64,000 nt of DNA from Lentzea sp. NBRC 105346 (GTDB lineage: Bacteria > Actinomycetota > Actinomycetes > Mycobacteriales > Pseudonocardiaceae). Below the pieces are notes generated by a model. It was not told the origin of the DNA. It saw only the letters and a program-made list of their open reading frames with translations, and made no database searches. Shown piece by piece: positions 1 through 64,000 of the stretch. Each line of letters begins with the position of its first letter. The first letter of the stretch is position 1. The stretch lies in assembly GCF_030269605.1 (NCBI RefSeq), contig NZ_BSTQ01000023.1, positions 62,001 to 126,000 of the forward strand, in the 5' to 3' direction. The translations under genes were made by a program, and so were the position numbers.

Positions 1-653
1 TCGACGGCCTGGTCGACGAGCCGGGACAACGCGCGGTCCGGGCCGAAGACCCGGCCGAACGGCGCCAGCTCCCCGTCGTTGACCGTGAAGAGCGACTTGC
101 GCGGCAGTGCCTTGCCGATCATCTTGGCCGTGCCGCTGACCTGGCCGATCCGGTGCAGGTAGGCGAGGTCGTCCACGTAGATCAGCACCTTGGCGTTGCG
201 TCCCCGCTGCTCGGCGACGCCCCGGACGTGGTTGACGTTGCCACCTGTCTGAGCGATGCGCGCGGCCGCCATCGCCGCGAAACCGAGCGTCATGCCGGAC
301 GAGTGCGAGTCGACGATGTGCACCGGCACGCGGGCCTTCGCGGCGGCCGCCTTCGCCGAGTCGGCCGCGGGGGACAGGTGCGGGGTGACGTGCACCGAGA
401 CGATCGTGTCCGCGCCCTTGGCCCACGCGTCCTGGTACGCCCAGAAGAAGGCGTCGGGTGCCGGCGGCTGGGTGGTGATCGGCACCTCCGCACGCATCGC
501 CGCGAGGAGGCGCTCGGTGGGAACGTAGGCCTCGTCGATCAGGTCCTTGCCGATCTGCAGCTGCATCGGCACGGTGATGATCTCGAACCGCTCCGCCAGT
601 GAGGCGGGTAGTGACGCTGTGGAGTCGGTGACTACGGCGACGCGTGGGGACAC
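1..653 (-). CDS. DegV family protein, 3' end off the left edge
   Basis: The minus-strand reading frame translates to a protein starting MSPRVAVVTDSTASLPASLA. It carries the DegV hallmarks: an N-terminal VVTDSTASLP motif, a central TTQPPAPDAF substrate-loop motif, VHIVDSHSSGMTLGF and YLHRIGQVSGTAKMIG. About 217 residues are visible; the C-terminal part lies outside the window. DegV/FakB proteins bind a fatty acid in a buried pocket and present it to a fatty-acid kinase in the cytoplasm. GTG at 653 is the natural start, right before the first beta strand. A second DegV gene lies at 2917-3759, so the organism has two closely spaced paralogues flanking the cell-envelope operon between them. The ligand is unknown. 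Confidence 0.88.
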   Translation of the reverse strand, partial: MSPRVAVVTDSTASLPASLAERFEIITVPMQLQIGKDLIDEAYVPTERLLAAMRAEVPITTQPPAPDAFFWAYQDAWAKGADTIVSVHVTPHLSPAADSAKAAAAKARVPVHIVDSHSSGMTLGFAAMAAARIAQTGGNVNHVRGVAEQRGRNAKVLIYVDDLAYLHRIGQVSGTAKMIGKALPRKSLFTVNDGELAPFGRVFGPDRALSRLVDQAV

Positions 654-960
654 AGGCAAGAAGGTTAACGATGTGTGATCGTCATGGCCACCAACGAACG
701 ATGGCAATTCGTGTGATGTTTGGCGGAGTGGTCGCAATGCGTGAACAGCGAACGCGGCGAGTGTTCAACCCGAAATTGCCGAGAGCTTGACACAATCGGG
801 TGACCGCCGGTCGCGTTCTGTTGATCTTCTTGATCGGTGTTTCTGCTGGAAACACTGGACATTCGCCGTGTTACGCACTTGCGAAGGCAACGATTCGGCC
901 GTTGGTTGGTGCTAGATCACGTCGGTATCCTCGCCCAATCTTCTCCAGGGTGAGGTGGCC
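654..960. promoter_or_regulatory. Divergent intergenic region with promoter candidates
   Basis: This 307-base gap separates the outward-reading DegV gene from the rightward envelope operon, so it must hold promoters for both. A perfect TTGACA hexamer lies at 787-792 on the plus strand, but no convincing -10 element follows at 16-18 bases. A weaker pair, TTGGTT near 902 and TATCCT near 926, is better placed for the gene at 961. I see no gene or repeat here. Confidence 0.35.
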
Positions 961-1926
961 ATGGGTGCAAAAGAGCAGGAGATAGTTCCGCTGCACGCTG
1001 GTTTCGACGTTGTCTACCGAGGATTTCACCGACGTCAGGTCATCGACCACATCGAGAATCTCGAAGAGCAGCTCCGGTTCACCAGCATGGACCGCGCCGA
1101 GGCGCTGGCCCAGTCGGCGGATCTGCGCAAGCTGCTCGAGTCGACCCGCAGTGAGCTCGACGAGGCCCGGACCCGCATCGGGCGGCTCGAGGCCTCACCG
1201 GTCACGCACGCCGGCGCCACCGAGCGCATGCATCGCATGCTGCGACTCGCCGAGGACGAGGCCGCCGAGCTGCGCCTGCAGGCCGATCGCGACGTCGCGG
1301 ACCTGCGGCAGCGCGTCGAGGCCGAGCTCACCGAGCTGCGTGCGCGGGCCGTGCGCGAGGCGACCGAGATCCGCGGTGAGGCCGAGGCCGAGGCGCATCG
1401 GCTGCACCAGGCGTGTGCCAGTCGCGCGGCGCAACTCGACCAGCGTGAGGTCGACCTGGAACGCCGCAGTTCCGATCTCGAGGCGCAGCACGCCCAGCGC
1501 GCGACGCAGGTCGAGGAGGAATGTGCGGCGGCGATGAAGCAGGCGCAGGACGACGCGAACCGATTGCTGCGGGAGACCGCGGAACAGTGCAACCGGCTCG
1601 AACTCGAATCGGAGCACAAGCGCGAGAAGGCGCAGCAGATCTTCGACGAGACCATCACGCGCCGGACCAATGAGATCACCGCGCATCTGGCCGAGCAGGA
1701 AAAGCTCGCGAAGGCGCGCGCGGAGTTCGTCGTGAAGCTCGCCTGCCGCGAGGCCCAACGCCGTATTGCGGAGATCCAGGAGAAATCCGAGGAGCTCAAG
1801 GAACTGCGGCGCACGGTGCAGTCTCAGCTCGCGTCCGCGCGGGCCGCGTTGTCGATGGCCGCGGAACGCGTCGGGCCGATGATCCCCGAACAAGTGACCG
1901 CGCAGGAACAAGTGGCCGCTTCGTGA
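961..1926 (+). CDS. DivIVA-like coiled-coil protein
   Basis: The protein has about 321 residues. Its N-terminus (GFDVVYRGFHRRQVIDHIE, about residues 14-32) resembles the DivIVA/Wag31 lipid-binding segment, where an FD-VRGY-R-QV pattern is typical. The remainder (about 35-300) is a nearly continuous heptad-rich coiled coil full of Glu, Arg and Ala. Such proteins scaffold at curved membrane or recruit cell-wall machinery. ATG at 961 follows AGGGTGAGG; GTG at 955 is an in-frame alternative two codons earlier. The stop overlaps the GTG start of the next gene, so it heads a three-gene operon with an OmpA-like and an acidic membrane protein. It is not the essential Wag31 itself, which lies in the division cluster of related genomes. 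The exact role is unknown. Confidence 0.8.
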   Translation: MGAKEQEIVPLHAGFDVVYRGFHRRQVIDHIENLEEQLRFTSMDRAEALAQSADLRKLLESTRSELDEARTRIGRLEASPVTHAGATERMHRMLRLAEDEAAELRLQADRDVADLRQRVEAELTELRARAVREATEIRGEAEAEAHRLHQACASRAAQLDQREVDLERRSSDLEAQHAQRATQVEEECAAAMKQAQDDANRLLRETAEQCNRLELESEHKREKAQQIFDETITRRTNEITAHLAEQEKLAKARAEFVVKLACREAQRRIAEIQEKSEELKELRRTVQSQLASARAALSMAAERVGPMIPEQVTAQEQVAAS

Positions 1927-2468
1927 ACAGATCGTGGATTCCGCTCGCCGTCGGGGTCGTGCTGGTTCCGGCGGCGCTGACGGCGTTCGGTTTCACCGTC
2001 TACGGCGATGAGCTGACGCACTACGACGGAGCCACGATCACCGCGCCACGCATCGCCGTCGCTCCGGCGGTGGTGCTGGAGGAGAAGCCGCCCGCGGCGC
2101 TGCCGCCGTCACCGCAGGCGGTGCAGCGCAGCGTGTCGGGTGTGTTCGCCGCGCACGCGGTCAAGGGCATCACGTTCGCACCGGGTACGACGGAGTTCGT
2201 GGGTCGCGGTGGAGATGTGCAGCGTGCGGTCGGTGCCGCGCTGCGGCCGGTGACGACCGCGGCGGTCACGCTGGTCGCGCACGCCTGGAACGGCGAGACC
2301 GCGTCGCATCGCTGCGACGTGCTCGCGATGGAACGTGCCGGTCTGGTGCGCGACTACCTGCTGCGGCAGGGCGTGCCGCCCGGATCGATAAGAACGAGAG
2401 TCGTCGTCGACCCCGTCTGGGGCCCACCGTCGGAAGGCGGACCCCAGGTCGACGTCATCGTGTCGTAG
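1923..2468 (+). CDS. OmpA-like domain protein with N-terminal membrane anchor
   Basis: The protein has 181 residues with one N-terminal transmembrane segment (about 6-24) and no cleavage motif. A Pro-rich linker (about 55-70) follows, then an OmpA/MotB-like fold (about 80-181) recognisable from GITFAPGTTEF, LVAHAW, an RAGLVRDYLLRQGVPPGSI helix-turn and the closing strand VDVIVS. OmpA-like domains bind peptidoglycan, so the domain should lie outside the membrane. The GTG start overlaps the stop of the coiled-coil gene, indicating translational coupling. The arrangement (OmpA-like protein followed by a small membrane protein with an acidic tail) recalls mycobacterial arfA-arfB-arfC, but there is no BON domain here, so that link is only a suggestion. 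Confidence 0.75.
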   Translation: MNRSWIPLAVGVVLVPAALTAFGFTVYGDELTHYDGATITAPRIAVAPAVVLEEKPPAALPPSPQAVQRSVSGVFAAHAVKGITFAPGTTEFVGRGGDVQRAVGAALRPVTTAAVTLVAHAWNGETASHRCDVLAMERAGLVRDYLLRQGVPPGSIRTRVVVDPVWGPPSEGGPQVDVIVS

Positions 2469-2476
2469 GAGCCGCA

Positions 2477-2920
2477 ATGGGTGGGGCTGTCGGGATCGTC
2501 TTCGGGTTGTGCGTCCTGTCGTTCACCGCGGGCGCCGCGTTGATGTACGTGGTGATGCGGCGCAGGGAGGAACCGCAGGCCGGGTTATCGCAACCGGTCG
2601 CGGAGCCCGCGCCACCGGCCGAGGAACAGCTGGAGCTGCGGTGGCAGGACGTCGAGATCGAGTACGACTCGAAGCCGATCCACCGCAACCCGGTCGTGGG
2701 CATGCAGCCCGAGCCGGATGTCGAGGCCGAGCCGGTCGAGCCCGAGGTCGAGGTCGAGCCTGAGGTCGTGGCCGAGGTCGAACCGGAGCCCGAACCCGAG
2801 CCGGAGCCGCAGCCGGTCGAGGAGGCGAAGCCGGTCCTCCCCGTGCAGCACGAGTTCCGTGAGCGCTACCTGCGCACGTTCGAGGCGGCGCGCCGCCGGG
2901 CCTCGGCGAGCGACAACTAG
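2477..2920 (+). CDS. Small membrane protein with acidic Glu/Pro-rich tail
   Basis: The protein has 147 residues. Residues about 4-25 form one transmembrane helix followed by basic residues (MRRREE), so the long tail is probably cytoplasmic. The tail is dominated by Glu, Pro and Val and includes a run of alternating E-P pairs around residues 100-115. It ends in a short conserved-looking basic helix (FRERYLRTFEAARRRA). It starts eight bases after the OmpA-like gene and closes the operon. Its stop codon overlaps by four bases with that of the convergent DegV gene. The layout is reminiscent of mycobacterial ArfC-type channel accessory proteins, without clear sequence identity. Function unknown. 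Confidence 0.7.
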   Translation: MGGAVGIVFGLCVLSFTAGAALMYVVMRRREEPQAGLSQPVAEPAPPAEEQLELRWQDVEIEYDSKPIHRNPVVGMQPEPDVEAEPVEPEVEVEPEVVAEVEPEPEPEPEPQPVEEAKPVLPVQHEFRERYLRTFEAARRRASASDN

Positions 2921-3759
2921 ACCGGTGAGACGGTGATGCCGAGCGCGCCCGGTCCCACGTGCGCGCCGATCGCCGAGCTGACCTGGGTGAGCATGAACTG
3001 CCGCACGTTCGGCACGCTGCGCCGCAACCGGCTCAGCAGCTTCGCCGCGGGTTCCGCCGAGTCGAAGTGCTCGACCGCGATGTCGACGGGGTCGTTGCCC
3101 GCCTTCTTCACCGCGATGTCGAGCATCTTGTTCAGCGCGCGTTCCGAGCCGCGGGCCCGGTCCAGCGGGGTGATCTGCGAGCCGGACATGGTGAGCAGCG
3201 GCTTGACCGAGAGCGCGGATCCGACCAGGTGCGCGGCAGCGCCGATGCGCCCGCCGCGGCGCAGGAACTCCAGCGTGTCGACGTAGATCAGCTCGGTGGA
3301 CCGGTCCGACCGGCGGGTCGCGGTCTCGAGCACTCGTTCCACGCCGAGGCCGGCCTCGGCGATCTTCGCGGCGGCGATCACGGCGTAGCCGATGCTCATG
3401 CCACACGTGTGGGTGTCCACCACATGGACGGGCACGCCGACCTTCGCGGCGGCCGCACGTGCCGCGTTGCACGTCTCGGACAGCGCCGACGACAGGTGGA
3501 TCGAGATGATCGTGCGGGCGCCGTACGCGACCAGCTCGCGGTAGGTCTGATAGAACGCCATCGGGTCCGGCGGGCTCGTGGCGACCGGCAGGTTCGCGCG
3601 CATGGCCGAGACCAGTTGCGGCACCGGGATTCTCGCCTCGTCGTCGATGTGGTCGCCGATTCTGACCTGAAGCTGCACCACTTCGATGCCGAACCGATCA
3701 GCGAGATCGGCCGGGATGCAAGAGGTGGAGTCGGTCACAATAGCTACCCGCCGGTACAT
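2917..3759 (-). CDS. DegV family protein
   Basis: This is a full-length DegV protein of about 280 residues, starting MYRRVAIVTDSTSCIPADLA. It has the expected VVTDSTS motif at the N-terminus, TSPPDPMAF near residue 60, ISIHLSSALSET near 85, VDTHTCGMSIGY near 115, and YLRRGGRIG-type substrate-contact residues near 165. It should bind a fatty acid for a fatty-acid kinase or carry out a related lipid-shuttle function in the cytoplasm. ATG at 3759 is preferred over an upstream start because it sits directly before the conserved first strand. It is convergent with the envelope operon and divergent from etfB. It is a paralogue of the truncated DegV gene at the left edge. Confidence 0.92.
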   Translation of the reverse strand: MYRRVAIVTDSTSCIPADLADRFGIEVVQLQVRIGDHIDDEARIPVPQLVSAMRANLPVATSPPDPMAFYQTYRELVAYGARTIISIHLSSALSETCNAARAAAAKVGVPVHVVDTHTCGMSIGYAVIAAAKIAEAGLGVERVLETATRRSDRSTELIYVDTLEFLRRGGRIGAAAHLVGSALSVKPLLTMSGSQITPLDRARGSERALNKMLDIAVKKAGNDPVDIAVEHFDSAEPAAKLLSRLRRSVPNVRQFMLTQVSSAIGAHVGPGALGITVSPV

Positions 3760-3993
3760 AACCTGGGACTGTAGTCGCCCGATTGGCGTACGTCTTGATT
3801 GGCCTTGCACGATGGGTGAGAACCGTCACGCTAGCTATGTGCTTGCTGGCGTTTGCGCCGCTGCTACTGGCGGGTAACATCCGGGTGATGGCAGGGTCAT
3901 GAATACCCGGTGATGCGGCTACATACAGTCCTTCCAAACGAAGATGGCTGCACAGTGCATCGCCGCCCGTCCGCAGGAGGTCGAAGAGGACCT

Positions 3994-4776
3994 ATGAACA
4001 TTGTTGTCCTGGTCAAGCAGGTGCCTGACACCTGGTCCGAGCGCAAGCTCACCGACGCCGACCACACCCTTGACCGCGAGTCCGCGGACGCCGTGCTCGA
4101 CGAGATCAACGAGCGTGCCGTCGAAGAGGCGCTGCAGCTGCAGGAAGCCCACGGCGGCGAGGTGACCGTCATCGCGATGGGCCCGGACCGTGCCACCGAC
4201 GCCATCCGCAAGGCGCTGTCCATGGGCGCCGACAAGGCGATCCACGTCTCCGACGAGGCGCTGCACGGTTCCGACGTGCTGACCACCGCGAAGGTGCTCG
4301 CCAAGGCGATCGGCACCGTCGAGGGTGTCGACCTGGTCATCGCGGGTAACGAGGCCACCGACGGCCGCGCCGGCGCCGTCCCGGCGATCCTGGCCGAGCT
4401 GCTCGGCCTGCCGCAGGTCACCCAGCTGCGCAAGGTCACGGTCGAGGGTGGCGTCGTCAAGGGCGAGCGCGAGACCGACGAGGGTGTCGCCTTCCTCGAG
4501 GCGTCGCTCCCCGCGGTCGTCAGCGTCACGGAGAAGATCAACGAGCCGCGGTACCCGTCGTTCAAGGGCATCATGGCCGCGAAGAAGAAGCCGGTGACCA
4601 CCCTGACCGTGGCCGACCTCGGGGTCGACGCCGCTTCGGTGGGTCTGTCCGGCGCTTGGTCGAACGTGCTGGAGGCGGCCCCGAAGCCGCCGCGCAGTGC
4701 GGGTCAGCGGGTCGAGGACTCGGGTGACGGTGGTCAGAAGATCGCCGAGTACCTGGTCGGCCAGAAGCTCATCTGA
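3994..4776 (+). CDS. etfB: Electron transfer flavoprotein beta subunit
   Basis: The protein has 260 residues, the usual size of EtfB/FixA. The N-terminus MNIVVLVKQVPDTW, the NEFDERAVEEAL-like stretch (ERAVEEALQL), the AMGPDRATDAIRKALSMGAD motif and the ANEATDGRAG-type nucleotide site (GNEATDGRAG) are all present. It pairs with EtfA to carry electrons from acyl-CoA dehydrogenases and related flavoenzymes to the respiratory chain; the beta subunit holds AMP. ATG at 3994 follows GAGGAC. The gene is followed after 17 bases by etfA, and the order matches fixA-fixB of other actinobacteria. Confidence 0.96.
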   Translation: MNIVVLVKQVPDTWSERKLTDADHTLDRESADAVLDEINERAVEEALQLQEAHGGEVTVIAMGPDRATDAIRKALSMGADKAIHVSDEALHGSDVLTTAKVLAKAIGTVEGVDLVIAGNEATDGRAGAVPAILAELLGLPQVTQLRKVTVEGGVVKGERETDEGVAFLEASLPAVVSVTEKINEPRYPSFKGIMAAKKKPVTTLTVADLGVDAASVGLSGAWSNVLEAAPKPPRSAGQRVEDSGDGGQKIAEYLVGQKLI

Positions 4777-4793
4777 AGGCGAGGAGGGAACAA

Positions 4794-5747
4794 ATGTCTG
4801 AAGTCCTGGTCCTCGTCGACCACGTCGACGGTGACGTCAAGAAGGTCACCTTTGAGCTGCTATCCGCCGCGCGCCGTCTCGGCGAGCCGTCCGCGGTGGT
4901 GGTCGGTCAGCCCGGCACCGCGGCCAAGGTGAGGGAGTCCCTCGGCCGCTTCGGCGCCGCGAAGGTCTACGCCGTCGAGTCCGACGACGCGGTCAACTTC
5001 CTGGTGACCCCGAAGGTCGACGCCCTCGCGGCGCTCGCCTCGGGTGCGGCCGCCGTCCTGGTCTCCGCGACCGTGGAGGGCAAGGAGGTCGCCGGCCGGC
5101 TGGCCGCGCGCATCGGCTCCGGTCTGCTCGTCGACGTCGTCGACATTCTCGAAGATGGTGTCGGCGTCCAGTCGATCTTCGGTGGCTCGTTCATCGTGAA
5201 GTCGAAGGTCGGCACCGGCACTCCGGTCATCACCGTGCGCCCCGGTGGCGTGGAGGCCTCCGAGGCCCCCGGCGATGCCGTGCTCGACGAGTCCGTGTCC
5301 GTCACCGTGGACCCTGCCAAGTCCGCACGCGTGACCGGTCGCGAGGCCGTCGTCGGTGGCGACCGCCCGGAGCTCACCGAGGCGTCGGTCGTCGTCTCCG
5401 GTGGCCGTGGCGTCGGCTCGGCCGAGCAGTTCTCGGTCGTGGAGGCGCTGGCGGACTCGCTGGGTGCCGCGGTCGGTGCCTCGCGTGCCGCCGTCGACTC
5501 CGGCTACTACCCGCACCAGTTCCAGGTCGGCCAGACCGGTAAGACGGTCTCGCCGCAGCTGTACATCGCGCTGGGCATCTCGGGCGCGATCCAGCACCGG
5601 GCGGGCATGCAGACCTCGAAGACGATCGTCGCGGTCAACAAGGACCCCGAGGCGCCGATCTTCGAGATCGCCGACTTCGGTGTGGTGGGCGACCTGTTCA
5701 ACGTCGCCCCGCAGCTCACCGAGGAAGTCAGCAAGCGCAAGGGCTGA
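4794..5747 (+). CDS. etfA: Electron transfer flavoprotein alpha subunit
   Basis: The protein has 317 residues, typical of EtfA/FixB. The C-terminal half contains the FAD site: [46 protein letters not shown] and [21 protein letters not shown]. Together with etfB it forms the soluble heterodimer that accepts electrons from fatty-acid and amino-acid oxidation. An AGGAGGGAACAA stretch precedes ATG at 4794. The last 23 bases of the coding region reappear, with one mismatch, at 6221-6243 downstream of the next gene. This suggests that the Imm10-like gene was inserted at the 3' end of etfA. Confidence 0.96.
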
Positions 5748-5763
5748 GCCCGGCTGCTTGGAT

Positions 5764-5797
5764 GAAGGCCACCCCGGCGCACGCCGGGGTGGCCTTC
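5764..5797 (+). terminator. Hairpin after etfA
   Basis: A perfect 16-bp inverted repeat (arms 5764-5779 and 5782-5797) with a two-base gap lies 16 bases after the etfA stop. It contains no T tract, so it is an actinobacterial-type hairpin terminator rather than a classical one. It also insulates the small gene at 5814. Confidence 0.75.
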
Positions 5798-5813
5798 GCG
5801 TTCGGGGGGACAA

Positions 5814-6206
5814 GTGAGCTTCACCGTGCGGGACTTCGGGGTGGACGACGACGACATCTACACCGTCGGCGTCGCTGAACTGCCGGACGGCGGCGGCAGG
5901 CAGCTGCTGTTCATGACCAGCGAGGACGACGTCGATGACGCCGACCAGGGCATGGACACGTACTGCATCACCGATGAACGCGGCGCGTGTGTCTACGGCG
6001 GCGTACGACGAGCGGACCTCAGCGGGAACGTGCTGCGGCTGGAACTCACCGACCAGGCCGCTCGAGACCTCCAAGTGGACCCGGTGGTGGAACTCGTGCT
6101 GGAGCTCGAACCCGTGCGCCGGGAGGCGTTGCGCGCCGCGTTGCCGCGTGTGCTCTCGTTCGGCAGGCAGGCGTTTCGCCCGGAGCTGACTGGCGACTTC
6201 GGCTAG
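5814..6206 (+). CDS. Imm10-like immunity family protein
   Basis: The protein has 130 residues. The pattern fits the Imm10 polymorphic-toxin immunity family: an N-terminal [20 protein letters not shown] strand pair, [22 protein letters not shown] and [13 protein letters not shown]. Imm10 proteins are thought to neutralise a secreted toxin inside the cell. GTG at 5814 follows GGGGGGA. No toxin gene or polymorphic-toxin C-terminus lies nearby, so this would be an orphan immunity gene. Such orphans are common in actinobacteria, where they protect against toxins of other strains. The flanking duplication of the etfA end supports recent acquisition. The family assignment is from memory of the motif pattern and is moderately sure. 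Confidence 0.65.
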
Positions 6207-6256
6207 CGCCCGCATCGAATAAGCCAGCAAGCGCAAGGGCTGACCCCCAGGTTCGA

Positions 6257-6307
6257 CCGTTATGGCCACCATCGCGGACTTGAGGTCCGTGATGGTGGCC
6301 ATAACGG
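6257..6307. terminator. Strong bidirectional terminator
   Basis: Arms 6257-6279 and 6285-6307 form a 23-bp stem with one G-T wobble and a TTGAG loop, followed by CTTTTC. It lies between the rightward etf/Imm10 unit and the leftward ABC transporter gene and probably serves both. Confidence 0.85.
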
Positions 6308-6311
6308 CTTT

Positions 6312-8117
6312 TCAGACCACCGCGGGTTCCTCGTCTTCCGTTAGGAACCCGCCCGACTGGTGGTGCCAGAGCCGGGCGTAGGTGCCCTGGCGCGCCAGCA
6401 GCTCGTCGTGCGTGCCCTGCTCGACGATCTCACCGCGGTCGAGCACGACCAGCCGGTCCATCCGCACGACCGTGCTGAGCCGGTGCGCGACCACGATCGC
6501 GGTGCGTCCGTCCATCAGCTGCCACAACGCTTCCTGCACCAGGATCTCGCTCTCCGAGTCCAATGCGCTGGTGGCCTCGTCGAGCAACAGGATCGGCGCG
6601 TCCCGCAGGATCGCGCGGGCCAGGGCGACGCGCTGCCGCTGACCGCCGGACAGCTTGATGCCGCGCTCGCCGACCAGCGTGCCGAACCCGTCCGGCAGCC
6701 CCTCGGCGAACTCCGTGACGTGCGCGGCGCGGGCGGCGGCGAGCACCTCGGCCTCGGTGGCGCCGGGCCGGGCGAACGCGATGTTGTCGTGCAGGGTCCG
6801 GTGGAACATGGCCGGCTCCTGCGGCACGTACGCGATCAGGCCGCGCAGGTCCTTCTGTCGCAGCCGGGCAATGTCCTGGCCGCCCACGAGGATCCGGCCG
6901 CCGTCGATGTCCATGAGCCGCAACAACAACCGGGTCAGGGTCGTCTTGCCGCCGCCGGACCGGCCGACGAGGCCGATCTTCGTGCCGGACGGGATGTCCA
7001 GGTCCAGACCGCGGAACAACGCGTTCCCGCCGTCGTGCGTGAAGTTCACCCGCTCGAACCGGACGTGCGCGCCCGACACCCGCAACGGTTCCGGCGAAGA
7101 AACATCCACCACGGTCGGCGGGTCGAGCAGCAGCTCGGTGAACTGCGCCGCCTCGGTCAGCGAGCTCTCCATGCGGCGGTAGATCTGGTTGAACTCGAAC
7201 ATGATCCGCGTCGCGCTGGTGTAGTAGGTGAACGCGACCATGATCGCCTCCACGCCTAGCCCGCCGCTGAGCCACACCGCCAGCAGGAGGCCCAGCGAGT
7301 TGGTCAGCACGGACAGCGGCGCCACCACGGCGTCGATGCGCAGGTTGCCGTAGTCCCACGACCGCATCGCGAGCCGGCGCTGCTCGGCGACCCGCTTCCG
7401 GTGCTCGGCGGCCTCACGCTCCTCCGCGGCGAACGCCCGCACGGTGTCCATGTTCGACAACGTGTCCGCGACGTGCCCGGACACCCGAGCGATCGCGGCC
7501 TCGCGCTCGTCGACCAGCTCCTGCCGGCGGCGGATCAGCGGCGCGATGACCAGACCCGTGAGCGCGATGAGGCCTACCAGGACCAGCACGAGCACCGGCG
7601 AGTAGCCCCAGAGGATCACGCACGCGAAGCCGAGCGGCACCAGGTTCGCCAGCACCGAGAACGCCAGCGTGTCCACGAACTCCTCGAACCGCGACGCGAA
7701 GCTCAGCACCCGCTTGGTGAGCGAGCCCGCGAAGTTGTCGTGGAAGAACGCCGCGTCCTTCGCCAGCAGCTCGTCCATGCCGGTGATGGCCAGCTGCTCG
7801 ATGCCGCGGCCGTCCGTGCGGTTCAGGCAGTGGATGCCGATCCGCCACAGGATCTCCGCCAGCAGCATCAGGCCGGCGAACCCGAGCACGTACGGCAGGA
7901 CGGTGTCGAAGCCCGTGTCCCCGCCGTTGGCGAGGTGGCCGACCAGCGACGCGACCACGAGCGGAGCCAGGTAGTTCAGACAGGTGTTGCCCAGCGCGGG
8001 CATCAGCAACGCGGGTACGGCTACGATTCGTTGCCGCTTGAGTTCACGGCCGTAGTAACGCAGTGCCAGTAGTAGTGATCTTTTCCGGGCATGCGACGTC
8101 CCGGTATCCACGGTCAA
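6312..8117 (-). CDS. ABC exporter, fused permease and ATPase
   Basis: The protein has about 601 residues. The first 340 or so hold six predicted membrane helices of the type I exporter fold, including the cytoplasmic-loop region FAGSLTKRVLSFASRFEEFVD. The ATPase domain follows, with Walker A GRSGGGKT (about residue 395), Q-loop YVPQEPAMF, signature LSGGQRQR, Walker B ILLLDEATSALD and switch histidine VVAHRLST. It should work as a homo- or heterodimer exporting a lipid, peptide or drug; the substrate cannot be read. TTG at 8117 is chosen because GGGAGG lies six bases upstream; GTG at 8111 is the alternative. It stands alone between a terminator and a divergent DUF4239 gene. Confidence 0.9.
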   Translation of the reverse strand: MTVDTGTSHARKRSLLLALRYYGRELKRQRIVAVPALLMPALGNTCLNYLAPLVVASLVGHLANGGDTGFDTVLPYVLGFAGLMLLAEILWRIGIHCLNRTDGRGIEQLAITGMDELLAKDAAFFHDNFAGSLTKRVLSFASRFEEFVDTLAFSVLANLVPLGFACVILWGYSPVLVLVLVGLIALTGLVIAPLIRRRQELVDEREAAIARVSGHVADTLSNMDTVRAFAAEEREAAEHRKRVAEQRRLAMRSWDYGNLRIDAVVAPLSVLTNSLGLLLAVWLSGGLGVEAIMVAFTYYTSATRIMFEFNQIYRRMESSLTEAAQFTELLLDPPTVVDVSSPEPLRVSGAHVRFERVNFTHDGGNALFRGLDLDIPSGTKIGLVGRSGGGKTTLTRLLLRLMDIDGGRILVGGQDIARLRQKDLRGLIAYVPQEPAMFHRTLHDNIAFARPGATEAEVLAAARAAHVTEFAEGLPDGFGTLVGERGIKLSGGQRQRVALARAILRDAPILLLDEATSALDSESEILVQEALWQLMDGRTAIVVAHRLSTVVRMDRLVVLDRGEIVEQGTHDELLARQGTYARLWHHQSGGFLTEDEEPAVV

Positions 8118-8326
8118 CCCACCCCTCCCGAGCGATCCCGGGGTCCATGGTGGCGCAGGCGGGCGGCCGTCAGCGAGCGAATATCGGGCGGGGTCCACTG
8201 TGGACCATTCCGTATCGGATGGAATGGGTCTTCACTCGCTTGCCGTAGCAGCGTTACCGGCACGGGTTGCGTGATCTCTGCTATGCCGCAGTGGTTCCGG
8301 GGGATCCGGTCGTACTCGATCGAAGG

Positions 8327-9124
8327 ATGGTGGTTGCTCCGGCACCGTCCGTACGTTCGGCGAGTGTGTGGGACGTCGTACTGGTAGTCGGAGGGACCGC
8401 GCTGGCGGTCACCATCGCCGTGCTCGTGATCGACCGCGTCGTACCGGTGTCGCGGCGGTTGCCCTACAACGAGCTGTCGGGCCACTTCTTCGCGGCCGTC
8501 GGCGCGTTCTACGCCGTGTTGCTCGCGTTCGTCGTCGTGGCCGTGTGGGAGGACATGAACGCGGCCAAGGACAACACCTACGTCGAGGCGAACGCGTTGC
8601 CGGGCCTGTACTTCAGCTCGACGCAGTTCGAACCGGCGCAGCGCGCGGAGTTCCAGGGCGCCGCCGTCACGTACGCGCGAGCCGTGATCGCCGACGAATG
8701 GCCGCGGCTGGCCCATGGCGAGCCGAGCCCGCAGGTCGAGGACGCGGCCAAGCGCATGCGCAAGGCGCTGCTGCAGCTCGATCCCCAGACCCCCAAGCAG
8801 GAGGCGCTGTACGGCGCGATGATCGAACGCGTCAACGTGATCAACAGTGCCCGGCGGGACCGGCTCAACGAGGCCAGGCCGTCGATCCCCGGCTACCTGT
8901 GGTTCGGGTTGATCATCGGTGGTGTGCTGGTCATCGGGATCGCCTTGTTCTTCGGTGCGCCCAAACCACTGCCGCACGCGCTCATGGTGATCACGCTCGC
9001 GATGCTCGTCGCCGGATCCCTGTACTACGCGCACCTGATGGACCACCCGTTCGCGGGGACCACGACCGTCACACCGGACGCGTTCCGCGTGGCGTTGAAA
9101 CAGATGGGTCAGCCGGTCGAGTAG
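8327..9124 (+). CDS. DUF4239 (bestrophin-like) membrane protein
   Basis: The protein has about 265 residues with a four-helix layout: two helices near the N-terminus (WDVVLVVGGTALAVTIAVLV; FFAAVGAFYAVLLAFVVVAVW), a long soluble middle, then two C-terminal helices (FGLIIGGVLVIGIALFFG; LMVITLAMLVAGSLYYAHL). The motif YNELSGHFFAAVGAFYAVLLAFVVV with the following acidic EANAL stretch is characteristic of DUF4239, a family distantly related to bestrophin channels; transport activity has not been established. The start is uncertain: ATG at 8327 directly follows GAAGG, and GTG at 8330 has slightly better spacing. A secreted barrel protein follows 13 bases after the stop and is probably co-transcribed. 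Confidence 0.85.
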   Translation: MVVAPAPSVRSASVWDVVLVVGGTALAVTIAVLVIDRVVPVSRRLPYNELSGHFFAAVGAFYAVLLAFVVVAVWEDMNAAKDNTYVEANALPGLYFSSTQFEPAQRAEFQGAAVTYARAVIADEWPRLAHGEPSPQVEDAAKRMRKALLQLDPQTPKQEALYGAMIERVNVINSARRDRLNEARPSIPGYLWFGLIIGGVLVIGIALFFGAPKPLPHALMVITLAMLVAGSLYYAHLMDHPFAGTTTVTPDAFRVALKQMGQPVE

Positions 9125-9137
9125 TAGGAGGATTGCG

Positions 9138-9596
9138 ATGTCGTTGCGCGCGTTGCTGATCGTGGCCCTGCTGGCATTCGGGCTGCCCGTCTCCGCATCC
9201 GCCGAACCGTCCACACTGGAGCTGTTCGCCAAACGCAGCTTCCTGTCGCTGCCCGCGGTGCCCGCCGTCGGCGCGGGCTTCGTCGGCGGCGGTGAGCTGC
9301 TCGACGCGGCCGGCGCCAAGGTCGGCGACGGCGACACCTACTGCGGGATCGTCCGCGTCACCACGGACATCCCGCCCGCCGTCATCGCGCAGTGCACCTC
9401 GGTGTACCGGCTCAAGGACGGCGAGCTGCACCTGTCCAGCCTGCGCACCTACCGGCCGGTCGCACTCGCCTTCGACGACTGTGTGGTCGCGGTGATCGGC
9501 GGCACCGGGGCGTACTCGACCGCCCGCGGTGACGGGAAGTTCACCAAACTCACCGACCCGGACCGGGCCTACAAGGTGTCGTTGACGATCAGCTGA
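9138..9596 (+). CDS. Secreted allene-oxide-cyclase-barrel-like protein
   Basis: The protein has 152 residues and begins with a clear signal peptide ending SASA-EP (cleavage near residue 22). The mature part is a predicted beta barrel, and its C-terminal motif VIGGTGAYSTARGDGKF is the signature of the dirigent/allene oxide cyclase barrel superfamily found in many secreted actinobacterial proteins. No enzymatic activity is established for the bacterial members. AGGAGG at 9126-9131 supports ATG at 9138. The 3' end overlaps by 28 bases with the convergent gene at 9569, so the two transcripts are antisense at their ends. Confidence 0.8.
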   Translation: MSLRALLIVALLAFGLPVSASAEPSTLELFAKRSFLSLPAVPAVGAGFVGGGELLDAAGAKVGDGDTYCGIVRVTTDIPPAVIAQCTSVYRLKDGELHLSSLRTYRPVALAFDDCVVAVIGGTGAYSTARGDGKFTKLTDPDRAYKVSLTIS

Positions 9597-10579
9597 CCGG
9601 TGACCGGGGCGTACCGGGTGCGCTGGTTCGACACGATCATCAGCTCCGGGCCCGCTCGCCACTGCCCGCCCGCGAGGGCGACGGTGGCGACGCCCGGAGC
9701 CGGTCCGTTCGTCCAGTCCAGCCGGCCCGCGACCGTCTCCAGGTTGGTGTGCCGCAGGTTGTGCGCGATCTCGGCCTTGTCCGTGCTCATGACATGGCTT
9801 GCCACCTCGAAGAGCGCGCGGGCGAGGCCGAGCGGCTGTAACCACGGCCGGTTGGTCGCCTTCTCGTAGGACGCCGCCAGCTCGTGACCACCGGTCGTGT
9901 GGTGCGGCGTCCAGGAAACGATCGTCGCCACGTTGACGAGACCGTGCTTCGCGACCCCGAACGGGTAGGTCAGCCAGCGCGAGCACGTGATCAGCTTCGG
10001 CTTGACCCTGAGCCGCGCCAGGTCCTCGGCGGTCGGCGCGCCGGTGATCACGTCCACGCCGGAGAAGTCCGGGACCGCGCCGGTGTCCTCGCGGTAGCCG
10101 GGGTCGACGAGGTGGTGGCCGCGCTCCCGTGCGACCGGGGCGAACCACCGGCGGGACGCCTCGCCCTGCGGACCGTCGTTCCACAGACAGCCGACCGTGC
10201 ACGCCGGCGCCACCTGTTCCCACATGTCCGCGAAGACCGTGGCGATGTCGTCGAGACCCCAGCAGAAGTGGAACGACCAGCGCGGGTCGCGGTCGCCGAG
10301 CCACACCTGCCACGGCAGCACCGTCGACAGGCACGGGGTGCGCAGCCGTTCGCACGTCTCCGCGACCGCGGGAACCGTGTCGGTGCCGCCCAGGGTGAGG
10401 ATCAGGGATGCCTTGTCCTGCAAGATGAGTTGCGACGCTGCACGTCGCGCACCGGCGGCGGTGGAGTGACTGTCCCGTAAGACCATCTCGTGTTCACCGA
10501 ACGTTCGCGCCACGTACTCCAGGGGGCTGCCGAGCAGAGCCAGCCGTCCAGTGTGCGCGAGTACCACACCGATTCGCAT
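9569..10579 (-). CDS. Periplasmic-binding-protein-like protein without signal peptide
   Basis: The protein has 336 residues with the fold pattern of branched-chain amino-acid/urea type ABC binding proteins (Peripla_BP_6): MRIGVVLAHTGRLALLGSPL, then HSTAAGARRAASQLI, LILTLGGTDTVPAVAETCE, and GCLWNDGPQGEASRRWFAPVARERGH. Most relatives are lipoproteins, but here the first residues are already the first beta strand of the fold. There is no signal peptide or lipobox, and no permease or ATPase gene next to it. It may therefore act in the cytoplasm as a ligand sensor, or the true N-terminus may be lost. It is convergent with, and overlaps, the barrel-protein gene. Confidence 0.75.
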   Translation of the reverse strand: MRIGVVLAHTGRLALLGSPLEYVARTFGEHEMVLRDSHSTAAGARRAASQLILQDKASLILTLGGTDTVPAVAETCERLRTPCLSTVLPWQVWLGDRDPRWSFHFCWGLDDIATVFADMWEQVAPACTVGCLWNDGPQGEASRRWFAPVARERGHHLVDPGYREDTGAVPDFSGVDVITGAPTAEDLARLRVKPKLITCSRWLTYPFGVAKHGLVNVATIVSWTPHHTTGGHELAASYEKATNRPWLQPLGLARALFEVASHVMSTDKAEIAHNLRHTNLETVAGRLDWTNGPAPGVATVALAGGQWRAGPELMIVSNQRTRYAPVTGQLIVNDTL

Positions 10580-10698
10580 CGCGGCATTGTCCCGGTAACC
10601 GGACGGGCGACGAGAGCGCCCGCCCTTAACCCATCTGCCACTGAGGCGTCATCGGTTTGACCTGCTGGGCTTTGCCGGATTCAAGTCAACCTCAAGTC

Positions 10699-11472
10699 AT
10701 GACGCAGCCGGAACTGCTAGTCAGCACCCCGCACCAGCAGGGGACGGACGCACCCCGCTACTCCCTTCTCGTCGCCCGTGACAGCGAAGAGGTCGTCGCC
10801 GCGCAGAGACTGCGCCACGACGTGTTCGCCGGTGAGATGGGCGCGACGCTGCACTCGAGCGTGCCCGGCCTGGACGTCGACGAGTTCGACGAGCACTGCG
10901 ACCACCTCGTCGTCCGCGACGACCGCAACGGTGACATCGTCGGCACGTACCGGATGCTGCCGCCCGAGCGGGCGCAGGAGGCCGGAAAGCTCTACTCGGA
11001 GACCGAGTTCGACCTGACGAACCTCGCCGCGCTGCGGCCCGCGATGGTCGAGACCGGACGGTCGTGCGTCCACCCCGACCACCGCAACGGTGCCGTCGTC
11101 AGCCTCGTGTGGGCGGGTCTCGCGCGGTACATGCTGCTGTCCGGGCACGCGCACCTCGTCGGCTGCGCGTCGGTGCCGCTGACCGACGGCGGCAGCTTCG
11201 CCGCGGGCGTGTGGGACACGGTGCACGCCAAGCACTACGCGCCCGAGGAGTTCCGGGTCCACCCGCTGAACCCCTGGCAGGTGGACCAGGTCGAACGTCC
11301 CGAGCGGACGGTGCTGCCCCCGCTGCTCAAGGGCTATTTGCGCCTCGGTGCGCAGGTGTGCGGCCGGCCGGCGCTGGACGCGGACTTCGGCGTGGCGGAC
11401 CTGTTCATCCTGCTCAGCATGGACCGCATCGACCAGCGGTACCTGAAGTTCTTCCTGGGTGAGACATCGTGA
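10699..11472 (+). CDS. OlsB-type ornithine N-acyltransferase (GNAT fold)
   Basis: The protein has about 257 residues. The pattern VAAQRLRHDVFAGEMGA, DEFDEHCDHLVV, IVGTYRMLPP, ETGRSCVHPDHRNG and LVGCASVPL identifies the hemolysin-like/OlsB GNAT family, which transfers a 3-hydroxyacyl group from acyl-ACP to the amino group of ornithine. The next gene, overlapping by four bases, is a PlsC/OlsA-type acyltransferase. The pair therefore looks like a two-step route to ornithine lipid (lyso-ornithine lipid, then ornithine lipid) in the cytoplasmic membrane. ATG at 10699 has no strong ribosome-binding site, and the short upstream region suggests a nearly leaderless message. The same pair follows the etf genes in M. 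tuberculosis (Rv3027c-Rv3026c, from memory). Confidence 0.85.
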   Translation: MTQPELLVSTPHQQGTDAPRYSLLVARDSEEVVAAQRLRHDVFAGEMGATLHSSVPGLDVDEFDEHCDHLVVRDDRNGDIVGTYRMLPPERAQEAGKLYSETEFDLTNLAALRPAMVETGRSCVHPDHRNGAVVSLVWAGLARYMLLSGHAHLVGCASVPLTDGGSFAAGVWDTVHAKHYAPEEFRVHPLNPWQVDQVERPERTVLPPLLKGYLRLGAQVCGRPALDADFGVADLFILLSMDRIDQRYLKFFLGETS

Positions 11473-12344
11473 GCCACGCCTGGATGCCCACTTCGCCGTG
11501 CGGCGACGGGTGTGTGGGCGGGCAGGTGCCGCAGGTCGGCAAGGTCCGGCAGGTGTGGCGCGCGTTCGCCGCGGTGACGATGATCCTGTGCGGTGTCTTC
11601 CTGCTGCTCGGCATCGCCGTCACCCGCGGGCGCACGCGGGAAACGTTGGTGCGCAACTGGTTCCACGCCGTGCTGCGCGGCTTCGGCGCGCGGTTGAAGG
11701 TGCACGGGCCCAAGCGGTTCCAGGAGACGCGCGGCCGCGGTGTGCTCGTGGTGGCCAACCACGTGTCCTGGTTGGACGAGCTGGCGATCGACGCGGTGCA
11801 GCCGATCCGGATCGTCGCCAAGCGCGACATCAAGGACTGGCCGGTCCTCGGGCCGATCATCACGTCCGCGCGCACGGTGTACCTCGACCGCGAGCGGCTG
11901 CGGCTGCTGCCGGGGACCGTGCGCGAACTGTCGGACGCGCTGCGCGAAGGCGCCGCCGTCGGCATCCACGCCGAGGGCACCACGTGGTGCGGGCTGGCCG
12001 GTGGGCGGTACAAGCCGGCGCTGTTCCAGGCCGCGCTGGACGCCGGTGTGCCGGTGCGGCCGATCGTGCTGCGCTACCGGGTCGGCGAGCGGACCACGAC
12101 CCACCCGGCGTTCGTGGGCAGCGACACCCTGGTCGACTCGATCAAACGGGTGCTGAGCCTGAAAGGCCTGGTCGTCGAGGTGCACGTGCTCGACGAGATC
12201 GCGCCCGGACGTGCGTCGACCCGGCGTGAGCTGGCCGCGCTCGCCGAATCACAGGCAAATCGCTTGACCTCCAGCGGGCTTGAGGTTGAACGATCTGAGC
12301 GTGACTCTCACCGCGCAGCAACCAGCACGCCTTTGGGCGCCTGA
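11469..12344 (+). CDS. PlsC/OlsA-type 1-acyl-glycerol-3-phosphate acyltransferase family protein
   Basis: The protein has 291 residues. One membrane helix (about 35-53) precedes the acyltransferase domain, which has the catalytic NHVSWLD box (about 93-99), an RIVAKRDIKDWPVLG block and the EGTT box. It should transfer an acyl chain from acyl-ACP or acyl-CoA to lysophosphatidate or, given its partner, to lyso-ornithine lipid at the membrane. GTG at 11469 overlaps the olsB-like stop by four bases. The C-terminal tail overlaps the MFS transporter gene by about 44 bases. Confidence 0.88.
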   Translation: MSHAWMPTSPCGDGCVGGQVPQVGKVRQVWRAFAAVTMILCGVFLLLGIAVTRGRTRETLVRNWFHAVLRGFGARLKVHGPKRFQETRGRGVLVVANHVSWLDELAIDAVQPIRIVAKRDIKDWPVLGPIITSARTVYLDRERLRLLPGTVRELSDALREGAAVGIHAEGTTWCGLAGGRYKPALFQAALDAGVPVRPIVLRYRVGERTTTHPAFVGSDTLVDSIKRVLSLKGLVVEVHVLDEIAPGRASTRRELAALAESQANRLTSSGLEVERSERDSHRAATSTPLGA

Positions 12345-13644
12345 GAAACGCTGGCCCACGACGGGGCTCGTCCTGCTCGTCACCCTGCTGGCCTTCGAGG
12401 CCATGGGCGTCGGCACGGCGATGCCCCGCATGGTCATGGAACTGCACGGCGAGAGCCTGTACGCCTGGCCGTTCATCACGTTCATGGCGTCATCGCTGGT
12501 CGGCACGGTGTTCTCCGGCCGGCTCTCGGACCTGCGCGGACCGCGGCCCGCGGTGCTGATCGGTGTCGGCCTGTTCCTCGCCGGCCTGGTCGTCGCGGGC
12601 ACCGCCGACTCGATGACGCTGCTGCTCATCGGCCGCGTGCTGCAGGGGCTCGGTGCCGGAACGCAGGTAGTCGCGATCTACGTGCTGATCGCCGCCGTCT
12701 ACCCCGACTCCGACCATCCCGCCGCGTTCGGCGCGCTCGCGGCCGCCTGGGTCGTGCCGGGACTCGTCGGCCCGACGCTGGCCGGGTGGCTCACCGAGCA
12801 CCTGACGTGGCGCCTGGTGTTCCTCGGCCTGGTGCCACTCGTGCTGCTCGGGTTCCTGCTGTTGCTGCCCGTTCTGCGGAGGTTGCCGCTCCACACGGCC
12901 AGCCCGCCCGCTCGCCGGTTCCTGCCGCTGGCCGCCGTGTCGGCCGCCGCCGGTGTGGCCGGTCTTTCGTGGGCCATGCAGCACCGCGTGTGGTGGTTGG
13001 GGCTGCTGTCGCTGGTGATGTTGGGTGCGGCTGTGCGGGTGTTGCTGCCCGCCGGCACCCTGCAGGCCCGGCGCGGGTTGCCGGTGACCGTCCTCGCCCG
13101 CGGGTTGCTCGGCGGCACGTTCTTCGCGGTCGAGGCGTTCGTCCCGCTGACGCTGACGGTCGTGCACGGGTACTCGCCGTTCGCGGCGGGCATTCCGCTC
13201 ACCATGGGTGCCGTCGGCTGGTCCCTCTCCGCGATGTGGCAGGGGCGGCACACCGAGATCCCGCGGCAGACGCTCGTGCGGTGGGGGTTCGTGCTGGTCA
13301 GCATCGGGCTCGCGGCTGTGACGCTCATCGCGCCCGCCTGGGGACCGGCGTGGGCGACCGCGCTGATCTGGGGCGTCACCGGCATGGGCATGGGCATCGG
13401 GATGTCGAGCGTCAGCGTGCTCGTGCTGGGTGCGTCGACCGAGGCCGACCGGGGGTTCAACTCGGCCGCGGTGCAGATCAGCGACCAGATGGGCGCCGCT
13501 TTGTTCGCCGGAGTGGGCGGCGTGCTGGTGGTCGCTACCGCACCAACGGTGGGTGTGATCGTTCTTTCGCTGCTCATGGCGGGTATCGCGCTGATGGGAG
13601 CGATTCTGACCGGACCCAGGTGTCGAGATACCCTTGTTACCTGA
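12301..13644 (+). CDS. Major facilitator superfamily transporter
   Basis: The protein has about 447 residues with roughly twelve or more hydrophobic segments, the first starting near residue 22. The cytoplasmic-loop motif [16 protein letters not shown] between helices 2 and 3 is the MFS motif A, and [17 protein letters not shown] is the DHA2-type motif C region. It is probably a proton-driven drug or metabolite exporter; the substrate is unknown. GTG at 12301 is the chosen start, inside the 3' end of the acyltransferase gene; TTG at 12280 is possible. The stop TGA overlaps the ATG of the desulfurase gene (TGATG), so the two are translationally coupled. Confidence 0.85.
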
Positions 13645-14813
13645 TGGCTTATCTCGACCACGCTGCAACGACGCCGATGCTGCCCGAAGCGGTGGCGGCG
13701 ATGACCGAGGCGTTGTCCAATCCGGGCAACGCCTCGTCGCTGCACACCTCCGGGCGCAAGGCGCGGCGCGCGGTCGAAGAAGCGCGTGAGGACATCGCCG
13801 ACGCGCTGGGCGCACGGCCGTCCGAGGTGATCTTCACCGGCGGCGGCACCGAGTCCGACAACCTCGCGGTCAAGGGCATCTACTGGGCGCGCGGCCGGAA
13901 GCGGATCCTCGCCTCGGCCGTCGAGCACCACGCCGTGCTGGACGCCGTCGAGTGGCTGGGCGCGCAGGGCGCCGAGGTAACCTGGCTGGAGACCGACCGG
14001 CACGGGCGGGTGCACCCCGAGGTGCTCGCGGACGCGATCGACGACGACGTCGCGCTGGTCACGGCGATGTGGGCGAACAACGAGGTCGGCACGATCAACC
14101 CGGTGTTCGACCTGGCCGCGGTCGCGCTGGAGCACGGCGTGCCGTTCCACACCGACGCGGTGCAGGCGGTCGGCGCGGTGCCGGTGGACTTCGCCTCGTC
14201 CGGCGCCTCGGCGCTGACGATGACCGGCCACAAGGTCGGCGGCCCCTACGGCGTCGGCGTGCTGCTGCTGGCGCGTGACGTGCCGTGCACGCCGTTGCTG
14301 CACGGCGGTGGCCAGGAGCGCGACGTGCGGTCCGGCACCCTGGACGTGCCCTCGATCATCGGCCTCGCGACCGCCGTCCGGCACGCCGTCGACGAGCAGG
14401 AGACGCGTGCCCGGGAACTGAGCGACCTGCGCGACGAGCTGATCCGCTCGGTGCGGGCCGTCGTCCCGGACGTGATCGTCAACGGCGACCCGGTGGACCG
14501 GCTGCCCGGCAACGCGCACCTGACGTTCCCCGGCTGCGAGGGCGACAGCCTGTTGATGTTGCTGGACGCGCGCGGCATCGAGTGCTCGACCGGCTCGGCG
14601 TGCACCGCCGGTGTCGCCCAGCCGAGCCACGTGCTGCTCGCGATGGGGGTCGAACCCGAACTGGCCCGCGGATCGCTGCGGTTCTCGCTGGGCCACACCT
14701 CGACGATCAACGACGTGCGCGAGCTCGCCGAGGCCATCGGCCCGGTCGTGGAGCGCGCGCGCAATGCCGGCCTCGCGGGGATGCGGCGTTCTCGGAAGGT
14801 GGTGTCACCGTGA
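13644..14813 (+). CDS. Cysteine desulfurase, IscS/NifS family
   Basis: The protein has 389 residues and starts [16 protein letters not shown]. It has the pyridoxal-phosphate lysine in [10 protein letters not shown] (K197), the SGGTESDN-like [12 protein letters not shown] motif, and the catalytic cysteine in TGSACTAG (C320). It removes sulfur from cysteine and, given its position, delivers it to MnmA for tRNA 2-thiouridine synthesis; it may also feed Fe-S assembly. ATG at 13644 overlaps the MFS stop by one base, and the stop overlaps the GTG of mnmA by four bases. The order desulfurase-mnmA matches iscS-mnmA of mycobacteria. Confidence 0.94.
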
Positions 14814-15892
14814 GGGTCCTCGCGGCGATGAGCGGCGGCGTCGACAGCGCCGTCGCGGCAGCCCGCGCGGTCGACGCGGGACACGACGTCACGGGCGTGC
14901 ACCTCGCACTGTCCGCCAAGCCCGGCACTCTGCGCACGGGCGCCCGCGGCTGCTGCACGATCGAGGATGCCCACGACGCGCGCCGCGCCGCCGACCTGAT
15001 GGGCATCCCGTTCTACGTCTGGGACTTCGCCGAGCGCTTCACCGAGGACGTCGTCGAGGACTTCGTCGCCGAGTACGCCGCCGGCCGCACCCCGAACCCG
15101 TGCCTGCGCTGCAACGAGCGCATCAAGTTCGAGGCGTTGCTGGACAAGGCGATCGCGCTCGGGTTCGACGCGGTCTGCACCGGCCACTACGCCCGGCTGG
15201 CCACTGTGGACGGACGGCTGGAGCTGCGCCGGTCCGCGGACATCGGGAAGGACCAGTCCTACGTGCTCGCGTCGCTGACGCACGAGCAGCTGTCGCACGC
15301 GATGTTCCCGTTGGGGGACACCACGAAGGATCTCGTCCGGGTCGAGGCGCAGTCCCGTGGCCTGTCGGTGGCGAAGAAGCCGGACAGCCACGACATCTGC
15401 TTCATCCCGGACGGCGACACGCAGAAGTTCCTCGCGAATCGCCTGGAGACCAAGCCGGGTCTGCTGATCGACGACGAGACGGGTGCCGTGCTCGGCAGGC
15501 ACGCGGGCGTGCACGAGTTCACCGTCGGCCAGCGCAAGGGCCTCGGCATCGACGCTCCCGCCCCGGACGGCCGGCCGCGGTACGTGCTGTCGCTGGAGCC
15601 CGTGTCCGGCAACGTGCGCGTCGGCGCCGCGGAGAAGCTGGCGGTCTCGGAGATCGTCGCTGAGACCCCGGTGTCACATGTCGAACTCGATGGGCCCGTG
15701 GAGTGTGTCGCGCAGGTGCGCGCGCACGGCGGCACCGCGCCCGCGGTCGCCGAGCTGGTGAACGATGAACTGCTGGTGCACCTGCGGGAGCCGCTGCGCG
15801 GTGTCGCACCGGGGCAGGCGGTCGCGATCTACCGGCCGGACGATGCGGGTGACCTGGTCCTGGCGAGCGCCACGATCTCCTCGACCGGCTGA
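14810..15892 (+). CDS. mnmA: tRNA-specific 2-thiouridylase MnmA
   Basis: The protein has 360 residues. The PP-loop SGGVDS lies at residues 8-13, the catalytic cysteine pair is C98 (in PNPCLRC) and C197 (in [10 protein letters not shown]), and the tRNA-contact motif GKDQSYVL is present. The enzyme adenylates U34 of Glu, Gln and Lys tRNAs and replaces the oxygen with sulfur in the cytoplasm. GTG at 14810 is four bases inside the desulfurase gene, so sulfur donor and acceptor are translationally coupled. It is the last gene of the olsB-to-mnmA run, all linked by overlaps. Confidence 0.95.
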
Positions 15893-15943
15893 CGTTCGCG
15901 GCGGAGCTGAAACGTTCGCCGACGAAGCTGCGATGCAGCTTGT

Positions 15944-16255
15944 GTGCCCCATCACAACCAAAGCGGTCACCCGGACGTAGCCCGTCGCGTTACGACCTTG
16001 GCGGCCAAGCTGGTTCATCCGTCCGCTCAGGTGCTCTCGGCCGAGCAGCACGCGCGGCTCAAGGCCGAGGCCAGGACCTGCTACTGGTTGACCATCGACC
16101 ACTGCGCGGAAAGCACCGCGTGGCAGGAACTTCACCTGCGCGTCCTCGACCTGGTGCGCCAGATCGACGAGCTCGACCCGCGACGCGAGGTGCACATCCC
16201 GGGCCAGCTCACTCCACAACGGATGATCGACATCAGCCCGTTCTACCCGGCGTGA
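15944..16255 (+). CDS. Conserved-looking small protein of unknown function
   Basis: The protein has 103 residues and is predicted mainly helical, with no signal peptide or membrane segment. Recognisable segments are VLSAEQHARLKAEARTCYWLTIDHC and WQELHLRVLDLVRQIDELDP. GTG at 15944 gives the whole frame but has no good ribosome-binding site; TTG near 15996 is possible. It follows mnmA by 51 bases and may be its last operon member. Its 3' end overlaps the convergent Hsp70 gene by 13 bases. I do not recognise a family. Confidence 0.55.
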   Translation: MPHHNQSGHPDVARRVTTLAAKLVHPSAQVLSAEQHARLKAEARTCYWLTIDHCAESTAWQELHLRVLDLVRQIDELDPRREVHIPGQLTPQRMIDISPFYPA

Positions 16256-17802
16256 CGACGTCCGCTCGGCGGTGGTGGGGGCGGGGGCGGCTCACTGCTG
16301 GCCGTGGACGTGGCGGCCGAAGCCGTTGTGGTGACGGGTGGCGCCACGGTCGTGGTCGGTTCGGCGCGGGGCGCCACGGTCGTCGTCGGCGCGGCCGAAG
16401 AGACCGGTACACCAGCGGCGGGTGCGGCTCCGGAGCGGCTCGCGGACGTCGTCGGCCTGCCTGCCGTTGAGTGATGAGGCGCGGTGGTGCCCTCGATCCG
16501 GCGCTCCTGCGGGGCGTGCGGCGCGGCCGGGGTGGGCGTCGGTGAGGTAGGAGCGTCGCCCGGTGACCCGGACGACCGATCGGGCCACGACGTGGCCGCC
16601 AGCGCCGCGGCACCCAGGACCACCAGGCCCGCGGCACCGAGCAGAATGCGCGGCCGCTTACGCCGCCGCACGGACGTGGTGGTCAGCGGAGCCGTCAAGA
16701 CAACCGGGCGCGTCGGTGGTGCGGCCCGCCCGGCCGGTGGCTGGGCGGCGAGCGCGGCGCCGGTCGCGACCGAGGTGTGCTGGTCGGTGTCGACGGCGAC
16801 GGGCCGGCCGAGTTCCTCGGAGATCAGTTGCGTGACCAGCGGAATCCGGGACGAGCCGCCGACGAGCAGCACCGCGGCGAGGTCGTCGGCGTCGAGCCCG
16901 GAGGAACGGACGGTGCGGCGCAACGCCTCCAGCGTGTCGGTCAGCGCCGGGCGGATCATGTGCTCGAACTCGGACCGCGTGAGCCGGACCTGGCTGCGTG
17001 CCGAGGGAAGCAGCACCGGGATCTGGACCTCGGTGTCGGACGACAGCGCCTCCTTCGCCTCGGTGCACTCGCGGCGCAGCCGGGCGACGGTGGAGAGCGT
17101 GACCGGGTCCTCGGGGTCGAGCGAGTCCAGGTCGGCGCAGGCGCGGACGTGTTCGAAGACCAGCTCGTCGAAGTCGATGCCGCCGAGCCGTTCGATGCCC
17201 TCCGGCCGGCCGAGCAGCTCGAAGCCCTCGGACTCGGTGCGCCGGAGCACGGCGGCGTCGAAGGTGCCGCCGCCCAGGTCGTAGACGGCGACCGCGCGAC
17301 CTGGCTCGATCCGTTGTGCCGACGCGTAGTTGAGCGCGGCGGCCTCGGGTTCGGTCAGGAACACCACGTCGTCGAGGCCGACCTCCGCGAGGCCCTCGGC
17401 GAGCAGCGCCCGCTTGTGCGGGCCCCAGCCGGCGGGGTGGGTGATCGCGACCCGGCCGGGCGGCTCGCCCTCGCGTTCGGTCACCCGGTCCACCACCCAG
17501 CTCGCCAGCTCGGCGGTGAGTTCGTGGGCATGCCACGCCTGGTCACGGAACATCATCGGGGTCGGGTCGCCGATGCGGCGTTTGAACTCCCGCGCGACCC
17601 GCTCGGGGTCGGTGACCGCCCGGCGTTCGGCGGCCTCACCGACCAGGACGTTGCCCTCGGCGGCGAGGTAGAGCACCGAGGCGACCGACGCCGACCGGGT
17701 TCCGAGCGCCACCACCTCGGCGGGCCGATCCGGCCGGTGCACGGCGGCGGCGGTGAACGTCGTGCCCAGGTCGACACCCAGCTGATAGACCACGGCGCGC
17801 AC
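16243..17802 (-). CDS. Membrane-anchored Hsp70-family protein
   Basis: The protein has 519 residues. Residues about 5-350 form an actin/Hsp70 ATPase domain: phosphate 1 motif GVDLGTTFTAAAV, phosphate 2 VYDLGGGTFDAAV, and adenosine motif VLLVGGSSRIPLVTQLI. The usual substrate-binding domain is absent. Instead a basic stretch (RRRKRPR) leads into one transmembrane helix (LLGAAGLVVLGAAALAATSW), then a Thr/Ser/Pro-rich tail ending in eight prolines, presumably outside the membrane. This layout suggests a sensor or scaffold rather than a general chaperone. It is divergent from the iniB-iniA-iniC operon and shares its promoter region. GTG at 17802 or 17793 can start it. Confidence 0.85.
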   Translation of the reverse strand: MRAVVYQLGVDLGTTFTAAAVHRPDRPAEVVALGTRSASVASVLYLAAEGNVLVGEAAERRAVTDPERVAREFKRRIGDPTPMMFRDQAWHAHELTAELASWVVDRVTEREGEPPGRVAITHPAGWGPHKRALLAEGLAEVGLDDVVFLTEPEAAALNYASAQRIEPGRAVAVYDLGGGTFDAAVLRRTESEGFELLGRPEGIERLGGIDFDELVFEHVRACADLDSLDPEDPVTLSTVARLRRECTEAKEALSSDTEVQIPVLLPSARSQVRLTRSEFEHMIRPALTDTLEALRRTVRSSGLDADDLAAVLLVGGSSRIPLVTQLISEELGRPVAVDTDQHTSVATGAALAAQPPAGRAAPPTRPVVLTAPLTTTSVRRRKRPRILLGAAGLVVLGAAALAATSWPDRSSGSPGDAPTSPTPTPAAPHAPQERRIEGTTAPHHSTAGRPTTSASRSGAAPAAGVPVSSAAPTTTVAPRAEPTTTVAPPVTTTASAATSTASSEPPPPPPPPSGRRHAG

Positions 17803-17891
17803 ATTAGCAACAATTCACCGCAAAACAGCAATCCCCTAGTGCCCCTATTGCGCACCCGCGATCCCCGTCACTCAATCGAGTGGTGAGGTAT

Positions 17892-18016
17892 GTTGCTCAG
17901 CCCTGAGCGACAACCCGTGGAATTCGGAGCGATCACCGATGGCTAGGCTTCGCCGCGGTCCTAGCGTTCCTACCGCCGGACTTGGTGTCCGGCGTGCATT
18001 AACGACGCTGAGCGAC
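17892..18016 (+). promoter_or_regulatory. Candidate operator between hsp70-like gene and iniB
   Basis: A near-perfect palindrome lies at 17892-17911 (GTTGCTCAG, two bases, CTGAGCGAC; one mismatched pair). Its right half CTGAGCGAC recurs in the same orientation at 18008-18016, just upstream of the iniB ribosome-binding site. The spacing and the shared divergent promoter make this a plausible site for the MalT/LuxR-type regulator encoded at 22202-24322. That is inference. Confidence 0.45.
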
Positions 18017-18037
18017 CTAGAGGAGAAGACAAGCGCC

Positions 18038-18757
18038 ATGACCAGCCTGCTGGAATTCATTCTCAACCTGCTGCGCGATCCCGTGATGCAGGAGCAGTTC
18101 AAAGCAAACCCCCAGCAGGCTCTGCGGGATCACGGGTTCGACGAGGTCTGTGCCCAGGACGTGCACGACGCGTTGCCGCTGGTGGTGGACAACGTGCAGG
18201 TCAGTGGGCCGGGCGGTGGACTCCCGGCGGCGCAGCCGGGCGAGGACCACCTCGAGGTCGCGATCCGGCAGATCGACCACATCGTCAACAACTATTCCTA
18301 TACCGACAGTCACGACACTTACGCGGACTATTCGGTGAACCAGACCATCTGGACGCAGGGCGACGTCAACCAGTCGTTCGACAACGACATGGACAGTGAC
18401 ACGATCGTGGTATCCGACAGCACGGTGGTCAACGGCGACGAGAACGTCGTCGGCGACGACTCGACGCAGGTGGACGTTCACTCGTTCGGTCGCGGTGACG
18501 TGTCGGTCAACACCGGAAGCAATTCCGAAACCGATTCGCACAACACGGTCGACGAGGTCAGTACGACCGATTCCCACGATGTCACTCACCAGGCGCCGGT
18601 CCACAACATCGAGCACGACGTGGTCCACGAGAACGTGCACGAGGTGACGATCGACCACACCCACCAGCACGGCCTGGTCAACGTGGACGACGCCCTGAAC
18701 GACCTCGACGTGCTGAGCGACAACGACGTCGACGTGCTCAACGGCCTGCACCTGTAG
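18038..18757 (+). CDS. iniB: IniB-like protein
   Basis: The protein has 239 residues. The N-terminal 50 residues (LLEFILNLLRDPVMQEQFKAN..., then ALRDHGF and VHDALPLV) match the IniB N-terminal domain, a short helical module of the isoniazid-induced iniBAC operon of mycobacteria. The rest is low complexity, rich in Asp, His, Asn, Val, Ser and Thr, with repeated short D-H and V-N patterns. It differs from the Gly-rich tail of mycobacterial IniB. It has no signal peptide. ATG at 18038 follows AGAGGAGAAG. It heads the iniB-iniA-iniC operon, with a stable hairpin between it and iniA. The function of IniB is not known. Confidence 0.82.
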   Translation: MTSLLEFILNLLRDPVMQEQFKANPQQALRDHGFDEVCAQDVHDALPLVVDNVQVSGPGGGLPAAQPGEDHLEVAIRQIDHIVNNYSYTDSHDTYADYSVNQTIWTQGDVNQSFDNDMDSDTIVVSDSTVVNGDENVVGDDSTQVDVHSFGRGDVSVNTGSNSETDSHNTVDEVSTTDSHDVTHQAPVHNIEHDVVHENVHEVTIDHTHQHGLVNVDDALNDLDVLSDNDVDVLNGLHL

Positions 18758-18782
18758 TCAGCCCGCATCACCCGGTCCCCTA

Positions 18783-18814
18783 CCCGGTCCGGCGCTGTCG
18801 CGCGCCGGGCCGGG
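18783..18814 (+). other. Intercistronic hairpin between iniB and iniA
   Basis: Arms 18783-18795 and 18802-18814 form a 13-bp GC-rich stem with one G-T wobble and a six-base loop, ending 24 bases before the iniA start. It has no T tract. It could protect the iniB message or cause partial termination, making IniB more abundant than the dynamins. Confidence 0.6.
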
Positions 18815-18838
18815 CGACCGAACCCAAAGGGAGTCGCA

Positions 18839-20647
18839 TTGTCGGTATCCGCTGCGATCGAGGTCGTCGACGTCGCGTTCCAGGCGGCCGTTGCCTACGG
18901 GCGCGCCGACTTCGGCGACCGGCTGCGCCAGACCAGGTGCAGGCTGACCGAGGACGGCGTCCGGGTGCTCGTCGTCGGCGAGTTCAAGCAGGGCAAGAGC
19001 CACCTGGTCAACGCGCTGATCAACGCCTCGGTGTGCCCGGTCGACGACGACATCGCCACGTGCGTGCCGACCGTGGTGCGGTTCGCCGAGGAACCGTCCG
19101 CGATGCTGGTCCGCACCACCACCGGTGAAGCGCCGGCCGAGGGCAAGGCGGTCCCGGTCGACCGGATCGCCGACTACGTCTGCGATCCCGCGAACCGGCA
19201 GGGCGCCAGCCACGCAGAGGTGGGCGTGCCGCGCACCCTGCTCGCCGGCGGGCTGATCCTGGTGGACACGCCGGGAGTCGCCGGCCTCGCGTCGTTGCAC
19301 GGCGCCGCTACGCTCGCCGCGCTGCCGCTGGCGGACGCCGTCGTGTTCGTGTCCGACGCCGGCTCGGAGTACACCGCGGCGGAGATCGAGTTCCTGACGC
19401 ACGCGGCGCAGGTGTGCCCGAACATCGTGTGCGCGTTGACGAAGACCGACCTGCACCCGCACTGGCGGCGGATCGCCGACCTCGACCGCGCGCACCTCGC
19501 GGACGCCGGGCTGGACGCCGACGTCGTGCCCGTCTCGTCGACGCTGCGCATGCACGCCGTGCGCACCAACGACCACATGCTCAACACGGAGTCCGGTTTC
19601 CCGGTCCTGATCGGACATCTGCGCGACCGCATCGGCGGCGAGGCGGGGCAGCTCGCGTGCCGCTCGGCCGCACACGACGTGCTGACGATCACCGAGCAGC
19701 TGACGGCGACGATGCGCGCGCAGCTGTCCGCGTACCAGGGCGGCGGCGCGTCGGACGGGCTGATCCGCGAGCTCGAATGCGCGCAGCTGCGGGCGGACCG
19801 GCTGCGGCAGCGGTCGTCACGCTGGCAGCAGACGCTCAGCGACGGCATCGCCGACCTGATCTCCGACGTCGAGTACGACCTGCGGGACCGGATGCGCCAG
19901 ATCGGCCGCGACGCCGAACGTGAGATCGACGAGGCGGACCCGGCGGCGGTCGAGGACCGGTTCGCCGCGTGGCTGCAGCAACAGGTCTCCGGCGCGGCGT
20001 CGGCGAACTTCGTGTGGGCGATGGACCGCGCCCAGTGGCTGGCCGGCCAGGTCGCCGAGCACTTCGCCGAGGACGGCGGGAAGGTGCTGCCGGACCTGTC
20101 CGACATCGACTTCATGACCATGACCGGCTCCATCGACGCGATCGAGCTGCCGCGCGACGAGAAACTCAAGCTGGGCAACAAGTTGCTCCTCGGCATGCGC
20201 GGCGGGTACGGCGGCACGCTGATGTTCGGCATGGCGGGCACCCTGGTCGGGATGGCGCTGCTGAACCCGTTGTCCATCGCCGCCGGTCTGCTGCTAGGTG
20301 GCCGAACCGTCCGCGACGAACGCAAACGCCTCATGCAGCGCAAGCAGATGGAGGCCAAGAGCGCCGTCCGCCGCCATCTAGACGACGTGATCTTCCAGTT
20401 GGGCAAGGAATCCAGGGACATGCTCCGCGAGGTGCAACGCAGGTTGCGCGACCACTTCACCACCCAGGCCGAGGAGCTGCAGCGCTCGGTCAACGACTCG
20501 CTGCAGGCGGCGCAGAACGCCTTGCGCACCAACGAGGAGGAGAGCCGGCGCGCCATTCTTGACTTGAAGGCGGAGCTGGAACGGATCGCCGCGCTGGAGG
20601 AGATGGCGCGCGAACTGACGTCCTCCCGGGAGCTGGTGGCGCGATGA
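18839..20647 (+). CDS. iniA: Dynamin-like GTPase IniA
   Basis: The protein has 602 residues. The GTPase domain has P-loop GEFKQGKS (residues 47-54), a switch-I Thr region (DDDIATCVPTVV), G3 DTPG (in LILVDTPGVAGL, about 140) and G4 TKTD (about 202). Long helices follow, then a hydrophobic paddle (about 450-485, GGTLMFGMAGTLVGMALLNPLSIAAGLLLGG), then more coiled coil. This is the bacterial dynamin-like layout of IniA, which in mycobacteria binds and fissions membrane and is induced by cell-wall drugs. The start is TTG at 18839 after AAAGGGAG. The stop overlaps the iniC ATG by four bases. Confidence 0.9.
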   Translation: MSVSAAIEVVDVAFQAAVAYGRADFGDRLRQTRCRLTEDGVRVLVVGEFKQGKSHLVNALINASVCPVDDDIATCVPTVVRFAEEPSAMLVRTTTGEAPAEGKAVPVDRIADYVCDPANRQGASHAEVGVPRTLLAGGLILVDTPGVAGLASLHGAATLAALPLADAVVFVSDAGSEYTAAEIEFLTHAAQVCPNIVCALTKTDLHPHWRRIADLDRAHLADAGLDADVVPVSSTLRMHAVRTNDHMLNTESGFPVLIGHLRDRIGGEAGQLACRSAAHDVLTITEQLTATMRAQLSAYQGGGASDGLIRELECAQLRADRLRQRSSRWQQTLSDGIADLISDVEYDLRDRMRQIGRDAEREIDEADPAAVEDRFAAWLQQQVSGAASANFVWAMDRAQWLAGQVAEHFAEDGGKVLPDLSDIDFMTMTGSIDAIELPRDEKLKLGNKLLLGMRGGYGGTLMFGMAGTLVGMALLNPLSIAAGLLLGGRTVRDERKRLMQRKQMEAKSAVRRHLDDVIFQLGKESRDMLREVQRRLRDHFTTQAEELQRSVNDSLQAAQNALRTNEEESRRAILDLKAELERIAALEEMARELTSSRELVAR

Positions 20648-22110
20648 ACACCAAGACCGGACTGGGCGCCGCCGTCCGCGCCGTGATGCGCCGCGCGATC
20701 AGGGAATACCGCGACAGCCCAGACACCGTCGCGTACCTGGAACGACACCTGGAGCGGATGGACGAACCGCTGCGAGTCGCCATCGCCGGCCGGGTGAAGG
20801 CGGGCAAGTCGACGTTGCTCAACGCGTTGGTGGGCGAGGAGATCGCCGCGACGGACGCAGGCGAGTGCACGCGTGCCGTCACGTGGTACCGCGACGCGAA
20901 GAGCCCGAAGATCACCGCGCACCTGGTGGACGCGCCCTCGCGGGACCTGCCGATCCAGCGCCGCGAAGGCGCGCTGCGCATCGACCTGAGCGGCACGTGG
21001 GCGGACCGCGTAGACCGCGTGGTCGTCGACTGGCCGTCGCAACACCTGCGCACCATGACCCTCATCGACACGCCGGGCCTGGAATCTTTGTCCACGGAGA
21101 TCTCGGCGCGCACGGCCGACTTCCTCTCCGGCGACGAGGAACCGGCCGAGGCCGACGCGGTCATCTACCTGATGCGGCACCTGCACTCGGCGAACGTGCG
21201 GTTCCTGGAGTCGTTCTACGACCAGGGCATCGCGCGGGCGACGCCGGTGAACACCATCGCGGTGCTGTCGCGGGCCGACGAGATCGGCGCGGGCCGCATG
21301 GACGCCCTGATGTCCGCCCGCCGCATCGCCCGCCGGTACTGCGCGGACGAGAAGCTGCGCGCCCTGTGCCAGACCGTCGTGCCCGTCGCGGGCCTATTGG
21401 CCCAGGCGGCCAGGACCATGCGCCAGGCCGAGTTCAACACTTTCGTGGAACTCGTGGCGTCTCGTCGTGCCGATGTCGAGGCTGCCTTGTTGTCCGCGGA
21501 CCGGTTCAAGCGGTACGACGGCCTGCAGCCGTGGGAGAGCGAGGACCTGCTCAACCGGTTCGGAATGTGCGGCGTCCGGCTGGCCGTGACCCTGGTGCGG
21601 CAGGGGTTCGACGACCCGCAGCGGTTGTCCGAGGAGCTCGTGCGGCGCAGCGGGCTCGGCACGTTGACCGAGGTGCTCAACGCCCAGTTCACCGAGCGCA
21701 CCGAGCTGCTGAAGGCGCGATCCGCGTTGCTGGCTTTGGACGTGGTGCTCTCGCGTGTGCCGCGTCCGGAGACCCAGTCGCTGGTCGTCGAGGTGGAGCG
21801 GATCATCGCCGGGGCGCACGAGTTCGCCGAGCTCCGGCTGCTCAGCTCGTTGCGGCTGGGCACGTTGAAGCTGCCGGCCGAGTCGCTGGCCGAGGCCGAG
21901 CGGCTGCTCGGCGGACTGGGCGCGGGTCCGTCGACGCGGCTCGGCCTCGGCGTGCACGCGAGTACGGGGGAGCAGCGCAACGCTGCGCTGGATGCGGTGA
22001 GCCGGTGGCGGCGCCGGCTGGAGAACCCCTTGTCCAGCCTGGCGATGGCGGACGCTTCGCGGGTGATCATCCGGTCCTGCGAGGGTGTGCTGGCGGACCT
22101 GGAGGACTGA
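20644..22110 (+). CDS. iniC: Dynamin-like GTPase IniC
   Basis: The protein has 488 residues. P-loop GRVKAGKS spans residues 49-56, G3 is DTPGLESL (about 145), and the G4 position reads SRAD (about 210). The region after the GTPase domain is helical, without the strong hydrophobic paddle seen in IniA. It probably forms a hetero-assembly with IniA at the inner membrane, as paired bacterial dynamins do. ATG at 20644 overlaps the iniA stop (ATGA). A T-tailed terminator follows, closing the operon. Confidence 0.88.
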   Translation: MNTKTGLGAAVRAVMRRAIREYRDSPDTVAYLERHLERMDEPLRVAIAGRVKAGKSTLLNALVGEEIAATDAGECTRAVTWYRDAKSPKITAHLVDAPSRDLPIQRREGALRIDLSGTWADRVDRVVVDWPSQHLRTMTLIDTPGLESLSTEISARTADFLSGDEEPAEADAVIYLMRHLHSANVRFLESFYDQGIARATPVNTIAVLSRADEIGAGRMDALMSARRIARRYCADEKLRALCQTVVPVAGLLAQAARTMRQAEFNTFVELVASRRADVEAALLSADRFKRYDGLQPWESEDLLNRFGMCGVRLAVTLVRQGFDDPQRLSEELVRRSGLGTLTEVLNAQFTERTELLKARSALLALDVVLSRVPRPETQSLVVEVERIIAGAHEFAELRLLSSLRLGTLKLPAESLAEAERLLGGLGAGPSTRLGLGVHASTGEQRNAALDAVSRWRRRLENPLSSLAMADASRVIIRSCEGVLADLED

Positions 22111-22117
22111 ACTCAGA

Positions 22118-22149
22118 GGTCCCCCGGCTCGGGGGACCCCCGGTTTTTA
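22118..22149 (+). terminator. Rho-independent terminator of the ini operon
   Basis: An 8-bp stem (22118-22125 with 22131-22138, loop GGCTC) is followed by CCCCGGTTTTTAC. This is one of the few hairpins in the window with a real T tract, and it lies eight bases after the iniC stop. Confidence 0.85.
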
Positions 22150-22160
22150 CTCTGCCACAA

Positions 22161-22179
22161 GGGTCTGACAATTCCGGCC
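22161..22179 (+). repeat. Dispersed GGGTCTGACAATTCCG motif, copy 1
   Basis: GGGTCTGACAATTCCGGCC sits between the ini terminator and the convergent regulator gene. Related copies lie at 35856-35874 (reverse), 48877-48906 and 56078-56107, always outside genes. Confidence 0.7.
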
Positions 22180-22201
22180 CCGGCCGCGGCGAACGGGCCG
22201 T

Positions 22202-24322
22202 TCACGACATCAGCAGCGTCCGCAGGTGCGTGAAGAGTTCCGACCGCGTCGCACATCCGAGCCGCCGGCGCATCTTCGCCACATGATGCTCAACGGTCTT
22301 CGCCGAAATGAACAGCCGCTCCCCGATCTGCTTGTAGGTCAACCCGGTCACAACCAGCTCGGCCACCTCCCGCTCCCGCCCACTGAGCGGAGTCCCAAGC
22401 AGTTCCCCAGGCGAAGCCTCCGCAGGCGGATCGGGCGTCAAACTCCGCGCACACCCGAGCAGCGAACTCATGGTCGCCCGATCCCGACACCGGATCGCAG
22501 CCTGCCCAGCCAGCCGCGCCCCGTCCCACCCACGCCCCGACGACCACAGACCACGTGCAGCCTGTGAGACGGCGACCGGGTCGATGTCACAGGCCAGCAC
22601 GCGCAGCCACACGCGGGCCGCGTCAGCGAGCACGGGGTCCGTCAGCAACGCGGCGTACCGGTTCGCATCCGCCGGGGACTCGGCAACGATGGCGGCCTGC
22701 AGCAGCGACCAGTGCAGCGGCCCAGCCCAGAACGCCGGCCGACCTAGGTCGTCAAGCAGCCGTTCGGCATCAACCACGTGCGCCGCGGTCCAAGCCCGCT
22801 CTCCAACGCGAGCCGCACCAATCGCCAGCTCTCCCAACGCGAACAACATGTACAGATCCACGCTGTGGTGCAGCACGGCCTCACGGGCCCGGCCCCAAGC
22901 GGTGGCCAGCGCCGCCGCGTCACCCGCCCGCCGCGCGATGGCGACACCGAGGGCCCCGGCGATCAGTTCGTCGCGGGGTTCGAGTGGACCGGACAGGAGC
23001 ATCGCCCGCGACCGAGCGAGATCGCCCTTGAGCATGACGATCCACGCCCGCAGCAGCCGGTGTCGAAAAAGATCGTTGCCCAGCACGGACTCCGCCACGG
23101 CCAGCTCTCCACAGTGGAGCGCGGCGATCGCAGCCAGCGAAGCCGGGTCGTCGGTGAGCAACGCGGTGTCACCGGCCGGTCCGAGCAACGCGGCCGCGCG
23201 CGTGAGCCGGGACAGGGCCGCGGCCGGCGCACCTGTCACCGTGTCGAGAAGCCCTTCCGCCACCAACTGTGCGGCGCCGCCCAGCAACGTCGGGCCACAG
23301 CGGCCGGCCAGAAATACGTCCTGTGCTTCCCCGAGAGCGCCCGTCCCGAGCAACGCCGGCACGGCCACGAAAGCGTGCTCTCCCAACGCGGGCACACCGA
23401 GCCACCGGTAGAGGTCGGCGCCACGGCCCAGCATGCCGCGCCGCGCCAGCACGGCGGCCGCCACCATGACCGCGCGCGGGCGGTCCGGCGCGTCCGGCGT
23501 GCGGATCACCTGGTCCGCGAACCGCAGGGCGGCGTCGAGATCCCCGTCGAGCGCGGCCGTCTCGGCGCGGCGGGCCAGCATCGGGCGGGTCTGCGTGGCC
23601 GGCGTGAGCTGGAGCACCGCCGAGCGTGCCAACGGGATCAGCGCGCCGGTGTCGGTGAGCAGACCGGTCGCGAGCGCGCCCTCGCACGCGGGTGCGTCGA
23701 CGCCGACCGCCTTGGCCACCAGCACCTCCCGCACCGCCGGTTCCAGGCAGTCCAGCGTGTGCCGGAACTGCTCCACCAGGCTGGGCGGGATCACCGCGGG
23801 ACCCGTCAGGTCGCCGTCGCGCACCTGTCCGCTGTCGTGCAGTGCGGCGATGAACCGGTCCACCAGCGTCGGCATGCCGTCCGTCTGCTCGAACAGGAAG
23901 GCCACGAGCGACTCGGACGGCGTGCCGAGCACCGCTTCCGCGCGAGCCGCCACACCGAGACGATCGAGCCGGCCCAGCACTACCGGTGGGCGGCACCGGC
24001 CGAGCACCGCTCCCAACGCGCTCAGCGCGGACGGGCGGGGCCATGGGCGGTAGGCGACCACCAGCCGGTGTTCCCGCGTCACGGCCAGCCTGCGCAGGTT
24101 GTCCAGCGTCGGGTCGTCCAGCTCGTGGGCATCGTCCACCAGGAGCACGGCCGAGGTGTCCTCTGTGTACTCACGTGCCACCTGGACGCCCGCTGAACGG
24201 TAGAGCGTGGCCAAGGCGTCCAGCATCGCGGACTTGCCGGTGCCACCCTGGCCCACCACCGCGGCTACCAGCGGGGCGTGCGGATCGGCTGAGACGTCAC
24301 GACAAAGCCGGTGCGCCGGCAA
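22202..24322 (-). CDS. MalT/LAL-type LuxR transcriptional regulator, possible IniR counterpart
   Basis: The protein has 706 residues. An N-terminal STAND-type ATPase has P-loop GQGGTGKS (residues 24-31) and Walker B AVLLVDDAHELDD. A long helical-repeat middle follows. The C-terminal LuxR-type helix-turn-helix (LSGREREVAELVVTGLTYKQ, then IGERLFISAKTVEHHVAKMR) spans about the last 65 residues. Regulators of this class integrate ligand binding and ATP to activate promoters. The start is TTG at 24322, clearly set by AGGAGG five bases upstream. It converges on the ini operon. In mycobacteria a MalT-type regulator (Rv0339c, IniR, from memory) lies next to iniBAC and controls it, so this gene is the natural candidate regulator here. 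Confidence 0.85.
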   Translation of the reverse strand: MPAHRLCRDVSADPHAPLVAAVVGQGGTGKSAMLDALATLYRSAGVQVAREYTEDTSAVLLVDDAHELDDPTLDNLRRLAVTREHRLVVAYRPWPRPSALSALGAVLGRCRPPVVLGRLDRLGVAARAEAVLGTPSESLVAFLFEQTDGMPTLVDRFIAALHDSGQVRDGDLTGPAVIPPSLVEQFRHTLDCLEPAVREVLVAKAVGVDAPACEGALATGLLTDTGALIPLARSAVLQLTPATQTRPMLARRAETAALDGDLDAALRFADQVIRTPDAPDRPRAVMVAAAVLARRGMLGRGADLYRWLGVPALGEHAFVAVPALLGTGALGEAQDVFLAGRCGPTLLGGAAQLVAEGLLDTVTGAPAAALSRLTRAAALLGPAGDTALLTDDPASLAAIAALHCGELAVAESVLGNDLFRHRLLRAWIVMLKGDLARSRAMLLSGPLEPRDELIAGALGVAIARRAGDAAALATAWGRAREAVLHHSVDLYMLFALGELAIGAARVGERAWTAAHVVDAERLLDDLGRPAFWAGPLHWSLLQAAIVAESPADANRYAALLTDPVLADAARVWLRVLACDIDPVAVSQAARGLWSSGRGWDGARLAGQAAIRCRDRATMSSLLGCARSLTPDPPAEASPGELLGTPLSGREREVAELVVTGLTYKQIGERLFISAKTVEHHVAKMRRRLGCATRSELFTHLRTLLMS

Positions 24323-24388
24323 TCGGTCCTCCTGAGGTTGATCGTCTCCCCGACGCTCTAGGAGGTATCGGCGGCTGCCGCGGAATCT

Positions 24389-25096
24389 TTAGCTCAACCC
24401 ACTGATCACCGCGGAAACGACGACCGCCACCACGTACACACCGGACACAGCCGCCACGACGCGCGTACGTCGCGCCTCCGTCAACGGCGTGAACGTCAGC
24501 ACCCACGCCAGCAACGGCAACAGCAGCACGCCGTGCATCGCGACGCCGTGCGCGAGCTTCCACGTCCCGGCCGTCGCGTAGGCGATGTCATGCCCCTCGG
24601 TCAGCGTCAGCACCACACCACGGGCGATCATCACCGCGCCGAACACCATGGCGGCCAGGAACGTCAGCGACCCCACCCGCACGGCGAGCGTCATGGACGG
24701 CGTCAGGTGCCGCGCCCGCAACGCCGCCACCACGATCCACACCACCGTGAAGATGATCAGCCCGCCGCCGACGGCGAGGCTGCGCGCCACGAGCGCGTCG
24801 AACGGCGTCTCGTCGTTGAAATGCGACGGCACCTTCCGCCACGCCTGCAGGGTGATCAGGAGCACCTCCATCACCGAGGCGAACGTGAAGATCCCCAGCA
24901 CCCACGACTTGACGCGCAGCAGCCCGCTGACCCACGCGACGGTCGCCAGCGTGATGCCGAACGACACGCCGAACGTCACGGCCTTTCGCCACGACACCGG
25001 GCCCTCCCACGGCCCACCGTCCACGAAGAACACGACGAGGTGGAACAACCCGCTCACGAAGAGCACCACGCTGATCCAGTACGCGACTTTCCTCAT
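24389..25096 (-). CDS. Integral membrane protein, about seven helices
   Basis: The protein has about 235 residues beginning MRKVAYWISVVLFVSGLFHL. Seven hydrophobic segments are evenly spaced through the sequence, with a conserved-looking VDGGPWEGPVSWRKAVTFG loop after the first helix and W-R-K-V-P-S-H-F-N near the middle. No catalytic or cofactor motif is obvious. ATG at 25096 is chosen because upstream residues are not membrane-like. It lies between the LuxR-type regulator and a threonine dehydratase, both in the same direction, with separations of about 65 and 80 bases. I do not recognise a named family. Confidence 0.75.
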   Translation of the reverse strand: MRKVAYWISVVLFVSGLFHLVVFFVDGGPWEGPVSWRKAVTFGVSFGITLATVAWVSGLLRVKSWVLGIFTFASVMEVLLITLQAWRKVPSHFNDETPFDALVARSLAVGGGLIIFTVVWIVVAALRARHLTPSMTLAVRVGSLTFLAAMVFGAVMIARGVVLTLTEGHDIAYATAGTWKLAHGVAMHGVLLLPLLAWVLTFTPLTEARRTRVVAAVSGVYVVAVVVSAVISGLS

Positions 25097-25174
25097 GCAC
25101 CACAGCGTTGAGCCGAACACCCAAAAAAGCGTCAGCGTCAGACGGGCACCCGCGTACGCAATCTGACGTACGGC

Positions 25175-26026
25175 CTAGGCAGGCACCCATTCGCTGTTGG
25201 CGCCGCAGAGGATCACGCACGGCAGGTCGCCCGGCACGTCCCCCTTCAGGAACGCGGCGAACGCCACGGCCGACGCGGGCTCGACGGCCAGCCGGAACTC
25301 CTCCCACAGCCGGTCGCGCGCGGCCAGCAGCTCGTCATCGGTCACGAGCACCGACCGCACGTTGTGCGACTGCAGGATCCGCAGCGGAACCTCGCCCGCC
25401 TGGGTCGCACCCAGTGCCGACGCGGCGACCGAGTCCACCGGTGACGCGACCGGTTTACCTGCGGCCAAGGCGTTGTGCATCGCGCAGCAACCCGAAGGTT
25501 CCACGGCCACGATGAGCCGTCCGCCGGACGCCAGGGCGGCACCGGCGACCAGGCCGCCACCACCGACGGCGACCGCGATCGCGTCCACGGCGGGCACGTC
25601 GGCGACGATCTCTTCGGTGACCGTGCGCTGGCCGGCGATCACGTCCGGGTCGTTGTAGGCCTCCAGGAACACCGGCCCGAACTCGCGCGCGGCGGCTGCG
25701 GCCTCCGCGTAGGTGGCGCCGTGCCGGATCAGCTTCGCGCCGGCCGCCTCGATGCGGCGCGTCTTCGACTCGGGCGCGGTGACCGGCACGAACACGGTCG
25801 CGTGCACGCCGAGCAGTTGCGCGGCGCGGGCGACGCCCAGGCCGTGGTTGCCGCCGGACGCCGTGACGACCTCGGCCGGGTTGTCGAGCGACAGCAGCTT
25901 GTTCAGGGCGCCGCGGATCTTGAACGAGCCGGTGAGCTGGAGGTGCTCCAGCTTGAACACGAGCGGGCGGCCGTCGACGACGGCATGCATGACCGGCGTG
26001 CGGCGGATGTAGGGGCGGATGCTCAT
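25175..26026 (-). CDS. Threonine/serine dehydratase family PLP enzyme
   Basis: The protein has 283 residues, somewhat shorter than the usual 310-330. It has the PLP lysine in GSFKIRGALNKL, the ASGGNHGLGVARAAQLLG phosphate/substrate loop, a Gly-rich phosphate cup (AVGGGGLVAG) and a C-terminal LCGANSEW in place of the common SGGN. It should deaminate threonine or serine to the 2-oxo acid, or act as a racemase or related lyase. ATG at 26026 overlaps the stop of the upstream DUF6584 gene by four bases. Lacking a regulatory ACT domain, it is not a full biosynthetic IlvA. Confidence 0.85.
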   Translation of the reverse strand: MSIRPYIRRTPVMHAVVDGRPLVFKLEHLQLTGSFKIRGALNKLLSLDNPAEVVTASGGNHGLGVARAAQLLGVHATVFVPVTAPESKTRRIEAAGAKLIRHGATYAEAAAAAREFGPVFLEAYNDPDVIAGQRTVTEEIVADVPAVDAIAVAVGGGGLVAGAALASGGRLIVAVEPSGCCAMHNALAAGKPVASPVDSVAASALGATQAGEVPLRILQSHNVRSVLVTDDELLAARDRLWEEFRLAVEPASAVAFAAFLKGDVPGDLPCVILCGANSEWVPA

Positions 26027-26526
26027 GCCACCAGCTTCCACACGAACTGCGCCAGCGTCACCAGACCGAGCAGGAAACACACCACGACGAGCGTGCCGCC
26101 CAACATCACCAGCACGCACGTCAGCCACGACGTCTCCTCGCGCGGGGTGGCGTCGAGCTCGTGCTGCAGCTGGATCTGCGCCTCCAGATGTAACGCGGCG
26201 AGCCGCGAGCGCGCAGTGTCCGTCGGCGCGTCCTCGAGCGTGCCGAACCAGCCCAGCGAGTTCAGCCGCACCGCGGGCTTGCGGTAGGCGCGCTCGAACG
26301 CGATGGCCTCCTCGGGATCGCGTTCGTCGGACAGGTAGTCCCATCGGCCGGCCTGCGCCGGTTGGCCGAGCACCCGGTACACCTCGGCGAGCCGGCGGCG
26401 CAGATCCAGCCGGTGCGGATACGTCCCGACCAGGCCGGCCAGGCGCTGCCGGGCGCGCAGAACGCTCGCGAGGTCACCCCGCCGCAGCTCTTCCGCGGCC
26501 CTGTCGAGCGTCTGCTCTACCGGCAT
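26023..26526 (-). CDS. DUF6584 family protein with C-terminal membrane segment
   Basis: The protein has about 167 residues. The N-terminal half has the TPR-like pattern of DUF6584: ALRAAEELRRGD-like start (LDRAAEELRRGDLASVLRARQ), RLAGLVGTYPHRLDLRRRLAE, and VYRVLGQPAQAGRWDYLSD. The C-terminus is one transmembrane helix (WLTCVLVMLGGTLVVVCFLLGLVTLAQFVW). The function of this family is unknown. ATG at 26526 is only 37 bases from the start of the divergent membrane protein gene, so both promoters must be compact. The 3' end overlaps the dehydratase start. Confidence 0.75.
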   Translation of the reverse strand: MPVEQTLDRAAEELRRGDLASVLRARQRLAGLVGTYPHRLDLRRRLAEVYRVLGQPAQAGRWDYLSDERDPEEAIAFERAYRKPAVRLNSLGWFGTLEDAPTDTARSRLAALHLEAQIQLQHELDATPREETSWLTCVLVMLGGTLVVVCFLLGLVTLAQFVWKLVA

Positions 26527-26563
26527 GGGCAACAGTGTCGCAAACGCGACTACGGTCCACCCT

Positions 26564-27718
26564 GTGATCGTCCTATACCTGCTGGTGTTCGGTCTCGCTT
26601 GGTGGCTCGGCCTCTATCTGGTCGTACGCGACTGGACGAAACCGTTGCTGTGGTGGGCGGGTGGCGGGCTCGTCGCGTTCGCCGCGGCCGTCGTGTGGCC
26701 CGTGCCCGCACTGGTCTGCGTGCCCGCGCTCGCGTGGACCGGCGTGATCCTGTGCCTGCTGGGCGCCAGGTGGTGGATTTACGCCGTGGTGCCCGTGTTC
26801 GCGCTGGCGCTCTGGGTGCCGTGGATCGTGCTCGTCCCGCTGGCGATCGCGTTCGCGCTCGCGCTGCGTTCCAAGGTGTTCCTGTCACTCGTCACGGTGA
26901 TGTTCGGTCTCGGTGCGGGTGCATTCCTGCTCCAACTGTTGCCACCCGTGTGGTCGCTCCCCCTGATCGGGGTTGACCTGATCGTGCTCGGTGTAGTCGT
27001 CGCGGTGACCGACGCCGTCGAGGCGGGCGAGGCGATCCGCGCGGACATGGTTCGTTCGCTCGTCGTCTCGGTGCTCACGGCGGCGCTGTTCGGCGGTCAG
27101 GTCGCGCTGTTCCTCCGGCCGGGCATGGAACCGCTCTTGTACGGAACCGTGGCGGCGGCGATCGCCGTGCAGGTGCTCGCGTCGCCGATCGCGAGCGCGG
27201 TCGACCGGCTCGCGGTGCCGCGTGTCGCCGCCGAACGCGCCGAGCTGCGCGAGGCCGCGGACGCGTTGCCCCGCCGCGCCCCGAGCACGCTCGACGGCAT
27301 CGGCGCGGACGAGTTCGCCCGCCTCACCCGGCGCGCGCTGACCCACTACGGCGACCTCGGCAAGCTCGTCGCGTCACCGCTGACCGCGCTGCCGTCGATC
27401 GACCAGGCGTTGCCGCCGCTGGAACGCGCGGCCGAGTTGAAAAGACTGCTGCTGAAAAGCATTCTCCGGCTCAAACCGCGCACCGGTGACTTCGGCACGA
27501 GCGATGAATGGCGGCACTACAACGCGCTCTACTTCTACTACGTCGCCGGAATCCGCCCGTATTCGGTACGGACGAAACGCGCGGACCTCGATCCGGTCGC
27601 GAAGCAGGCGTTGTCGTGGTTCGTCACGCAGGTGCCCGAGCGGACGCTGCACAACTGGCAGAACGCCGCCGCACGCCTGGTCGCGGCCGATCTGATGGCA
27701 GGTGTTGGCAGCGTTTGA
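26564..27718 (+). CDS. Large membrane protein of unknown function
   Basis: The protein has about 384 residues. About eight hydrophobic segments fill the first 210 residues, rich in Trp and Val. A soluble C-terminal domain follows (about 230-384), with TLDGIGADEFARLTRRALTHYGDL and a DFGTSDEWRHYNALYFYYV segment. GTG at 26564 begins directly with the first helix (MIVLYLLVFGLAWWLG). It has no visible ribosome-binding site, so a leaderless message is likely. Divergent from the DUF6584 gene, it is followed by a small four-helix membrane protein. I do not recognise the family. Confidence 0.75.
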   Translation: MIVLYLLVFGLAWWLGLYLVVRDWTKPLLWWAGGGLVAFAAAVVWPVPALVCVPALAWTGVILCLLGARWWIYAVVPVFALALWVPWIVLVPLAIAFALALRSKVFLSLVTVMFGLGAGAFLLQLLPPVWSLPLIGVDLIVLGVVVAVTDAVEAGEAIRADMVRSLVVSVLTAALFGGQVALFLRPGMEPLLYGTVAAAIAVQVLASPIASAVDRLAVPRVAAERAELREAADALPRRAPSTLDGIGADEFARLTRRALTHYGDLGKLVASPLTALPSIDQALPPLERAAELKRLLLKSILRLKPRTGDFGTSDEWRHYNALYFYYVAGIRPYSVRTKRADLDPVAKQALSWFVTQVPERTLHNWQNAAARLVAADLMAGVGSV

Positions 27719-27756
27719 CGTGGTGCTGGCAGTGATCGGCGGCCCATCGTCGAGCC

Positions 27757-28164
27757 ATGTTGAAATTCGCACTGAAACTCGATGGCATCGCTTCCGGCGC
27801 ACTGGGCCTGCTCGCCCTGCTGATCCGTCCCGCGGTCGGTTATCCGCAGGCTTTCCTGATCGGGATCGGCGCATTCCTCGTCTGCTACGGCACGTTCGCG
27901 TTCTGGCTCGGCACGCGTCCTTCGCCGGACCGCAGGCTCGTCCTGCTGGTCATTGTCGGCAACGCGTTGTGGGTGGCCGACAGCGTCGTCGCCCTGGAGT
28001 GGTTCCCGCTGAACGGGTGGGGCGTCGCGCTGACGATCGCTCAGGCGCTCGCGGTCGCCGGCTTCATCACGCTGCAGATCATCGGCCTGCGCCGATTCAA
28101 CTCTTCAGCGTCCGGCTCCGCCCGCGGAACTCGGCCACGATCTCCGCACCCCGCCGCACCGTGA
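27757..28164 (+). CDS. Small four-helix membrane protein
   Basis: The protein has 135 residues with four predicted membrane helices (starting near residues 10, 32, 65 and 88) and a basic, Ser/Arg-rich tail. It may be a member of the broad family of small actinobacterial integral membrane proteins (SPW-repeat-like), but no diagnostic motif is visible. ATG at 27757 follows GTCGAGCC, a weak site. The last 68 bases overlap, antisense, the 3' end of the PaaI thioesterase gene; the tail after residue 112 may therefore be non-conserved. Confidence 0.65.
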   Translation: MLKFALKLDGIASGALGLLALLIRPAVGYPQAFLIGIGAFLVCYGTFAFWLGTRPSPDRRLVLLVIVGNALWVADSVVALEWFPLNGWGVALTIAQALAVAGFITLQIIGLRRFNSSASGSARGTRPRSPHPAAP

Positions 28165-28483
28165 TGTCGTAGATCCCGCTGCGGCCGAACAGGGTCCGCT
28201 CGACGGCCTCGGCCTCCAGCAGGTCCCCGGTGTGCACGGGCAGGATGAAGTCGATCTCGGCGGTCGCCGCGACGGTGACCGCCCCCGGCTTGTTGCACGC
28301 GCAGGCGAACGCCGTGTCCGCCAACAGGAAGACGTACCCGCCGTGCGCGATGCCGTGGCCGTTGATCATCAGGTCGGTGACGGGCATGGTGAGCTTCGCG
28401 TAGCCGTCGCGCAGCTCCACCGGCGTGATGCCGAGGGCGTTGGACGCCACGTCCGCGGCCAGCATCTCAGCAGGTCCATCCAT
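28097..28483 (-). CDS. paaI: PaaI-family hydroxyphenylacetyl-CoA thioesterase
   Basis: The protein has about 128 residues with a hotdog fold. Diagnostic are NALGITPVELRDGYAKLTMPV and the catalytic region NGHGIAHGGYVFLLADTAFACACN, followed by the closing strands TAEIDFILPVHTGDLLEAEA. PaaI hydrolyses ring-hydroxylated phenylacetyl-CoA and related thioesters as a salvage enzyme in phenylacetate degradation. No other paa genes are in the window. ATG at 28483 gives the usual length (MDGPAEMLAADVA); ATG at 28585 would add 34 residues unlike the family and run across the microprotein start on the other strand. Confidence 0.88.
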   Translation of the reverse strand: MDGPAEMLAADVASNALGITPVELRDGYAKLTMPVTDLMINGHGIAHGGYVFLLADTAFACACNKPGAVTVAATAEIDFILPVHTGDLLEAEAVERTLFGRSGIYDITVRRGAEIVAEFRGRSRTLKS

Positions 28484-28583
28484 TCCGGTAACTGTAATCA
28501 CCCTGAAGGTGGTGTCACCCAGCGTGGTAGCCGACTTACCGTCCGAGGTGATTGCTTGCTCAACCCACGTGGAGGTCGTCGTC

Positions 28584-28649
28584 ATGGGTGGTTGCTCGTG
28601 CTGTAGTTCCTGCACCGGTCCTAGCTGCGGCTGCTGCGGGGCTTGCTAG
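28584..28649 (+). CDS. Cysteine-rich microprotein, 21 residues
   Basis: An ATG at 28584 preceded by GGAGG at 28571-28575 (spacing eight) opens a 22-codon frame ending TAG at 28647. The peptide begins MGGCSCCSSC and has eight cysteines (positions 4, 6, 7, 10, 15, 17, 18, 21) among 21 residues; the others are Gly, Ser, Thr, Pro and Ala. A strong hairpin follows 18 bases later, then a lipoprotein gene. It could be a metallothionein-like metal or thiol buffer. Alternatively it could be a polycysteine leader whose translation senses cysteine supply, as reported for mycobacterial short ORFs. It is divergent from paaI. Prediction by sequence only. Confidence 0.55.
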   Translation: MGGCSCCSSCTGPSCGCCGAC

Positions 28650-28667
28650 ACGGTTGAACGAAGGACC

Positions 28668-28692
28668 GGCCGGTGCCAGCCAGGCGCCGGCC
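28668..28692 (+). terminator. Hairpin after the cysteine-rich microprotein
   Basis: A 10-bp stem with one G-T wobble (arms 28668-28677 and 28683-28692, loop AGCCA) is followed by GTTGTCGTGTGT. It is positioned to terminate or attenuate transcription between the microprotein and the lipoprotein gene at 28776. Confidence 0.65.
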
Positions 28693-28775
28693 GTTGTCGT
28701 GTGTCGTGGAAGTGGAACGACGTGCAACCCGCTCGCGCTGCGGCCCCGTCCTGTGGCCGGAACCGAGGGGGAAGC

Positions 28776-29144
28776 ATGACGACCAAGATCGTGGCCGCGC
28801 TGGCGTGCGGTGTCCTGATGACGGCGTGTGGTGCTCCTGAACGTGCCCAACCGCAACCAGAGGCGCCCGCCGCAGCCCCACAGCAAATCGACGTGCTCAC
28901 CCACTGCGGGCTCGAGTACGTCCGGTTCGACGGCCGGGTCTGGCGCGCCGAGACACCGCAGCCGGAGCCGAAGGTCCGGCCGGACGAGCAGGGCGTGACC
29001 GCGTACACCGGATACACCCACGGCACGATCACCGTGGTCGACCAGGACACGGCGCGCTTCACGTTCGACGAGAAGCGCTACGACGCACTCGTGCACGAGC
29101 TCGTGCTGCGGCCGGCGGCTCAGGAACCGCCGCTCTGCGACTAG
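28776..29144 (+). CDS. Putative lipoprotein
   Basis: The protein has 122 residues. The signal sequence MTTKIVAALACGVLMTACGA has a lipobox with the lipidated cysteine at residue 18. A Pro/Gln/Ala-rich spacer (APERAQPQPEAPAAAPQQ) precedes a small domain (about 45-122) with CGLEYVRFDGRVWRAETP and a closing ELVLRP. It should be anchored to the outer face of the cytoplasmic membrane. ATG at 28776 follows GAGGGGGAAGC. The function is unknown; it lies downstream of the cysteine-rich microprotein and could be co-transcribed when the intervening hairpin is read through. Confidence 0.8.
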   Translation: MTTKIVAALACGVLMTACGAPERAQPQPEAPAAAPQQIDVLTHCGLEYVRFDGRVWRAETPQPEPKVRPDEQGVTAYTGYTHGTITVVDQDTARFTFDEKRYDALVHELVLRPAAQEPPLCD

Positions 29145-29146
29145 AC

Positions 29147-29188
29147 GAAGGCCCAGCCGTGGGACGGAAGATCCGCGGCTGGGCCTTC
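29147..29188. terminator. Bidirectional hairpin between lipoprotein and chitinase
   Basis: A perfect 13-bp inverted repeat (29147-29159 with 29176-29188) with a 16-base loop lies between the convergent lipoprotein and chitinase genes. It has no T tract. Confidence 0.75.
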
Positions 29189-29202
29189 ATCGGCAGGGGC
29201 GA

Positions 29203-30525
29203 TCAGCCCGTGTAGGCCTTGAAAATGTTGGTGAACTCCCATGTCGACTGCGAGATCCCGCTGCACGACGGGGAAACCGACCCGTTCGGGCAACCGCCGT
29301 TGTCCCGCCCGACCGACCAGAAGCCGATCCGGTTGACGTGGTTGGTCTGCGCGTAGGCGAGCACCTTGCGCGCGTCGGCCTGCGTGGTGGTCATCCCCGT
29401 GTCGTTCTTGCCGATCATCGGGGTGAGACCGAGGCGGGCCTTGAGTTGCGCGTCCGACTGGGACGGCCAGATCTGCTTCATCTGCCCGACCGTGGCGTTC
29501 GCGGCCGCGACCATCGCGTCACCCCAGTTGCCGGTGTAACCGAAGTTCATCAGCATCGGGTTCACGATCACGTTGACCCCGCGCGCGGCGGCGTCCTGGA
29601 TGATCTGCACCGAGAACGGGTCCATGCCGTAGTCCTGGCCCTGGATCCGCATCGTGTAGCTGACCGTGGTGCCGCGGGTGTCCTGCAGCTTCTTCAACGC
29701 CGTGTTGACGGTCGCCGTGGGGATCGACGCCTCTACGTCCACGTCCAGGCTGTTGCTGCCGACCGCGTCCAGCACCGCGGCGTAGGCGTTGTAGAGCGCG
29801 TCGGACGTGCCGCAGACGTTCTCCAGGTACGGCCCCATCGCGCCGCCGGTCGCGACGATCACGCTGCCGCCCTTGGCGCGCAACGCGTTGACGTCGTTGA
29901 TGATCCGCGAGTCCTTGAGGTCGACCGTGCCGCCCCACTTCGGGTCGCAGCCCAGGCTGCTGCCGAGCGCGAACGCCAGCGTGAACACCTTCTGCCCGGT
30001 CGCGTCGGCGGTCGACGCCAGCGACGGCGTGGGCATCGTGATGTCGATGTACGGCGCCACGCGAGCGCTCCCACCGGACGGTGGCGGCACGGAAGTCGTT
30101 GTCGTGGTTGACGTCGTGGTGCTGGGCGGCGTCGTGTCAGTGCACGCGACGCCGTTCAGCTTGCAGTTCGACGGCAGGCCCGACCCGTTGACGATGAAAC
30201 CGAAGCTCGCCGACGCGCCGGCCGCGACGTTGCCGTTGTACTCGCGGTTGGTGAACGTGTGGTGGTTGCCGCTGCTGGACAGCAGGGCGTCCCAGTACGA
30301 GCCGGGCGTGCTGCCCGCGGGCAGGTCGAACTCGAGCTTCCAGCCCGACAGCGCGGACGTGCCCGCGGTGATCGTGTACTTGCCCTGGTAGGCGCCACTC
30401 CACGTGGCGTCCTGGCTGAACGTCGCCGTCGGGCCGGCGGCCGCACCCGCGGGAGCGATCACCACGAGTGCGGTGACCAGGGCGGCGGCGGCAGCACTCG
30501 CGGCGAGGAGTGCGGATCGGGACAT
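29203..30525 (-). CDS. Secreted chitinase: CBM2-like domain plus GH18
   Basis: The protein has about 440 residues. A signal peptide ends near APAGAAA (about residue 29). A CBM2-type carbohydrate-binding domain follows (about 32-130: WSGAYQGKYTITAGTSALSGW, then LEFDLP, GASASFGFIVNGSGLPSNC), then a Ser/Thr linker (about 132-150) and a GH18 catalytic domain. The GH18 active site DxDxE reads LDVDVEAS, with the general-acid glutamate intact. It should degrade chitin outside the cell. ATG at 30525 is chosen as the start of the signal peptide. Two DasR-type palindromes lie 109-146 bases upstream, so induction by chito-oligosaccharide or GlcNAc is likely. Confidence 0.9.
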   Translation of the reverse strand: MSRSALLAASAAAAALVTALVVIAPAGAAAGPTATFSQDATWSGAYQGKYTITAGTSALSGWKLEFDLPAGSTPGSYWDALLSSSGNHHTFTNREYNGNVAAGASASFGFIVNGSGLPSNCKLNGVACTDTTPPSTTTSTTTTTSVPPPSGGSARVAPYIDITMPTPSLASTADATGQKVFTLAFALGSSLGCDPKWGGTVDLKDSRIINDVNALRAKGGSVIVATGGAMGPYLENVCGTSDALYNAYAAVLDAVGSNSLDVDVEASIPTATVNTALKKLQDTRGTTVSYTMRIQGQDYGMDPFSVQIIQDAAARGVNVIVNPMLMNFGYTGNWGDAMVAAANATVGQMKQIWPSQSDAQLKARLGLTPMIGKNDTGMTTTQADARKVLAYAQTNHVNRIGFWSVGRDNGGCPNGSVSPSCSGISQSTWEFTNIFKAYTG

Positions 30526-30633
30526 GAGCCCTCCGAAGTGCAGGGGAGTTCGTGGTGTGAGAACGCGGGGCGCGTCGCGTTCCCACACCACGTGCAGGGG
30601 GTGCCAACACTCAGCACCTGCTCAGTCACGGTA

Positions 30634-30671
30634 AGTGGCCTAGACCACATCGTCAATGGGTCTAGACCTTT
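30634..30671. promoter_or_regulatory. Two DasR-type (dre) palindromes
   Basis: AGTGGCCTAGACCACA (30634-30649) and ATGGGTCTAGACCTTT (30656-30671) both match the DasR consensus ACTGGTCTAGACCACT closely. Their centres are 22 bases apart, two helical turns, which favours cooperative binding on one DNA face. They lie between the divergent chitinase and MetE-like genes. Streptomyces DasR represses chitinase promoters through exactly such sites and is released by GlcN-6-phosphate. Confidence 0.85.
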
Positions 30672-30702
30672 TCTGTCTTCCGGACAGTGCGAGACTTTCC
30701 GG

Positions 30703-31698
30703 GTGCATGGAGCAACTGGCATCGGTTCACTGCCCGGAACGGACCCCGACGAGGCGGCGCGGATCGTCGTCGGGGAGCTGCCAGATCTGCCGCACCTGGC
30801 GGAGCTGCCGGCGAGGGGCGTCGGCGCGGACCTGATCGGGCGCACGGCGGGGTTGCTCGTCGACCTCGCGGTCGAGGTCGTCACGTCCGGCTACCGCGTC
30901 ACCGCGAAGCCCGGCAAGGACCACCGGCGGGCCGTCGACCTGCTGCGCCGCGACCTCGACGCGTTCGAGGAGGCGCTGGAACGCGCGGGTGCGCAGCCCT
31001 CGGTGGTGAAGGTGCAGGCCGCCGGGCCGTGGACGCTCACCGCGGGCATCGAGCTGATGCGCGGCCACCGCGTGCTCACCGACCGTGGCGCGCTCAAGGA
31101 GTTCGCCGAGTCGCTCACCGAGGGGCTGCGGCAGCACGTGCGGGAGGTCGCCAAGCGGACCGGCGCGAAGGTCGTGGTGCAGCTGGACGAACCGGGCCTG
31201 CCCGCGGTGCTGAACGGCCTGCTGCCGACGCCGTCGAAGCTCGGCACCGTGCCGCCGGTGCCCGAACCCGAGGCGAGGGCGTTGCTCGCGGGCGTGATCG
31301 ACGGGTTCGAGGACGTCATCGTGCACTGCTGCGCGCCCAAGCCGCCGCTGACGTTGCTGCGCGAGGCGGGTGCCTCCGCGATCGCGTTCGACGCGACGTT
31401 GATCAAGGGCACGGACAGTCTCGACGAGCTCGGTGAAACTTTCGAGGCCGGTACGCGGCTGCTGCTCGGGCTGGTGCCGAGCACCGATCCCGGACGGCCG
31501 GTGACGCTCAAGGAGGTCGCGGCGCCCGCGTTCGAGCTGGTCGACCGGCTGGGTTTCCCCAGGTCAACGCTGGCCGAGCAGGCGATCCCGACGCCGACGT
31601 GTGGCCTGGCGGGCGCGAAGCAGTCCTGGGTTATGCGTGCTTTGTCGCTTTCCCGTGACCTGGCCTCCGCCTTTTCGGAACCTCCCGAGGGCTGGTGA
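30703..31698 (+). CDS. MetE-like methionine synthase family protein
   Basis: The protein has about 331 residues, much shorter than full MetE (about 750), and corresponds to a C-terminal-type UROD/MetE-like barrel. Recognisable are GIGSLPGTDPDEAA, VQAAGPWTLTAGIEL, VVQLDEPGLPAVLNG and HCCAPKPPLTLLREAGASAI, where H-C-C could bind zinc, and GLAGAKQSWVMRAL. In mycobacteria a homologous gene (Rv3015c, from memory) precedes ligA; its reaction is not established. GTG at 30703 is the best start (MHGATGIGSLPG). The DasR sites end only 32 bases upstream, so DasR may also affect this core gene. Confidence 0.8.
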   Translation: MHGATGIGSLPGTDPDEAARIVVGELPDLPHLAELPARGVGADLIGRTAGLLVDLAVEVVTSGYRVTAKPGKDHRRAVDLLRRDLDAFEEALERAGAQPSVVKVQAAGPWTLTAGIELMRGHRVLTDRGALKEFAESLTEGLRQHVREVAKRTGAKVVVQLDEPGLPAVLNGLLPTPSKLGTVPPVPEPEARALLAGVIDGFEDVIVHCCAPKPPLTLLREAGASAIAFDATLIKGTDSLDELGETFEAGTRLLLGLVPSTDPGRPVTLKEVAAPAFELVDRLGFPRSTLAEQAIPTPTCGLAGAKQSWVMRALSLSRDLASAFSEPPEGW

Positions 31699-31732
31699 TG
31701 TCCGATTCCGGCGGCTAATCTCCCTGCCACTA

Positions 31733-31749
31733 TTAGGTAAGTTTCTTAA
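31733..31749 (+). promoter_or_regulatory. Imperfect palindrome upstream of the cellulase
   Basis: TTAGGTAA-G-TTTCTTAA (31733-31749) is an AT-rich inverted repeat with six of eight arm positions matching. It stands out in the GC-rich context, 40 bases before the GH9 start, and is a candidate operator for a cellulose- or sugar-responsive regulator. The regulator is not identified. Confidence 0.45.
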
Positions 31750-31788
31750 CCGTAGGCCTGCCGCCGGGGCCGGAAACGGGGAGATTCC

Positions 31789-33645
31789 ATGCGCTTCAGA
31801 CGAACGGCCTTCGCCGTCGTGCTCGCCGCCATGGTCGTCACGTCCGCGCCCGCGGGTGCGGCTCCGGCCGGACACATCCGGCTGGATCAGGTCGGCTACG
31901 GCATCGGCGAGTCGAAGCAGGCGTACCTGCTCGGAGGCCAGGCCGGAGCCAAGTTCTCGGTGGTCGACTCCGCGGGTCGGACGGTGTTGTCGGGCAAGGT
32001 CGGCGCGAGCCTCGGCGGGTGGAGCGAGAAGTTCTCCGCCGTGTACCCGATCGACTTCAGCAAGGTCAGCGTGCCCGGCACGTACCGCGTGAAGGTCGGC
32101 GCCACGACGTCGCCCGCGTTCAAGATCGACACTCAGAACCGGCTGCTCTCGCCGGTCGCGCACAACACCGTCGAGTTCTTCCAGGCGCAGCGCGACGGCC
32201 GCGACGTCATCCCCGGCCGCCTGAACCGGCAGAAGTCGCACCTCACCGATGCCCAGGCGTCCGTCTACGAGACGCCGATCTTCAAGGGCGAGGGCGGCGA
32301 CGAGATCGCGGCGCCGCTCAAGGCGACCGGCACGAAGATCGACGTCGAGGGCGGCTGGTTCGACGCGGGCGACTTCGTGAAGTTCACGCACGCCAGCTCG
32401 TACTCCGTCGCGTCGCTCTTCCTCGCCGAGCGCGGCCGCGCGAACGCCGCGGTGGACGCCGAGGCGAAGTTCGGGCTCAAGTGGCTCGACAAGGTGTGGG
32501 ACGAGCGCGCCGGCGTGCTCTACGCCCAGGTCGGCATCGGCACCGGCAGTGAGGAGTTCGGGTTCGTCGGCGACCACGACGTGTGGCGCCTGCCCGAGGC
32601 CGACGACAAGCTGAACGTGAAGCCGGGCGACAGCGAGTACTTCATCAAGTACCGGCCGGTCTTCGCGGCGAACAAGGCGGGCGAGAAGATCAGCCCGAAC
32701 CTGGTCGGCCGCGTCACCGCGTCGTTCGCGCTGGCCGCGCAGCTGGAGGCATCGCGCAATCCGGGTCTGGCCTGCCAGTACCTGGAGAAGGCGGCGAAGC
32801 TGTTCGCCCTGGCGAAGACCACGGATGTGGGCGAGCTCGTGACGGCGTTCCCGCACGCCTACTACCCCGAGGACTCGTGGGCCGACGACATGGAGTTCGG
32901 TGCCACCCAGCTCGCGCTGGCCGCGAAGGCGCTGAAGGACTCGCGCGCCACCAAGTGGGCTCGCGAGGCCACGCACTGGGCGTCGGTGTACCTGGCCAGC
33001 GGGGACAAGGACACGCTGAACGTCTACAACACCAGCGCGCTGGGGCACTACGACCTGGCCCGGCTGGTGCGCGCGGGCGTTCCCGGCGCCGAGGTGACCG
33101 AGGCGCAGCTCGTCGGTGACCTGCGCCGGCAGCTGCAGCAGGGACTGGACGCGTCGGCCGCGTCGCCGTTCCGCACCGCGGCGAAGGTCGACGACTTCGA
33201 CGCCGCGTCGCGTTCGTTCGGCTTCGTCGCGACCGCCGAGCTGTACCAGAAGCTCACCGGTGACAAGAAGTTCGACGCGTTCGGCACGCAGCAGCGTGGC
33301 TTCACGCTGGGCTCCAACGCGTGGGGCACGACGCTGATCGTGGGCGTCGGCTCGAAGTTCCCGGAGTGCCCGCACCACCAGGCCGCGAACCTGGCCGGCT
33401 CGCCCAACGGCGGGCAGAAGGTGCTGGTGGGTGCCGTGATCAACGGACCGAACAACGCCGAGTACTTCGAGGACCTCGGCGAGATGCCCGCGGGTTCGGT
33501 GCCGTGCACCAAGCCGTACACCAAGGAGTTCGACTCGAAGACCTCGGTGTTCGCCGACGACCTCCGGTCGTGGCCGAGCTCCGAGCCCGCGATCGACTTC
33601 ACGGCGACCGCGGTGCTGGGCTTCTCGTTGACGGCTCAGAACTAG
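31789..33645 (+). CDS. Secreted GH9 cellulase (endoglucanase)
   Basis: The protein has 618 residues. A signal peptide ends near APAGAAPA (about residue 27). An N-terminal immunoglobulin-like CelD_N domain (about 28-115, HIRLDQVGYG start) precedes the GH9 catalytic domain. GH9 signatures are GGWFDAGDFVKFTH (aspartate nucleophile region), CPHHQAANLAGSPNGGQKVL (active-site His), and the acid region SSEPAIDFTATAV. It should cleave beta-1,4-glucans outside the cell. No separate cellulose-binding module is present. ATG at 31789 follows GGGGAGA. The 3' end overlaps the convergent GNAT gene by four bases. Confidence 0.93.
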   Translation: MRFRRTAFAVVLAAMVVTSAPAGAAPAGHIRLDQVGYGIGESKQAYLLGGQAGAKFSVVDSAGRTVLSGKVGASLGGWSEKFSAVYPIDFSKVSVPGTYRVKVGATTSPAFKIDTQNRLLSPVAHNTVEFFQAQRDGRDVIPGRLNRQKSHLTDAQASVYETPIFKGEGGDEIAAPLKATGTKIDVEGGWFDAGDFVKFTHASSYSVASLFLAERGRANAAVDAEAKFGLKWLDKVWDERAGVLYAQVGIGTGSEEFGFVGDHDVWRLPEADDKLNVKPGDSEYFIKYRPVFAANKAGEKISPNLVGRVTASFALAAQLEASRNPGLACQYLEKAAKLFALAKTTDVGELVTAFPHAYYPEDSWADDMEFGATQLALAAKALKDSRATKWAREATHWASVYLASGDKDTLNVYNTSALGHYDLARLVRAGVPGAEVTEAQLVGDLRRQLQQGLDASAASPFRTAAKVDDFDAASRSFGFVATAELYQKLTGDKKFDAFGTQQRGFTLGSNAWGTTLIVGVGSKFPECPHHQAANLAGSPNGGQKVLVGAVINGPNNAEYFEDLGEMPAGSVPCTKPYTKEFDSKTSVFADDLRSWPSSEPAIDFTATAVLGFSLTAQN

Positions 33646-34130
33646 AGCCGGTTGAACGGCTCCGCGTAACGGAACGCGCCGCTGGGCACCTCGTCGGAGG
33701 TGCCCAGCGGTCGTACCTGGAAGTGCGGGTCCCACTCCGCGACCGGCGGCGTGATGCCGAACTCGCGGGCGAGCCTGAAGCCGTAGCGGGAGTAGTAGTC
33801 CGGGCTGCCGAGCAGCACGATGACCTTCTCGTTCATCGCCTCCGCGGCGCCGATCACGCTGTGCATCAACGCCTTGCCCACGCCCTGCCGCTGGTGGTCC
33901 GGGTGCACGCTCAGCGGTCCCAGCCCGAGCGCCGGAACGTCGCCGACGTACCCGCGCGTGCAGACGACGTGGCCGATCACTCCGTCGGCGACGAGCGAGA
34001 GCTCCGGGATCCAGCCCTCGTCGGCGCGTAGCCACTCGATCAGTTGAACTTCGGGACCCGCTTTGAAAGCAGCCGAGGTCACGGCCGTGATGGCGTCGAT
34101 GTCGGACGGGCGTTCCCGGCGGATCAGCAT
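33642..34130 (-). CDS. GNAT N-acetyltransferase
   Basis: The protein has about 162 residues starting MLIRRERPSDIDAITAVTSAAF. The acetyl-CoA site is in LGPLSVHPDHQRQGVGKALM (Q/R-x-x-G-x-G/A), and YYSRYGF is typical of the YhbS-like subfamily. It should transfer an acetyl group to an unknown small molecule or peptide. ATG at 34130 is preferred; the upstream extension overlaps the divergent LppU-like gene. Only 22 bases separate the two divergent starts, so both are probably leaderless or nearly so. Confidence 0.9.
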   Translation of the reverse strand: MLIRRERPSDIDAITAVTSAAFKAGPEVQLIEWLRADEGWIPELSLVADGVIGHVVCTRGYVGDVPALGLGPLSVHPDHQRQGVGKALMHSVIGAAEAMNEKVIVLLGSPDYYSRYGFRLAREFGITPPVAEWDPHFQVRPLGTSDEVPSGAFRYAEPFNRL

Positions 34131-34152
34131 CCGCGCATTTAACCTCCGGACC

Positions 34153-34662
34153 GTGCGGGAGGGCATCAGAAATACGGCGGCCGCCGCCGTCGTCGGGGTG
34201 GTCGTCGTCGGGGTGTACAGCCTGGTCAGCAGGCCTGCGGAGGATCCCGTGCCGCGGGCGGCGGACTCGTTGATCCTCACCGACTACTCGAAGGGGCGCG
34301 CGGGCGACTGCGTGCGGTTCTCCGGGCCGGGGGAGGACGACCTCGGGGTGTCGGTGATCGACTGCGCGGGTGAGCGCGCGTCGTTGCGGATCGGGGCGGT
34401 GCTGTCCACTTCGGCCGGTGAGTGCCCGTCGGGCCGGTACAAGTTGTTGCGGGACACGAGGCACGACGCGTCGCTGTGCCTGTTGCCCAACGCGCGTGAG
34501 GGTGACTGCTTCAAGCTCGACGTGCGCAACGTGCAGAGGTCGGTGGTGGCGAAGGTCGACTGCGCGCTCGCGGACGTGCGCGTACTGCCCTTCCAGGAGA
34601 ACTGCGCGCCCGCGTTGCGGTACGCGGAGCCTAAGGTGGTGTTGTGCCTGGGGAAGCCGTGA
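34153..34662 (+). CDS. LppU/SCO3897-like membrane-anchored protein
   Basis: The protein has about 169 residues. An N-terminal membrane helix (about 10-27, AAAAVVGVVVVGVYSLV) lacks a lipobox, so the protein is anchored rather than lipidated. The outer domain has six to eight cysteines in the pattern GDCVRFSG, VIDCA, GECPSG, ASLCLL, GDCFKLD, KVDCA, NCAPALR and LCLGKP. This resembles the LppU/SCO3897 family of exported actinobacterial proteins, probably disulfide-bonded. GTG at 34153 is the only start outside the divergent GNAT gene that keeps the helix. The stop overlaps the next ATG (TGATG). Confidence 0.65.
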   Translation: MREGIRNTAAAAVVGVVVVGVYSLVSRPAEDPVPRAADSLILTDYSKGRAGDCVRFSGPGEDDLGVSVIDCAGERASLRIGAVLSTSAGECPSGRYKLLRDTRHDASLCLLPNAREGDCFKLDVRNVQRSVVAKVDCALADVRVLPFQENCAPALRYAEPKVVLCLGKP

Positions 34663-35212
34663 TGCCGTTCGAGAGCGCCGCCGAGTGGGAGGCGTGGCTC
34701 GCGGAGCACCACGCTTCGGCACGGGAGCTCTGGATCAAGTTCGCGCGCAAGGGTTCCGGCATCCCGTCGGTCACCTACGACGAGGTGATCGAGATCGCGC
34801 TCTGCTACGGGTGGATCGACGGGCAGGTGCGGTCGTTCGACGAGCGCTACTTCCTGCAGCGCTACACGCCGCGGACCGCGCGCAGCAAGTGGTCGAAGAT
34901 CAACTGTGGGCGCGCCGAGGAGCTGATCGCCGCGGGCCGGATGCGGCCCGCCGGCCTGGAGCAGGTCGAGCGCGCCAAGGCCGACGGCAGGTGGGACGCC
35001 GCCTACTCGGGGCCCGCGACGATCGAGGTTCACCCCGATCTGCAGGCGGCACTGGACGCGAACCCGGCCGCCGCGTCGTTCTTCGCCACGTTGGACAGTC
35101 GCAACCGGTACGCGATCCTGTTCCGCACACAGGACGCGAAGAAGCCGGAAACGCGGGCGCGGAGGATCGCGAAGTTCGTTCTCATGCTGGAGAAGGGTGA
35201 GAAGCTCTACCC

Positions 35213-35216
<4 letters not shown>
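34662..35216 (+). CDS. YdeI/OmpD-associated family protein
   Basis: The protein has about 184 residues. Diagnostic stretches are WEAWLAEHHASARELWIKFARKGSG, VTYDEVIEIALCYGWIDGQ, the YFLQRYTPRTARSKWSKIN block, and the C-terminal TLDSRNRYAILFR with an Arg/Lys-rich YdeI helix. Members are soluble; E. coli YdeI has been linked to stress and peptide resistance, but the mechanism is unclear. ATG at 34662 is supported by GGGGAAG upstream; GTG at 34644 is possible. It is coupled to the genes on both sides by four-base or one-base overlaps. Confidence 0.85.
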
Positions 35217-37988
<2,772 letters not shown>

Positions 37989-38001
37989 TTTTCGCTTGCC
38001 C

Positions 38002-38078
38002 GGCTGCCGGTTTCGTGCGCGGTCTTTGGCTGCCGGTTGCGTGCGTGGTTGCTTGTTTGGCTGCCGGTTCCGTACGTG
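38002..38078 (+). repeat. Three tandem GGCTGCCGGTT repeats
   Basis: GGCTGCCGGTT begins at 38002, 38028 and 38059, each followed by a variable CGTGCG-type stretch, giving spacings of 26 and 31 bases. It starts 13 bases after ligA. It may be part of the ligA 3' untranslated region. Confidence 0.6.
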
Positions 38079-38234
38079 CCCACCTTCGGCGCGGTCGCCG
38101 ATCCCGGAGCTGTCGGTCCCCCTCGCTAGCCTGGATACGGGGGCAGCTCACAACCCTCGCGCGCCGACACACCCCCAGCCGACCGTAGCGCCAGCCCCCG
38201 ACAATCCGGGCTTCGCACCACATCCCCGCTCCGG

Positions 38235-38410
38235 CGCGAGTCTTACGTTCTCGCCCCCCGCGTCTTACGCTCCCGCCCCGTCCGCGCGAGTCGTACGTTC
38301 CCGCCCCGTCCGCGCGAGTCGTACGTTCCCCCGCGAGCCGTACCCTCCCTCACCGCACCCCACGTTCCCGCGCGAGTCCTCAACTCACCCCGGCGAGTCC
38401 TCAACTCACG
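38235..38410 (+). repeat. Degenerate array of CGCGAGTC..ACGTTCCCG repeats
   Basis: Four or more diverged units of the CGCGAGTCGTACGTTCCCG type occur between 38235 and 38345. Two direct copies of GGCGAGTCCTCAACTCAC follow at about 38391 (the first copy starts CGCGAGTCC at 38370). The family is the same as the clean array at 56104-56235. The interval 37989-38439 holds no gene that I can support; it consists largely of this array and the GGCTGCCGGTT repeats. Confidence 0.7.
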
Positions 38411-38439
38411 CGATTCCACACCCCAGCCCGGCGCGCCCC

Positions 38440-38901
38440 TCAACCCTCGCGTGTTGCCCCCTCAACCCCGCCGAGTTGCCCATCCACGCTCCCCAAACGG
38501 GAGCCCCCGGCCTCCACAATCCGAGCCCGCAGCACCCGATCCCGCCCAGCGTGCTCATACAACAACTCGACCAGCGCCTCAGCCGACAGCGACCCCAAAA
38601 CCGACCGCAACTCGACGTCCTCGGCATCGGGAGGCGGAACCGACCCACCCCGGTCAAGCAACACGAGCCCAACAGCCACGCAGTGCTTGCAGAAGAACCC
38701 CTCAACCCCATGCGGGCACGAGCACTCCCCAACCAACTGCGTCGAGCTCCACGAAAGAGACACGGTGTAGTCCCGCACGCAAGCGGCCACGTGCCGGCTG
38801 TGTACGTGCAGGTCACGCACGGCGTCGCGGTAGGTCAGGCCGCGCCAGTACGACTTGGCACCCGCGCGGTGCAGCAGGAGGTCGGTGGTGAGCGTCGACA
38901 T
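38440..38901 (-). CDS. SWIM zinc-finger protein, possibly truncated
   Basis: The protein has about 153 residues. A SWIM motif CxCx(n)CxH is visible as CSCPHGVEGFFCKHC (about residues 60-74), preceded by YTVSLSWSSTQLVGECSC. SWIM proteins bind DNA or protein partners. Actinobacterial relatives are usually much longer, with helical repeats after the finger. Here the frame ends soon after EALVELLYEHAGRDRVLRARIVEAG in low-complexity Gly-rich sequence that abuts the repeat array. The C-terminus may therefore have been lost by a deletion or repeat expansion. ATG at 38901 (MSTLTTDLLL) is preferred. Confidence 0.65.
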   Translation of the reverse strand: MSTLTTDLLLHRAGAKSYWRGLTYRDAVRDLHVHSRHVAACVRDYTVSLSWSSTQLVGECSCPHGVEGFFCKHCVAVGLVLLDRGGSVPPPDAEDVELRSVLGSLSAEALVELLYEHAGRDRVLRARIVEAGGSRLGSVDGQLGGVEGATREG

Positions 38902-38945
38902 GCCGTCATCCAACCGGGTGACGGCATGTCGGCAAAAAACAGAGC

Positions 38946-39170
38946 TCAGCCCGCGTGCTTCTCCATGTCCAGGAGCATCACGGCCGCGCGGTAGTGCTTG
39001 TTCGTGGCCAGGTCGCGGACCGTCTTGATGTTGAACGCGGCCTTGAGGTGTTCCGCGTCGCCCGCGCTGACGCCTGCCAGGGCGTCTACGGGGGCGTCGA
39101 GGATCTCCTTCAGGGGCTTGTCCTCGTAGGCCTTGTCGAGCAGGGCGTCCAGGTTCACCGAGAGTGCCAT
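38946..39170 (-). CDS. Small helical protein, 74 residues
   Basis: The protein starts MALSVNLDALLDKAYEDKPLK. The middle, DALAGVSAGDAEHLKAAFNIKTVRDLATNKHYR, resembles a helix-hairpin-helix motif, in which ATG at 39170 follows GGAAGAAGTG. It has no membrane segment. Similar short proteins with this hairpin pattern exist in other actinobacteria, but I know no function. It is divergent from the BKACE gene. Confidence 0.75.
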   Translation of the reverse strand: MALSVNLDALLDKAYEDKPLKEILDAPVDALAGVSAGDAEHLKAAFNIKTVRDLATNKHYRAAVMLLDMEKHAG

Positions 39171-39279
39171 GATCACTTCTTCCGTGAGGAACAAAGGACC
39201 TACCCGATTGTGGTGCCGACGGGCGACCCTCGCAGGTTCACCCTGCCGCAACCCCGCAACCTGTGGTTTCGTAAAACGT

Positions 39280-40011
39280 GTGCTGCAAGCCTGCCTGAAC
39301 GGCGCGCGCCGGCCCGGCGCGCACCCCTCGCTTCCGGTCACGCCGGAGCGGCTGGCCGAGGACGCGGTCGCCGTTGCCGAGCTTGGTGTGACGAGTGTTC
39401 ACCTGCACCCGCGCGACGTCGTGGGGGCCGAGGTGCTGGCTGGGCCGGAGGTGGCGACCACGGTCGCGACCGTGAGAGCCGCGGCGCCCGCGTTGGAGAT
39501 CGGGGTGACGACCGCGGCGGCGATCGAGCCGAACCCGTATCGGCGCACCGAGCTGATCAGGAGCTGGGCGCCGCTTGCGGCTGGGCGGCCGGACATCGCC
39601 AGCGTCAACGTGCACGAAGGCGGCTGGCTGGACGTCGCGAAGATCCTTTACGACGCCGGGATCGGCATTGAGCTGGGGGTGTTCCACCTGCAGGCCGCGC
39701 GCAGGCTCCAGCACTCCGAGCTGCCGCCTGGGACGGTCCGCATTCTGGCCGAGGTGCGGCCGGACAAGGCCGACCCGATCAGCGAGGCTGAGGCGTTGCT
39801 GTGCGAGTTGGAGCCGTTCGGGCTGCCGATTCTGCTGCACGGCGAGGGCGACAGCGCGTGGCCCGTGCTGACGTACGCGGCACGGCTGGAGCTCGACACC
39901 CGCATCGGGTTGGAGGACACGCTGACGCTGCCGGACGGCACGCCGGCCAAGGACAACTCGGCGCTCGTCGCCCAGGCCCGCCGCACCCAGCGGGCCCTGG
40001 CACCGAGCTGA
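39280..40011 (+). CDS. BKACE (DUF849) beta-keto acid cleavage family enzyme
   Basis: The protein has about 243 residues, slightly shorter than the usual 270-310. The pattern LQACLNGARRPGAHPSLPVTPE, VTSVHLHPRD (zinc ligands H-x-H), VNVHEGG, GIELGVFH and ILLHGEGDSAWPVL fits the DUF849/BKACE family, TIM-barrel zinc enzymes that condense a beta-keto acid with acetyl-CoA. The specific keto acid is unknown. GTG at 39280 starts directly at the first strand. Two genes of unknown function follow and may form an operon with it. Confidence 0.85.
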   Translation: MLQACLNGARRPGAHPSLPVTPERLAEDAVAVAELGVTSVHLHPRDVVGAEVLAGPEVATTVATVRAAAPALEIGVTTAAAIEPNPYRRTELIRSWAPLAAGRPDIASVNVHEGGWLDVAKILYDAGIGIELGVFHLQAARRLQHSELPPGTVRILAEVRPDKADPISEAEALLCELEPFGLPILLHGEGDSAWPVLTYAARLELDTRIGLEDTLTLPDGTPAKDNSALVAQARRTQRALAPS

Positions 40012-40049
40012 ACTACCCTCGGAGATCGATTCCATGGGGGTGGTGACCG

Positions 40050-40757
40050 ATGACGGCCGTGTTGGCCGCACGACAGCACTGGTGCCGCCAGGGCGAGCGC
40101 ATTCTGTGGATGCGTGAGCACAGCAGCTACCAGACGAAATACGACGTCGACGGGCTCGACGAGAAGGGCAACCCGCGGAAGAGCATGGTGTCGCGGGCCT
40201 TGCGCGCGACCGCCATCGGCGTCGTTGGCACGGTCGCCGCGATCGACTATCTCGCGAGCGACGACGATGCCGGCTCTGAAGGTGGCGCGACCACGGCCCC
40301 GATCCGGACGTGGATCTTCGGCAGCGGGCCGGACTGCCTGGCCGCACGGGCCGCGCGGCCGTGGACGCACCGGAACCTGCCCGGCTGGGTGGGCGTGCCC
40401 GGTTGGTGGACGCTCACGCCCGGCCGGTTCGCGTTCCTGACCACCGCCGAGGCGGTCGCCGAGCTGGCCAAGGGCGAGAAGGGCCTGCTGGGCAACGCCG
40501 CGCACCTCACGGCTGGCGTGGCGATGGCGTTCGTCGAAGTGGCGAAGGGTGAGTACCCGGCGGGGAAACCGGTCGAGTTTCCCGAGATGGTGCCCGCGTT
40601 CGAGTTCGACCGGAACCAGATCTCGGGGATCGGCCCGGTGGTGCGGGAGGAGTCGAGGAAGGACAAGCCCACCGTGCTGCGAGTCTCCCTTGTGGACGGT
40701 TCGGGGTTCGATCTCGAGGCGCGGGGCGACATCCTGCGGTTCACCAGCGGAGGGTGA
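40050..40757 (+). CDS. Protein of unknown function
   Basis: The protein has 235 residues. It has no clear signal peptide; one hydrophobic stretch (about 50-66, ALRATAIGVVGTVAAIDYLA) may be membrane associated. The C-terminal half alternates strands and turns (PGWWTLTPGRFAFLTTAEAV, KPTVLRVSLVDGSGFDLEA), suggestive of a PH-like domain, a weak guess. A good site (GGGGGTGGTG) precedes ATG at 40050. The gene at 40761 follows after three bases and shares the theme of a short strand-rich domain ending in a F-x-DGS-x-L-EL/A motif, so the two may be distant paralogues. Confidence 0.7.
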   Translation: MTAVLAARQHWCRQGERILWMREHSSYQTKYDVDGLDEKGNPRKSMVSRALRATAIGVVGTVAAIDYLASDDDAGSEGGATTAPIRTWIFGSGPDCLAARAARPWTHRNLPGWVGVPGWWTLTPGRFAFLTTAEAVAELAKGEKGLLGNAAHLTAGVAMAFVEVAKGEYPAGKPVEFPEMVPAFEFDRNQISGIGPVVREESRKDKPTVLRVSLVDGSGFDLEARGDILRFTSGG

Positions 40758-40760
40758 CCG

Positions 40761-41333
40761 GTGCTCGAAGAGTGGATGAGGGACCGGCCCGAGGAGCGGT
40801 TCCAGCACATCTGGCGGCACGAAGGGCACCTGCTGGGCCTGGTCGGCGGCACGCTGAGCGCGCCGTTCGAGCCCAAGGGCGAGGTGCCCGTGTGCACGGC
40901 GAAACCGCCCAAGTGGCCGTTGCCGAGCACGCTGGTGAGCGAAGGTCGTTTCCTCGACGACGAGTGGGTGTACGACCCGTCGCTGGCCGGCCGGGTGATC
41001 GCCAACGACTACGAGGCGCTCGCGGTGAAAGTCGCCGAGCACCTGATCACGGGCAACGGCAAGACCGTGCTGATCGTGACCGGCCAGCGGATCGCGGTGA
41101 TCATCCAGGAGCGCTACACGCGCGAGGAGAAGTCGCTGCTCAACCGGTTCCGCAAGACCGACGACGAGGACACCGGCAAGAAGCCCGTCGTGTGGTGGCA
41201 GGCCGGCCGCTCCGTGATCAGAGACCTGCCCGAGGTGCGCTACGGCCGGGAGCTGGGCAGGCCCAAGCGGTTCCGGACCGTCGTGTTCACCGACGGGTCC
41301 GCGCTCGAACTGGCGAAAGGCGACGACTGGTAA
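40761..41333 (+). CDS. Protein of unknown function
   Basis: The protein has 190 residues and is soluble. Segments are WMRDRPEERFQHIWRHEGHL, TVLIVTGQRIAVIIQERY and RFRTVVFTDGSALELAKGDDW. It ends with the same DGS-x-x-L-E-x-x pattern as the preceding protein (VDGSGFDLEARGD), supporting a shared PH-like or beta-rich domain. GTG at 40761 follows GGAGGGTGA. Its stop is one base from the stop of the convergent ACT-domain gene. No family recognised. Confidence 0.7.
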   Translation: MLEEWMRDRPEERFQHIWRHEGHLLGLVGGTLSAPFEPKGEVPVCTAKPPKWPLPSTLVSEGRFLDDEWVYDPSLAGRVIANDYEALAVKVAEHLITGNGKTVLIVTGQRIAVIIQERYTREEKSLLNRFRKTDDEDTGKKPVVWWQAGRSVIRDLPEVRYGRELGRPKRFRTVVFTDGSALELAKGDDW

Positions 41334-41334
41334 G

Positions 41335-42012
41335 TCAGTCGGGTAGCACGACCGCGACGATCCCGGCCAGGTGCGCCAGGCGCGCCACCTCGGCGGCACG
41401 GAACATCGGGCCGCCGGGACGGCCGACGACCAGCACCCGGTCGGGCTTACCCAAAGGAGTGGCGGCCAGCTCGGTCCCGAGCTCGCGCCACGGCTCCGGC
41501 ACCCACTCCTCCTCGCCATCGAGCACGGTGGCGCGTTCGAGCGGGAACCACGGCGGGTTGACCATGCGCGTCTCCGGCGCTGCCGAGGACGACGACAGGC
41601 GCGTCAGCCCGCCGCCCGACGACGCCACGACGACCGCCCAGCCCGCCCGGATGATCTTCGGAACGCCCTCGGTGAAGACCTCGAGGCCCTTCTGCGGCTC
41701 CTCGGCGATGTCCTCCACCAGCTCCAGCTCGCGGTGGGTGTCGAGGATGCCCGCGTAGGGGCGCACGGCGTCCACCTCGACGCCGTCGATCGACTCCGCA
41801 GCGGTGATCAGGGTGTCCGGCAGCCGGCCCGACGGCAGCTCGACGACCAGGTCGTCTATGGCGACACCGGCGCCCCGTTCCACGACGTCGACGCTCAATA
41901 TGTCCGCCCCGATCGCTCCGAGTGCCGTCGCGACCGCGCCGAGGGTGCCTGGACGGTCCGGGAGCTGGACCCGGATCAGGAACGACAAGGTGAACGCCTC
42001 CTGGTCAGCCAT
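41335..42012 (-). CDS. ACT-domain protein
   Basis: The protein has about 225 residues. The N-terminal ACT domain reads LSFLIRVQLPDRPGTLGAVATALGAIGADILSVDVVERG, a ligand-binding module typical of amino-acid sensors. A C-terminal region (about 115-225) with LEVFTEGVPKIIRAGWAVVV and RVLVVGRPGGPMFRAAEVARL resembles a GAF-like regulatory domain. The M. tuberculosis counterpart in the same place is Rv3013 (from memory). It lies divergent from gatC. ATG at 42012 (MADQEAF) is preferred. The specific amino acid is unknown. Confidence 0.85.
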   Translation of the reverse strand: MADQEAFTLSFLIRVQLPDRPGTLGAVATALGAIGADILSVDVVERGAGVAIDDLVVELPSGRLPDTLITAAESIDGVEVDAVRPYAGILDTHRELELVEDIAEEPQKGLEVFTEGVPKIIRAGWAVVVASSGGGLTRLSSSSAAPETRMVNPPWFPLERATVLDGEEEWVPEPWRELGTELAATPLGKPDRVLVVGRPGGPMFRAAEVARLAHLAGIVAVVLPD

Positions 42013-42203
42013 GTGGGCGTGGTCGTGAGTCCACAACCGGCCGCTGATTGTCGCAGACGCAGCATGCCTTTTTGACCCGCTGTCCGCGTTGCGGAACGGT
42101 TAAGTTGACCGCCCGCTCGGTAACCCGTTCGAAGAGCATCCTGACCTGCCAATAGACTCGCGGGGTCCCCAATCCGATACCCGACCCACGGGGGTTGACA
42201 GGA

Positions 42204-42503
42204 GTGCCCAGCATCTCCCGCGACGAGGTCGCGCACCTGGCCAAGCTGGCCAGGCTGGCCGTAACCGAGGACGAGCTCGACTTGTTCGCCGGCCAGCTCG
42301 ACGTGATCCTCCAGTCGGTCGCGACCGTCGGCGACATCGCCACCGCCGACATCCCGCCGACGTCGCACGCCGTTCCGCTGACCAACGTCTTCCGCGAGGA
42401 CGTGGTCCGTCCGAGCCTCGGTCAGCAGCAGGCGCTCTCCGGCGCTCCTGAGGCCGAAGACGGCCGGTTCCGCGTTCCCCGCATCCTGGGTGAGGAAGCA
42501 TGA
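42204..42503 (+). CDS. gatC: Asp-tRNA(Asn)/Glu-tRNA(Gln) amidotransferase subunit C
   Basis: The protein has 99 residues. The pattern [59 protein letters not shown] is standard GatC. It wraps around and stabilises GatA. GTG at 42204 is nine bases after GGGGG; TTG at 42195 is less well spaced. ATGA overlap with gatA. It belongs to the gatC-gatA-(small membrane protein)-gatB operon. Confidence 0.95.
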
Positions 42504-43975
42504 TTCGCCACACTGCCGCCGAGCTGGCCCAGAAGATCCACAGCGGCGAGGTCACCGCGGTCGAGGTCGCGCAGGCGCACCTGGGCCGCATCGCCGAGGT
42601 CGACGGCAAGGTGAACGCCTTCCTGCACGTCGACACCGAGGGCGCGCTGGCCGCGGCCCAGAAGGTCGACGACGACGTCAAGGCCGGTCGCCCGGTCGCG
42701 TCGCCGCTCGCCGGTGTGCCGCTCGCGCTGAAGGACGTCCTCACCACCGAAGGCATCCCGACCACGGTCGGGTCCAAGATCCTCGAGGGGTGGATCCCGC
42801 CGTACGACGCGACGGTCACCCGCAAGCTCAAGGAGGCCGGGGTCGTCATCCTCGGCAAGACGAACATGGACGAGTTCGCGATGGGCTCGTCCACCGAGAA
42901 CTCCGCCTACGGCCCCACGCACAACCCGTGGGACCTCGACCGGATCCCCGGCGGCTCCGGTGGTGGCTCGTCCGCCGCGCTCGCCGCGTACGAGGCGCCG
43001 CTCGCGATCGGCACCGACACCGGTGGCTCGATCCGCCAGCCCGGCGCCGTCACCGGCACGGTCGGAGTGAAGCCGACCTACGGCGGCGTGTCGCGCTACG
43101 GCCTGGTGGCGTTCTCCAGCTCGCTCGACCAGGCCGGTCCGTGCACGCGCTCGGTGCTCGACGCCGCGTTGCTGCACGAGATCATCGGCGGCTACGACGA
43201 GATGGACTCCACCTCGATCAACGCGCCGGTCCCGCCGGTCGTCGCGGCCGCGCGCGAAGGTGCGAAGGGCGACCTGAGCGGCGTGCGCATCGGTGTCGTC
43301 ACGCAGTTCAGCGGCGAGGGCTACCAGCAGGGCGTGCTGCGCAGCTTCGAGGCGGCCGTGTCGCAGCTCAAGGAGCTCGGCGCGGAGATCGCCGACGTGT
43401 CGTGCCCGAGCTTCGACTACGCGCTGCCCGCGTACTACCTCATCGCGCCGAGCGAGTGCTCGTCGAACCTCGCCCGGTTCGACGCGATGCGCTACGGCCT
43501 GCGCGTCGGCGACGACGGCACGCGCAGCACCGAGGAGGTCATGTCGCTGACCCGCGAGGCCGGCTTCGGCCCGGAGGTCAAGCGCCGCATCATGATCGGC
43601 ACGTACGCGCTCTCGTCCGGTTACTACGACGCGTACTACGGCTCGGCGCAGAAGGTCCGCACGCTCATCTCGCGGGACTTCGAGAAGGCGTTCGGGCAGT
43701 TCGACGTGCTGATCTCGCCGACGACGCCGACCACGGCGTTCAAGATCGGCGAGCGCGCGAACGACCCGATGGCGATGTACAAGGCCGACCTGTGCACGAT
43801 CCCGGCCAACCTCGCCGGAAACGCCGCCATGAGCGTCCCCAGTGGACTGTCCGATGAGGACGGCCTGCCGGTGGGTCTGCAGATCATGGCCCCGGCGCTG
43901 CAGGACCACCGCATGTACCGCGTCGCGGCGGCGTACGAGGCGGCGCGCGGTCCGATCGGGGGTGCGTCGCTGTGA
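42500..43975 (+). CDS. gatA: Asp-tRNA(Asn)/Glu-tRNA(Gln) amidotransferase subunit A
   Basis: The protein has 491 residues. The amidase signature is intact: catalytic lysine in [10 protein letters not shown], glycine/serine loop [13 protein letters not shown] and the serine nucleophile region [12 protein letters not shown]. It releases ammonia from glutamine for conversion of misacylated Glu-tRNA(Gln) or Asp-tRNA(Asn) and works in complex with GatB and GatC. It overlaps gatC by four bases and the small membrane protein gene by four. Confidence 0.97.
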
Positions 43976-44160
43976 GGAAGGCGAAGGGGCTGTTCGGCAT
44001 CGTGAGCTCCGTGGCCGCGGGTGCGGGCGCGTTCTCGAGCTTCAAGGCAGCCCGTGAGGACAAGGACAAGCTGGCGCTGGCAAACGCGATCGCGAGCCTC
44101 GCCGTGGCGATCACCGGTGCGGCGCTGGCCGTGCGCGGTCTGCGGAAGGACTCGGAATGA
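43972..44160 (+). CDS. Small membrane-associated protein between gatA and gatB
   Basis: The protein has 62 residues: [20 protein letters not shown], then a basic/acidic stretch ([16 protein letters not shown]), then a second hydrophobic helix ([19 protein letters not shown]). GTG at 43972 and the stop at 44160 both overlap neighbours by four bases, so it is translated between GatA and GatB. A phosphofructokinase gene sits at this point in M. tuberculosis (from memory), so the insertion is lineage-specific. Function unknown; a GatCAB-associated or housekeeping membrane role is only a guess. Confidence 0.75.
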
Positions 44161-45659
44161 CTGCGCTGACCGAGCTGATGGACTACGACGAGGTCGTCGA
44201 GAAGTACGACCCGGTGCTGGGCCTCGAGGTCCACGTCGAGCTGCACACCAACACGAAGATGTTCTGCGGCTGCGCGAACCTCTTCGGCGGTGAGCCGAAC
44301 ACGCACACCTGCCCGACGTGCCTGGGCCTGCCGGGCTCGCTGCCGGTCGTCAACGGCAAGGCGGTCGAGTCCGCGATCCGCATCGGCCTCGCGCTGAACT
44401 GCGAGATCGCCGAGTGGTGCCGGTTCGCCCGGAAGAACTACTTCTACCCGGACATGCCGAAGAACTTCCAGACGTCGCAGTACGACGAGCCGATCGCCTT
44501 CAACGGCTGGCTCGACGTGACGCTGGACGACGGCGAGGTCATCCGGGTCGAGATCGAGCGCGCGCACATGGAGGAGGACACGGGCAAGTCGCTGCACGTC
44601 GGCGGCGCGACCGGTCGCATCCACGGCGCGGAGCACTCGCTGCTCGACTACAACCGCGCGGGCGTGCCGCTGATCGAGATCGTCACGAAGATGATCCCGA
44701 ACACCGGCCGGCGTGCCCCCGAGGTGGCCCGCGCATACGTCACCGCGCTGCGCGACCTGCTCAAGGCGCTCGACGTGTCCGACGTCCGCATGGACCAGGG
44801 CTCGCTGCGCTGCGACGCGAACGTGTCGCTGTCGCCCAAGACCACGGGCGAGCTCGGCACGCGCACGGAGACGAAGAACGTCAACTCCCTGCGCAGCGTC
44901 GAGCGCGCCGTGCGGTTCGAGATGACGCGTCAGGCGGCGGTTCTGGAAGCCGGTGGCAAGGTCACCCAGGAGACCCGGCATTTCGACGAGTCCTCCGGTT
45001 CGACCTCTTCCGGTCGTACCAAGGAGACCGCCGAGGACTACCGGTACTTCCCGGAGCCCGACCTCGTCCCGATCGCGCCGTCGCGCGAGTGGGTCGAGGA
45101 GCTGCGCGGCACGCTGCCGGAGCTGCCGTGGGAGCGCCGCGCGCGCATCCAGAAGGAGTGGAACCTCACCGACGAGGTGCTGCGCGACCTGGTCAACGCC
45201 GGTGCGCTGGACCTGATCGCGGCGACCGTCGAGGCCGGTTCCTCGCCCGACGAGGCCCGCTCGTGGTGGGTGTCCTACCTGGCGCAGCAGGCCAACACGC
45301 GCGGTATCGAGCTGTCCGAGCTGCCGATCACGCCCGCGCAGGTCGCGCGCGTGATCGAGCTGGTCAACTCGGGTGCGCTGACGAACAAGCTCGCCCGTGA
45401 GGCCGTGAACGGCGTGCTTGAAGGCGAGGGTTCGCCCGACGAGGTCGTCGCCTCACGCGGCCTGCAGGTCGTGTCCGACGACTCCGCGCTGGAGAAGGCG
45501 GTCGACGACGCGCTGGCGGCGCAGCCGGACGTCGCGCAGAAGATCCGCGACGGCAAGGTCCAGGCCGCGGGCGCGATCATCGGTGCGGTCATGAAGGCCA
45601 TGAAGGGCCAGGCGGACGCCGCGCGCGTCCGTGAGATCGTCATCGCCCGCTGCTCGTAG
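44157..45659 (+). CDS. gatB: Asp-tRNA(Asn)/Glu-tRNA(Gln) amidotransferase subunit B
   Basis: The protein has 500 residues. GatB signatures are [53 protein letters not shown] and [10 protein letters not shown]. The C-terminal YqeY-like tail domain ends [21 protein letters not shown]. It binds the misacylated tRNA and carries out the ATP-dependent amide transfer. ATG at 44157 overlaps the small membrane gene by four bases. A 13-bp hairpin follows the stop. Confidence 0.97.
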
Positions 45660-45665
45660 CGCTCG

Positions 45666-45696
45666 GCCCGGCTGGTGCTACGTGCACCAGCCGGGC
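45666..45696 (+). terminator. Hairpin after gatB
   Basis: A perfect 13-bp stem (45666-45678 with 45684-45696, loop TACGT) begins six bases after the gatB stop. It has no T tract. The rest of the 280-base gap to 45940 holds no gene I can support. Confidence 0.75.
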
Positions 45697-45939
45697 TCGG
45701 CGATGTCTCGCAACGGGAGCGTGCCTCCGGACCGGGTCCGGGCATGGTCCGGCGCTGACCTCCCAGCGCAGCTCCTGTGCGTCGAACCCCCCCGGCTAGG
45801 CCGATCGGGCGATGCTGTTCCGATTTGTGAAGCCTGGGTGCGTCCACCTGTGTAACGCTTGCCCCTGTTGGCGGATATGGGGGTAGACGTCAACCACCCA
45901 AGGTGATCAACAGTAGTCCAAAAGAGGGGGGAATCTCAG

Positions 45940-46149
45940 ATGACTACGACTGAGCGCAAGGGCACCGGCGACGAGCCGGAGGACCGCAGCATCCTCGACG
46001 TGGTGAAGGACGTGATCGAGGACGTCTTCCACCACGACCACAAGCACGATCACGAGGCCGAGGACGAGCAGAAGAACCCGGCTGACCCAAAGAAGGACCC
46101 GGATCAGCCCGAACCGGACCCGTGCTGCGGGCCACCCATCCATTACTGA
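45940..46149 (+). CDS. Small His/Asp/Glu-rich protein upstream of the CHAT protease
   Basis: The protein has 69 residues and is highly charged. A short amphipathic helix (SILDVVKDVIEDVF, about 17-30) leads into HHDHKHDH (31-38), a likely metal-binding cluster. A disordered Asp/Pro/Lys stretch follows, and the protein ends CCGPPIHY with two adjacent cysteines (62, 63). No signal peptide. ATG at 45940 is supported by GAGGGGGGAATC. The TPR-CHAT gene begins 91 bases downstream in the same direction, with a hairpin between them. It may be the substrate, activator or inhibitor of the protease. No family recognised. Confidence 0.65.
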   Translation: MTTTERKGTGDEPEDRSILDVVKDVIEDVFHHDHKHDHEAEDEQKNPADPKKDPDQPEPDPCCGPPIHY

Positions 46150-46171
46150 GCGCCGCGCGCCCAGTGATCAC

Positions 46172-46206
46172 GGTCCGTCAACCAGGCGACGTCGGGTTGG
46201 CGGACC
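46172..46206 (+). other. Intercistronic hairpin upstream of the CHAT gene
   Basis: Arms 46172-46183 and 46195-46206 form a 12-bp stem with one wobble and an 11-base loop. It has no T tract. As with iniB-iniA, it may lower expression of the large downstream gene relative to the small upstream one. Confidence 0.55.
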
Positions 46207-46240
46207 GCATTTCGTTGTGTGTATGTGGTGAGATGCACCC

Positions 46241-48811
46241 ATGCGTGCCTCTGTCGTCGATCGAGCACGCGAGTTGCTCAACCGAGGCTCGGCCGCGACT
46301 GCTGCCTACCGGTATCCGACAGCGATTCGCACGCTCCGCCGCGGATTGAGCCTGCTCGATCGCGAGCAGACTGATCCCGCGCGGCACGAGGTACGCGCAC
46401 AGTTGCTGAGGTTCCTGGCCGCCTGTGTCGGTGAGACCGTCGGCCTGAGCGCCGCGGTCGTCCACCTCGACGAGGCCAGGACGGAAGCCAAGGCTGTCCC
46501 CGACCGCGAGGCCAGCGCACTGCTCACCGCATTGATCGACTACAGCCACGGTGTGCTCGTGATGCGGTCCGGTCAACCCGAGCGGTCCGTGGCGATGATC
46601 AGTGCCCTGGTCGATCACCTCGAGGCGCGCTCCGATGTGGAGGAAGACCCACGCCTCATTCACCTGCTCATGATGGCGCTGACCAGCCGGAGCTACGCGA
46701 CCGGCGCGATTCGGCGGCGCGACGAGGCCACCCGCGACCTGGAGCGCGTTATCACGGTCGCGCAGCAACGCGATCTTCCACTGTGGCACGGCTGGGGCAT
46801 GTACGGGCTCGGCAATCTGCACAAACAGTGCGGCGAGCTGGTCGAGGCGTTGCGCTGCTACGACGAAACCGAACGCGTCTTCCCCGACATGGACTTTGGC
46901 CTTCTGGCCCGCCTTCGGTTCGACCAGGCCGAAGCCATGCTGATGATCGGCCTATCCGACGAGGCGGCCAAGTACCTGGACGAAGCGTTGCCCGTCATGC
47001 GGCAGCAGCGTTTCGGACAGGAGCTGGCCGAGGTCGAGATGCTGCGCGCGACGGCGGCGCTGCAGGACGGCGAGCTGGACCTCGCCAGGAGGATGGCGCG
47101 GGCGTCATACCGGAAGCTGTTGCGCCGCAAGAGCACCTGGGCCTTGATGGCCGCGCTGATCATGTTGTGGGCCGATGGCAGGCACGCGCTGGAAACCGGC
47201 CGGATCCCGGTGTCGCTGGTGGAGCGGGCGTTGCAGCTCAGCGACCAGCTGGGCGACAACCACCTGGTCGACGAGTCCCGCTTGGCGCGTCTGTTCGCCG
47301 CCCGGCTGCAGATCCGCCGTCGACGGTTGGCCGAGGCGGAGGAATTGCTGGCTCAGATGCCTGGCCCGCGCGCCGTCACGCCCATCGACCACCGCATGCA
47401 GCGCCGGCTGTGCTTGGCGGAACTCGCGGTGGCGAAGGGAAACCTGCGCAGTGCGTTGATCCACGCGAAGCTGGGACTGGGTGAGCTGGGCCGGGTCCGC
47501 GACCGCATGGGCGGTCTCGAACTGGTGTCCGCGACCGCCGTGCACGGGCGCGAGCTGGGTGAGCTGGCGATCAGGTTGGTGTTGCAGGGCAACAACGCGC
47601 GCCGTCTGTTCAACTGGCTGGAGCTGACCCGTGCGCAGAGCTACCGGTATGAGCCTCTGGAGTCCATTGAGGACTCAGAGATCGCGCAACGCCTGTCCGA
47701 CGTACGGCAGCTGAGCCGAATCCTGTTGCGCGCCAGGCTGAACGGCGAGCCGAGCGCGGACCTCCAAGCGCAGCTGACCAGGGCCCTGCGCGAAATGAAC
47801 CGCCTCGGCTGGCGCGAACACAAATGGGGCAAGCCGCGCCCGATCGCGGGAGTCGCCGAGGTCCTCGCAGCACTGGGCGACCGAGCGATGGTCAACTTCG
47901 TCGCGTCCGACGGCGAGATGATCGCCGTGGTGCTGGCCGGTGGCGTCGTGCGCATGCGCAGGCTGGGGTCGGCGCAGGACGCGTTCGACGCCGCGCAGAA
48001 ACTGCACTTCGACCTCAACGCACTAGCCCCGGATCACCTGCCCGCGCCGCTGGCCGAGGTGATCGGCGCGTCGGCCCGTCGTGAGGCGGGCAAGCTCGAC
48101 GCTCAACTGATCCAGCCGCTGGCCGACCTGGTTGGCTCGCGCGAGCTCGTGTTCGTCCCGACCGGCGCTTTGTACGCGGTGCCTTGGGGTGTGCTGCCGT
48201 CGTTGCACGGCAGGCCCACGGTGACTGTCCCGTCCGCGACGACGTGGCTCGCGGCGGCCGGCAGCGGTCAGGCCGCGGCCCGGACCGTGCTGCTGGTGCA
48301 CGGGCCGGGCCTGGACTTCGCGGAGGGCGAGATCGATCGCCTGGCCGCGCACCACGAAACGGCCACGGTCCTGAAGGGCGATGCGGCGACCACGGCGGCG
48401 GTGCTCTACCGCCTCGACGGCGCCGACCTGGTGCACATCGCCGCCCACGGCGAGCACGAGCCGGAGAACGCCCTCTTCTCCCGCCTGGAACTCGTCGACG
48501 GGCCGATCTTCGCGCACGAACTGGGCCGCCTGCGCAAACCTCCCGCGCGTGTGGTGCTCGCCGCGTGCGAGTTGGCGCTGAACCGGATCCGGCCGGGTGA
48601 CGAGGCCCTCGGGTTCGCGGGCGCCATGCTCGCCGGCGGGACACGGACCGTGGTCGCCGTGACCAGCAAGGTCGGGGATGAGGCTTCCGCGGCTGCGATG
48701 GGTGACTACCACCGGGCGCTCGCGGCGGGGGCGGCGCCCGCGGTGGCGCTGGCGGAGGCGATGGCGAAGGACCCCTACCGGCGGCCGTTCGTGTGCCTCG
48801 GGTTCGGGTAG
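46241..48811 (+). CDS. TPR-CHAT caspase-like protease
   Basis: The protein has 856 residues. The first 500 or so are helical tetratricopeptide-like repeats (for example LRFLAACVGETVGLSAAVVH, LYGLGNLHKQCGELVEALRC-like GLGNLHKQCGELVEALRCYD). The C-terminal third is a CHAT domain, with the caspase-type dyad in HIAAHGEHEP (H736) and VVLAACELALN (C776), and the closing GFAGAMLAGGTRTVVAVTSKV. CHAT proteases belong to clan CD; relatives cleave partner proteins in bacterial immunity and cell death (gasdermins, Csx30). Both catalytic residues are intact. It follows the small His-rich gene and stands alone otherwise. Confidence 0.88.
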   Translation: MRASVVDRARELLNRGSAATAAYRYPTAIRTLRRGLSLLDREQTDPARHEVRAQLLRFLAACVGETVGLSAAVVHLDEARTEAKAVPDREASALLTALIDYSHGVLVMRSGQPERSVAMISALVDHLEARSDVEEDPRLIHLLMMALTSRSYATGAIRRRDEATRDLERVITVAQQRDLPLWHGWGMYGLGNLHKQCGELVEALRCYDETERVFPDMDFGLLARLRFDQAEAMLMIGLSDEAAKYLDEALPVMRQQRFGQELAEVEMLRATAALQDGELDLARRMARASYRKLLRRKSTWALMAALIMLWADGRHALETGRIPVSLVERALQLSDQLGDNHLVDESRLARLFAARLQIRRRRLAEAEELLAQMPGPRAVTPIDHRMQRRLCLAELAVAKGNLRSALIHAKLGLGELGRVRDRMGGLELVSATAVHGRELGELAIRLVLQGNNARRLFNWLELTRAQSYRYEPLESIEDSEIAQRLSDVRQLSRILLRARLNGEPSADLQAQLTRALREMNRLGWREHKWGKPRPIAGVAEVLAALGDRAMVNFVASDGEMIAVVLAGGVVRMRRLGSAQDAFDAAQKLHFDLNALAPDHLPAPLAEVIGASARREAGKLDAQLIQPLADLVGSRELVFVPTGALYAVPWGVLPSLHGRPTVTVPSATTWLAAAGSGQAAARTVLLVHGPGLDFAEGEIDRLAAHHETATVLKGDAATTAAVLYRLDGADLVHIAAHGEHEPENALFSRLELVDGPIFAHELGRLRKPPARVVLAACELALNRIRPGDEALGFAGAMLAGGTRTVVAVTSKVGDEASAAAMGDYHRALAAGAAPAVALAEAMAKDPYRRPFVCLGFG

Positions 48812-48876
48812 GCCTGCCCGGCTTTGCCTGCCTGTGCTGAAGGCACGCTGCCCCCGCGCGCTTCCTATTTCGCTCA

Positions 48877-48906
48877 AGCGTACCGCCGGGGTCTGACAAT
48901 TCCGCG
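48877..48906 (+). repeat. Dispersed GGGGTCTGACAATTCCGCG motif, copy 3
   Basis: This 30-base copy matches 56078-56107 at 28 of 30 positions; both begin AGCGTACCG and contain GGGGTCTGACAAT. It lies 66 bases after the CHAT gene stop. Confidence 0.8.
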
Positions 48907-49154
48907 GCTCCGTGCCTGGTCGCCGCTCGCCTGTGGACAACTTTTCGCGGGGTTCACCGAGGGCGGAAACCGGTAGCGCTCCCATACCACGGCAGGAAGG
49001 CGTAGGCCGATCGGCGGCCCCATAAAGGGCTAGGCCGTTCGAGTGGTTGTACGTCTTTCATCCATGTGAACACACTGCTCACGCGTGATTTGCGTCCAAA
49101 CCGCGATCGCGGTTAGTGAACTTCTCTCGCTTGCGAGAGCCGTTCTGTGCCACT

Positions 49155-49170
49155 CTTGGTCTAGACCCAG
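49155..49170. promoter_or_regulatory. DasR-type (dre) palindrome, third copy
   Basis: CTTGGTCTAGACCCAG closely matches the DasR consensus and contains the invariant GGTCTAGACC core. TTGACA follows immediately at 49171, so a bound DasR dimer would block a promoter -35 element. The next gene is the M14 peptidase at 49437. Confidence 0.75.
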
Positions 49171-49416
49171 TTGACAGTTTGTCAGCGGGCCAATTTCTTG
49201 ACCGAGGGGAATTGGCCACGGTCTCCGCGGCCGCTCAGGGGGTGAGGCCGGGGTTGCCGTGTCCATGCCGATGGCCCGCTGGCCGGCGACGAGCCGACCG
49301 GCGGGCCATCGTGCGATTCGCGGGGCCGTGAAGGCGTCGCGAGGGGGTTCGAACAGCACCCGCGTAACGAAAAGTGTGAACGCCAAGGGCCATTCGCTCG
49401 CTAGACGATAGTTGAC

Positions 49417-49430
49417 TGACCGATTAGTCA
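49417..49430. promoter_or_regulatory. TetR-like operator candidate
   Basis: TGACCGATTAGTCA is a 14-base imperfect palindrome of the form often bound by TetR-family repressors. It is centred 13 bases before the ATG of the M14 peptidase gene, where it would overlap the ribosome-binding region or a late promoter. No regulator gene is adjacent. Confidence 0.4.
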
Positions 49431-49436
49431 GATGCC

Positions 49437-51926
49437 ATGCGTAGCACCCTGTTGGCCACGCTGGTCGCGATGACAGCCGCGCTGGTCGTGCCGGCGTCCG
49501 GAACCGCCCAGCCAGCCCCGCCGCACCACGGCCGCGGCGAGGAGCCCGGCAACGGCATCGAGCGCAACGAGATCGCCGCACTCGATCCGCCGACCGCTCT
49601 GCAAACCGCCAGCCAGAACAAGCCCGGTAAGTACCAGGGCTATCCGCGCAAGACCGACCTGCGCGTGTACCCGACGGACCCCGCCGACAAGTCGATCAAG
49701 CTCGGACTCGCGCCGTACCACGCGATCGCGCCGAAGCTGAACGCGTTGCAACAGCAGAGCGACCGGGTGAGCGTCGAGGTCGTCGGGCAGTCCGGACTCG
49801 GGCGCGACCTCTACCTCGTCACCCTCACCGCACCCGAGAGCCCGGCGCAGACCCGGCAGCAGGAGCGTTGGCGCGCCCGGATCGAAGAAGGACACAAAGC
49901 GCCGAGTCTGTACAAGGCGCCGATCTGGATCAACAACAACATCCACGGCAACGAGTGGGAGGGCACCGACGGCGCGCTGCGCGTGATCGAGTACCTGGCG
50001 ACCTCACAACAACAGAACGTCAAAGATCTCCTGCGCCGCAGCAGGATCTACTTCAACGTCACCGCGAACCCGGACGGCCGCGTCGCCGGGCAGCGGCAGA
50101 ACGCGAGCGGGTTCGACCTCAACCGGGACTTCGCCACCAGTTCGCAGACCGAGAACCGGGTCATGCGCGACATTGTCGAACGCACGCAGCCGCTGATGAT
50201 GCTCGACGAGCACGGGTACGTGGAGAACACGCTCATCGAGCCGACCACGCCGCCGCACGGGCAGAACTACGACTTCGACCTCTACATCAAGCACGGCTAC
50301 GCCAACGGCCTCGCGATGGAGGCGAAGGTCAAGGCGCTGGGCCACCCCGAGACCGCGAAGCCGGAGATCCCGTTCCGCGACTACGAGCCCGGCGTGTGGG
50401 ACGGCTGGGCGCCGATCTACACCGCGCAGTACGCGATGTACCACGGCGCGATCTCGTACACGATCGAGATTCCGCAGAACGTCAACGGATCCGACTACGA
50501 CAACCTGCCGAAGGAGGAACTGCAGCGGCGCAGCCGGATCAACACCGACGTCGTCGAGTCGACGATCAAGACGACCATCGGCTACGTCGACGACCACCGC
50601 AACGAGCTGATCGCCAACCAGGCCGAGATGTTCCGGCGCGGCGCCGCGGGCGAGCCGCAGCGGGAGATTCCGGACGGGTTCGTGCCCGGCTTCGGGCCGG
50701 AGGACCGCTACCGCACGGAGTTCCCGCGCGCGTATGTGCTCACGCCCGAGCGATCGCCCGCCGCTACGGCTCGGCTCGTCGACCACCTGATCGCCCACGA
50801 CGTCCGGGTGAAACGGGCCGACGCGCCGTTCTCGTTGGGCGGCAAGCGATACGACGCCGGGACGTACGTCGTCGACATGCATCAACCCAAGCGCGCGCTG
50901 GCGAACGTCATGCTCGAGGCGGGTAGCGACATCTCGGCCAAGGTGCCGGTGATGTACGACATCTCGGGCTGGAGCCACCGGCTGCTCTGGGGTGCCTCGG
51001 TCGACATCGTCAAGTCCGGGCCGCTGTACTTCCGCGGCCGTGAGGTGGCCGCCGCGTCGCCGACCGGTGGTGTCGACGCGCCTCCTGGACGCGACCTCGC
51101 CCTCACGCTCAACGACCCCAAGGACGTCAGCGCCGTCAACGACCTGCTCGCCCGCGGCATCGAGCTGCGGCGCCAGGACGACGGCACGGTGGTCGTCCCG
51201 GCGAGTGCCCGCGTGCAGGCGATCGAGGTCGCCGACCGGTACGGCGTCCGGTTCACCGCGGCCGCACAGAACGGTGGCAAACCGTTGCAGCGCAAGGTGC
51301 TCGCGGCGGCGGTCAGCCCGGACGAGCTGAAGGCGTTGCGGGACCTCGGTTTCGAGGTGCGGCCGGTGTCCACCGCCGTGCTGAACGCCGGATTCGACTG
51401 GTCCCGGATCGACGTGCTCATGGTGTCGTCGGGCCTGCGGTACGAGCAGCTCAACGCGAACGCCAAGGCGTCGCTGGAGGCGTTCCTGCAACGTGGCGGT
51501 GTCGTCACGCGAGGCGCCACGGGCGGCCGGTTCAACGTCGAGGCCAAGCTGCTCGCCGCCAAGCCGGTGGCCGGCTGGGAGGACGCGAACGGTGTCATCA
51601 GCGTGGTCAACGGCACGGGTCCGGTCGGCACCGGCGCACTCGCCACCTCGTTCGTCTACGCCCCGCAGTGGTTCACCGACCTCGGCACCGGCGTGAACAT
51701 CGAGCAGCGCTACGCCGACCACCCGCTGATCGCCGGGCACTGGCGGGCGCGCGCGGACGGCTCCGGTGGCCAGGCCGCCGCGGCCGGTCAGGCGGTCGTC
51801 GTCTCCGGCACGTCAGCCAACGGCACGCGCGCCGTGCTGTTCGGCACGGAACCGATGTTCCGCGACCACCCCAAGGGCCTGTACGCACAGGTCGCGCGCG
51901 CCATCTTCTGGTCGGGCTCGCGCTAG
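49437..51926 (+). CDS. Secreted M14-family zinc carboxypeptidase-like protein
   Basis: The protein has 829 residues. A signal peptide ends near SGTAQPAP (about 22-27). The peptidase domain has the zinc motif HGNEWEG (H170, E173), a NVTANPDGR/NRDFATSSQTE substrate-binding block, and a candidate third ligand near LDEHGYVEN (H259). A long C-terminal region (about 400-829) has beta-rich repeats and a glutamine-amidotransferase-like or ThuA-like stretch (ISVVNGTGPVG), typical of large secreted M14 members. It should trim peptides or cross-links outside the cell. ATG at 49437 follows a structured leader with a DasR-type site. Confidence 0.88.
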   Translation: MRSTLLATLVAMTAALVVPASGTAQPAPPHHGRGEEPGNGIERNEIAALDPPTALQTASQNKPGKYQGYPRKTDLRVYPTDPADKSIKLGLAPYHAIAPKLNALQQQSDRVSVEVVGQSGLGRDLYLVTLTAPESPAQTRQQERWRARIEEGHKAPSLYKAPIWINNNIHGNEWEGTDGALRVIEYLATSQQQNVKDLLRRSRIYFNVTANPDGRVAGQRQNASGFDLNRDFATSSQTENRVMRDIVERTQPLMMLDEHGYVENTLIEPTTPPHGQNYDFDLYIKHGYANGLAMEAKVKALGHPETAKPEIPFRDYEPGVWDGWAPIYTAQYAMYHGAISYTIEIPQNVNGSDYDNLPKEELQRRSRINTDVVESTIKTTIGYVDDHRNELIANQAEMFRRGAAGEPQREIPDGFVPGFGPEDRYRTEFPRAYVLTPERSPAATARLVDHLIAHDVRVKRADAPFSLGGKRYDAGTYVVDMHQPKRALANVMLEAGSDISAKVPVMYDISGWSHRLLWGASVDIVKSGPLYFRGREVAAASPTGGVDAPPGRDLALTLNDPKDVSAVNDLLARGIELRRQDDGTVVVPASARVQAIEVADRYGVRFTAAAQNGGKPLQRKVLAAAVSPDELKALRDLGFEVRPVSTAVLNAGFDWSRIDVLMVSSGLRYEQLNANAKASLEAFLQRGGVVTRGATGGRFNVEAKLLAAKPVAGWEDANGVISVVNGTGPVGTGALATSFVYAPQWFTDLGTGVNIEQRYADHPLIAGHWRARADGSGGQAAAAGQAVVVSGTSANGTRAVLFGTEPMFRDHPKGLYAQVARAIFWSGSR

Positions 51927-51932
51927 GCGATT

Positions 51933-51985
51933 GCTATGGGGGGAGCTTTCCAAGCGCTGACCGCTTGGAAAGCTCCCCCCATAGC
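51933..51985. terminator. Perfect 24-bp hairpin between convergent genes
   Basis: Arms 51933-51956 and 51962-51985 are exact inverted repeats of 24 bases with a five-base loop. It begins six bases after the peptidase stop and ends three bases before the LppZ-like stop, serving both genes. It has no T tract. Confidence 0.85.
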
Positions 51986-51987
51986 GT

Positions 51988-53151
51988 TCAGTCCTTCTGG
52001 GCGCTGGGGTTGCTCGTCCGGACGATGATCGCGACGCGGTCGTCGGACGAGACGGTCTTGCCGCCGGTCTTGTTCACGGTCCCGACCAGCGACGCCTCGT
52101 CGTTGAGCATCTCCATCGGTCCGAGCATGCCGTACCCCGTGTCCGCCATGATGATCTCCGGCTTGCCGGTGAAGCTGCCGTCCGGACCCATCGGCAGCTG
52201 CACCACGCCGGGGGACTTGCTCATCGCCGCGGACATCATGTTCGACTGCGCGGAACAACCGGCGATGCCGGGCTTGTCCGGCCACGTCCACGCCGGGTTG
52301 CCGAGCGCCTTGCCCGCCTCGATCCGGTAGAGCACGTCGGCGGCCGGCGTCCAGTCGGTGACCCACACCTTGGTGGTGTCCGCGGACACGCACAGCCCGC
52401 CGGGCAGCCGCAAGCCGCTGGTGAGCACCCGCGAGCCCGCGGTCGGGTTGCCCTGGGCGGGGTTGCCCTGGCCGTCGATGCGCAACACCTTGCCCGCCAG
52501 CGAGTTCGGGTCCGCGGCGAGAGCGGGGTTGCCCGCGTCACCGGTCGCGACCAGCAGGGCGCCCTTGCGGTCGCTGGCCAGCACACCGCGGTTGCCGCTG
52601 GGGCCGCGCGGGATGCCGGTCAGGATCGGCTTCGGCTGGTCACCGGGCGCGAGGCGCAGCACGCGGTTGTCGGTCGGCGTCGTGACGTACACGTAGACCA
52701 GTTGGTCCTCCGCGAACGTCGCGGACAGCGCGAGCCCGGACAGGCCGCCGTCGGAGGAGGCGTCCACGGGAATCGTCGCGATGACCACCGGGTCCACGTT
52801 GCGCGCGACCTTGAGCAGCCGGCCCGTGGTGCGTTCCGTCGCGTACGCGGTGACCGTGCCCTGCGAGTCCGCGCCGATCATCGCGACACCGGACACCGGG
52901 CTGAGGCACGTCGCGATCACCATCGCGTCGAAGTCCTTGCAGCCCTGCGGCGGCGGCACGCTCTGCTGCGTCTGGCCGGGCTGGCGCTGGCCGGGCGCGG
53001 GCGTGAACTCGCCGGGCAGCTCCGGTTTCGGACCGGCCTGCGGCGTCAGCTGCTGCTGGGGAGTCCAGCTGGTGGGCGGCGGTTCCTCGGGCAGGTTCGT
53101 ACATCCGGCTGCCAGAAGGCAGACGGCCAGCAACGCGATGAGACGAACCAC
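51988..53151 (-). CDS. LppZ-like lipoprotein with sorbosone-dehydrogenase-type beta propeller
   Basis: The protein has 387 residues. The signal has a lipobox LLAAGC with the cysteine at residue 17. A Pro/Gln-rich spacer follows (about 20-70). The rest is a six-bladed propeller of the glucose/sorbosone dehydrogenase family (GLSGLALSATFAEDQLVYVYV, LLVATGDAGNP, VLRIDGQGNP, LRLPGGLCVSADTTKVWVTDW). In M. tuberculosis the matching gene is lppZ (Rv3006, from memory) in this same syntenic position. PQQ-dependent activity is not shown. Anchored to the outer membrane face. Confidence 0.85.
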   Translation of the reverse strand: MVRLIALLAVCLLAAGCTNLPEEPPPTSWTPQQQLTPQAGPKPELPGEFTPAPGQRQPGQTQQSVPPPQGCKDFDAMVIATCLSPVSGVAMIGADSQGTVTAYATERTTGRLLKVARNVDPVVIATIPVDASSDGGLSGLALSATFAEDQLVYVYVTTPTDNRVLRLAPGDQPKPILTGIPRGPSGNRGVLASDRKGALLVATGDAGNPALAADPNSLAGKVLRIDGQGNPAQGNPTAGSRVLTSGLRLPGGLCVSADTTKVWVTDWTPAADVLYRIEAGKALGNPAWTWPDKPGIAGCSAQSNMMSAAMSKSPGVVQLPMGPDGSFTGKPEIIMADTGYGMLGPMEMLNDEASLVGTVNKTGGKTVSSDDRVAIIVRTSNPSAQKD

Positions 53152-53161
53152 GTGATCCAGG

Positions 53162-54064
53162 CTAGGTGTGATCCCGTGAGACGTGGGTGAACAGGTCCGA
53201 GACCGCCCAGTCCACCGCGTCGGCCCGCTGGTGGAGCAAGGCCAGCTCGTCCGCCACGACCTGCGGAGCCTCCAGCGGCAGGTAGTGGCTGCACGGCAGC
53301 AGCCGGAACCGGGCCTGCGGCAACGCGCCGACCGCCTCGGACATCGACTCCGTCGTGGCCAGCACGTCGTCCTTGCCCGCGAGGACGGTCACCGGGATCC
53401 GCAACCCGCTCAGGTCCTGGCGCGGCGCCTGGCCGAGCGCGAGCGCCAGCGTGAAGTACCACCGCCAGTCGTGCCGCAGGAACGGCGCGATCGCGGCCTT
53501 CACGTCCTCGGGATCACTCGACGGCTTGATCACGCCACTGTGCCTGAGCAGGAACGACGTCACGTCGGTGACCGGCATCCGGTGCAGCACGGAGTCCAGT
53601 ACCGGCCCCGCCGCGCGCAGCAGCCTCGTGCCGGTCAGACCGATCGAACGGCGCAGCCGGGACGGCAGCAGCGGCAGCATGCCCTCGAACGAGTCACCGG
53701 GCGCGCCCGCGACGAGCATCAGCCCGGACACGCGCTCGGGGTGCCTGCGCGCCAGCTCGGCGGCGATGGTGACGCCCATCGACCAGCCCAGCACGACGCA
53801 CCGGTCGATCCCGGCGTCGTCCAGCGTGGCGAGCGCGTCGTCGACGTGATCGGCCAACGTGATGCGCGTCTCATCGCTCGGGCGGTCCGACCCCATCGTG
53901 CCGCGCATGTACCAGCTGATCACGTGCGCCTGGTCGAGCAGCGCCGGCCACGACTCGGGCCCGGAGCCGACACCGGGGCAGAGCAGCACCACGGGGCCGT
54001 CCGCGTCGGTGCGCCAGACCCTGATCTTGGTGCCGTCGGAGGAGATGACCTCATGCTCCCGCAT
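53162..54064 (-). CDS. Alpha/beta hydrolase
   Basis: The protein has about 300 residues. The nucleophile elbow is VVLGWSMGVTIAAELA (about residue 100), with the catalytic Asp expected in VTVLAGKDDVL and His in CSHYLPLEAPQVV. The oxyanion motif reads LLCPGVGSG. It should hydrolyse an ester, lactone or amide; the substrate is unknown. ATG at 54064 (MREHEVISSDG) is chosen. It lies head to head with the 2-hydroxyacid dehydrogenase gene, 28 bases apart. Confidence 0.88.
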   Translation of the reverse strand: MREHEVISSDGTKIRVWRTDADGPVVLLCPGVGSGPESWPALLDQAHVISWYMRGTMGSDRPSDETRITLADHVDDALATLDDAGIDRCVVLGWSMGVTIAAELARRHPERVSGLMLVAGAPGDSFEGMLPLLPSRLRRSIGLTGTRLLRAAGPVLDSVLHRMPVTDVTSFLLRHSGVIKPSSDPEDVKAAIAPFLRHDWRWYFTLALALGQAPRQDLSGLRIPVTVLAGKDDVLATTESMSEAVGALPQARFRLLPCSHYLPLEAPQVVADELALLHQRADAVDWAVSDLFTHVSRDHT

Positions 54065-54092
54065 GCGCGTAAGTCTGCCGTACGGTGCAGGG

Positions 54093-55007
54093 GTGACGCT
54101 CACCGTGCTCGTACCCGACGAATTCGGCGTCGAGAAGCTGTCCGGCGTGGACGGAGTCCGGCCCGTTCGCTACACGCCTGGAGAGCCCTTTCCGCCTGAG
54201 GCCGCCGAAGCCGAGGTGCTGGTGCCCAAGTTCCTCGCGGGCACGGATCCGCGTGAAGTGTTCGCGCGGCTGCCGAAGTTGCGGCTCGTGCAGCTGCTGT
54301 CCGCGGGCGCGGAGAACTTCGTCGGCCGCGTGCCCGAGGGCGTGCTGCTGTCAACGTGTCGCGGCGCGCACGGCGGCAGCACCGCGGAGTGGGCGATCGG
54401 CGCGCTCCTCGCGATATATCGAGACTTCTTCGCGTTCGAGCGGGCGCGCGTCGACGGCCGGTGGGACTACCACTACACCGACACGTTGCAGGACAAGAAG
54501 GTTCTCGTCGTCGGCGCGGGCGACCTCGGCGAGCAGTTCCGGCGGCGGCTGGAGCCGTTCGACGCCACGGCGACCCTGGTCGGCCGCACCGCGCGCGACG
54601 GCGTGCACGGCGTGGACGAGCTGCCGAATCTGCTCGGCTCGTTCGACGCGGTCGTCGTCTTCACGCCGCTGACCGAGGAGACCGTGCGGCTGGTCGACGC
54701 CAAGTTCCTCTCGTCGATGAAGGACGGCGCGATCCTCGTCAACGGCGCGCGCGGCCCGGTCGTCGACACGGATGCATTGGTGGCGGAACTGATGTCGGGA
54801 CGGCTGCGCGCGGCGCTGGACGTCACCGACCCGGAGCCGCTGCCCGAGGATCATCCACTGTGGACGGCGCCCGGACTGTTCCTGACGCCGCACGTGGCGG
54901 GCAGCTGCGAGGGCAACATGCGGCGCGCTTATTCCATTGTCGTCTCGGAAATATCGCGATTCGCGGCCGGACAGTCGCCCCAAAACCTGGTCAACGGGCT
55001 GTATTAG
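54093..55007 (+). CDS. D-2-hydroxyacid dehydrogenase
   Basis: The protein has about 304 residues. The NAD site is VLVVGAGDLGEQFRRRL (GxGxxG), the catalytic Arg is in NGARGPVVD, the Glu in DVTDPEPLPEDHPLW and the His in FLTPHVAG. It should reduce a 2-keto acid or oxidise a D-2-hydroxy acid; the substrate is unspecified. GTG at 54093 starts the first strand. It is separate from the true serA at the right edge. It is followed by the DoxX gene in the same direction. Confidence 0.9.
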   Translation: MTLTVLVPDEFGVEKLSGVDGVRPVRYTPGEPFPPEAAEAEVLVPKFLAGTDPREVFARLPKLRLVQLLSAGAENFVGRVPEGVLLSTCRGAHGGSTAEWAIGALLAIYRDFFAFERARVDGRWDYHYTDTLQDKKVLVVGAGDLGEQFRRRLEPFDATATLVGRTARDGVHGVDELPNLLGSFDAVVVFTPLTEETVRLVDAKFLSSMKDGAILVNGARGPVVDTDALVAELMSGRLRAALDVTDPEPLPEDHPLWTAPGLFLTPHVAGSCEGNMRRAYSIVVSEISRFAAGQSPQNLVNGLY

Positions 55008-55077
55008 ACCGTTCGGAGCAACTGAAGCTGCCGATCGGACCTGTTGGACCACTGGCGGGTCTCCTAGCGTGCGGGCC

Positions 55078-55776
55078 GTGGCTACTCACGACGACCGCTC
55101 GACGAAGACGAGCGCGTTTACCGACGAAACCGCCTACTCGTCGGGCGTGCACCACTTCGACGACGGCACGCAGTCCTACGACTCGAAGACCAAGTCGTTC
55201 GACAACAGCGGCTACACGCCGCTGACGACGTCGTCCGTTGTGGACACTCGCGACGACGACCTGTTCGACGACGAGCGAACCCCGTTCAGATGGACGGCGG
55301 GCCCCGACATCGGCCTGCTGGTGCTGCGCGCGGTGCTCGGTGGTGTCTTCGTGCTGCACGGACTGCAGAAGGTCTTCGGCATGTTCGGCGGCCCCGGCAT
55401 CGACGGCTTCGCGCAGTTCCTGGAGAAGTCGGGCTTCCGCGAGGCGAGAATCCTCGCGTGGGTCACGGGCGTGACCGAGCTCGCCGGCGGTGGCCTGCTG
55501 GTGCTCGGGCTCTTCACGCCGCTGGCCGCGGCGGGCCTGCTCGCGGTGATGGCCAACGTGATCGCCATGAAGTACCGCGGCGGGTTCTTCGCGCCCAACG
55601 GCGTCGAGCTCGAACTGGTGCTGGCGGCGGCGGCCTTCGGTGTGCTGTTCGCCGGTCCGGGTCGGGCGGCGCTGGACTACAACCGTTCGTGGTTCCGGCA
55701 CCCGGTGCTGTCCGGGTTCCTGTGCCTGTTGATCGGCGGTGGTGGCGCGGCCGTAACCCTGTTGGTGTTCCGCTAG
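55078..55776 (+). CDS. DoxX-family membrane protein
   Basis: The protein has about 232 residues. An acidic, Ser/Thr-rich N-terminal tail (about 70 residues) precedes the DoxX domain with four helices. DoxX motifs are LVLRAVLGGVFVLHGLQKVFGMFGGPG, FREARILAWVTGVTELAGGGLLVLGLFT and LLAVMANVIAMKYRGGFF. DoxX proteins are linked to redox balance and thiosulfate oxidation in some organisms; the mycobacterial counterpart (Rv3005c, from memory) associates with SodA and SseA. GTG at 55078 follows weak signals. Confidence 0.88.
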   Translation: MATHDDRSTKTSAFTDETAYSSGVHHFDDGTQSYDSKTKSFDNSGYTPLTTSSVVDTRDDDLFDDERTPFRWTAGPDIGLLVLRAVLGGVFVLHGLQKVFGMFGGPGIDGFAQFLEKSGFREARILAWVTGVTELAGGGLLVLGLFTPLAAAGLLAVMANVIAMKYRGGFFAPNGVELELVLAAAAFGVLFAGPGRAALDYNRSWFRHPVLSGFLCLLIGGGGAAVTLLVFR

Positions 55777-55787
55777 CGTTCTGGTTC

Positions 55788-56030
55788 GTGAACAAGCGTG
55801 TGACGGGCGCCCTGATCCAGCTGGCTCTGCTGGTGGTCGGGGTGCCCGTCGTCTATCTCGTGTCTCTTCCGCTGGGGCTGTCGGCGCGGTCGCTGCTGCC
55901 GCCGATCGGACTGCTGGCGGGGCTGATCATCGCGGGCTTGATCGTCAAGAAGACGGACCAGCCGGTCAGCGGACCGCTGACCGGCTGGGTGGTGTTTCTG
56001 ACCTGCGTGGCGCTGGCGCTGTCGATCTAA
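55788..56030 (+). CDS. Small membrane protein
   Basis: The protein has 80 residues with two to three hydrophobic helices: GALIQLALLVVGVPVVYLVS, LLPPIGLLAGLIIAGLIV and WVVFLTCVALALSI. GTG at 55788 (MNKRVTG) is 11 bases after the DoxX stop and in the same direction, so the two are probably co-transcribed. No family recognised. A repeat-rich region follows. Confidence 0.75.
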   Translation: MNKRVTGALIQLALLVVGVPVVYLVSLPLGLSARSLLPPIGLLAGLIIAGLIVKKTDQPVSGPLTGWVVFLTCVALALSI

Positions 56031-56077
56031 CGCGCAGGTGATCGACTCGCGCGATTGGGCTGCGCCCCCCGGTATCC

Positions 56078-56107
56078 AGCGTACCGACGGGGTCTGACAA
56101 TCCCGCG
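56078..56107 (+). repeat. Dispersed GGGGTCTGACAAT motif, copy 4
   Basis: This 30-base copy matches 48877-48906 at 28 of 30 positions. Its 3' end runs directly into the first unit of the 22-bp tandem array at 56104, linking the two repeat families. Confidence 0.8.
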
Positions 56108-56235
56108 AGTCCTACGTTCCCGCCCCGCGAGTCCCACGTTCCCGCCCCGCGAGTCCCACGTTCCAGCCCCGCGAGTCCCACGTTCCCGCACCGTGAGTCG
56201 TACGTTCCCGCCCGGTAAGTCGTACGTTACCGACC
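56104..56235 (+). repeat. Six-unit 22-bp tandem array (CGCGAGTCCCACGTTCCC type)
   Basis: Six exact-length units start at 56104, 56126, 56148, 56170, 56192 and 56214. Units 2-4 differ at one or two positions; units 5-6 are more diverged. The unit length is two helical turns. The last unit overlaps the ilvD terminator by a few bases. No spacers exist, so this is not a CRISPR. Related arrays are at 38235-38410 and 63268-63353. Confidence 0.85.
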
Positions 56236-56260
56236 CCCTGGGACACCGCCCAGGGGGTCG
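56231..56260. terminator. Hairpin after ilvD
   Basis: A perfect 12-bp stem (56231-56242 with 56249-56260, loop ACACCG) lies 13 bases past the ilvD stop on the minus strand. It has no T tract. Confidence 0.75.
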
Positions 56261-56272
56261 CATTCGATCGCT

Positions 56273-58117
56273 CTACCGGTTCGGGTCGCGCACCGCGCCC
56301 GTGGACGCGTCGGTCGCCATCCGCGCGTACGCCCGCAGCGCGCCGGTGACCGGTCGCACCCGGTCCTTCGGCTGCCACGGCCGCTCGGACGCCTCCATCT
56401 TGGCGCGGCGCTCGGCCAGCACCTCGTCGTCCACCAGCAGTTCCAGCTTCCGCTCGTGCACGTCGATCAGGATCCGGTCGCCGTCCTCGACGAGCCCGAT
56501 CACGCCACCACCGGCCGCCTCCGGCGAGACGTGGCCGATCGACAGGCCCGAGGTGCCGCCGGAGAACCGGCCGTCGGTGATCAGCGCACACTTCTTGCCG
56601 AGGCCCGCGCCCTTGAGGAACGCCGTGGGGTGCAGCATCTCCTGCATGCCGGGACCACCCGCCGGGCCCTCGTAACGCACCACGAGCACGTCACCGGCCT
56701 GGATCTCCTTGTTCAGGATCACCGAGACCGCCTGCTCCTGTGACTCCACGACCCGCGCGGGCCCTTCGAAGCGCCACAGGTCCTCGTCGATGCCCGCCGC
56801 CTTGATGATCGCGCCGCGCTCGGCGATGTTGCCGCGCAGCACGGCCAGGCCGCCGTCCTTGGTGTAGGCGTGCTCGACGTCGCGGATGCAGCCGCCGGCC
56901 GCATCCGTGTCCAAAGAGGACCAGCGGTTCGAGGTCGAGAACGCCTCCGTCGTGCGCACGCCACCCGGCGCGGCGTGGAACAGCTCAACGGCCTTCTCCG
57001 ACGGCTCCGAAGCGCGGATGTCCCACTCGGCGAGCCACTCCTCCAACGACGGGCTGTGCACCGACCAGACATCGCGGTTCAGCAGGCCGGCCCGGTCGAG
57101 TTCGCCCAGCAGAGCCGGGATTCCGCCAGCGCGGTGCACGTCCTCCATGTGGTAGTCGGAGTTCGGCGACACCTTGGACAGGCACGGCACGCGGCGCGAC
57201 AGGTCGTCGATGTCCTGCAGGGTGAAGTCGATCTCGCCTTCCTGCGCGGCGGCGAGGATGTGCAGCACGGTGTTCGTCGAGCCGCCCATCGCCATGTCCA
57301 GCGCCATGGCGTTCTCGAACGCCTTGCGGGACGCGATCGACCGCGGCAGCACGGAAGAGTCGTCCTCCGAGTACCAGCGGCGGCACAGGTCGACGATCAC
57401 GCGACCGGCCTCGGAGAACAGCTCGCGGCGCGCGGCGTGCGTGGCCAGCGTGGAACCGTTGCCCGGCAACGAAAGGCCGAGCGCCTCGGTGAGGCAGTTC
57501 ATCGAGTTCGCGGTGAACATGCCGGAGCACGAGCCGCACGTGGGGCACGCGGAGCGCTCGACCTCGGTCAGACCGGACTCGTCCACGTCCGGAGAGGCCG
57601 ACGCGGAGATCGCGGTGATGAGGTCGGTCGGCGCGACGGCGACGCCCTCGACGACGACGGCCTTGCCCGCCTCCATCGGTCCGCCCGAGACGAAGACGAC
57701 CGGGATGTTGAGGCGCATCGCGGCGTTGAGCATGCCGGGCGTGATCTTGTCGCAGTTCGAGATGCAGACGATCGCGTCGGCCTGGTGCGCGTTGACCATG
57801 TACTCGACGGAGTCCGCGATGATCTCGCGCGAGGGCAGCGAGTAGAGCATGCCGCTGTGGCCCATGGCGATGCCGTCGTCGACCGCGATCGTGTGGAACT
57901 CGCGCGGCACGCCACCCGCCTCGCGCACGGCCTCGGCCACGATGTCACCGAGATCGCGCAGGTGTACGTGGCCCGGCACGAATTGCGTGTAGGAGTTGGC
58001 GATCGCGATGATGGGCTTGCCGAAGTCACCGTCGGTCATGCCGGTCGCGCGCCAGAGCGCGCGGGCGCCGGCGGCGTTGCGGCCGTGGGTGGTCGTGCGA
58101 GAGCGGAGCTGAGGCAC
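56273..58117 (-). CDS. ilvD: Dihydroxy-acid dehydratase
   Basis: The protein has 614 residues. Fe-S ligands are in [13 protein letters not shown] and [19 protein letters not shown]. The start [26 protein letters not shown] is typical. It dehydrates the dihydroxy acid intermediates of valine and isoleucine synthesis, the step after IlvC. It is transcribed in the opposite direction from ilvBNC, which lies 1.1 kb away beyond the VKOR and PH-domain genes. The C-terminal domain is complete. Confidence 0.96.
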
Positions 58118-58185
58118 TGCTCCTCCAGATTCACTTCAAACAAAAGGCGCGAGGCGTCCAGATCATGGACGTCCAAAAGCGTGTG

Positions 58186-58620
58186 TCAGTCTCGAAGCGG
58201 TGCCGCAAGGTTACTCGGCCGCAGAGCCGCGGACACCAGTAGACCTGCTAGTACCAGCGTGATGACGTGCACAACCGTGCACCACAGGCAGATCTTGCCG
58301 ATCAGCAGCACCTCGGCGGCGACCAGGTAGACGACCATCAGCACGCCGACGCCGATCCCGACCAGACGCACCGCGCCGAGGGCGGGAACTCGCCACGCGA
58401 AGGGGAGCGTGAGCACGGTCATCCCGGCGAAGAACGCGAGCCCGAGGAACGCGACCGGGATGCCGAACAGCTCGGACCACTTGCTCGTGGTGACCGTGGC
58501 GCAGTCGATGACCGCGCTCTCAGAGCAGACGAGCGCCTCGGCGTTGAAGTGCGCGTACGTCATGTACGCGGACACGAGCAGGCCCGCGATGGACAGCCAG
58601 AGACAGAGCCGAGCGATCAC
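58186..58620 (-). CDS. Vitamin K epoxide reductase (VKOR) family protein
   Basis: The protein has 144 residues with four membrane helices. The loop cysteines C32 and C40 (VCSESAVIDC) and the active-site pair C111 and C114 (CLWC) are all present, with the conserved serine/threonine stretch (ATVTTSKWSELFGIP). Bacterial VKOR reoxidises DsbA-type proteins using quinone and so drives disulfide formation outside the cell. No DsbA domain is fused. ATG at 58620 overlaps the stop of the PH-domain gene by four bases. Confidence 0.92.
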   Translation of the reverse strand: MIARLCLWLSIAGLLVSAYMTYAHFNAEALVCSESAVIDCATVTTSKWSELFGIPVAFLGLAFFAGMTVLTLPFAWRVPALGAVRLVGIGVGVLMVVYLVAAEVLLIGKICLWCTVVHVITLVLAGLLVSAALRPSNLAAPLRD

Positions 58621-59030
58621 TCCTCCGAAGATACGGGCTCCTCGGTTACCTCTGCGTCAGGCTCGGCCGTGGGATCGGGAACACGCCCACCGCTCACGAG
58701 GGACAGCGCGGGCAGGTGGATGAAGCGCACGGCGGGCAGCTTCACCTCGGAGTCGTCCGTGCGCACGGCCGCGAGCCAGCCCTTTTGTGCGACACGGATG
58801 GACTTCACGTCCGTCCACGGGAGTACGGTCGAGCCGAACGTGGTCCGAACTAGGAGTTTCTCCGGGTCGACCGTCGTACGGTTGCGCAGAACCCACCATG
58901 CCAGCCCGAGTGGCACGACGTAGAGGGCCTGCGTACCGGGCGCGAGCCAGGCGACAGGGGTGATGCAGATTGCCACCATACCCACCGCTAGCAGCGCCGT
59001 TGCCGGAATCCGAAAGACGATCCTCTTCAC
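58617..59030 (-). CDS. PH-domain membrane protein (CFP6-like)
   Basis: The protein has 137 residues. Two N-terminal hydrophobic helices (about 8-45) precede a PH-type domain (about 50-110: TTVDPEKLLVRTTFGSTVLPWTDVKSI). A disordered acidic tail ends EPVSSEE. The position and pattern match CFP6 (Rv3004, from memory) beside ilvB in M. tuberculosis. GTG at 59030 (MKRIVFRIPATALL) is chosen as start, since upstream residues are not conserved. It is coupled to VKOR by a four-base overlap. Confidence 0.82.
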   Translation of the reverse strand: MKRIVFRIPATALLAVGMVAICITPVAWLAPGTQALYVVPLGLAWWVLRNRTTVDPEKLLVRTTFGSTVLPWTDVKSIRVAQKGWLAAVRTDDSEVKLPAVRFIHLPALSLVSGGRVPDPTAEPDAEVTEEPVSSEE

Positions 59031-59078
59031 TCGAAAGATTGTTCCACGTCCACGATCCGGGATTTCCGTCTCGCAGAG

Positions 59079-59106
59079 TTGACGCGCCGACACGCACGGG
59101 GATAAC
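59079..59106 (+). promoter_or_regulatory. ilvB promoter
   Basis: TTGACG (59079-59084) and GATAAC (59101-59106) are spaced by 16 bases. The predicted start of transcription (about 59113) lies just ahead of the leader peptide ATG at 59116, so the leader may be almost leaderless. Confidence 0.7.
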
Positions 59107-59115
59107 GTCCCCGCC

Positions 59116-59163
59116 ATGCAGCGCACGCTCGTTCTCGTACTTCTCAGGCGCGTCGACGCCTGA
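59116..59163 (+). CDS. ilv operon leader peptide
   Basis: A 15-codon frame encodes MQRTLVLVLLRRVDA. It has four leucines and three valines among 15 residues, five of them in the run LVLVLL. It precedes a stem-loop set ending in a T-rich terminator. This is the classic organisation of a branched-chain amino-acid attenuator: ribosome stalling at Val or Leu codons prevents the terminator from forming. A similar ilvBNC leader is known in Corynebacterium glutamicum. Confidence 0.85.
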   Translation: MQRTLVLVLLRRVDA

Positions 59164-59226
59164 GCCGAACAAGCTGCGTCGACGCGCGACCCTCGTACGA
59201 CCCACTCGGGTTGTCGAGGGTTTTTT
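59150..59226 (+). terminator. ilvBNC attenuator structure
   Basis: GCGTCGACGC-type arms at about 59150-59161 and 59176-59187 form a 12-bp pause or 1:2 stem. The 3' hairpin (about 59188-59220, one bulged T) is followed by TTTTTT at 59220-59226 and is a strong intrinsic terminator. Overlap between the right arm of the first stem and the intervening sequence permits an antiterminator. Confidence 0.8.
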
Positions 59227-59259
59227 CGTGTCCGGACCCCGAACCCACGAGGCAAAGAG

Positions 59260-61095
59260 ATGACCAGCGCACCATCGCGACAGGCCCAAGAGCCCCCGTC
59301 GCCCCGGCCGGGCCCCCGGCCCAAACCGGCTCCGCCGAGTGGCGCCCCGATTCGCGTCACCGGAGCACAGTCGCTCGTCCGCTCGCTCGAAGCGGTTGGC
59401 TGCGAAGTGGTCTTCGGCATTCCCGGCGGGACGATCCTCCCCGCCTACGACCCGCTGCTCGACTCCACGAAGGTCCGGCACATCCTCGTCCGCCACGAGC
59501 AGGGCGCGGGACACGCGGCGACCGGTTACGCCCAGGCGACCGGCAAGGTCGGCGTCTGCATGGCCACCTCCGGTCCCGGTGCGACGAACCTCGTGACCCC
59601 GCTCGCCGACGCGCACATGGACTCCGTGCCCGTCGTCGCCATCACCGGCCAGCAGACGCGGGCCCTGATCGGCACGGACGCCTTCCAGGAGGCGGACATC
59701 TGCGGCATCACCATGCCGATCACCAAGCACAACTTCCTCGTCACCGACCCGGCGGAGATCCCGCGGGCGATCGCCGAGGCGTTCCACCTGGCGTCGACGG
59801 GCCGACCGGGCCCGGTGCTGGTGGACATCCCCAAGGACGTGCTGCAGGAGACCACGAGCTTCTCCTGGCCGCCCGAACTGCGCCTGCCCGGCTACCGGCC
59901 GACGACCCGGCCGCACGGCAAGCAGGTCCGCGAGGCCGCGAAGCTGATCGTCGGCGCCCGCCGGCCCGTGCTCTACGTCGGCGGCGGCGTGATCAAGGCG
60001 GACGCGCACGCCGAACTGCTGCGCCTCGCCGAGGAGACCGGCATCCCGGTCGTCACGACGCTGATGGCGCGCGGCGCGTTCCCGGACTCGCACCCGCAGC
60101 ACTACGGCATGCCCGGCATGCACGGCACGGTCGCGGCCGTTGCGGCCATGCAGAAGTCGGACCTCCTCGTCGCGCTGGGTGCCCGGTTCGACGACCGCGT
60201 GACCGGCCAGCTGTCGACGTTCGCGCCGGACGCCCAGATCGTGCACGCGGACATCGACCCGGCCGAGATCTCCAAGAACCGGCGCGCCGACGTCCCGATC
60301 GTCGGTGACTGCAAGGAGATCATCACCGAGCTGATCGACGCGGTGCGGACCGAGAAGGAGAACCGGGCCAAGCCGGTCGACCTGTCCGAGTGGATCAAGA
60401 CGCTCGACGACATCCGCGGCACGTTCCCGCTCGGCTACGACTGGCCGGAGGACGGCACGCTCTCGCCGCAGTACGTGATCGAGCGCATCGGCCAACTGTC
60501 CCCTTCGGACACCATCTACACCGCGGGCGTCGGCCAGCACCAGATGTGGGCGGCCCAGTTCATCAAGTACGAGAACCCCCGCACGTGGATCAACTCCGGC
60601 GGCCTCGGCACGATGGGCTACGCGGTCCCGGCCGCGATGGGCATCAAGGCCGGCATGCCGGACCAGGTCTGCTGGGCGATCGACGGCGACGGCTGCTTCC
60701 AGATGACCAACCAGGAACTGGCCACGTGCGCGATCGAGGGCATCCCGGTCAAGATCGCCGTCATCAACAACGGCAACCTGGGCATGGTCCGCCAGTGGCA
60801 GAACCTGTTCTACGGCGAGCGGTACTCCAACACCGACCTCGGTACGCACAAGCACCGCATCCCGGACTTCAAGCTGCTCGCCGAGGCGCTCGGCTGTGTC
60901 GGCCTGCGCGCGGAGTCGCGGGACGAGGTCGACGCCGTGATCCAGCAGGCGCTGGAGATCAACGACCGGCCGGTCGTCATCGACTTCGTCGTCGGCAAGG
61001 ACGCCCAGGTGTGGCCGATGGTCGCAGCCGGCACCGGCAACTCCGAGATCATGGCCGCACGCGGCATCCGCCCCCTGTTCGACGAGGATCTGTGA
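59260..61095 (+). CDS. ilvB: Acetolactate synthase large subunit
   Basis: The protein has 611 residues. A Pro-rich N-terminal tail precedes the catalytic core: [39 protein letters not shown] (catalytic Glu), [14 protein letters not shown], and the ThDP motif [18 protein letters not shown]. It condenses pyruvate with pyruvate or 2-oxobutyrate, the first committed step of branched-chain amino-acid synthesis. ATG at 59260 follows AAAGAG. It is the first gene of ilvBNC, controlled by the upstream attenuator. Confidence 0.96.
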
Positions 61096-61601
61096 TGACT
61101 CGCCACACCCTGAGCGTTCTGGTCGAGGACAAGCCCGGTGTCCTCGCCCGCGTCGCCGGCCTGTTCTCCCGGCGCGGCTTCAACATCGAGTCGCTCGCCG
61201 TCGGCCGCACCGAGTACCCCGACATCTCCCGGATGACGATCGTCGTCTCCGTGGACGAACTGCCACTGGAGCAGGTCACCAAGCAGCTCAACAAGCTGGT
61301 GAACGTCATCAAGATCGTCGAGCTCGAGCCGTCCGCGTCCGTGCAGCGACAGCTCCTGCTCGTCAAGGTTCGTGCGGACGCCACCGTCCGTTCACAGGTC
61401 CTCGAGACCGTGCAGTTGTTCCGCGCGAAGGTCGTCGACGTATCGCCCGAGGCGGTCACCGTCGAGGCCACCGGCACGTCTGAGAAGCTCGACGCGCTGC
61501 TGCGGATGCTGGAGCCCTACGGGCTCCGCGAGATCGTCCAGTCCGGCATGGTCGCCATCGGCCGTGGCGCTCGTTCCATCACCGCCACCGCGGTGCGTTG
61601 A
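61095..61601 (+). CDS. ilvN: Acetolactate synthase small (regulatory) subunit
   Basis: The protein has 168 residues. The ACT domain LSVLVEDKPGVLARVAGLFSRRGFNIESLAVG is followed by a second ACT-like half (QLLLVKVRADATVRSQVLETVQLFRAKVVDVSPEAVTVE). It activates IlvB and confers valine feedback inhibition. The ATG overlaps the ilvB stop by one base (TGATG). It lies 20 bases before ilvC. Confidence 0.96.
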   Translation: MTRHTLSVLVEDKPGVLARVAGLFSRRGFNIESLAVGRTEYPDISRMTIVVSVDELPLEQVTKQLNKLVNVIKIVELEPSASVQRQLLLVKVRADATVRSQVLETVQLFRAKVVDVSPEAVTVEATGTSEKLDALLRMLEPYGLREIVQSGMVAIGRGARSITATAVR

Positions 61602-61609
61602 TTACCTGA

Positions 61610-62635
<1,026 letters not shown>

Positions 62636-62662
62636 GTCTTTCCGCTGGATTGGACTTTTTTC

Positions 62663-62708
62663 CGGGGAAGGCCCGTGGCGCGCGTGTGACGCGCCGCGGG
62701 CCTTCCCG
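62663..62708 (+). terminator. Terminator of the ilvBNC operon
   Basis: A long GC-rich stem of about 18 bp, interrupted by one mismatch, spans 62663-62708. It is preceded by a T run (CTTTTTTCC) and followed by TTTGCC, so it may work from both sides. Confidence 0.85.
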
Positions 62709-62713
62709 TTTGC

Positions 62714-62887
62714 CTAGGGCAGGTCCAGGTGGGCCGACACATCGTCGTCGAAGAAGCCCGCGTTCAGATTGATCGTCTTCGTGTCAATGCTGAATCCGAC
62801 GTCGAGCAGCGGATCGGCACTCGCGGCGCCGGCTCCGAGGGCGAGGGCCCCTGCCGTCATTGCGGTCACGGCCAACATTCGAATCAT
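62714..62887 (-). CDS. Small secreted protein, 57 residues
   Basis: The minus-strand frame encodes MIRMLAVTAMTAGALALGAG, then an AASADP signal-peptidase site (cleavage near residue 24). The mature peptide of about 33 residues begins DPLLDVGFSIDTKTINLN and ends AHLDLP. ATG at 62887 is preceded by GAGGTG at suitable spacing. The mature peptide is acidic with alternating hydrophobic residues and no cysteine. It is convergent with ilvC and divergent from the DUF397 gene. Function unknown; the fold may be an exported amphipathic beta peptide. Confidence 0.75.
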   Translation of the reverse strand: MIRMLAVTAMTAGALALGAGAASADPLLDVGFSIDTKTINLNAGFFDDDVSAHLDLP

Positions 62888-62989
62888 GAGCGCACCTCGT
62901 CAATTCGGGCGAATCTCACTATTTCGGCAGTCGGCGATGCTAGGGGCGCCTTCGGTACGCGGCCACTCGGATCCGCTAGCTTCACTCGC

Positions 62990-63265
62990 ATGACCGACAG
63001 TGCTGACAGCGCGCCGATCTACGACGACAAGGCCCACGTCCGCGGCCACCTGGACCTGAGCAAAGCCGAGTGGCTGCGCAGCGAGGAGGGCGACCCGGAC
63101 GACGAGCACGTCGAGATCGCCTTCGTCGAGCACACCGACGAGAAGACGTACGTGGCGATGCGGAACTCCAAGCATCCGGAAGGTCCGGTCCTGGTCTTCA
63201 CCATGGCCGAGTGGGACGCGTTCGTGGCCGGCGCCAAGGACGGGGAGTTCGACGAGCCCTGGTGA
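62990..63265 (+). CDS. DUF397-like protein
   Basis: The protein has 91 residues. The C-terminal part YVAMRNSKHPEGPVLVFTMAEWDAFVAGAKDGEFD is the DUF397 signature. The N-terminal part is acidic (DLSKAEWLRSEEGDPDDEHVEIAFVE) instead of the common WRKSSYS-G-x-N-C-V-E start, although W and VEIA are kept. DUF397 proteins in actinobacteria usually pair with an XRE regulator and may act as antitoxin-like partners; no such regulator is here. ATG at 62990. Confidence 0.82.
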   Translation: MTDSADSAPIYDDKAHVRGHLDLSKAEWLRSEEGDPDDEHVEIAFVEHTDEKTYVAMRNSKHPEGPVLVFTMAEWDAFVAGAKDGEFDEPW

Positions 63266-63267
63266 CC

Positions 63268-63353
63268 CGCGAGTCCCACCCTCGTGCACCCCGAGTCCCA
63301 CATTCCGGCAGCCCGGAATGTGGGACTCGCGCTGTTGGAGGGTGGGACTCGCG
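63268..63353. repeat. Nested inverted repeats of the GAGTCCCAC family
   Basis: An outer perfect 16-bp pair (63268-63283 with 63338-63353) surrounds an inner perfect 17-bp pair (63292-63308 with 63313-63329, loop CAGC). All four arms contain GAGTCCCAC or its complement. The structure can form a long two-tier hairpin right after the DUF397 stop and may terminate transcription in both directions. Confidence 0.85.
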
Positions 63354-63494
63354 GTGAGCTGGGCCACCCTGGGTAAAACCCGGCACACCCGCTGATTAGA
63401 CTCGTTAACAGTCCGGACACATTGCGGTGCCCGGTCGGCGCGGGATTCGCGAACGACCGTTCCGCGCCTCACCACCTTCCGAATCATGGGAGCG

Positions 63495-64000
63495 ATGTCC
63501 GTGACCAACACGAGCCGACCCGTTGTCCTGATCGCCGAGAAGCTCGCTCCGTCCGTGCTCGACGTGCTCGGCGACGGGGTCGAAGTGCGCCACGTCGACG
63601 GCACCGACCGCCCGGCGCTGCTCGAGGCCGTCGCCGACGCCGACGCGCTGCTCGTGCGGTCCGCCACCAAGGTCGACGCCGAGGTGTTCGGGGCGACCCG
63701 CAAGCTGAAGGTCGTCGCCCGCGCCGGCGTTGGCCTCGACAACGTCGAGGTGCCCGCGGCGACGCAGAACGGCGTCATGGTGGTGAACGCGCCGACGTCC
63801 AACATCGTCAGCGCCGCCGAGCACGCCCTCGCGCTGCTGCTGAGCGTGGCGCGGCAGATCCCGGCCGCCGACCGCAGCCTGCAGGGCGGCGAGTGGAAGC
63901 GCAGCTCGTTCAACGGCGTCGAGCTGAACGGCAAGACCGTCGGCGTCGTGGGCCTCGGCAAGATCGGCCAGCTGTTCACGGCCCGCGTCCAGGCGTTCGG
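63495..64000 (+). CDS. serA: D-3-phosphoglycerate dehydrogenase, 3' end off the right edge
   Basis: About 168 residues are visible. The start VVLIAEKLAPSVLDVL, the RSATKVDAEVFGATRKLKVVARAGVGLDNV region and the NAD motif VGVVGLGKIGQLF identify the SerA/2-hydroxyacid dehydrogenase family. Position after ilvC in this backbone matches serA1 of M. tuberculosis (from memory). It would catalyse the first step of serine synthesis. Start choice is uncertain: ATG 63486, ATG 63495 and GTG 63501 are in frame, and GGGAG at 63488-63492 fits GTG 63501 best by spacing. The C-terminal ACT domain, if present, is outside the window. Confidence 0.92.
   Translation, partial: MSVTNTSRPVVLIAEKLAPSVLDVLGDGVEVRHVDGTDRPALLEAVADADALLVRSATKVDAEVFGATRKLKVVARAGVGLDNVEVPAATQNGVMVVNAPTSNIVSAAEHALALLLSVARQIPAADRSLQGGEWKRSSFNGVELNGKTVGVVGLGKIGQLFTARVQAF

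Follow-up and report, generated by a model that had tools for sequence, protein, structure and literature searches.

A small motif-bearing protein and a TPR-CHAT protease form a candidate two-gene module in Lentzea and related actinomycetes

The gene pair

The window, a stretch of 64,000 nucleotides from Lentzea sp. NBRC 105346, contains a small open reading frame (ORF) that is followed, on the same strand and after a gap of 91 nt, by a gene for a TPR-CHAT protease (Table 1). The small ORF has an ATG start downstream of a strong ribosome-binding site, a GC content by codon position of 0.70/0.34/0.86, which is a clear coding signature, and a codon score of 24. The original prediction had described its product as a small protein with an HHDHKHDH stretch and a C-terminal CCGPPIHY, and the 69-aa protein indeed carries both. 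P57 is invariant in 11 aligned small proteins of the genus, alongside P61 and C62-C63-G64, and in most of the others one residue separates P61 from the CC. Against Pfam the protein has no significant match, the sole match being DUF5321 (E 0.054), and as a single query against 150 genomes of the family it returns chance-level matches only (best non-self E 0.004).

Table 1. Features of the small gene, the TPR-CHAT gene, and the DNA around them (positions are those of the window)
Feature	Position	Strand	Basis
21-bp block GCGTCCACCTGTGTAACGCTT, candidate promoter/operator, 100 nt upstream of the small ORF	45840..45860	+	Shared with GGPY loci
Ribosome-binding site of the small ORF, GAGGGGGG	45924..45931	+	Sequence; kept in 11 aligned genus members
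Small partner gene, 69 aa, acidic, without hydrophobic segment	45940..46149	+	ORF, codon signal, homologues directly upstream of CHAT in 24/24 genus genomes
HHDHKHDH stretch, residues 31-38, not conserved	46030..46053	+	At least 5 His in 3/11 genus members
Motif PCCGPPIHY, residues 61-69	46120..46146	+	P61, C62, C63, G64 invariant in 11 aligned genus members
GC-rich hairpin between small ORF and CHAT, candidate attenuator without T-run	46171..46207	+	Hairpin scan; z -2.7
TPR-CHAT protease gene, 856 aa	46241..48811	+	ORF, Pfam, alignment, AF2 model
TPR superhelix, about residues 4-470	46250..47650	+	AF2 model; fold like peptide-binding TPR proteins
C-terminal part, residues 480-856, separase/Craspase-like protease fold	47678..48808	+	Structure comparison of model
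CHAT domain, residues 614-841	48080..48763	+	Pfam match
Catalytic His736 codon	48446..48448	+	Sequence, alignment
Catalytic Cys776 codon	48566..48568	+	Sequence, alignment

The 856-aa protein matches the Pfam CHAT family (PF12770) with 102.4 bits against a cut-off of 24 (E 4e-29). Its TPR part, predicted to be long, is weakly matched by Pfam, below the cut-off, and it is the AF2 model that brings out the helical repeats over about 470 residues. In the model, these repeats resemble the TPR fold of the Rap/NprR/PlcR pheromone receptors, and the protease part adopts the caspase/separase-like fold of the CHAT family. The dyad was rightly predicted to be intact. H736 and C776 are invariant in a 17-row CHAT alignment; of 81 CHAT rows, all show the Cys motif and 80 the His motif, and the one row outside the His pattern (L002) reads AHGVHA and thus keeps its His, so that the dyad is present in 81/81. 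Two CHATs elsewhere may be damaged: that of L048 (G170:C600:9423-11834) matches the query only to residue 808, and that of L261 (G022:C1:6004856-6007351) has an internal TAG, because of which it was left out of trees and counts.

Linkage within the genus and the family

All 24 genomes of the window's genus have one such CHAT, and a profile search finds the small CCG gene in each of them, 85-125 nt upstream of the CHAT by coordinates; 11 of the 24 genomes went into the profile, and the other 13 are independent. A second copy without a linked CHAT occurs as one orphan among the 24 (G156). This orphan (G156:C12:171294-171440; L211, L235) lies after dppD/dppF-like genes, named by eye, and directly before a gene for a DUF6338 membrane protein.

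In the wider family, a CHAT with an E value of 1e-150 or below is encoded in 96 of 200 genomes, at 129 places, and the upstream DNA was read for all of these and for 10 further loci from named genomes. The partner is a small acidic ORF at 56 of the 129 places, a conserved protein of ~155 aa at 60 (with a sigma factor in front wherever that was examined), and a subtilase at 13; six of the 60 loci with a ~155-aa protein also have a small tandem-motif ORF. Eight of the 18 named-genome loci, as well as L178, were left out of trees and counts as duplicates. The small ORFs of L149, L161, L163, and L166 were missed by the coding-score filter and read directly; the true start of L065 escaped the filter as well. 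One locus, L088 (= L149), was sorted into the sigma group by the pattern and counted as small because a CVSGGC small ORF is present. At class level, where only three candidates were scored in each genome, 2 of 296 genomes (own included), both within the family, had a CHAT with an E value of at most 1e-100, and plasmids and phages gave one partial match each.

In a quick maximum-likelihood tree of 118 CHATs, a branch of support 100 separates the 61 rows with a small acidic partner from all the others, the same grouping as in an earlier 81-row tree with 60 such rows. Not one of these 61 CHATs is without a small partner, and the small protein is the sole linked gene type there; at two small-partner loci (L149, L162), a sigma gene is found upstream too. 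The 13 subtilase-linked rows and the six rows with sigma factor, ~155-aa protein, and small protein are each a single group, again with support 100. Because the pair adjoins gatB at only 33 of 60 loci, lying elsewhere in the rest, and because the genes 3' of the CHAT vary (26 loci read), the small gene and the CHAT are the constant unit.

These data rule out accidental synteny and bear out the two-gene pairing that had been proposed from a single genome: no homologous TPR-CHAT of the window's branch lacks the small gene, and the genus type of that gene is rare away from the CHAT. In 150 family genomes, a GGPYKPT-type gene likewise turned up beside the CHATs of five genomes and, apart from a single weak and unrelated match, nowhere else, with a query that is insensitive, as the GGPYQTH-type gene of G110 went unreported. 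Among the matches listed in a search of the open-licence literature, there was no paper on a pair of a small gene and a TPR-CHAT. The linkage suggests an undescribed module of a protease and its partner that evolve together.

The pair had also been connected with phage defence, a suggestion that fared less well. In the window, gatA and gatB lie upstream of the pair and an M14 carboxypeptidase gene downstream. PADLOC has no significant match for the pair: the best for the CHAT is BovA at E 0.027, and the small protein has no match at all. Of the ten ORFs around the pair, one does match: the end of ORF 35742-37985, ~8 kb before the pair, matches the candidate model PDC-S48 (E 1.5e-8). Fixation in the genus, the housekeeping locus, and the PADLOC result speak against a patchy defence system; a role in cell death or in development would be compatible with them.

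Other partners of related CHAT proteases

At the 60 places with a ~155-aa protein, the gene order is sigma factor (Sigma70_r2), ~155-aa protein, and TPR-CHAT, e.g., L002 (G000:C12:45680-48199), L157, L170, L182, L240, and L273. The ~155-aa protein has a weak carboxypeptidase-regulatory-like match, and no tandem motif repeats were seen in those that were read. From a gene order like that of CASP-sigma, Csx30, and Csx29, helped by a DdvA match, this triad would look like a Craspase-type relay without CRISPR. Six loci of genus g31 (L262, L264, L267, L268, L269, and L270) have a small tandem-motif protein between the ~155-aa protein and the TPR-CHAT, with the motifs GFHDNS (twice), GHVGTGS (eight times), GHFDGG (three times), GHIGTGS (twice), GYHDS (twice), and GHHEGN (twice). 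An origin of the small protein from the N-terminal part of the ~155-aa middle protein is unsupported (hhalign E 0.13 at best). These six loci, which carry both genes, also weaken the case for a replacement of the middle gene by the small one.

Subtilases are paired with a TPR-CHAT at L146, L164, L172, L179, L181, L185, L186, L247-L250, L254, and L260. All 13 have lineage-specific tandem motifs in a linker before the S8 catalytic domain, either four to six copies of PFG[SNH]G or PYGGG or two copies of PVNHG, PVSNG, PVAHG, or PVSHG; their likeness to GPVHH is a visual judgement, and linkers of this kind could serve simply as spacers. In the first seven linkers, pS is 0.49 and pN 0.013, values conditioned on the pattern. 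A paralogue in the window's own genome (L004) follows a subtilase-like ORF without tandem repeat. DUF6338 genes, finally, are found near CHAT-, caspase-, or TIR-like genes (domain names by eye) at G000:C3:517856-518470 (L226), L227, L233, and L239, some of them followed by an ORF of 47-51 aa. The DUF6338 protein could possibly be a membrane effector of caspase-like systems.

Motifs of the small partners

The statistics on small proteins refer to the 60 loci collected first; L265 and the small proteins of the six sigma loci joined the set afterwards. The 60 proteins are 46-145 aa long, acidic, and rich in Pro, Gly, Asp, and Glu. Each clade has one motif: CCG (11 proteins), CxGGC and relatives (17), GGP[YF] (24), or the GPVHH/GPVQQ/GGYHH/GTYPF types (8). 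The types are not recognizably related between clades, and sequence homology among them is unsupported, the best hhalign E value being 0.027 over 10 columns. Pairwise dN/dS ranges from 0.16 to 1.97 for the small gene versus 0.07 to 0.43 for the CHAT, with the fast change lying outside the motif.

Two to six copies of the motif are present in 30 of the 32 repeat-type proteins. Within a protein, the variable parts of the GGP[YF] repeats share 0.97 identity, compared with 0.55 between proteins (0/2000 shuffles), a contrast that is inflated by relatedness. At three residues not fixed by the pattern, the GGP[YF] copies differ by 0.32 at synonymous and 0.015 at nonsynonymous positions, so they are not recent and are under purifying selection. 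We do not claim gene conversion, given the inflated contrast and an order of repeat units that is retained between some species (L049/L068/L083).

An acidic, leader-like N-terminus followed by a multi-copy core is what one would expect of a peptide-signal or RiPP-like precursor from which the CHAT excises the repeated cores as a signal or product. The pheromone-receptor-like TPR fold, the hairpin that follows the small gene, and the position of the orphan copy just after dppD/dppF-like genes (by-eye names) fit as well. We nevertheless find such a precursor improbable: none of the 60 partners has a hydrophobic segment (highest 15-residue mean hydropathy 1.1), and the flanks that were read hold neither a modifying enzyme nor an exporter as a constant neighbour.

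The His cluster and the CC had raised the thought that the small protein is a metal- or thiol-responsive sensor, which would bind metal or become oxidized and thereby switch the protease. The invariant CCG of the genus agrees with this, as do the Cys residues of 28 of the 60 partners, the HxH or HH found in 13 of the 17 CxGGC-type partners, and a CxxC..H stretch in four of the six sigma-linked small proteins (by eye). As a general rule, however, such sensing is rejected, since Cys is absent from 32 of the 60 partners of the same branch, and five or more His occur in 11, the other 49 having fewer. It would be at most a lineage-specific addition, and as the function of the pair we consider it extremely unlikely.

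The upstream block and the intergenic hairpin

The 21-bp block in front of the window's small ORF recurs with 0-2 mismatches at 23 of the 24 GGPY-type loci among the 60 loci, 113-127 nt (in one case 216) before the small ORF, the pattern having been derived from the same window and GGPY alignments. It is absent, at up to 3 mismatches, from 10 other loci of the same genus and from 26 further loci. The window's own genome contains one match, and three GGPY genomes contain one each at 0-1 mismatch; one same-genus genome gave only three matches, each with 3 mismatches, and the reversed control gave one. A block common to CCG and GGPY genes suggests one ancestral gene whose product switched its motif.

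Between the stop of the small ORF and the start of the CHAT, a hairpin scoring at least 10 is present in 54 of 60 gaps versus 20 of 300 dinucleotide shuffles; at the same score, it occurs in 3 of 60 stretches that precede the small ORF and in 1 of 60 inside the CHAT. None of 13 sigma-group gaps has one, but 5 of 6 subtilase-group gaps do, and it is absent from all six loci with both sigma factor and small protein. A terminator scan does not call the window's hairpin a terminator, and Rfam has no match within 45600-49500.

A hairpin between the two ORFs at most loci, together with Pro-rich motifs and fast divergence outside them, would suit a cis-acting leader ORF, in which ribosomes that stall at the Pro/Gly motifs would govern read-through of the hairpin and, with it, CHAT expression, the peptide itself having no target. 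This is a very improbable account, as the motifs are spread along the ORF in variable copy number and their amino acids are kept despite synonymous change, comparable motifs lie inside subtilases, and the sigma-linked small genes lack the hairpin.

The hairpin is also consistent with an excess of small protein over protease, which would fit a small protein that inhibits the CHAT. Here, the motifs would fill the groove or active site in the manner of securin or an antitoxin, and loss of the small protein under stress would free the protease. The presence of a small protein at every CHAT of the branch, the coevolution of motif and CHAT, and the separase-like fold all agree with inhibition, and securin, the inhibitor of separase, is a disordered protein. 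Plain inhibition has no need, however, of a copy number that varies from one to six, and motifs that are also held in subtilase linkers are more typical of cleavage. We therefore judge an inhibitor to be unlikely.

Proposed mechanism and significance

Our preferred reading, to which we give an even chance, is that the small protein is a dedicated, motif-bearing client of the CHAT that docks through its motif and, in the manner of separase or Craspase, is most likely a substrate. It is favoured because an obligate partner bears motifs and coevolves with the protease, the dyad is intact, the TPR part resembles a peptide receptor, and comparable motifs occur in the linkers of other CHAT-linked proteins. 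The two genes would then form a module in which a small disordered protein carries the motif and a TPR-CHAT protease recognizes it. The motif of the lineage, i.e., CCG-PP here and CxGGC, GGPYKPTxDP, or GPVHHxTEP elsewhere, probably binds to the TPR superhelix or to the face of the protease. Once a signal activates the protease, the CHAT domain would cleave the carrier at or beside each motif copy, and the intergenic hairpin may hold the level of the protease below that of the carrier. The analysis shows the linkage, the clade-specific motif, the purifying selection on repeat copies, the intact dyad, and the model with its receptor-like and protease-like parts; binding, cleavage, carrier excess, and the activating signal are inferred. 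The six loci with both sigma factor and small protein help the motif reading, and their missing hairpin weakens the argument for carrier excess, so that our estimate for the dedicated client is unchanged.

More broadly, but doubtfully, TPR-CHATs may coevolve as lock and key with tandem motifs that sit on a mini-protein, on the mini-protein of a sigma relay, or in a subtilase linker, and that are perhaps brought to a DUF6338 membrane protein too. Such a lineage-specific address code would let one family serve several non-CRISPR proteolytic relays, with motifs rewritten by lineage. A fixed chromosomal CHAT with an obligate, easily synthesized, and lineage-variable partner makes substrate choice testable by partner swaps between genera. 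If true, actinomycetes would possess a caspase-like relay that is not part of phage defence, and their protease-motif pairs would be naturally orthogonal. The sigma and subtilase loci hint at further CHAT relays, one with a parallel in the sigma-factor relay of Craspase.

Comparison with known systems

To our knowledge, substrates are known for few bacterial CHAT proteases, all of which belong to CRISPR or gasdermin defence. Bacterial gasdermin systems share with the window the layout of a caspase-like protease beside a smaller gene, whereas the partner here has 69 aa, is acidic, and has neither a hydrophobic segment nor a Pfam gasdermin match. Multi-core RiPP precursors combine a leader-like N-terminus with a repeated short core, as the partners of the window's branch do, but RiPP pathways have a modifying enzyme, and none is among the constant neighbours here (flanks read mostly by eye). 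Unlike in the RRNPP pairs (Rap-Phr, NprR-NprX, and PlcR-PapR), the TPR part is fused to a CHAT protease, and the small gene lies upstream and, by hydropathy, lacks a hydrophobic export-like segment. Compared with separase and its Scc1 and securin, the protease here is bacterial, has 856 aa, and comes with a linked partner of 46-145 aa, no cohesin-like substrate being known.

The closest known system is Craspase. In PMC10028731, its TPR-CHAT is described as cleaving Csx30, an inhibitor of CASP-sigma, and PMC11106740 reports that Craspase cleavage sites differ between orthologues. The window's CHAT is not a Csx29, as it scores 20.6 bits against the NCBIfam Csx29 model, whose cut-off is 300. The window's branch has partners of 46-145 aa without significant Pfam match; and where Craspase comprises Csx29, Csx30, Csx31, and CASP-sigma within type III-E CRISPR, the immediate flanks of our pair are gatA, gatB, and the M14 carboxypeptidase gene.
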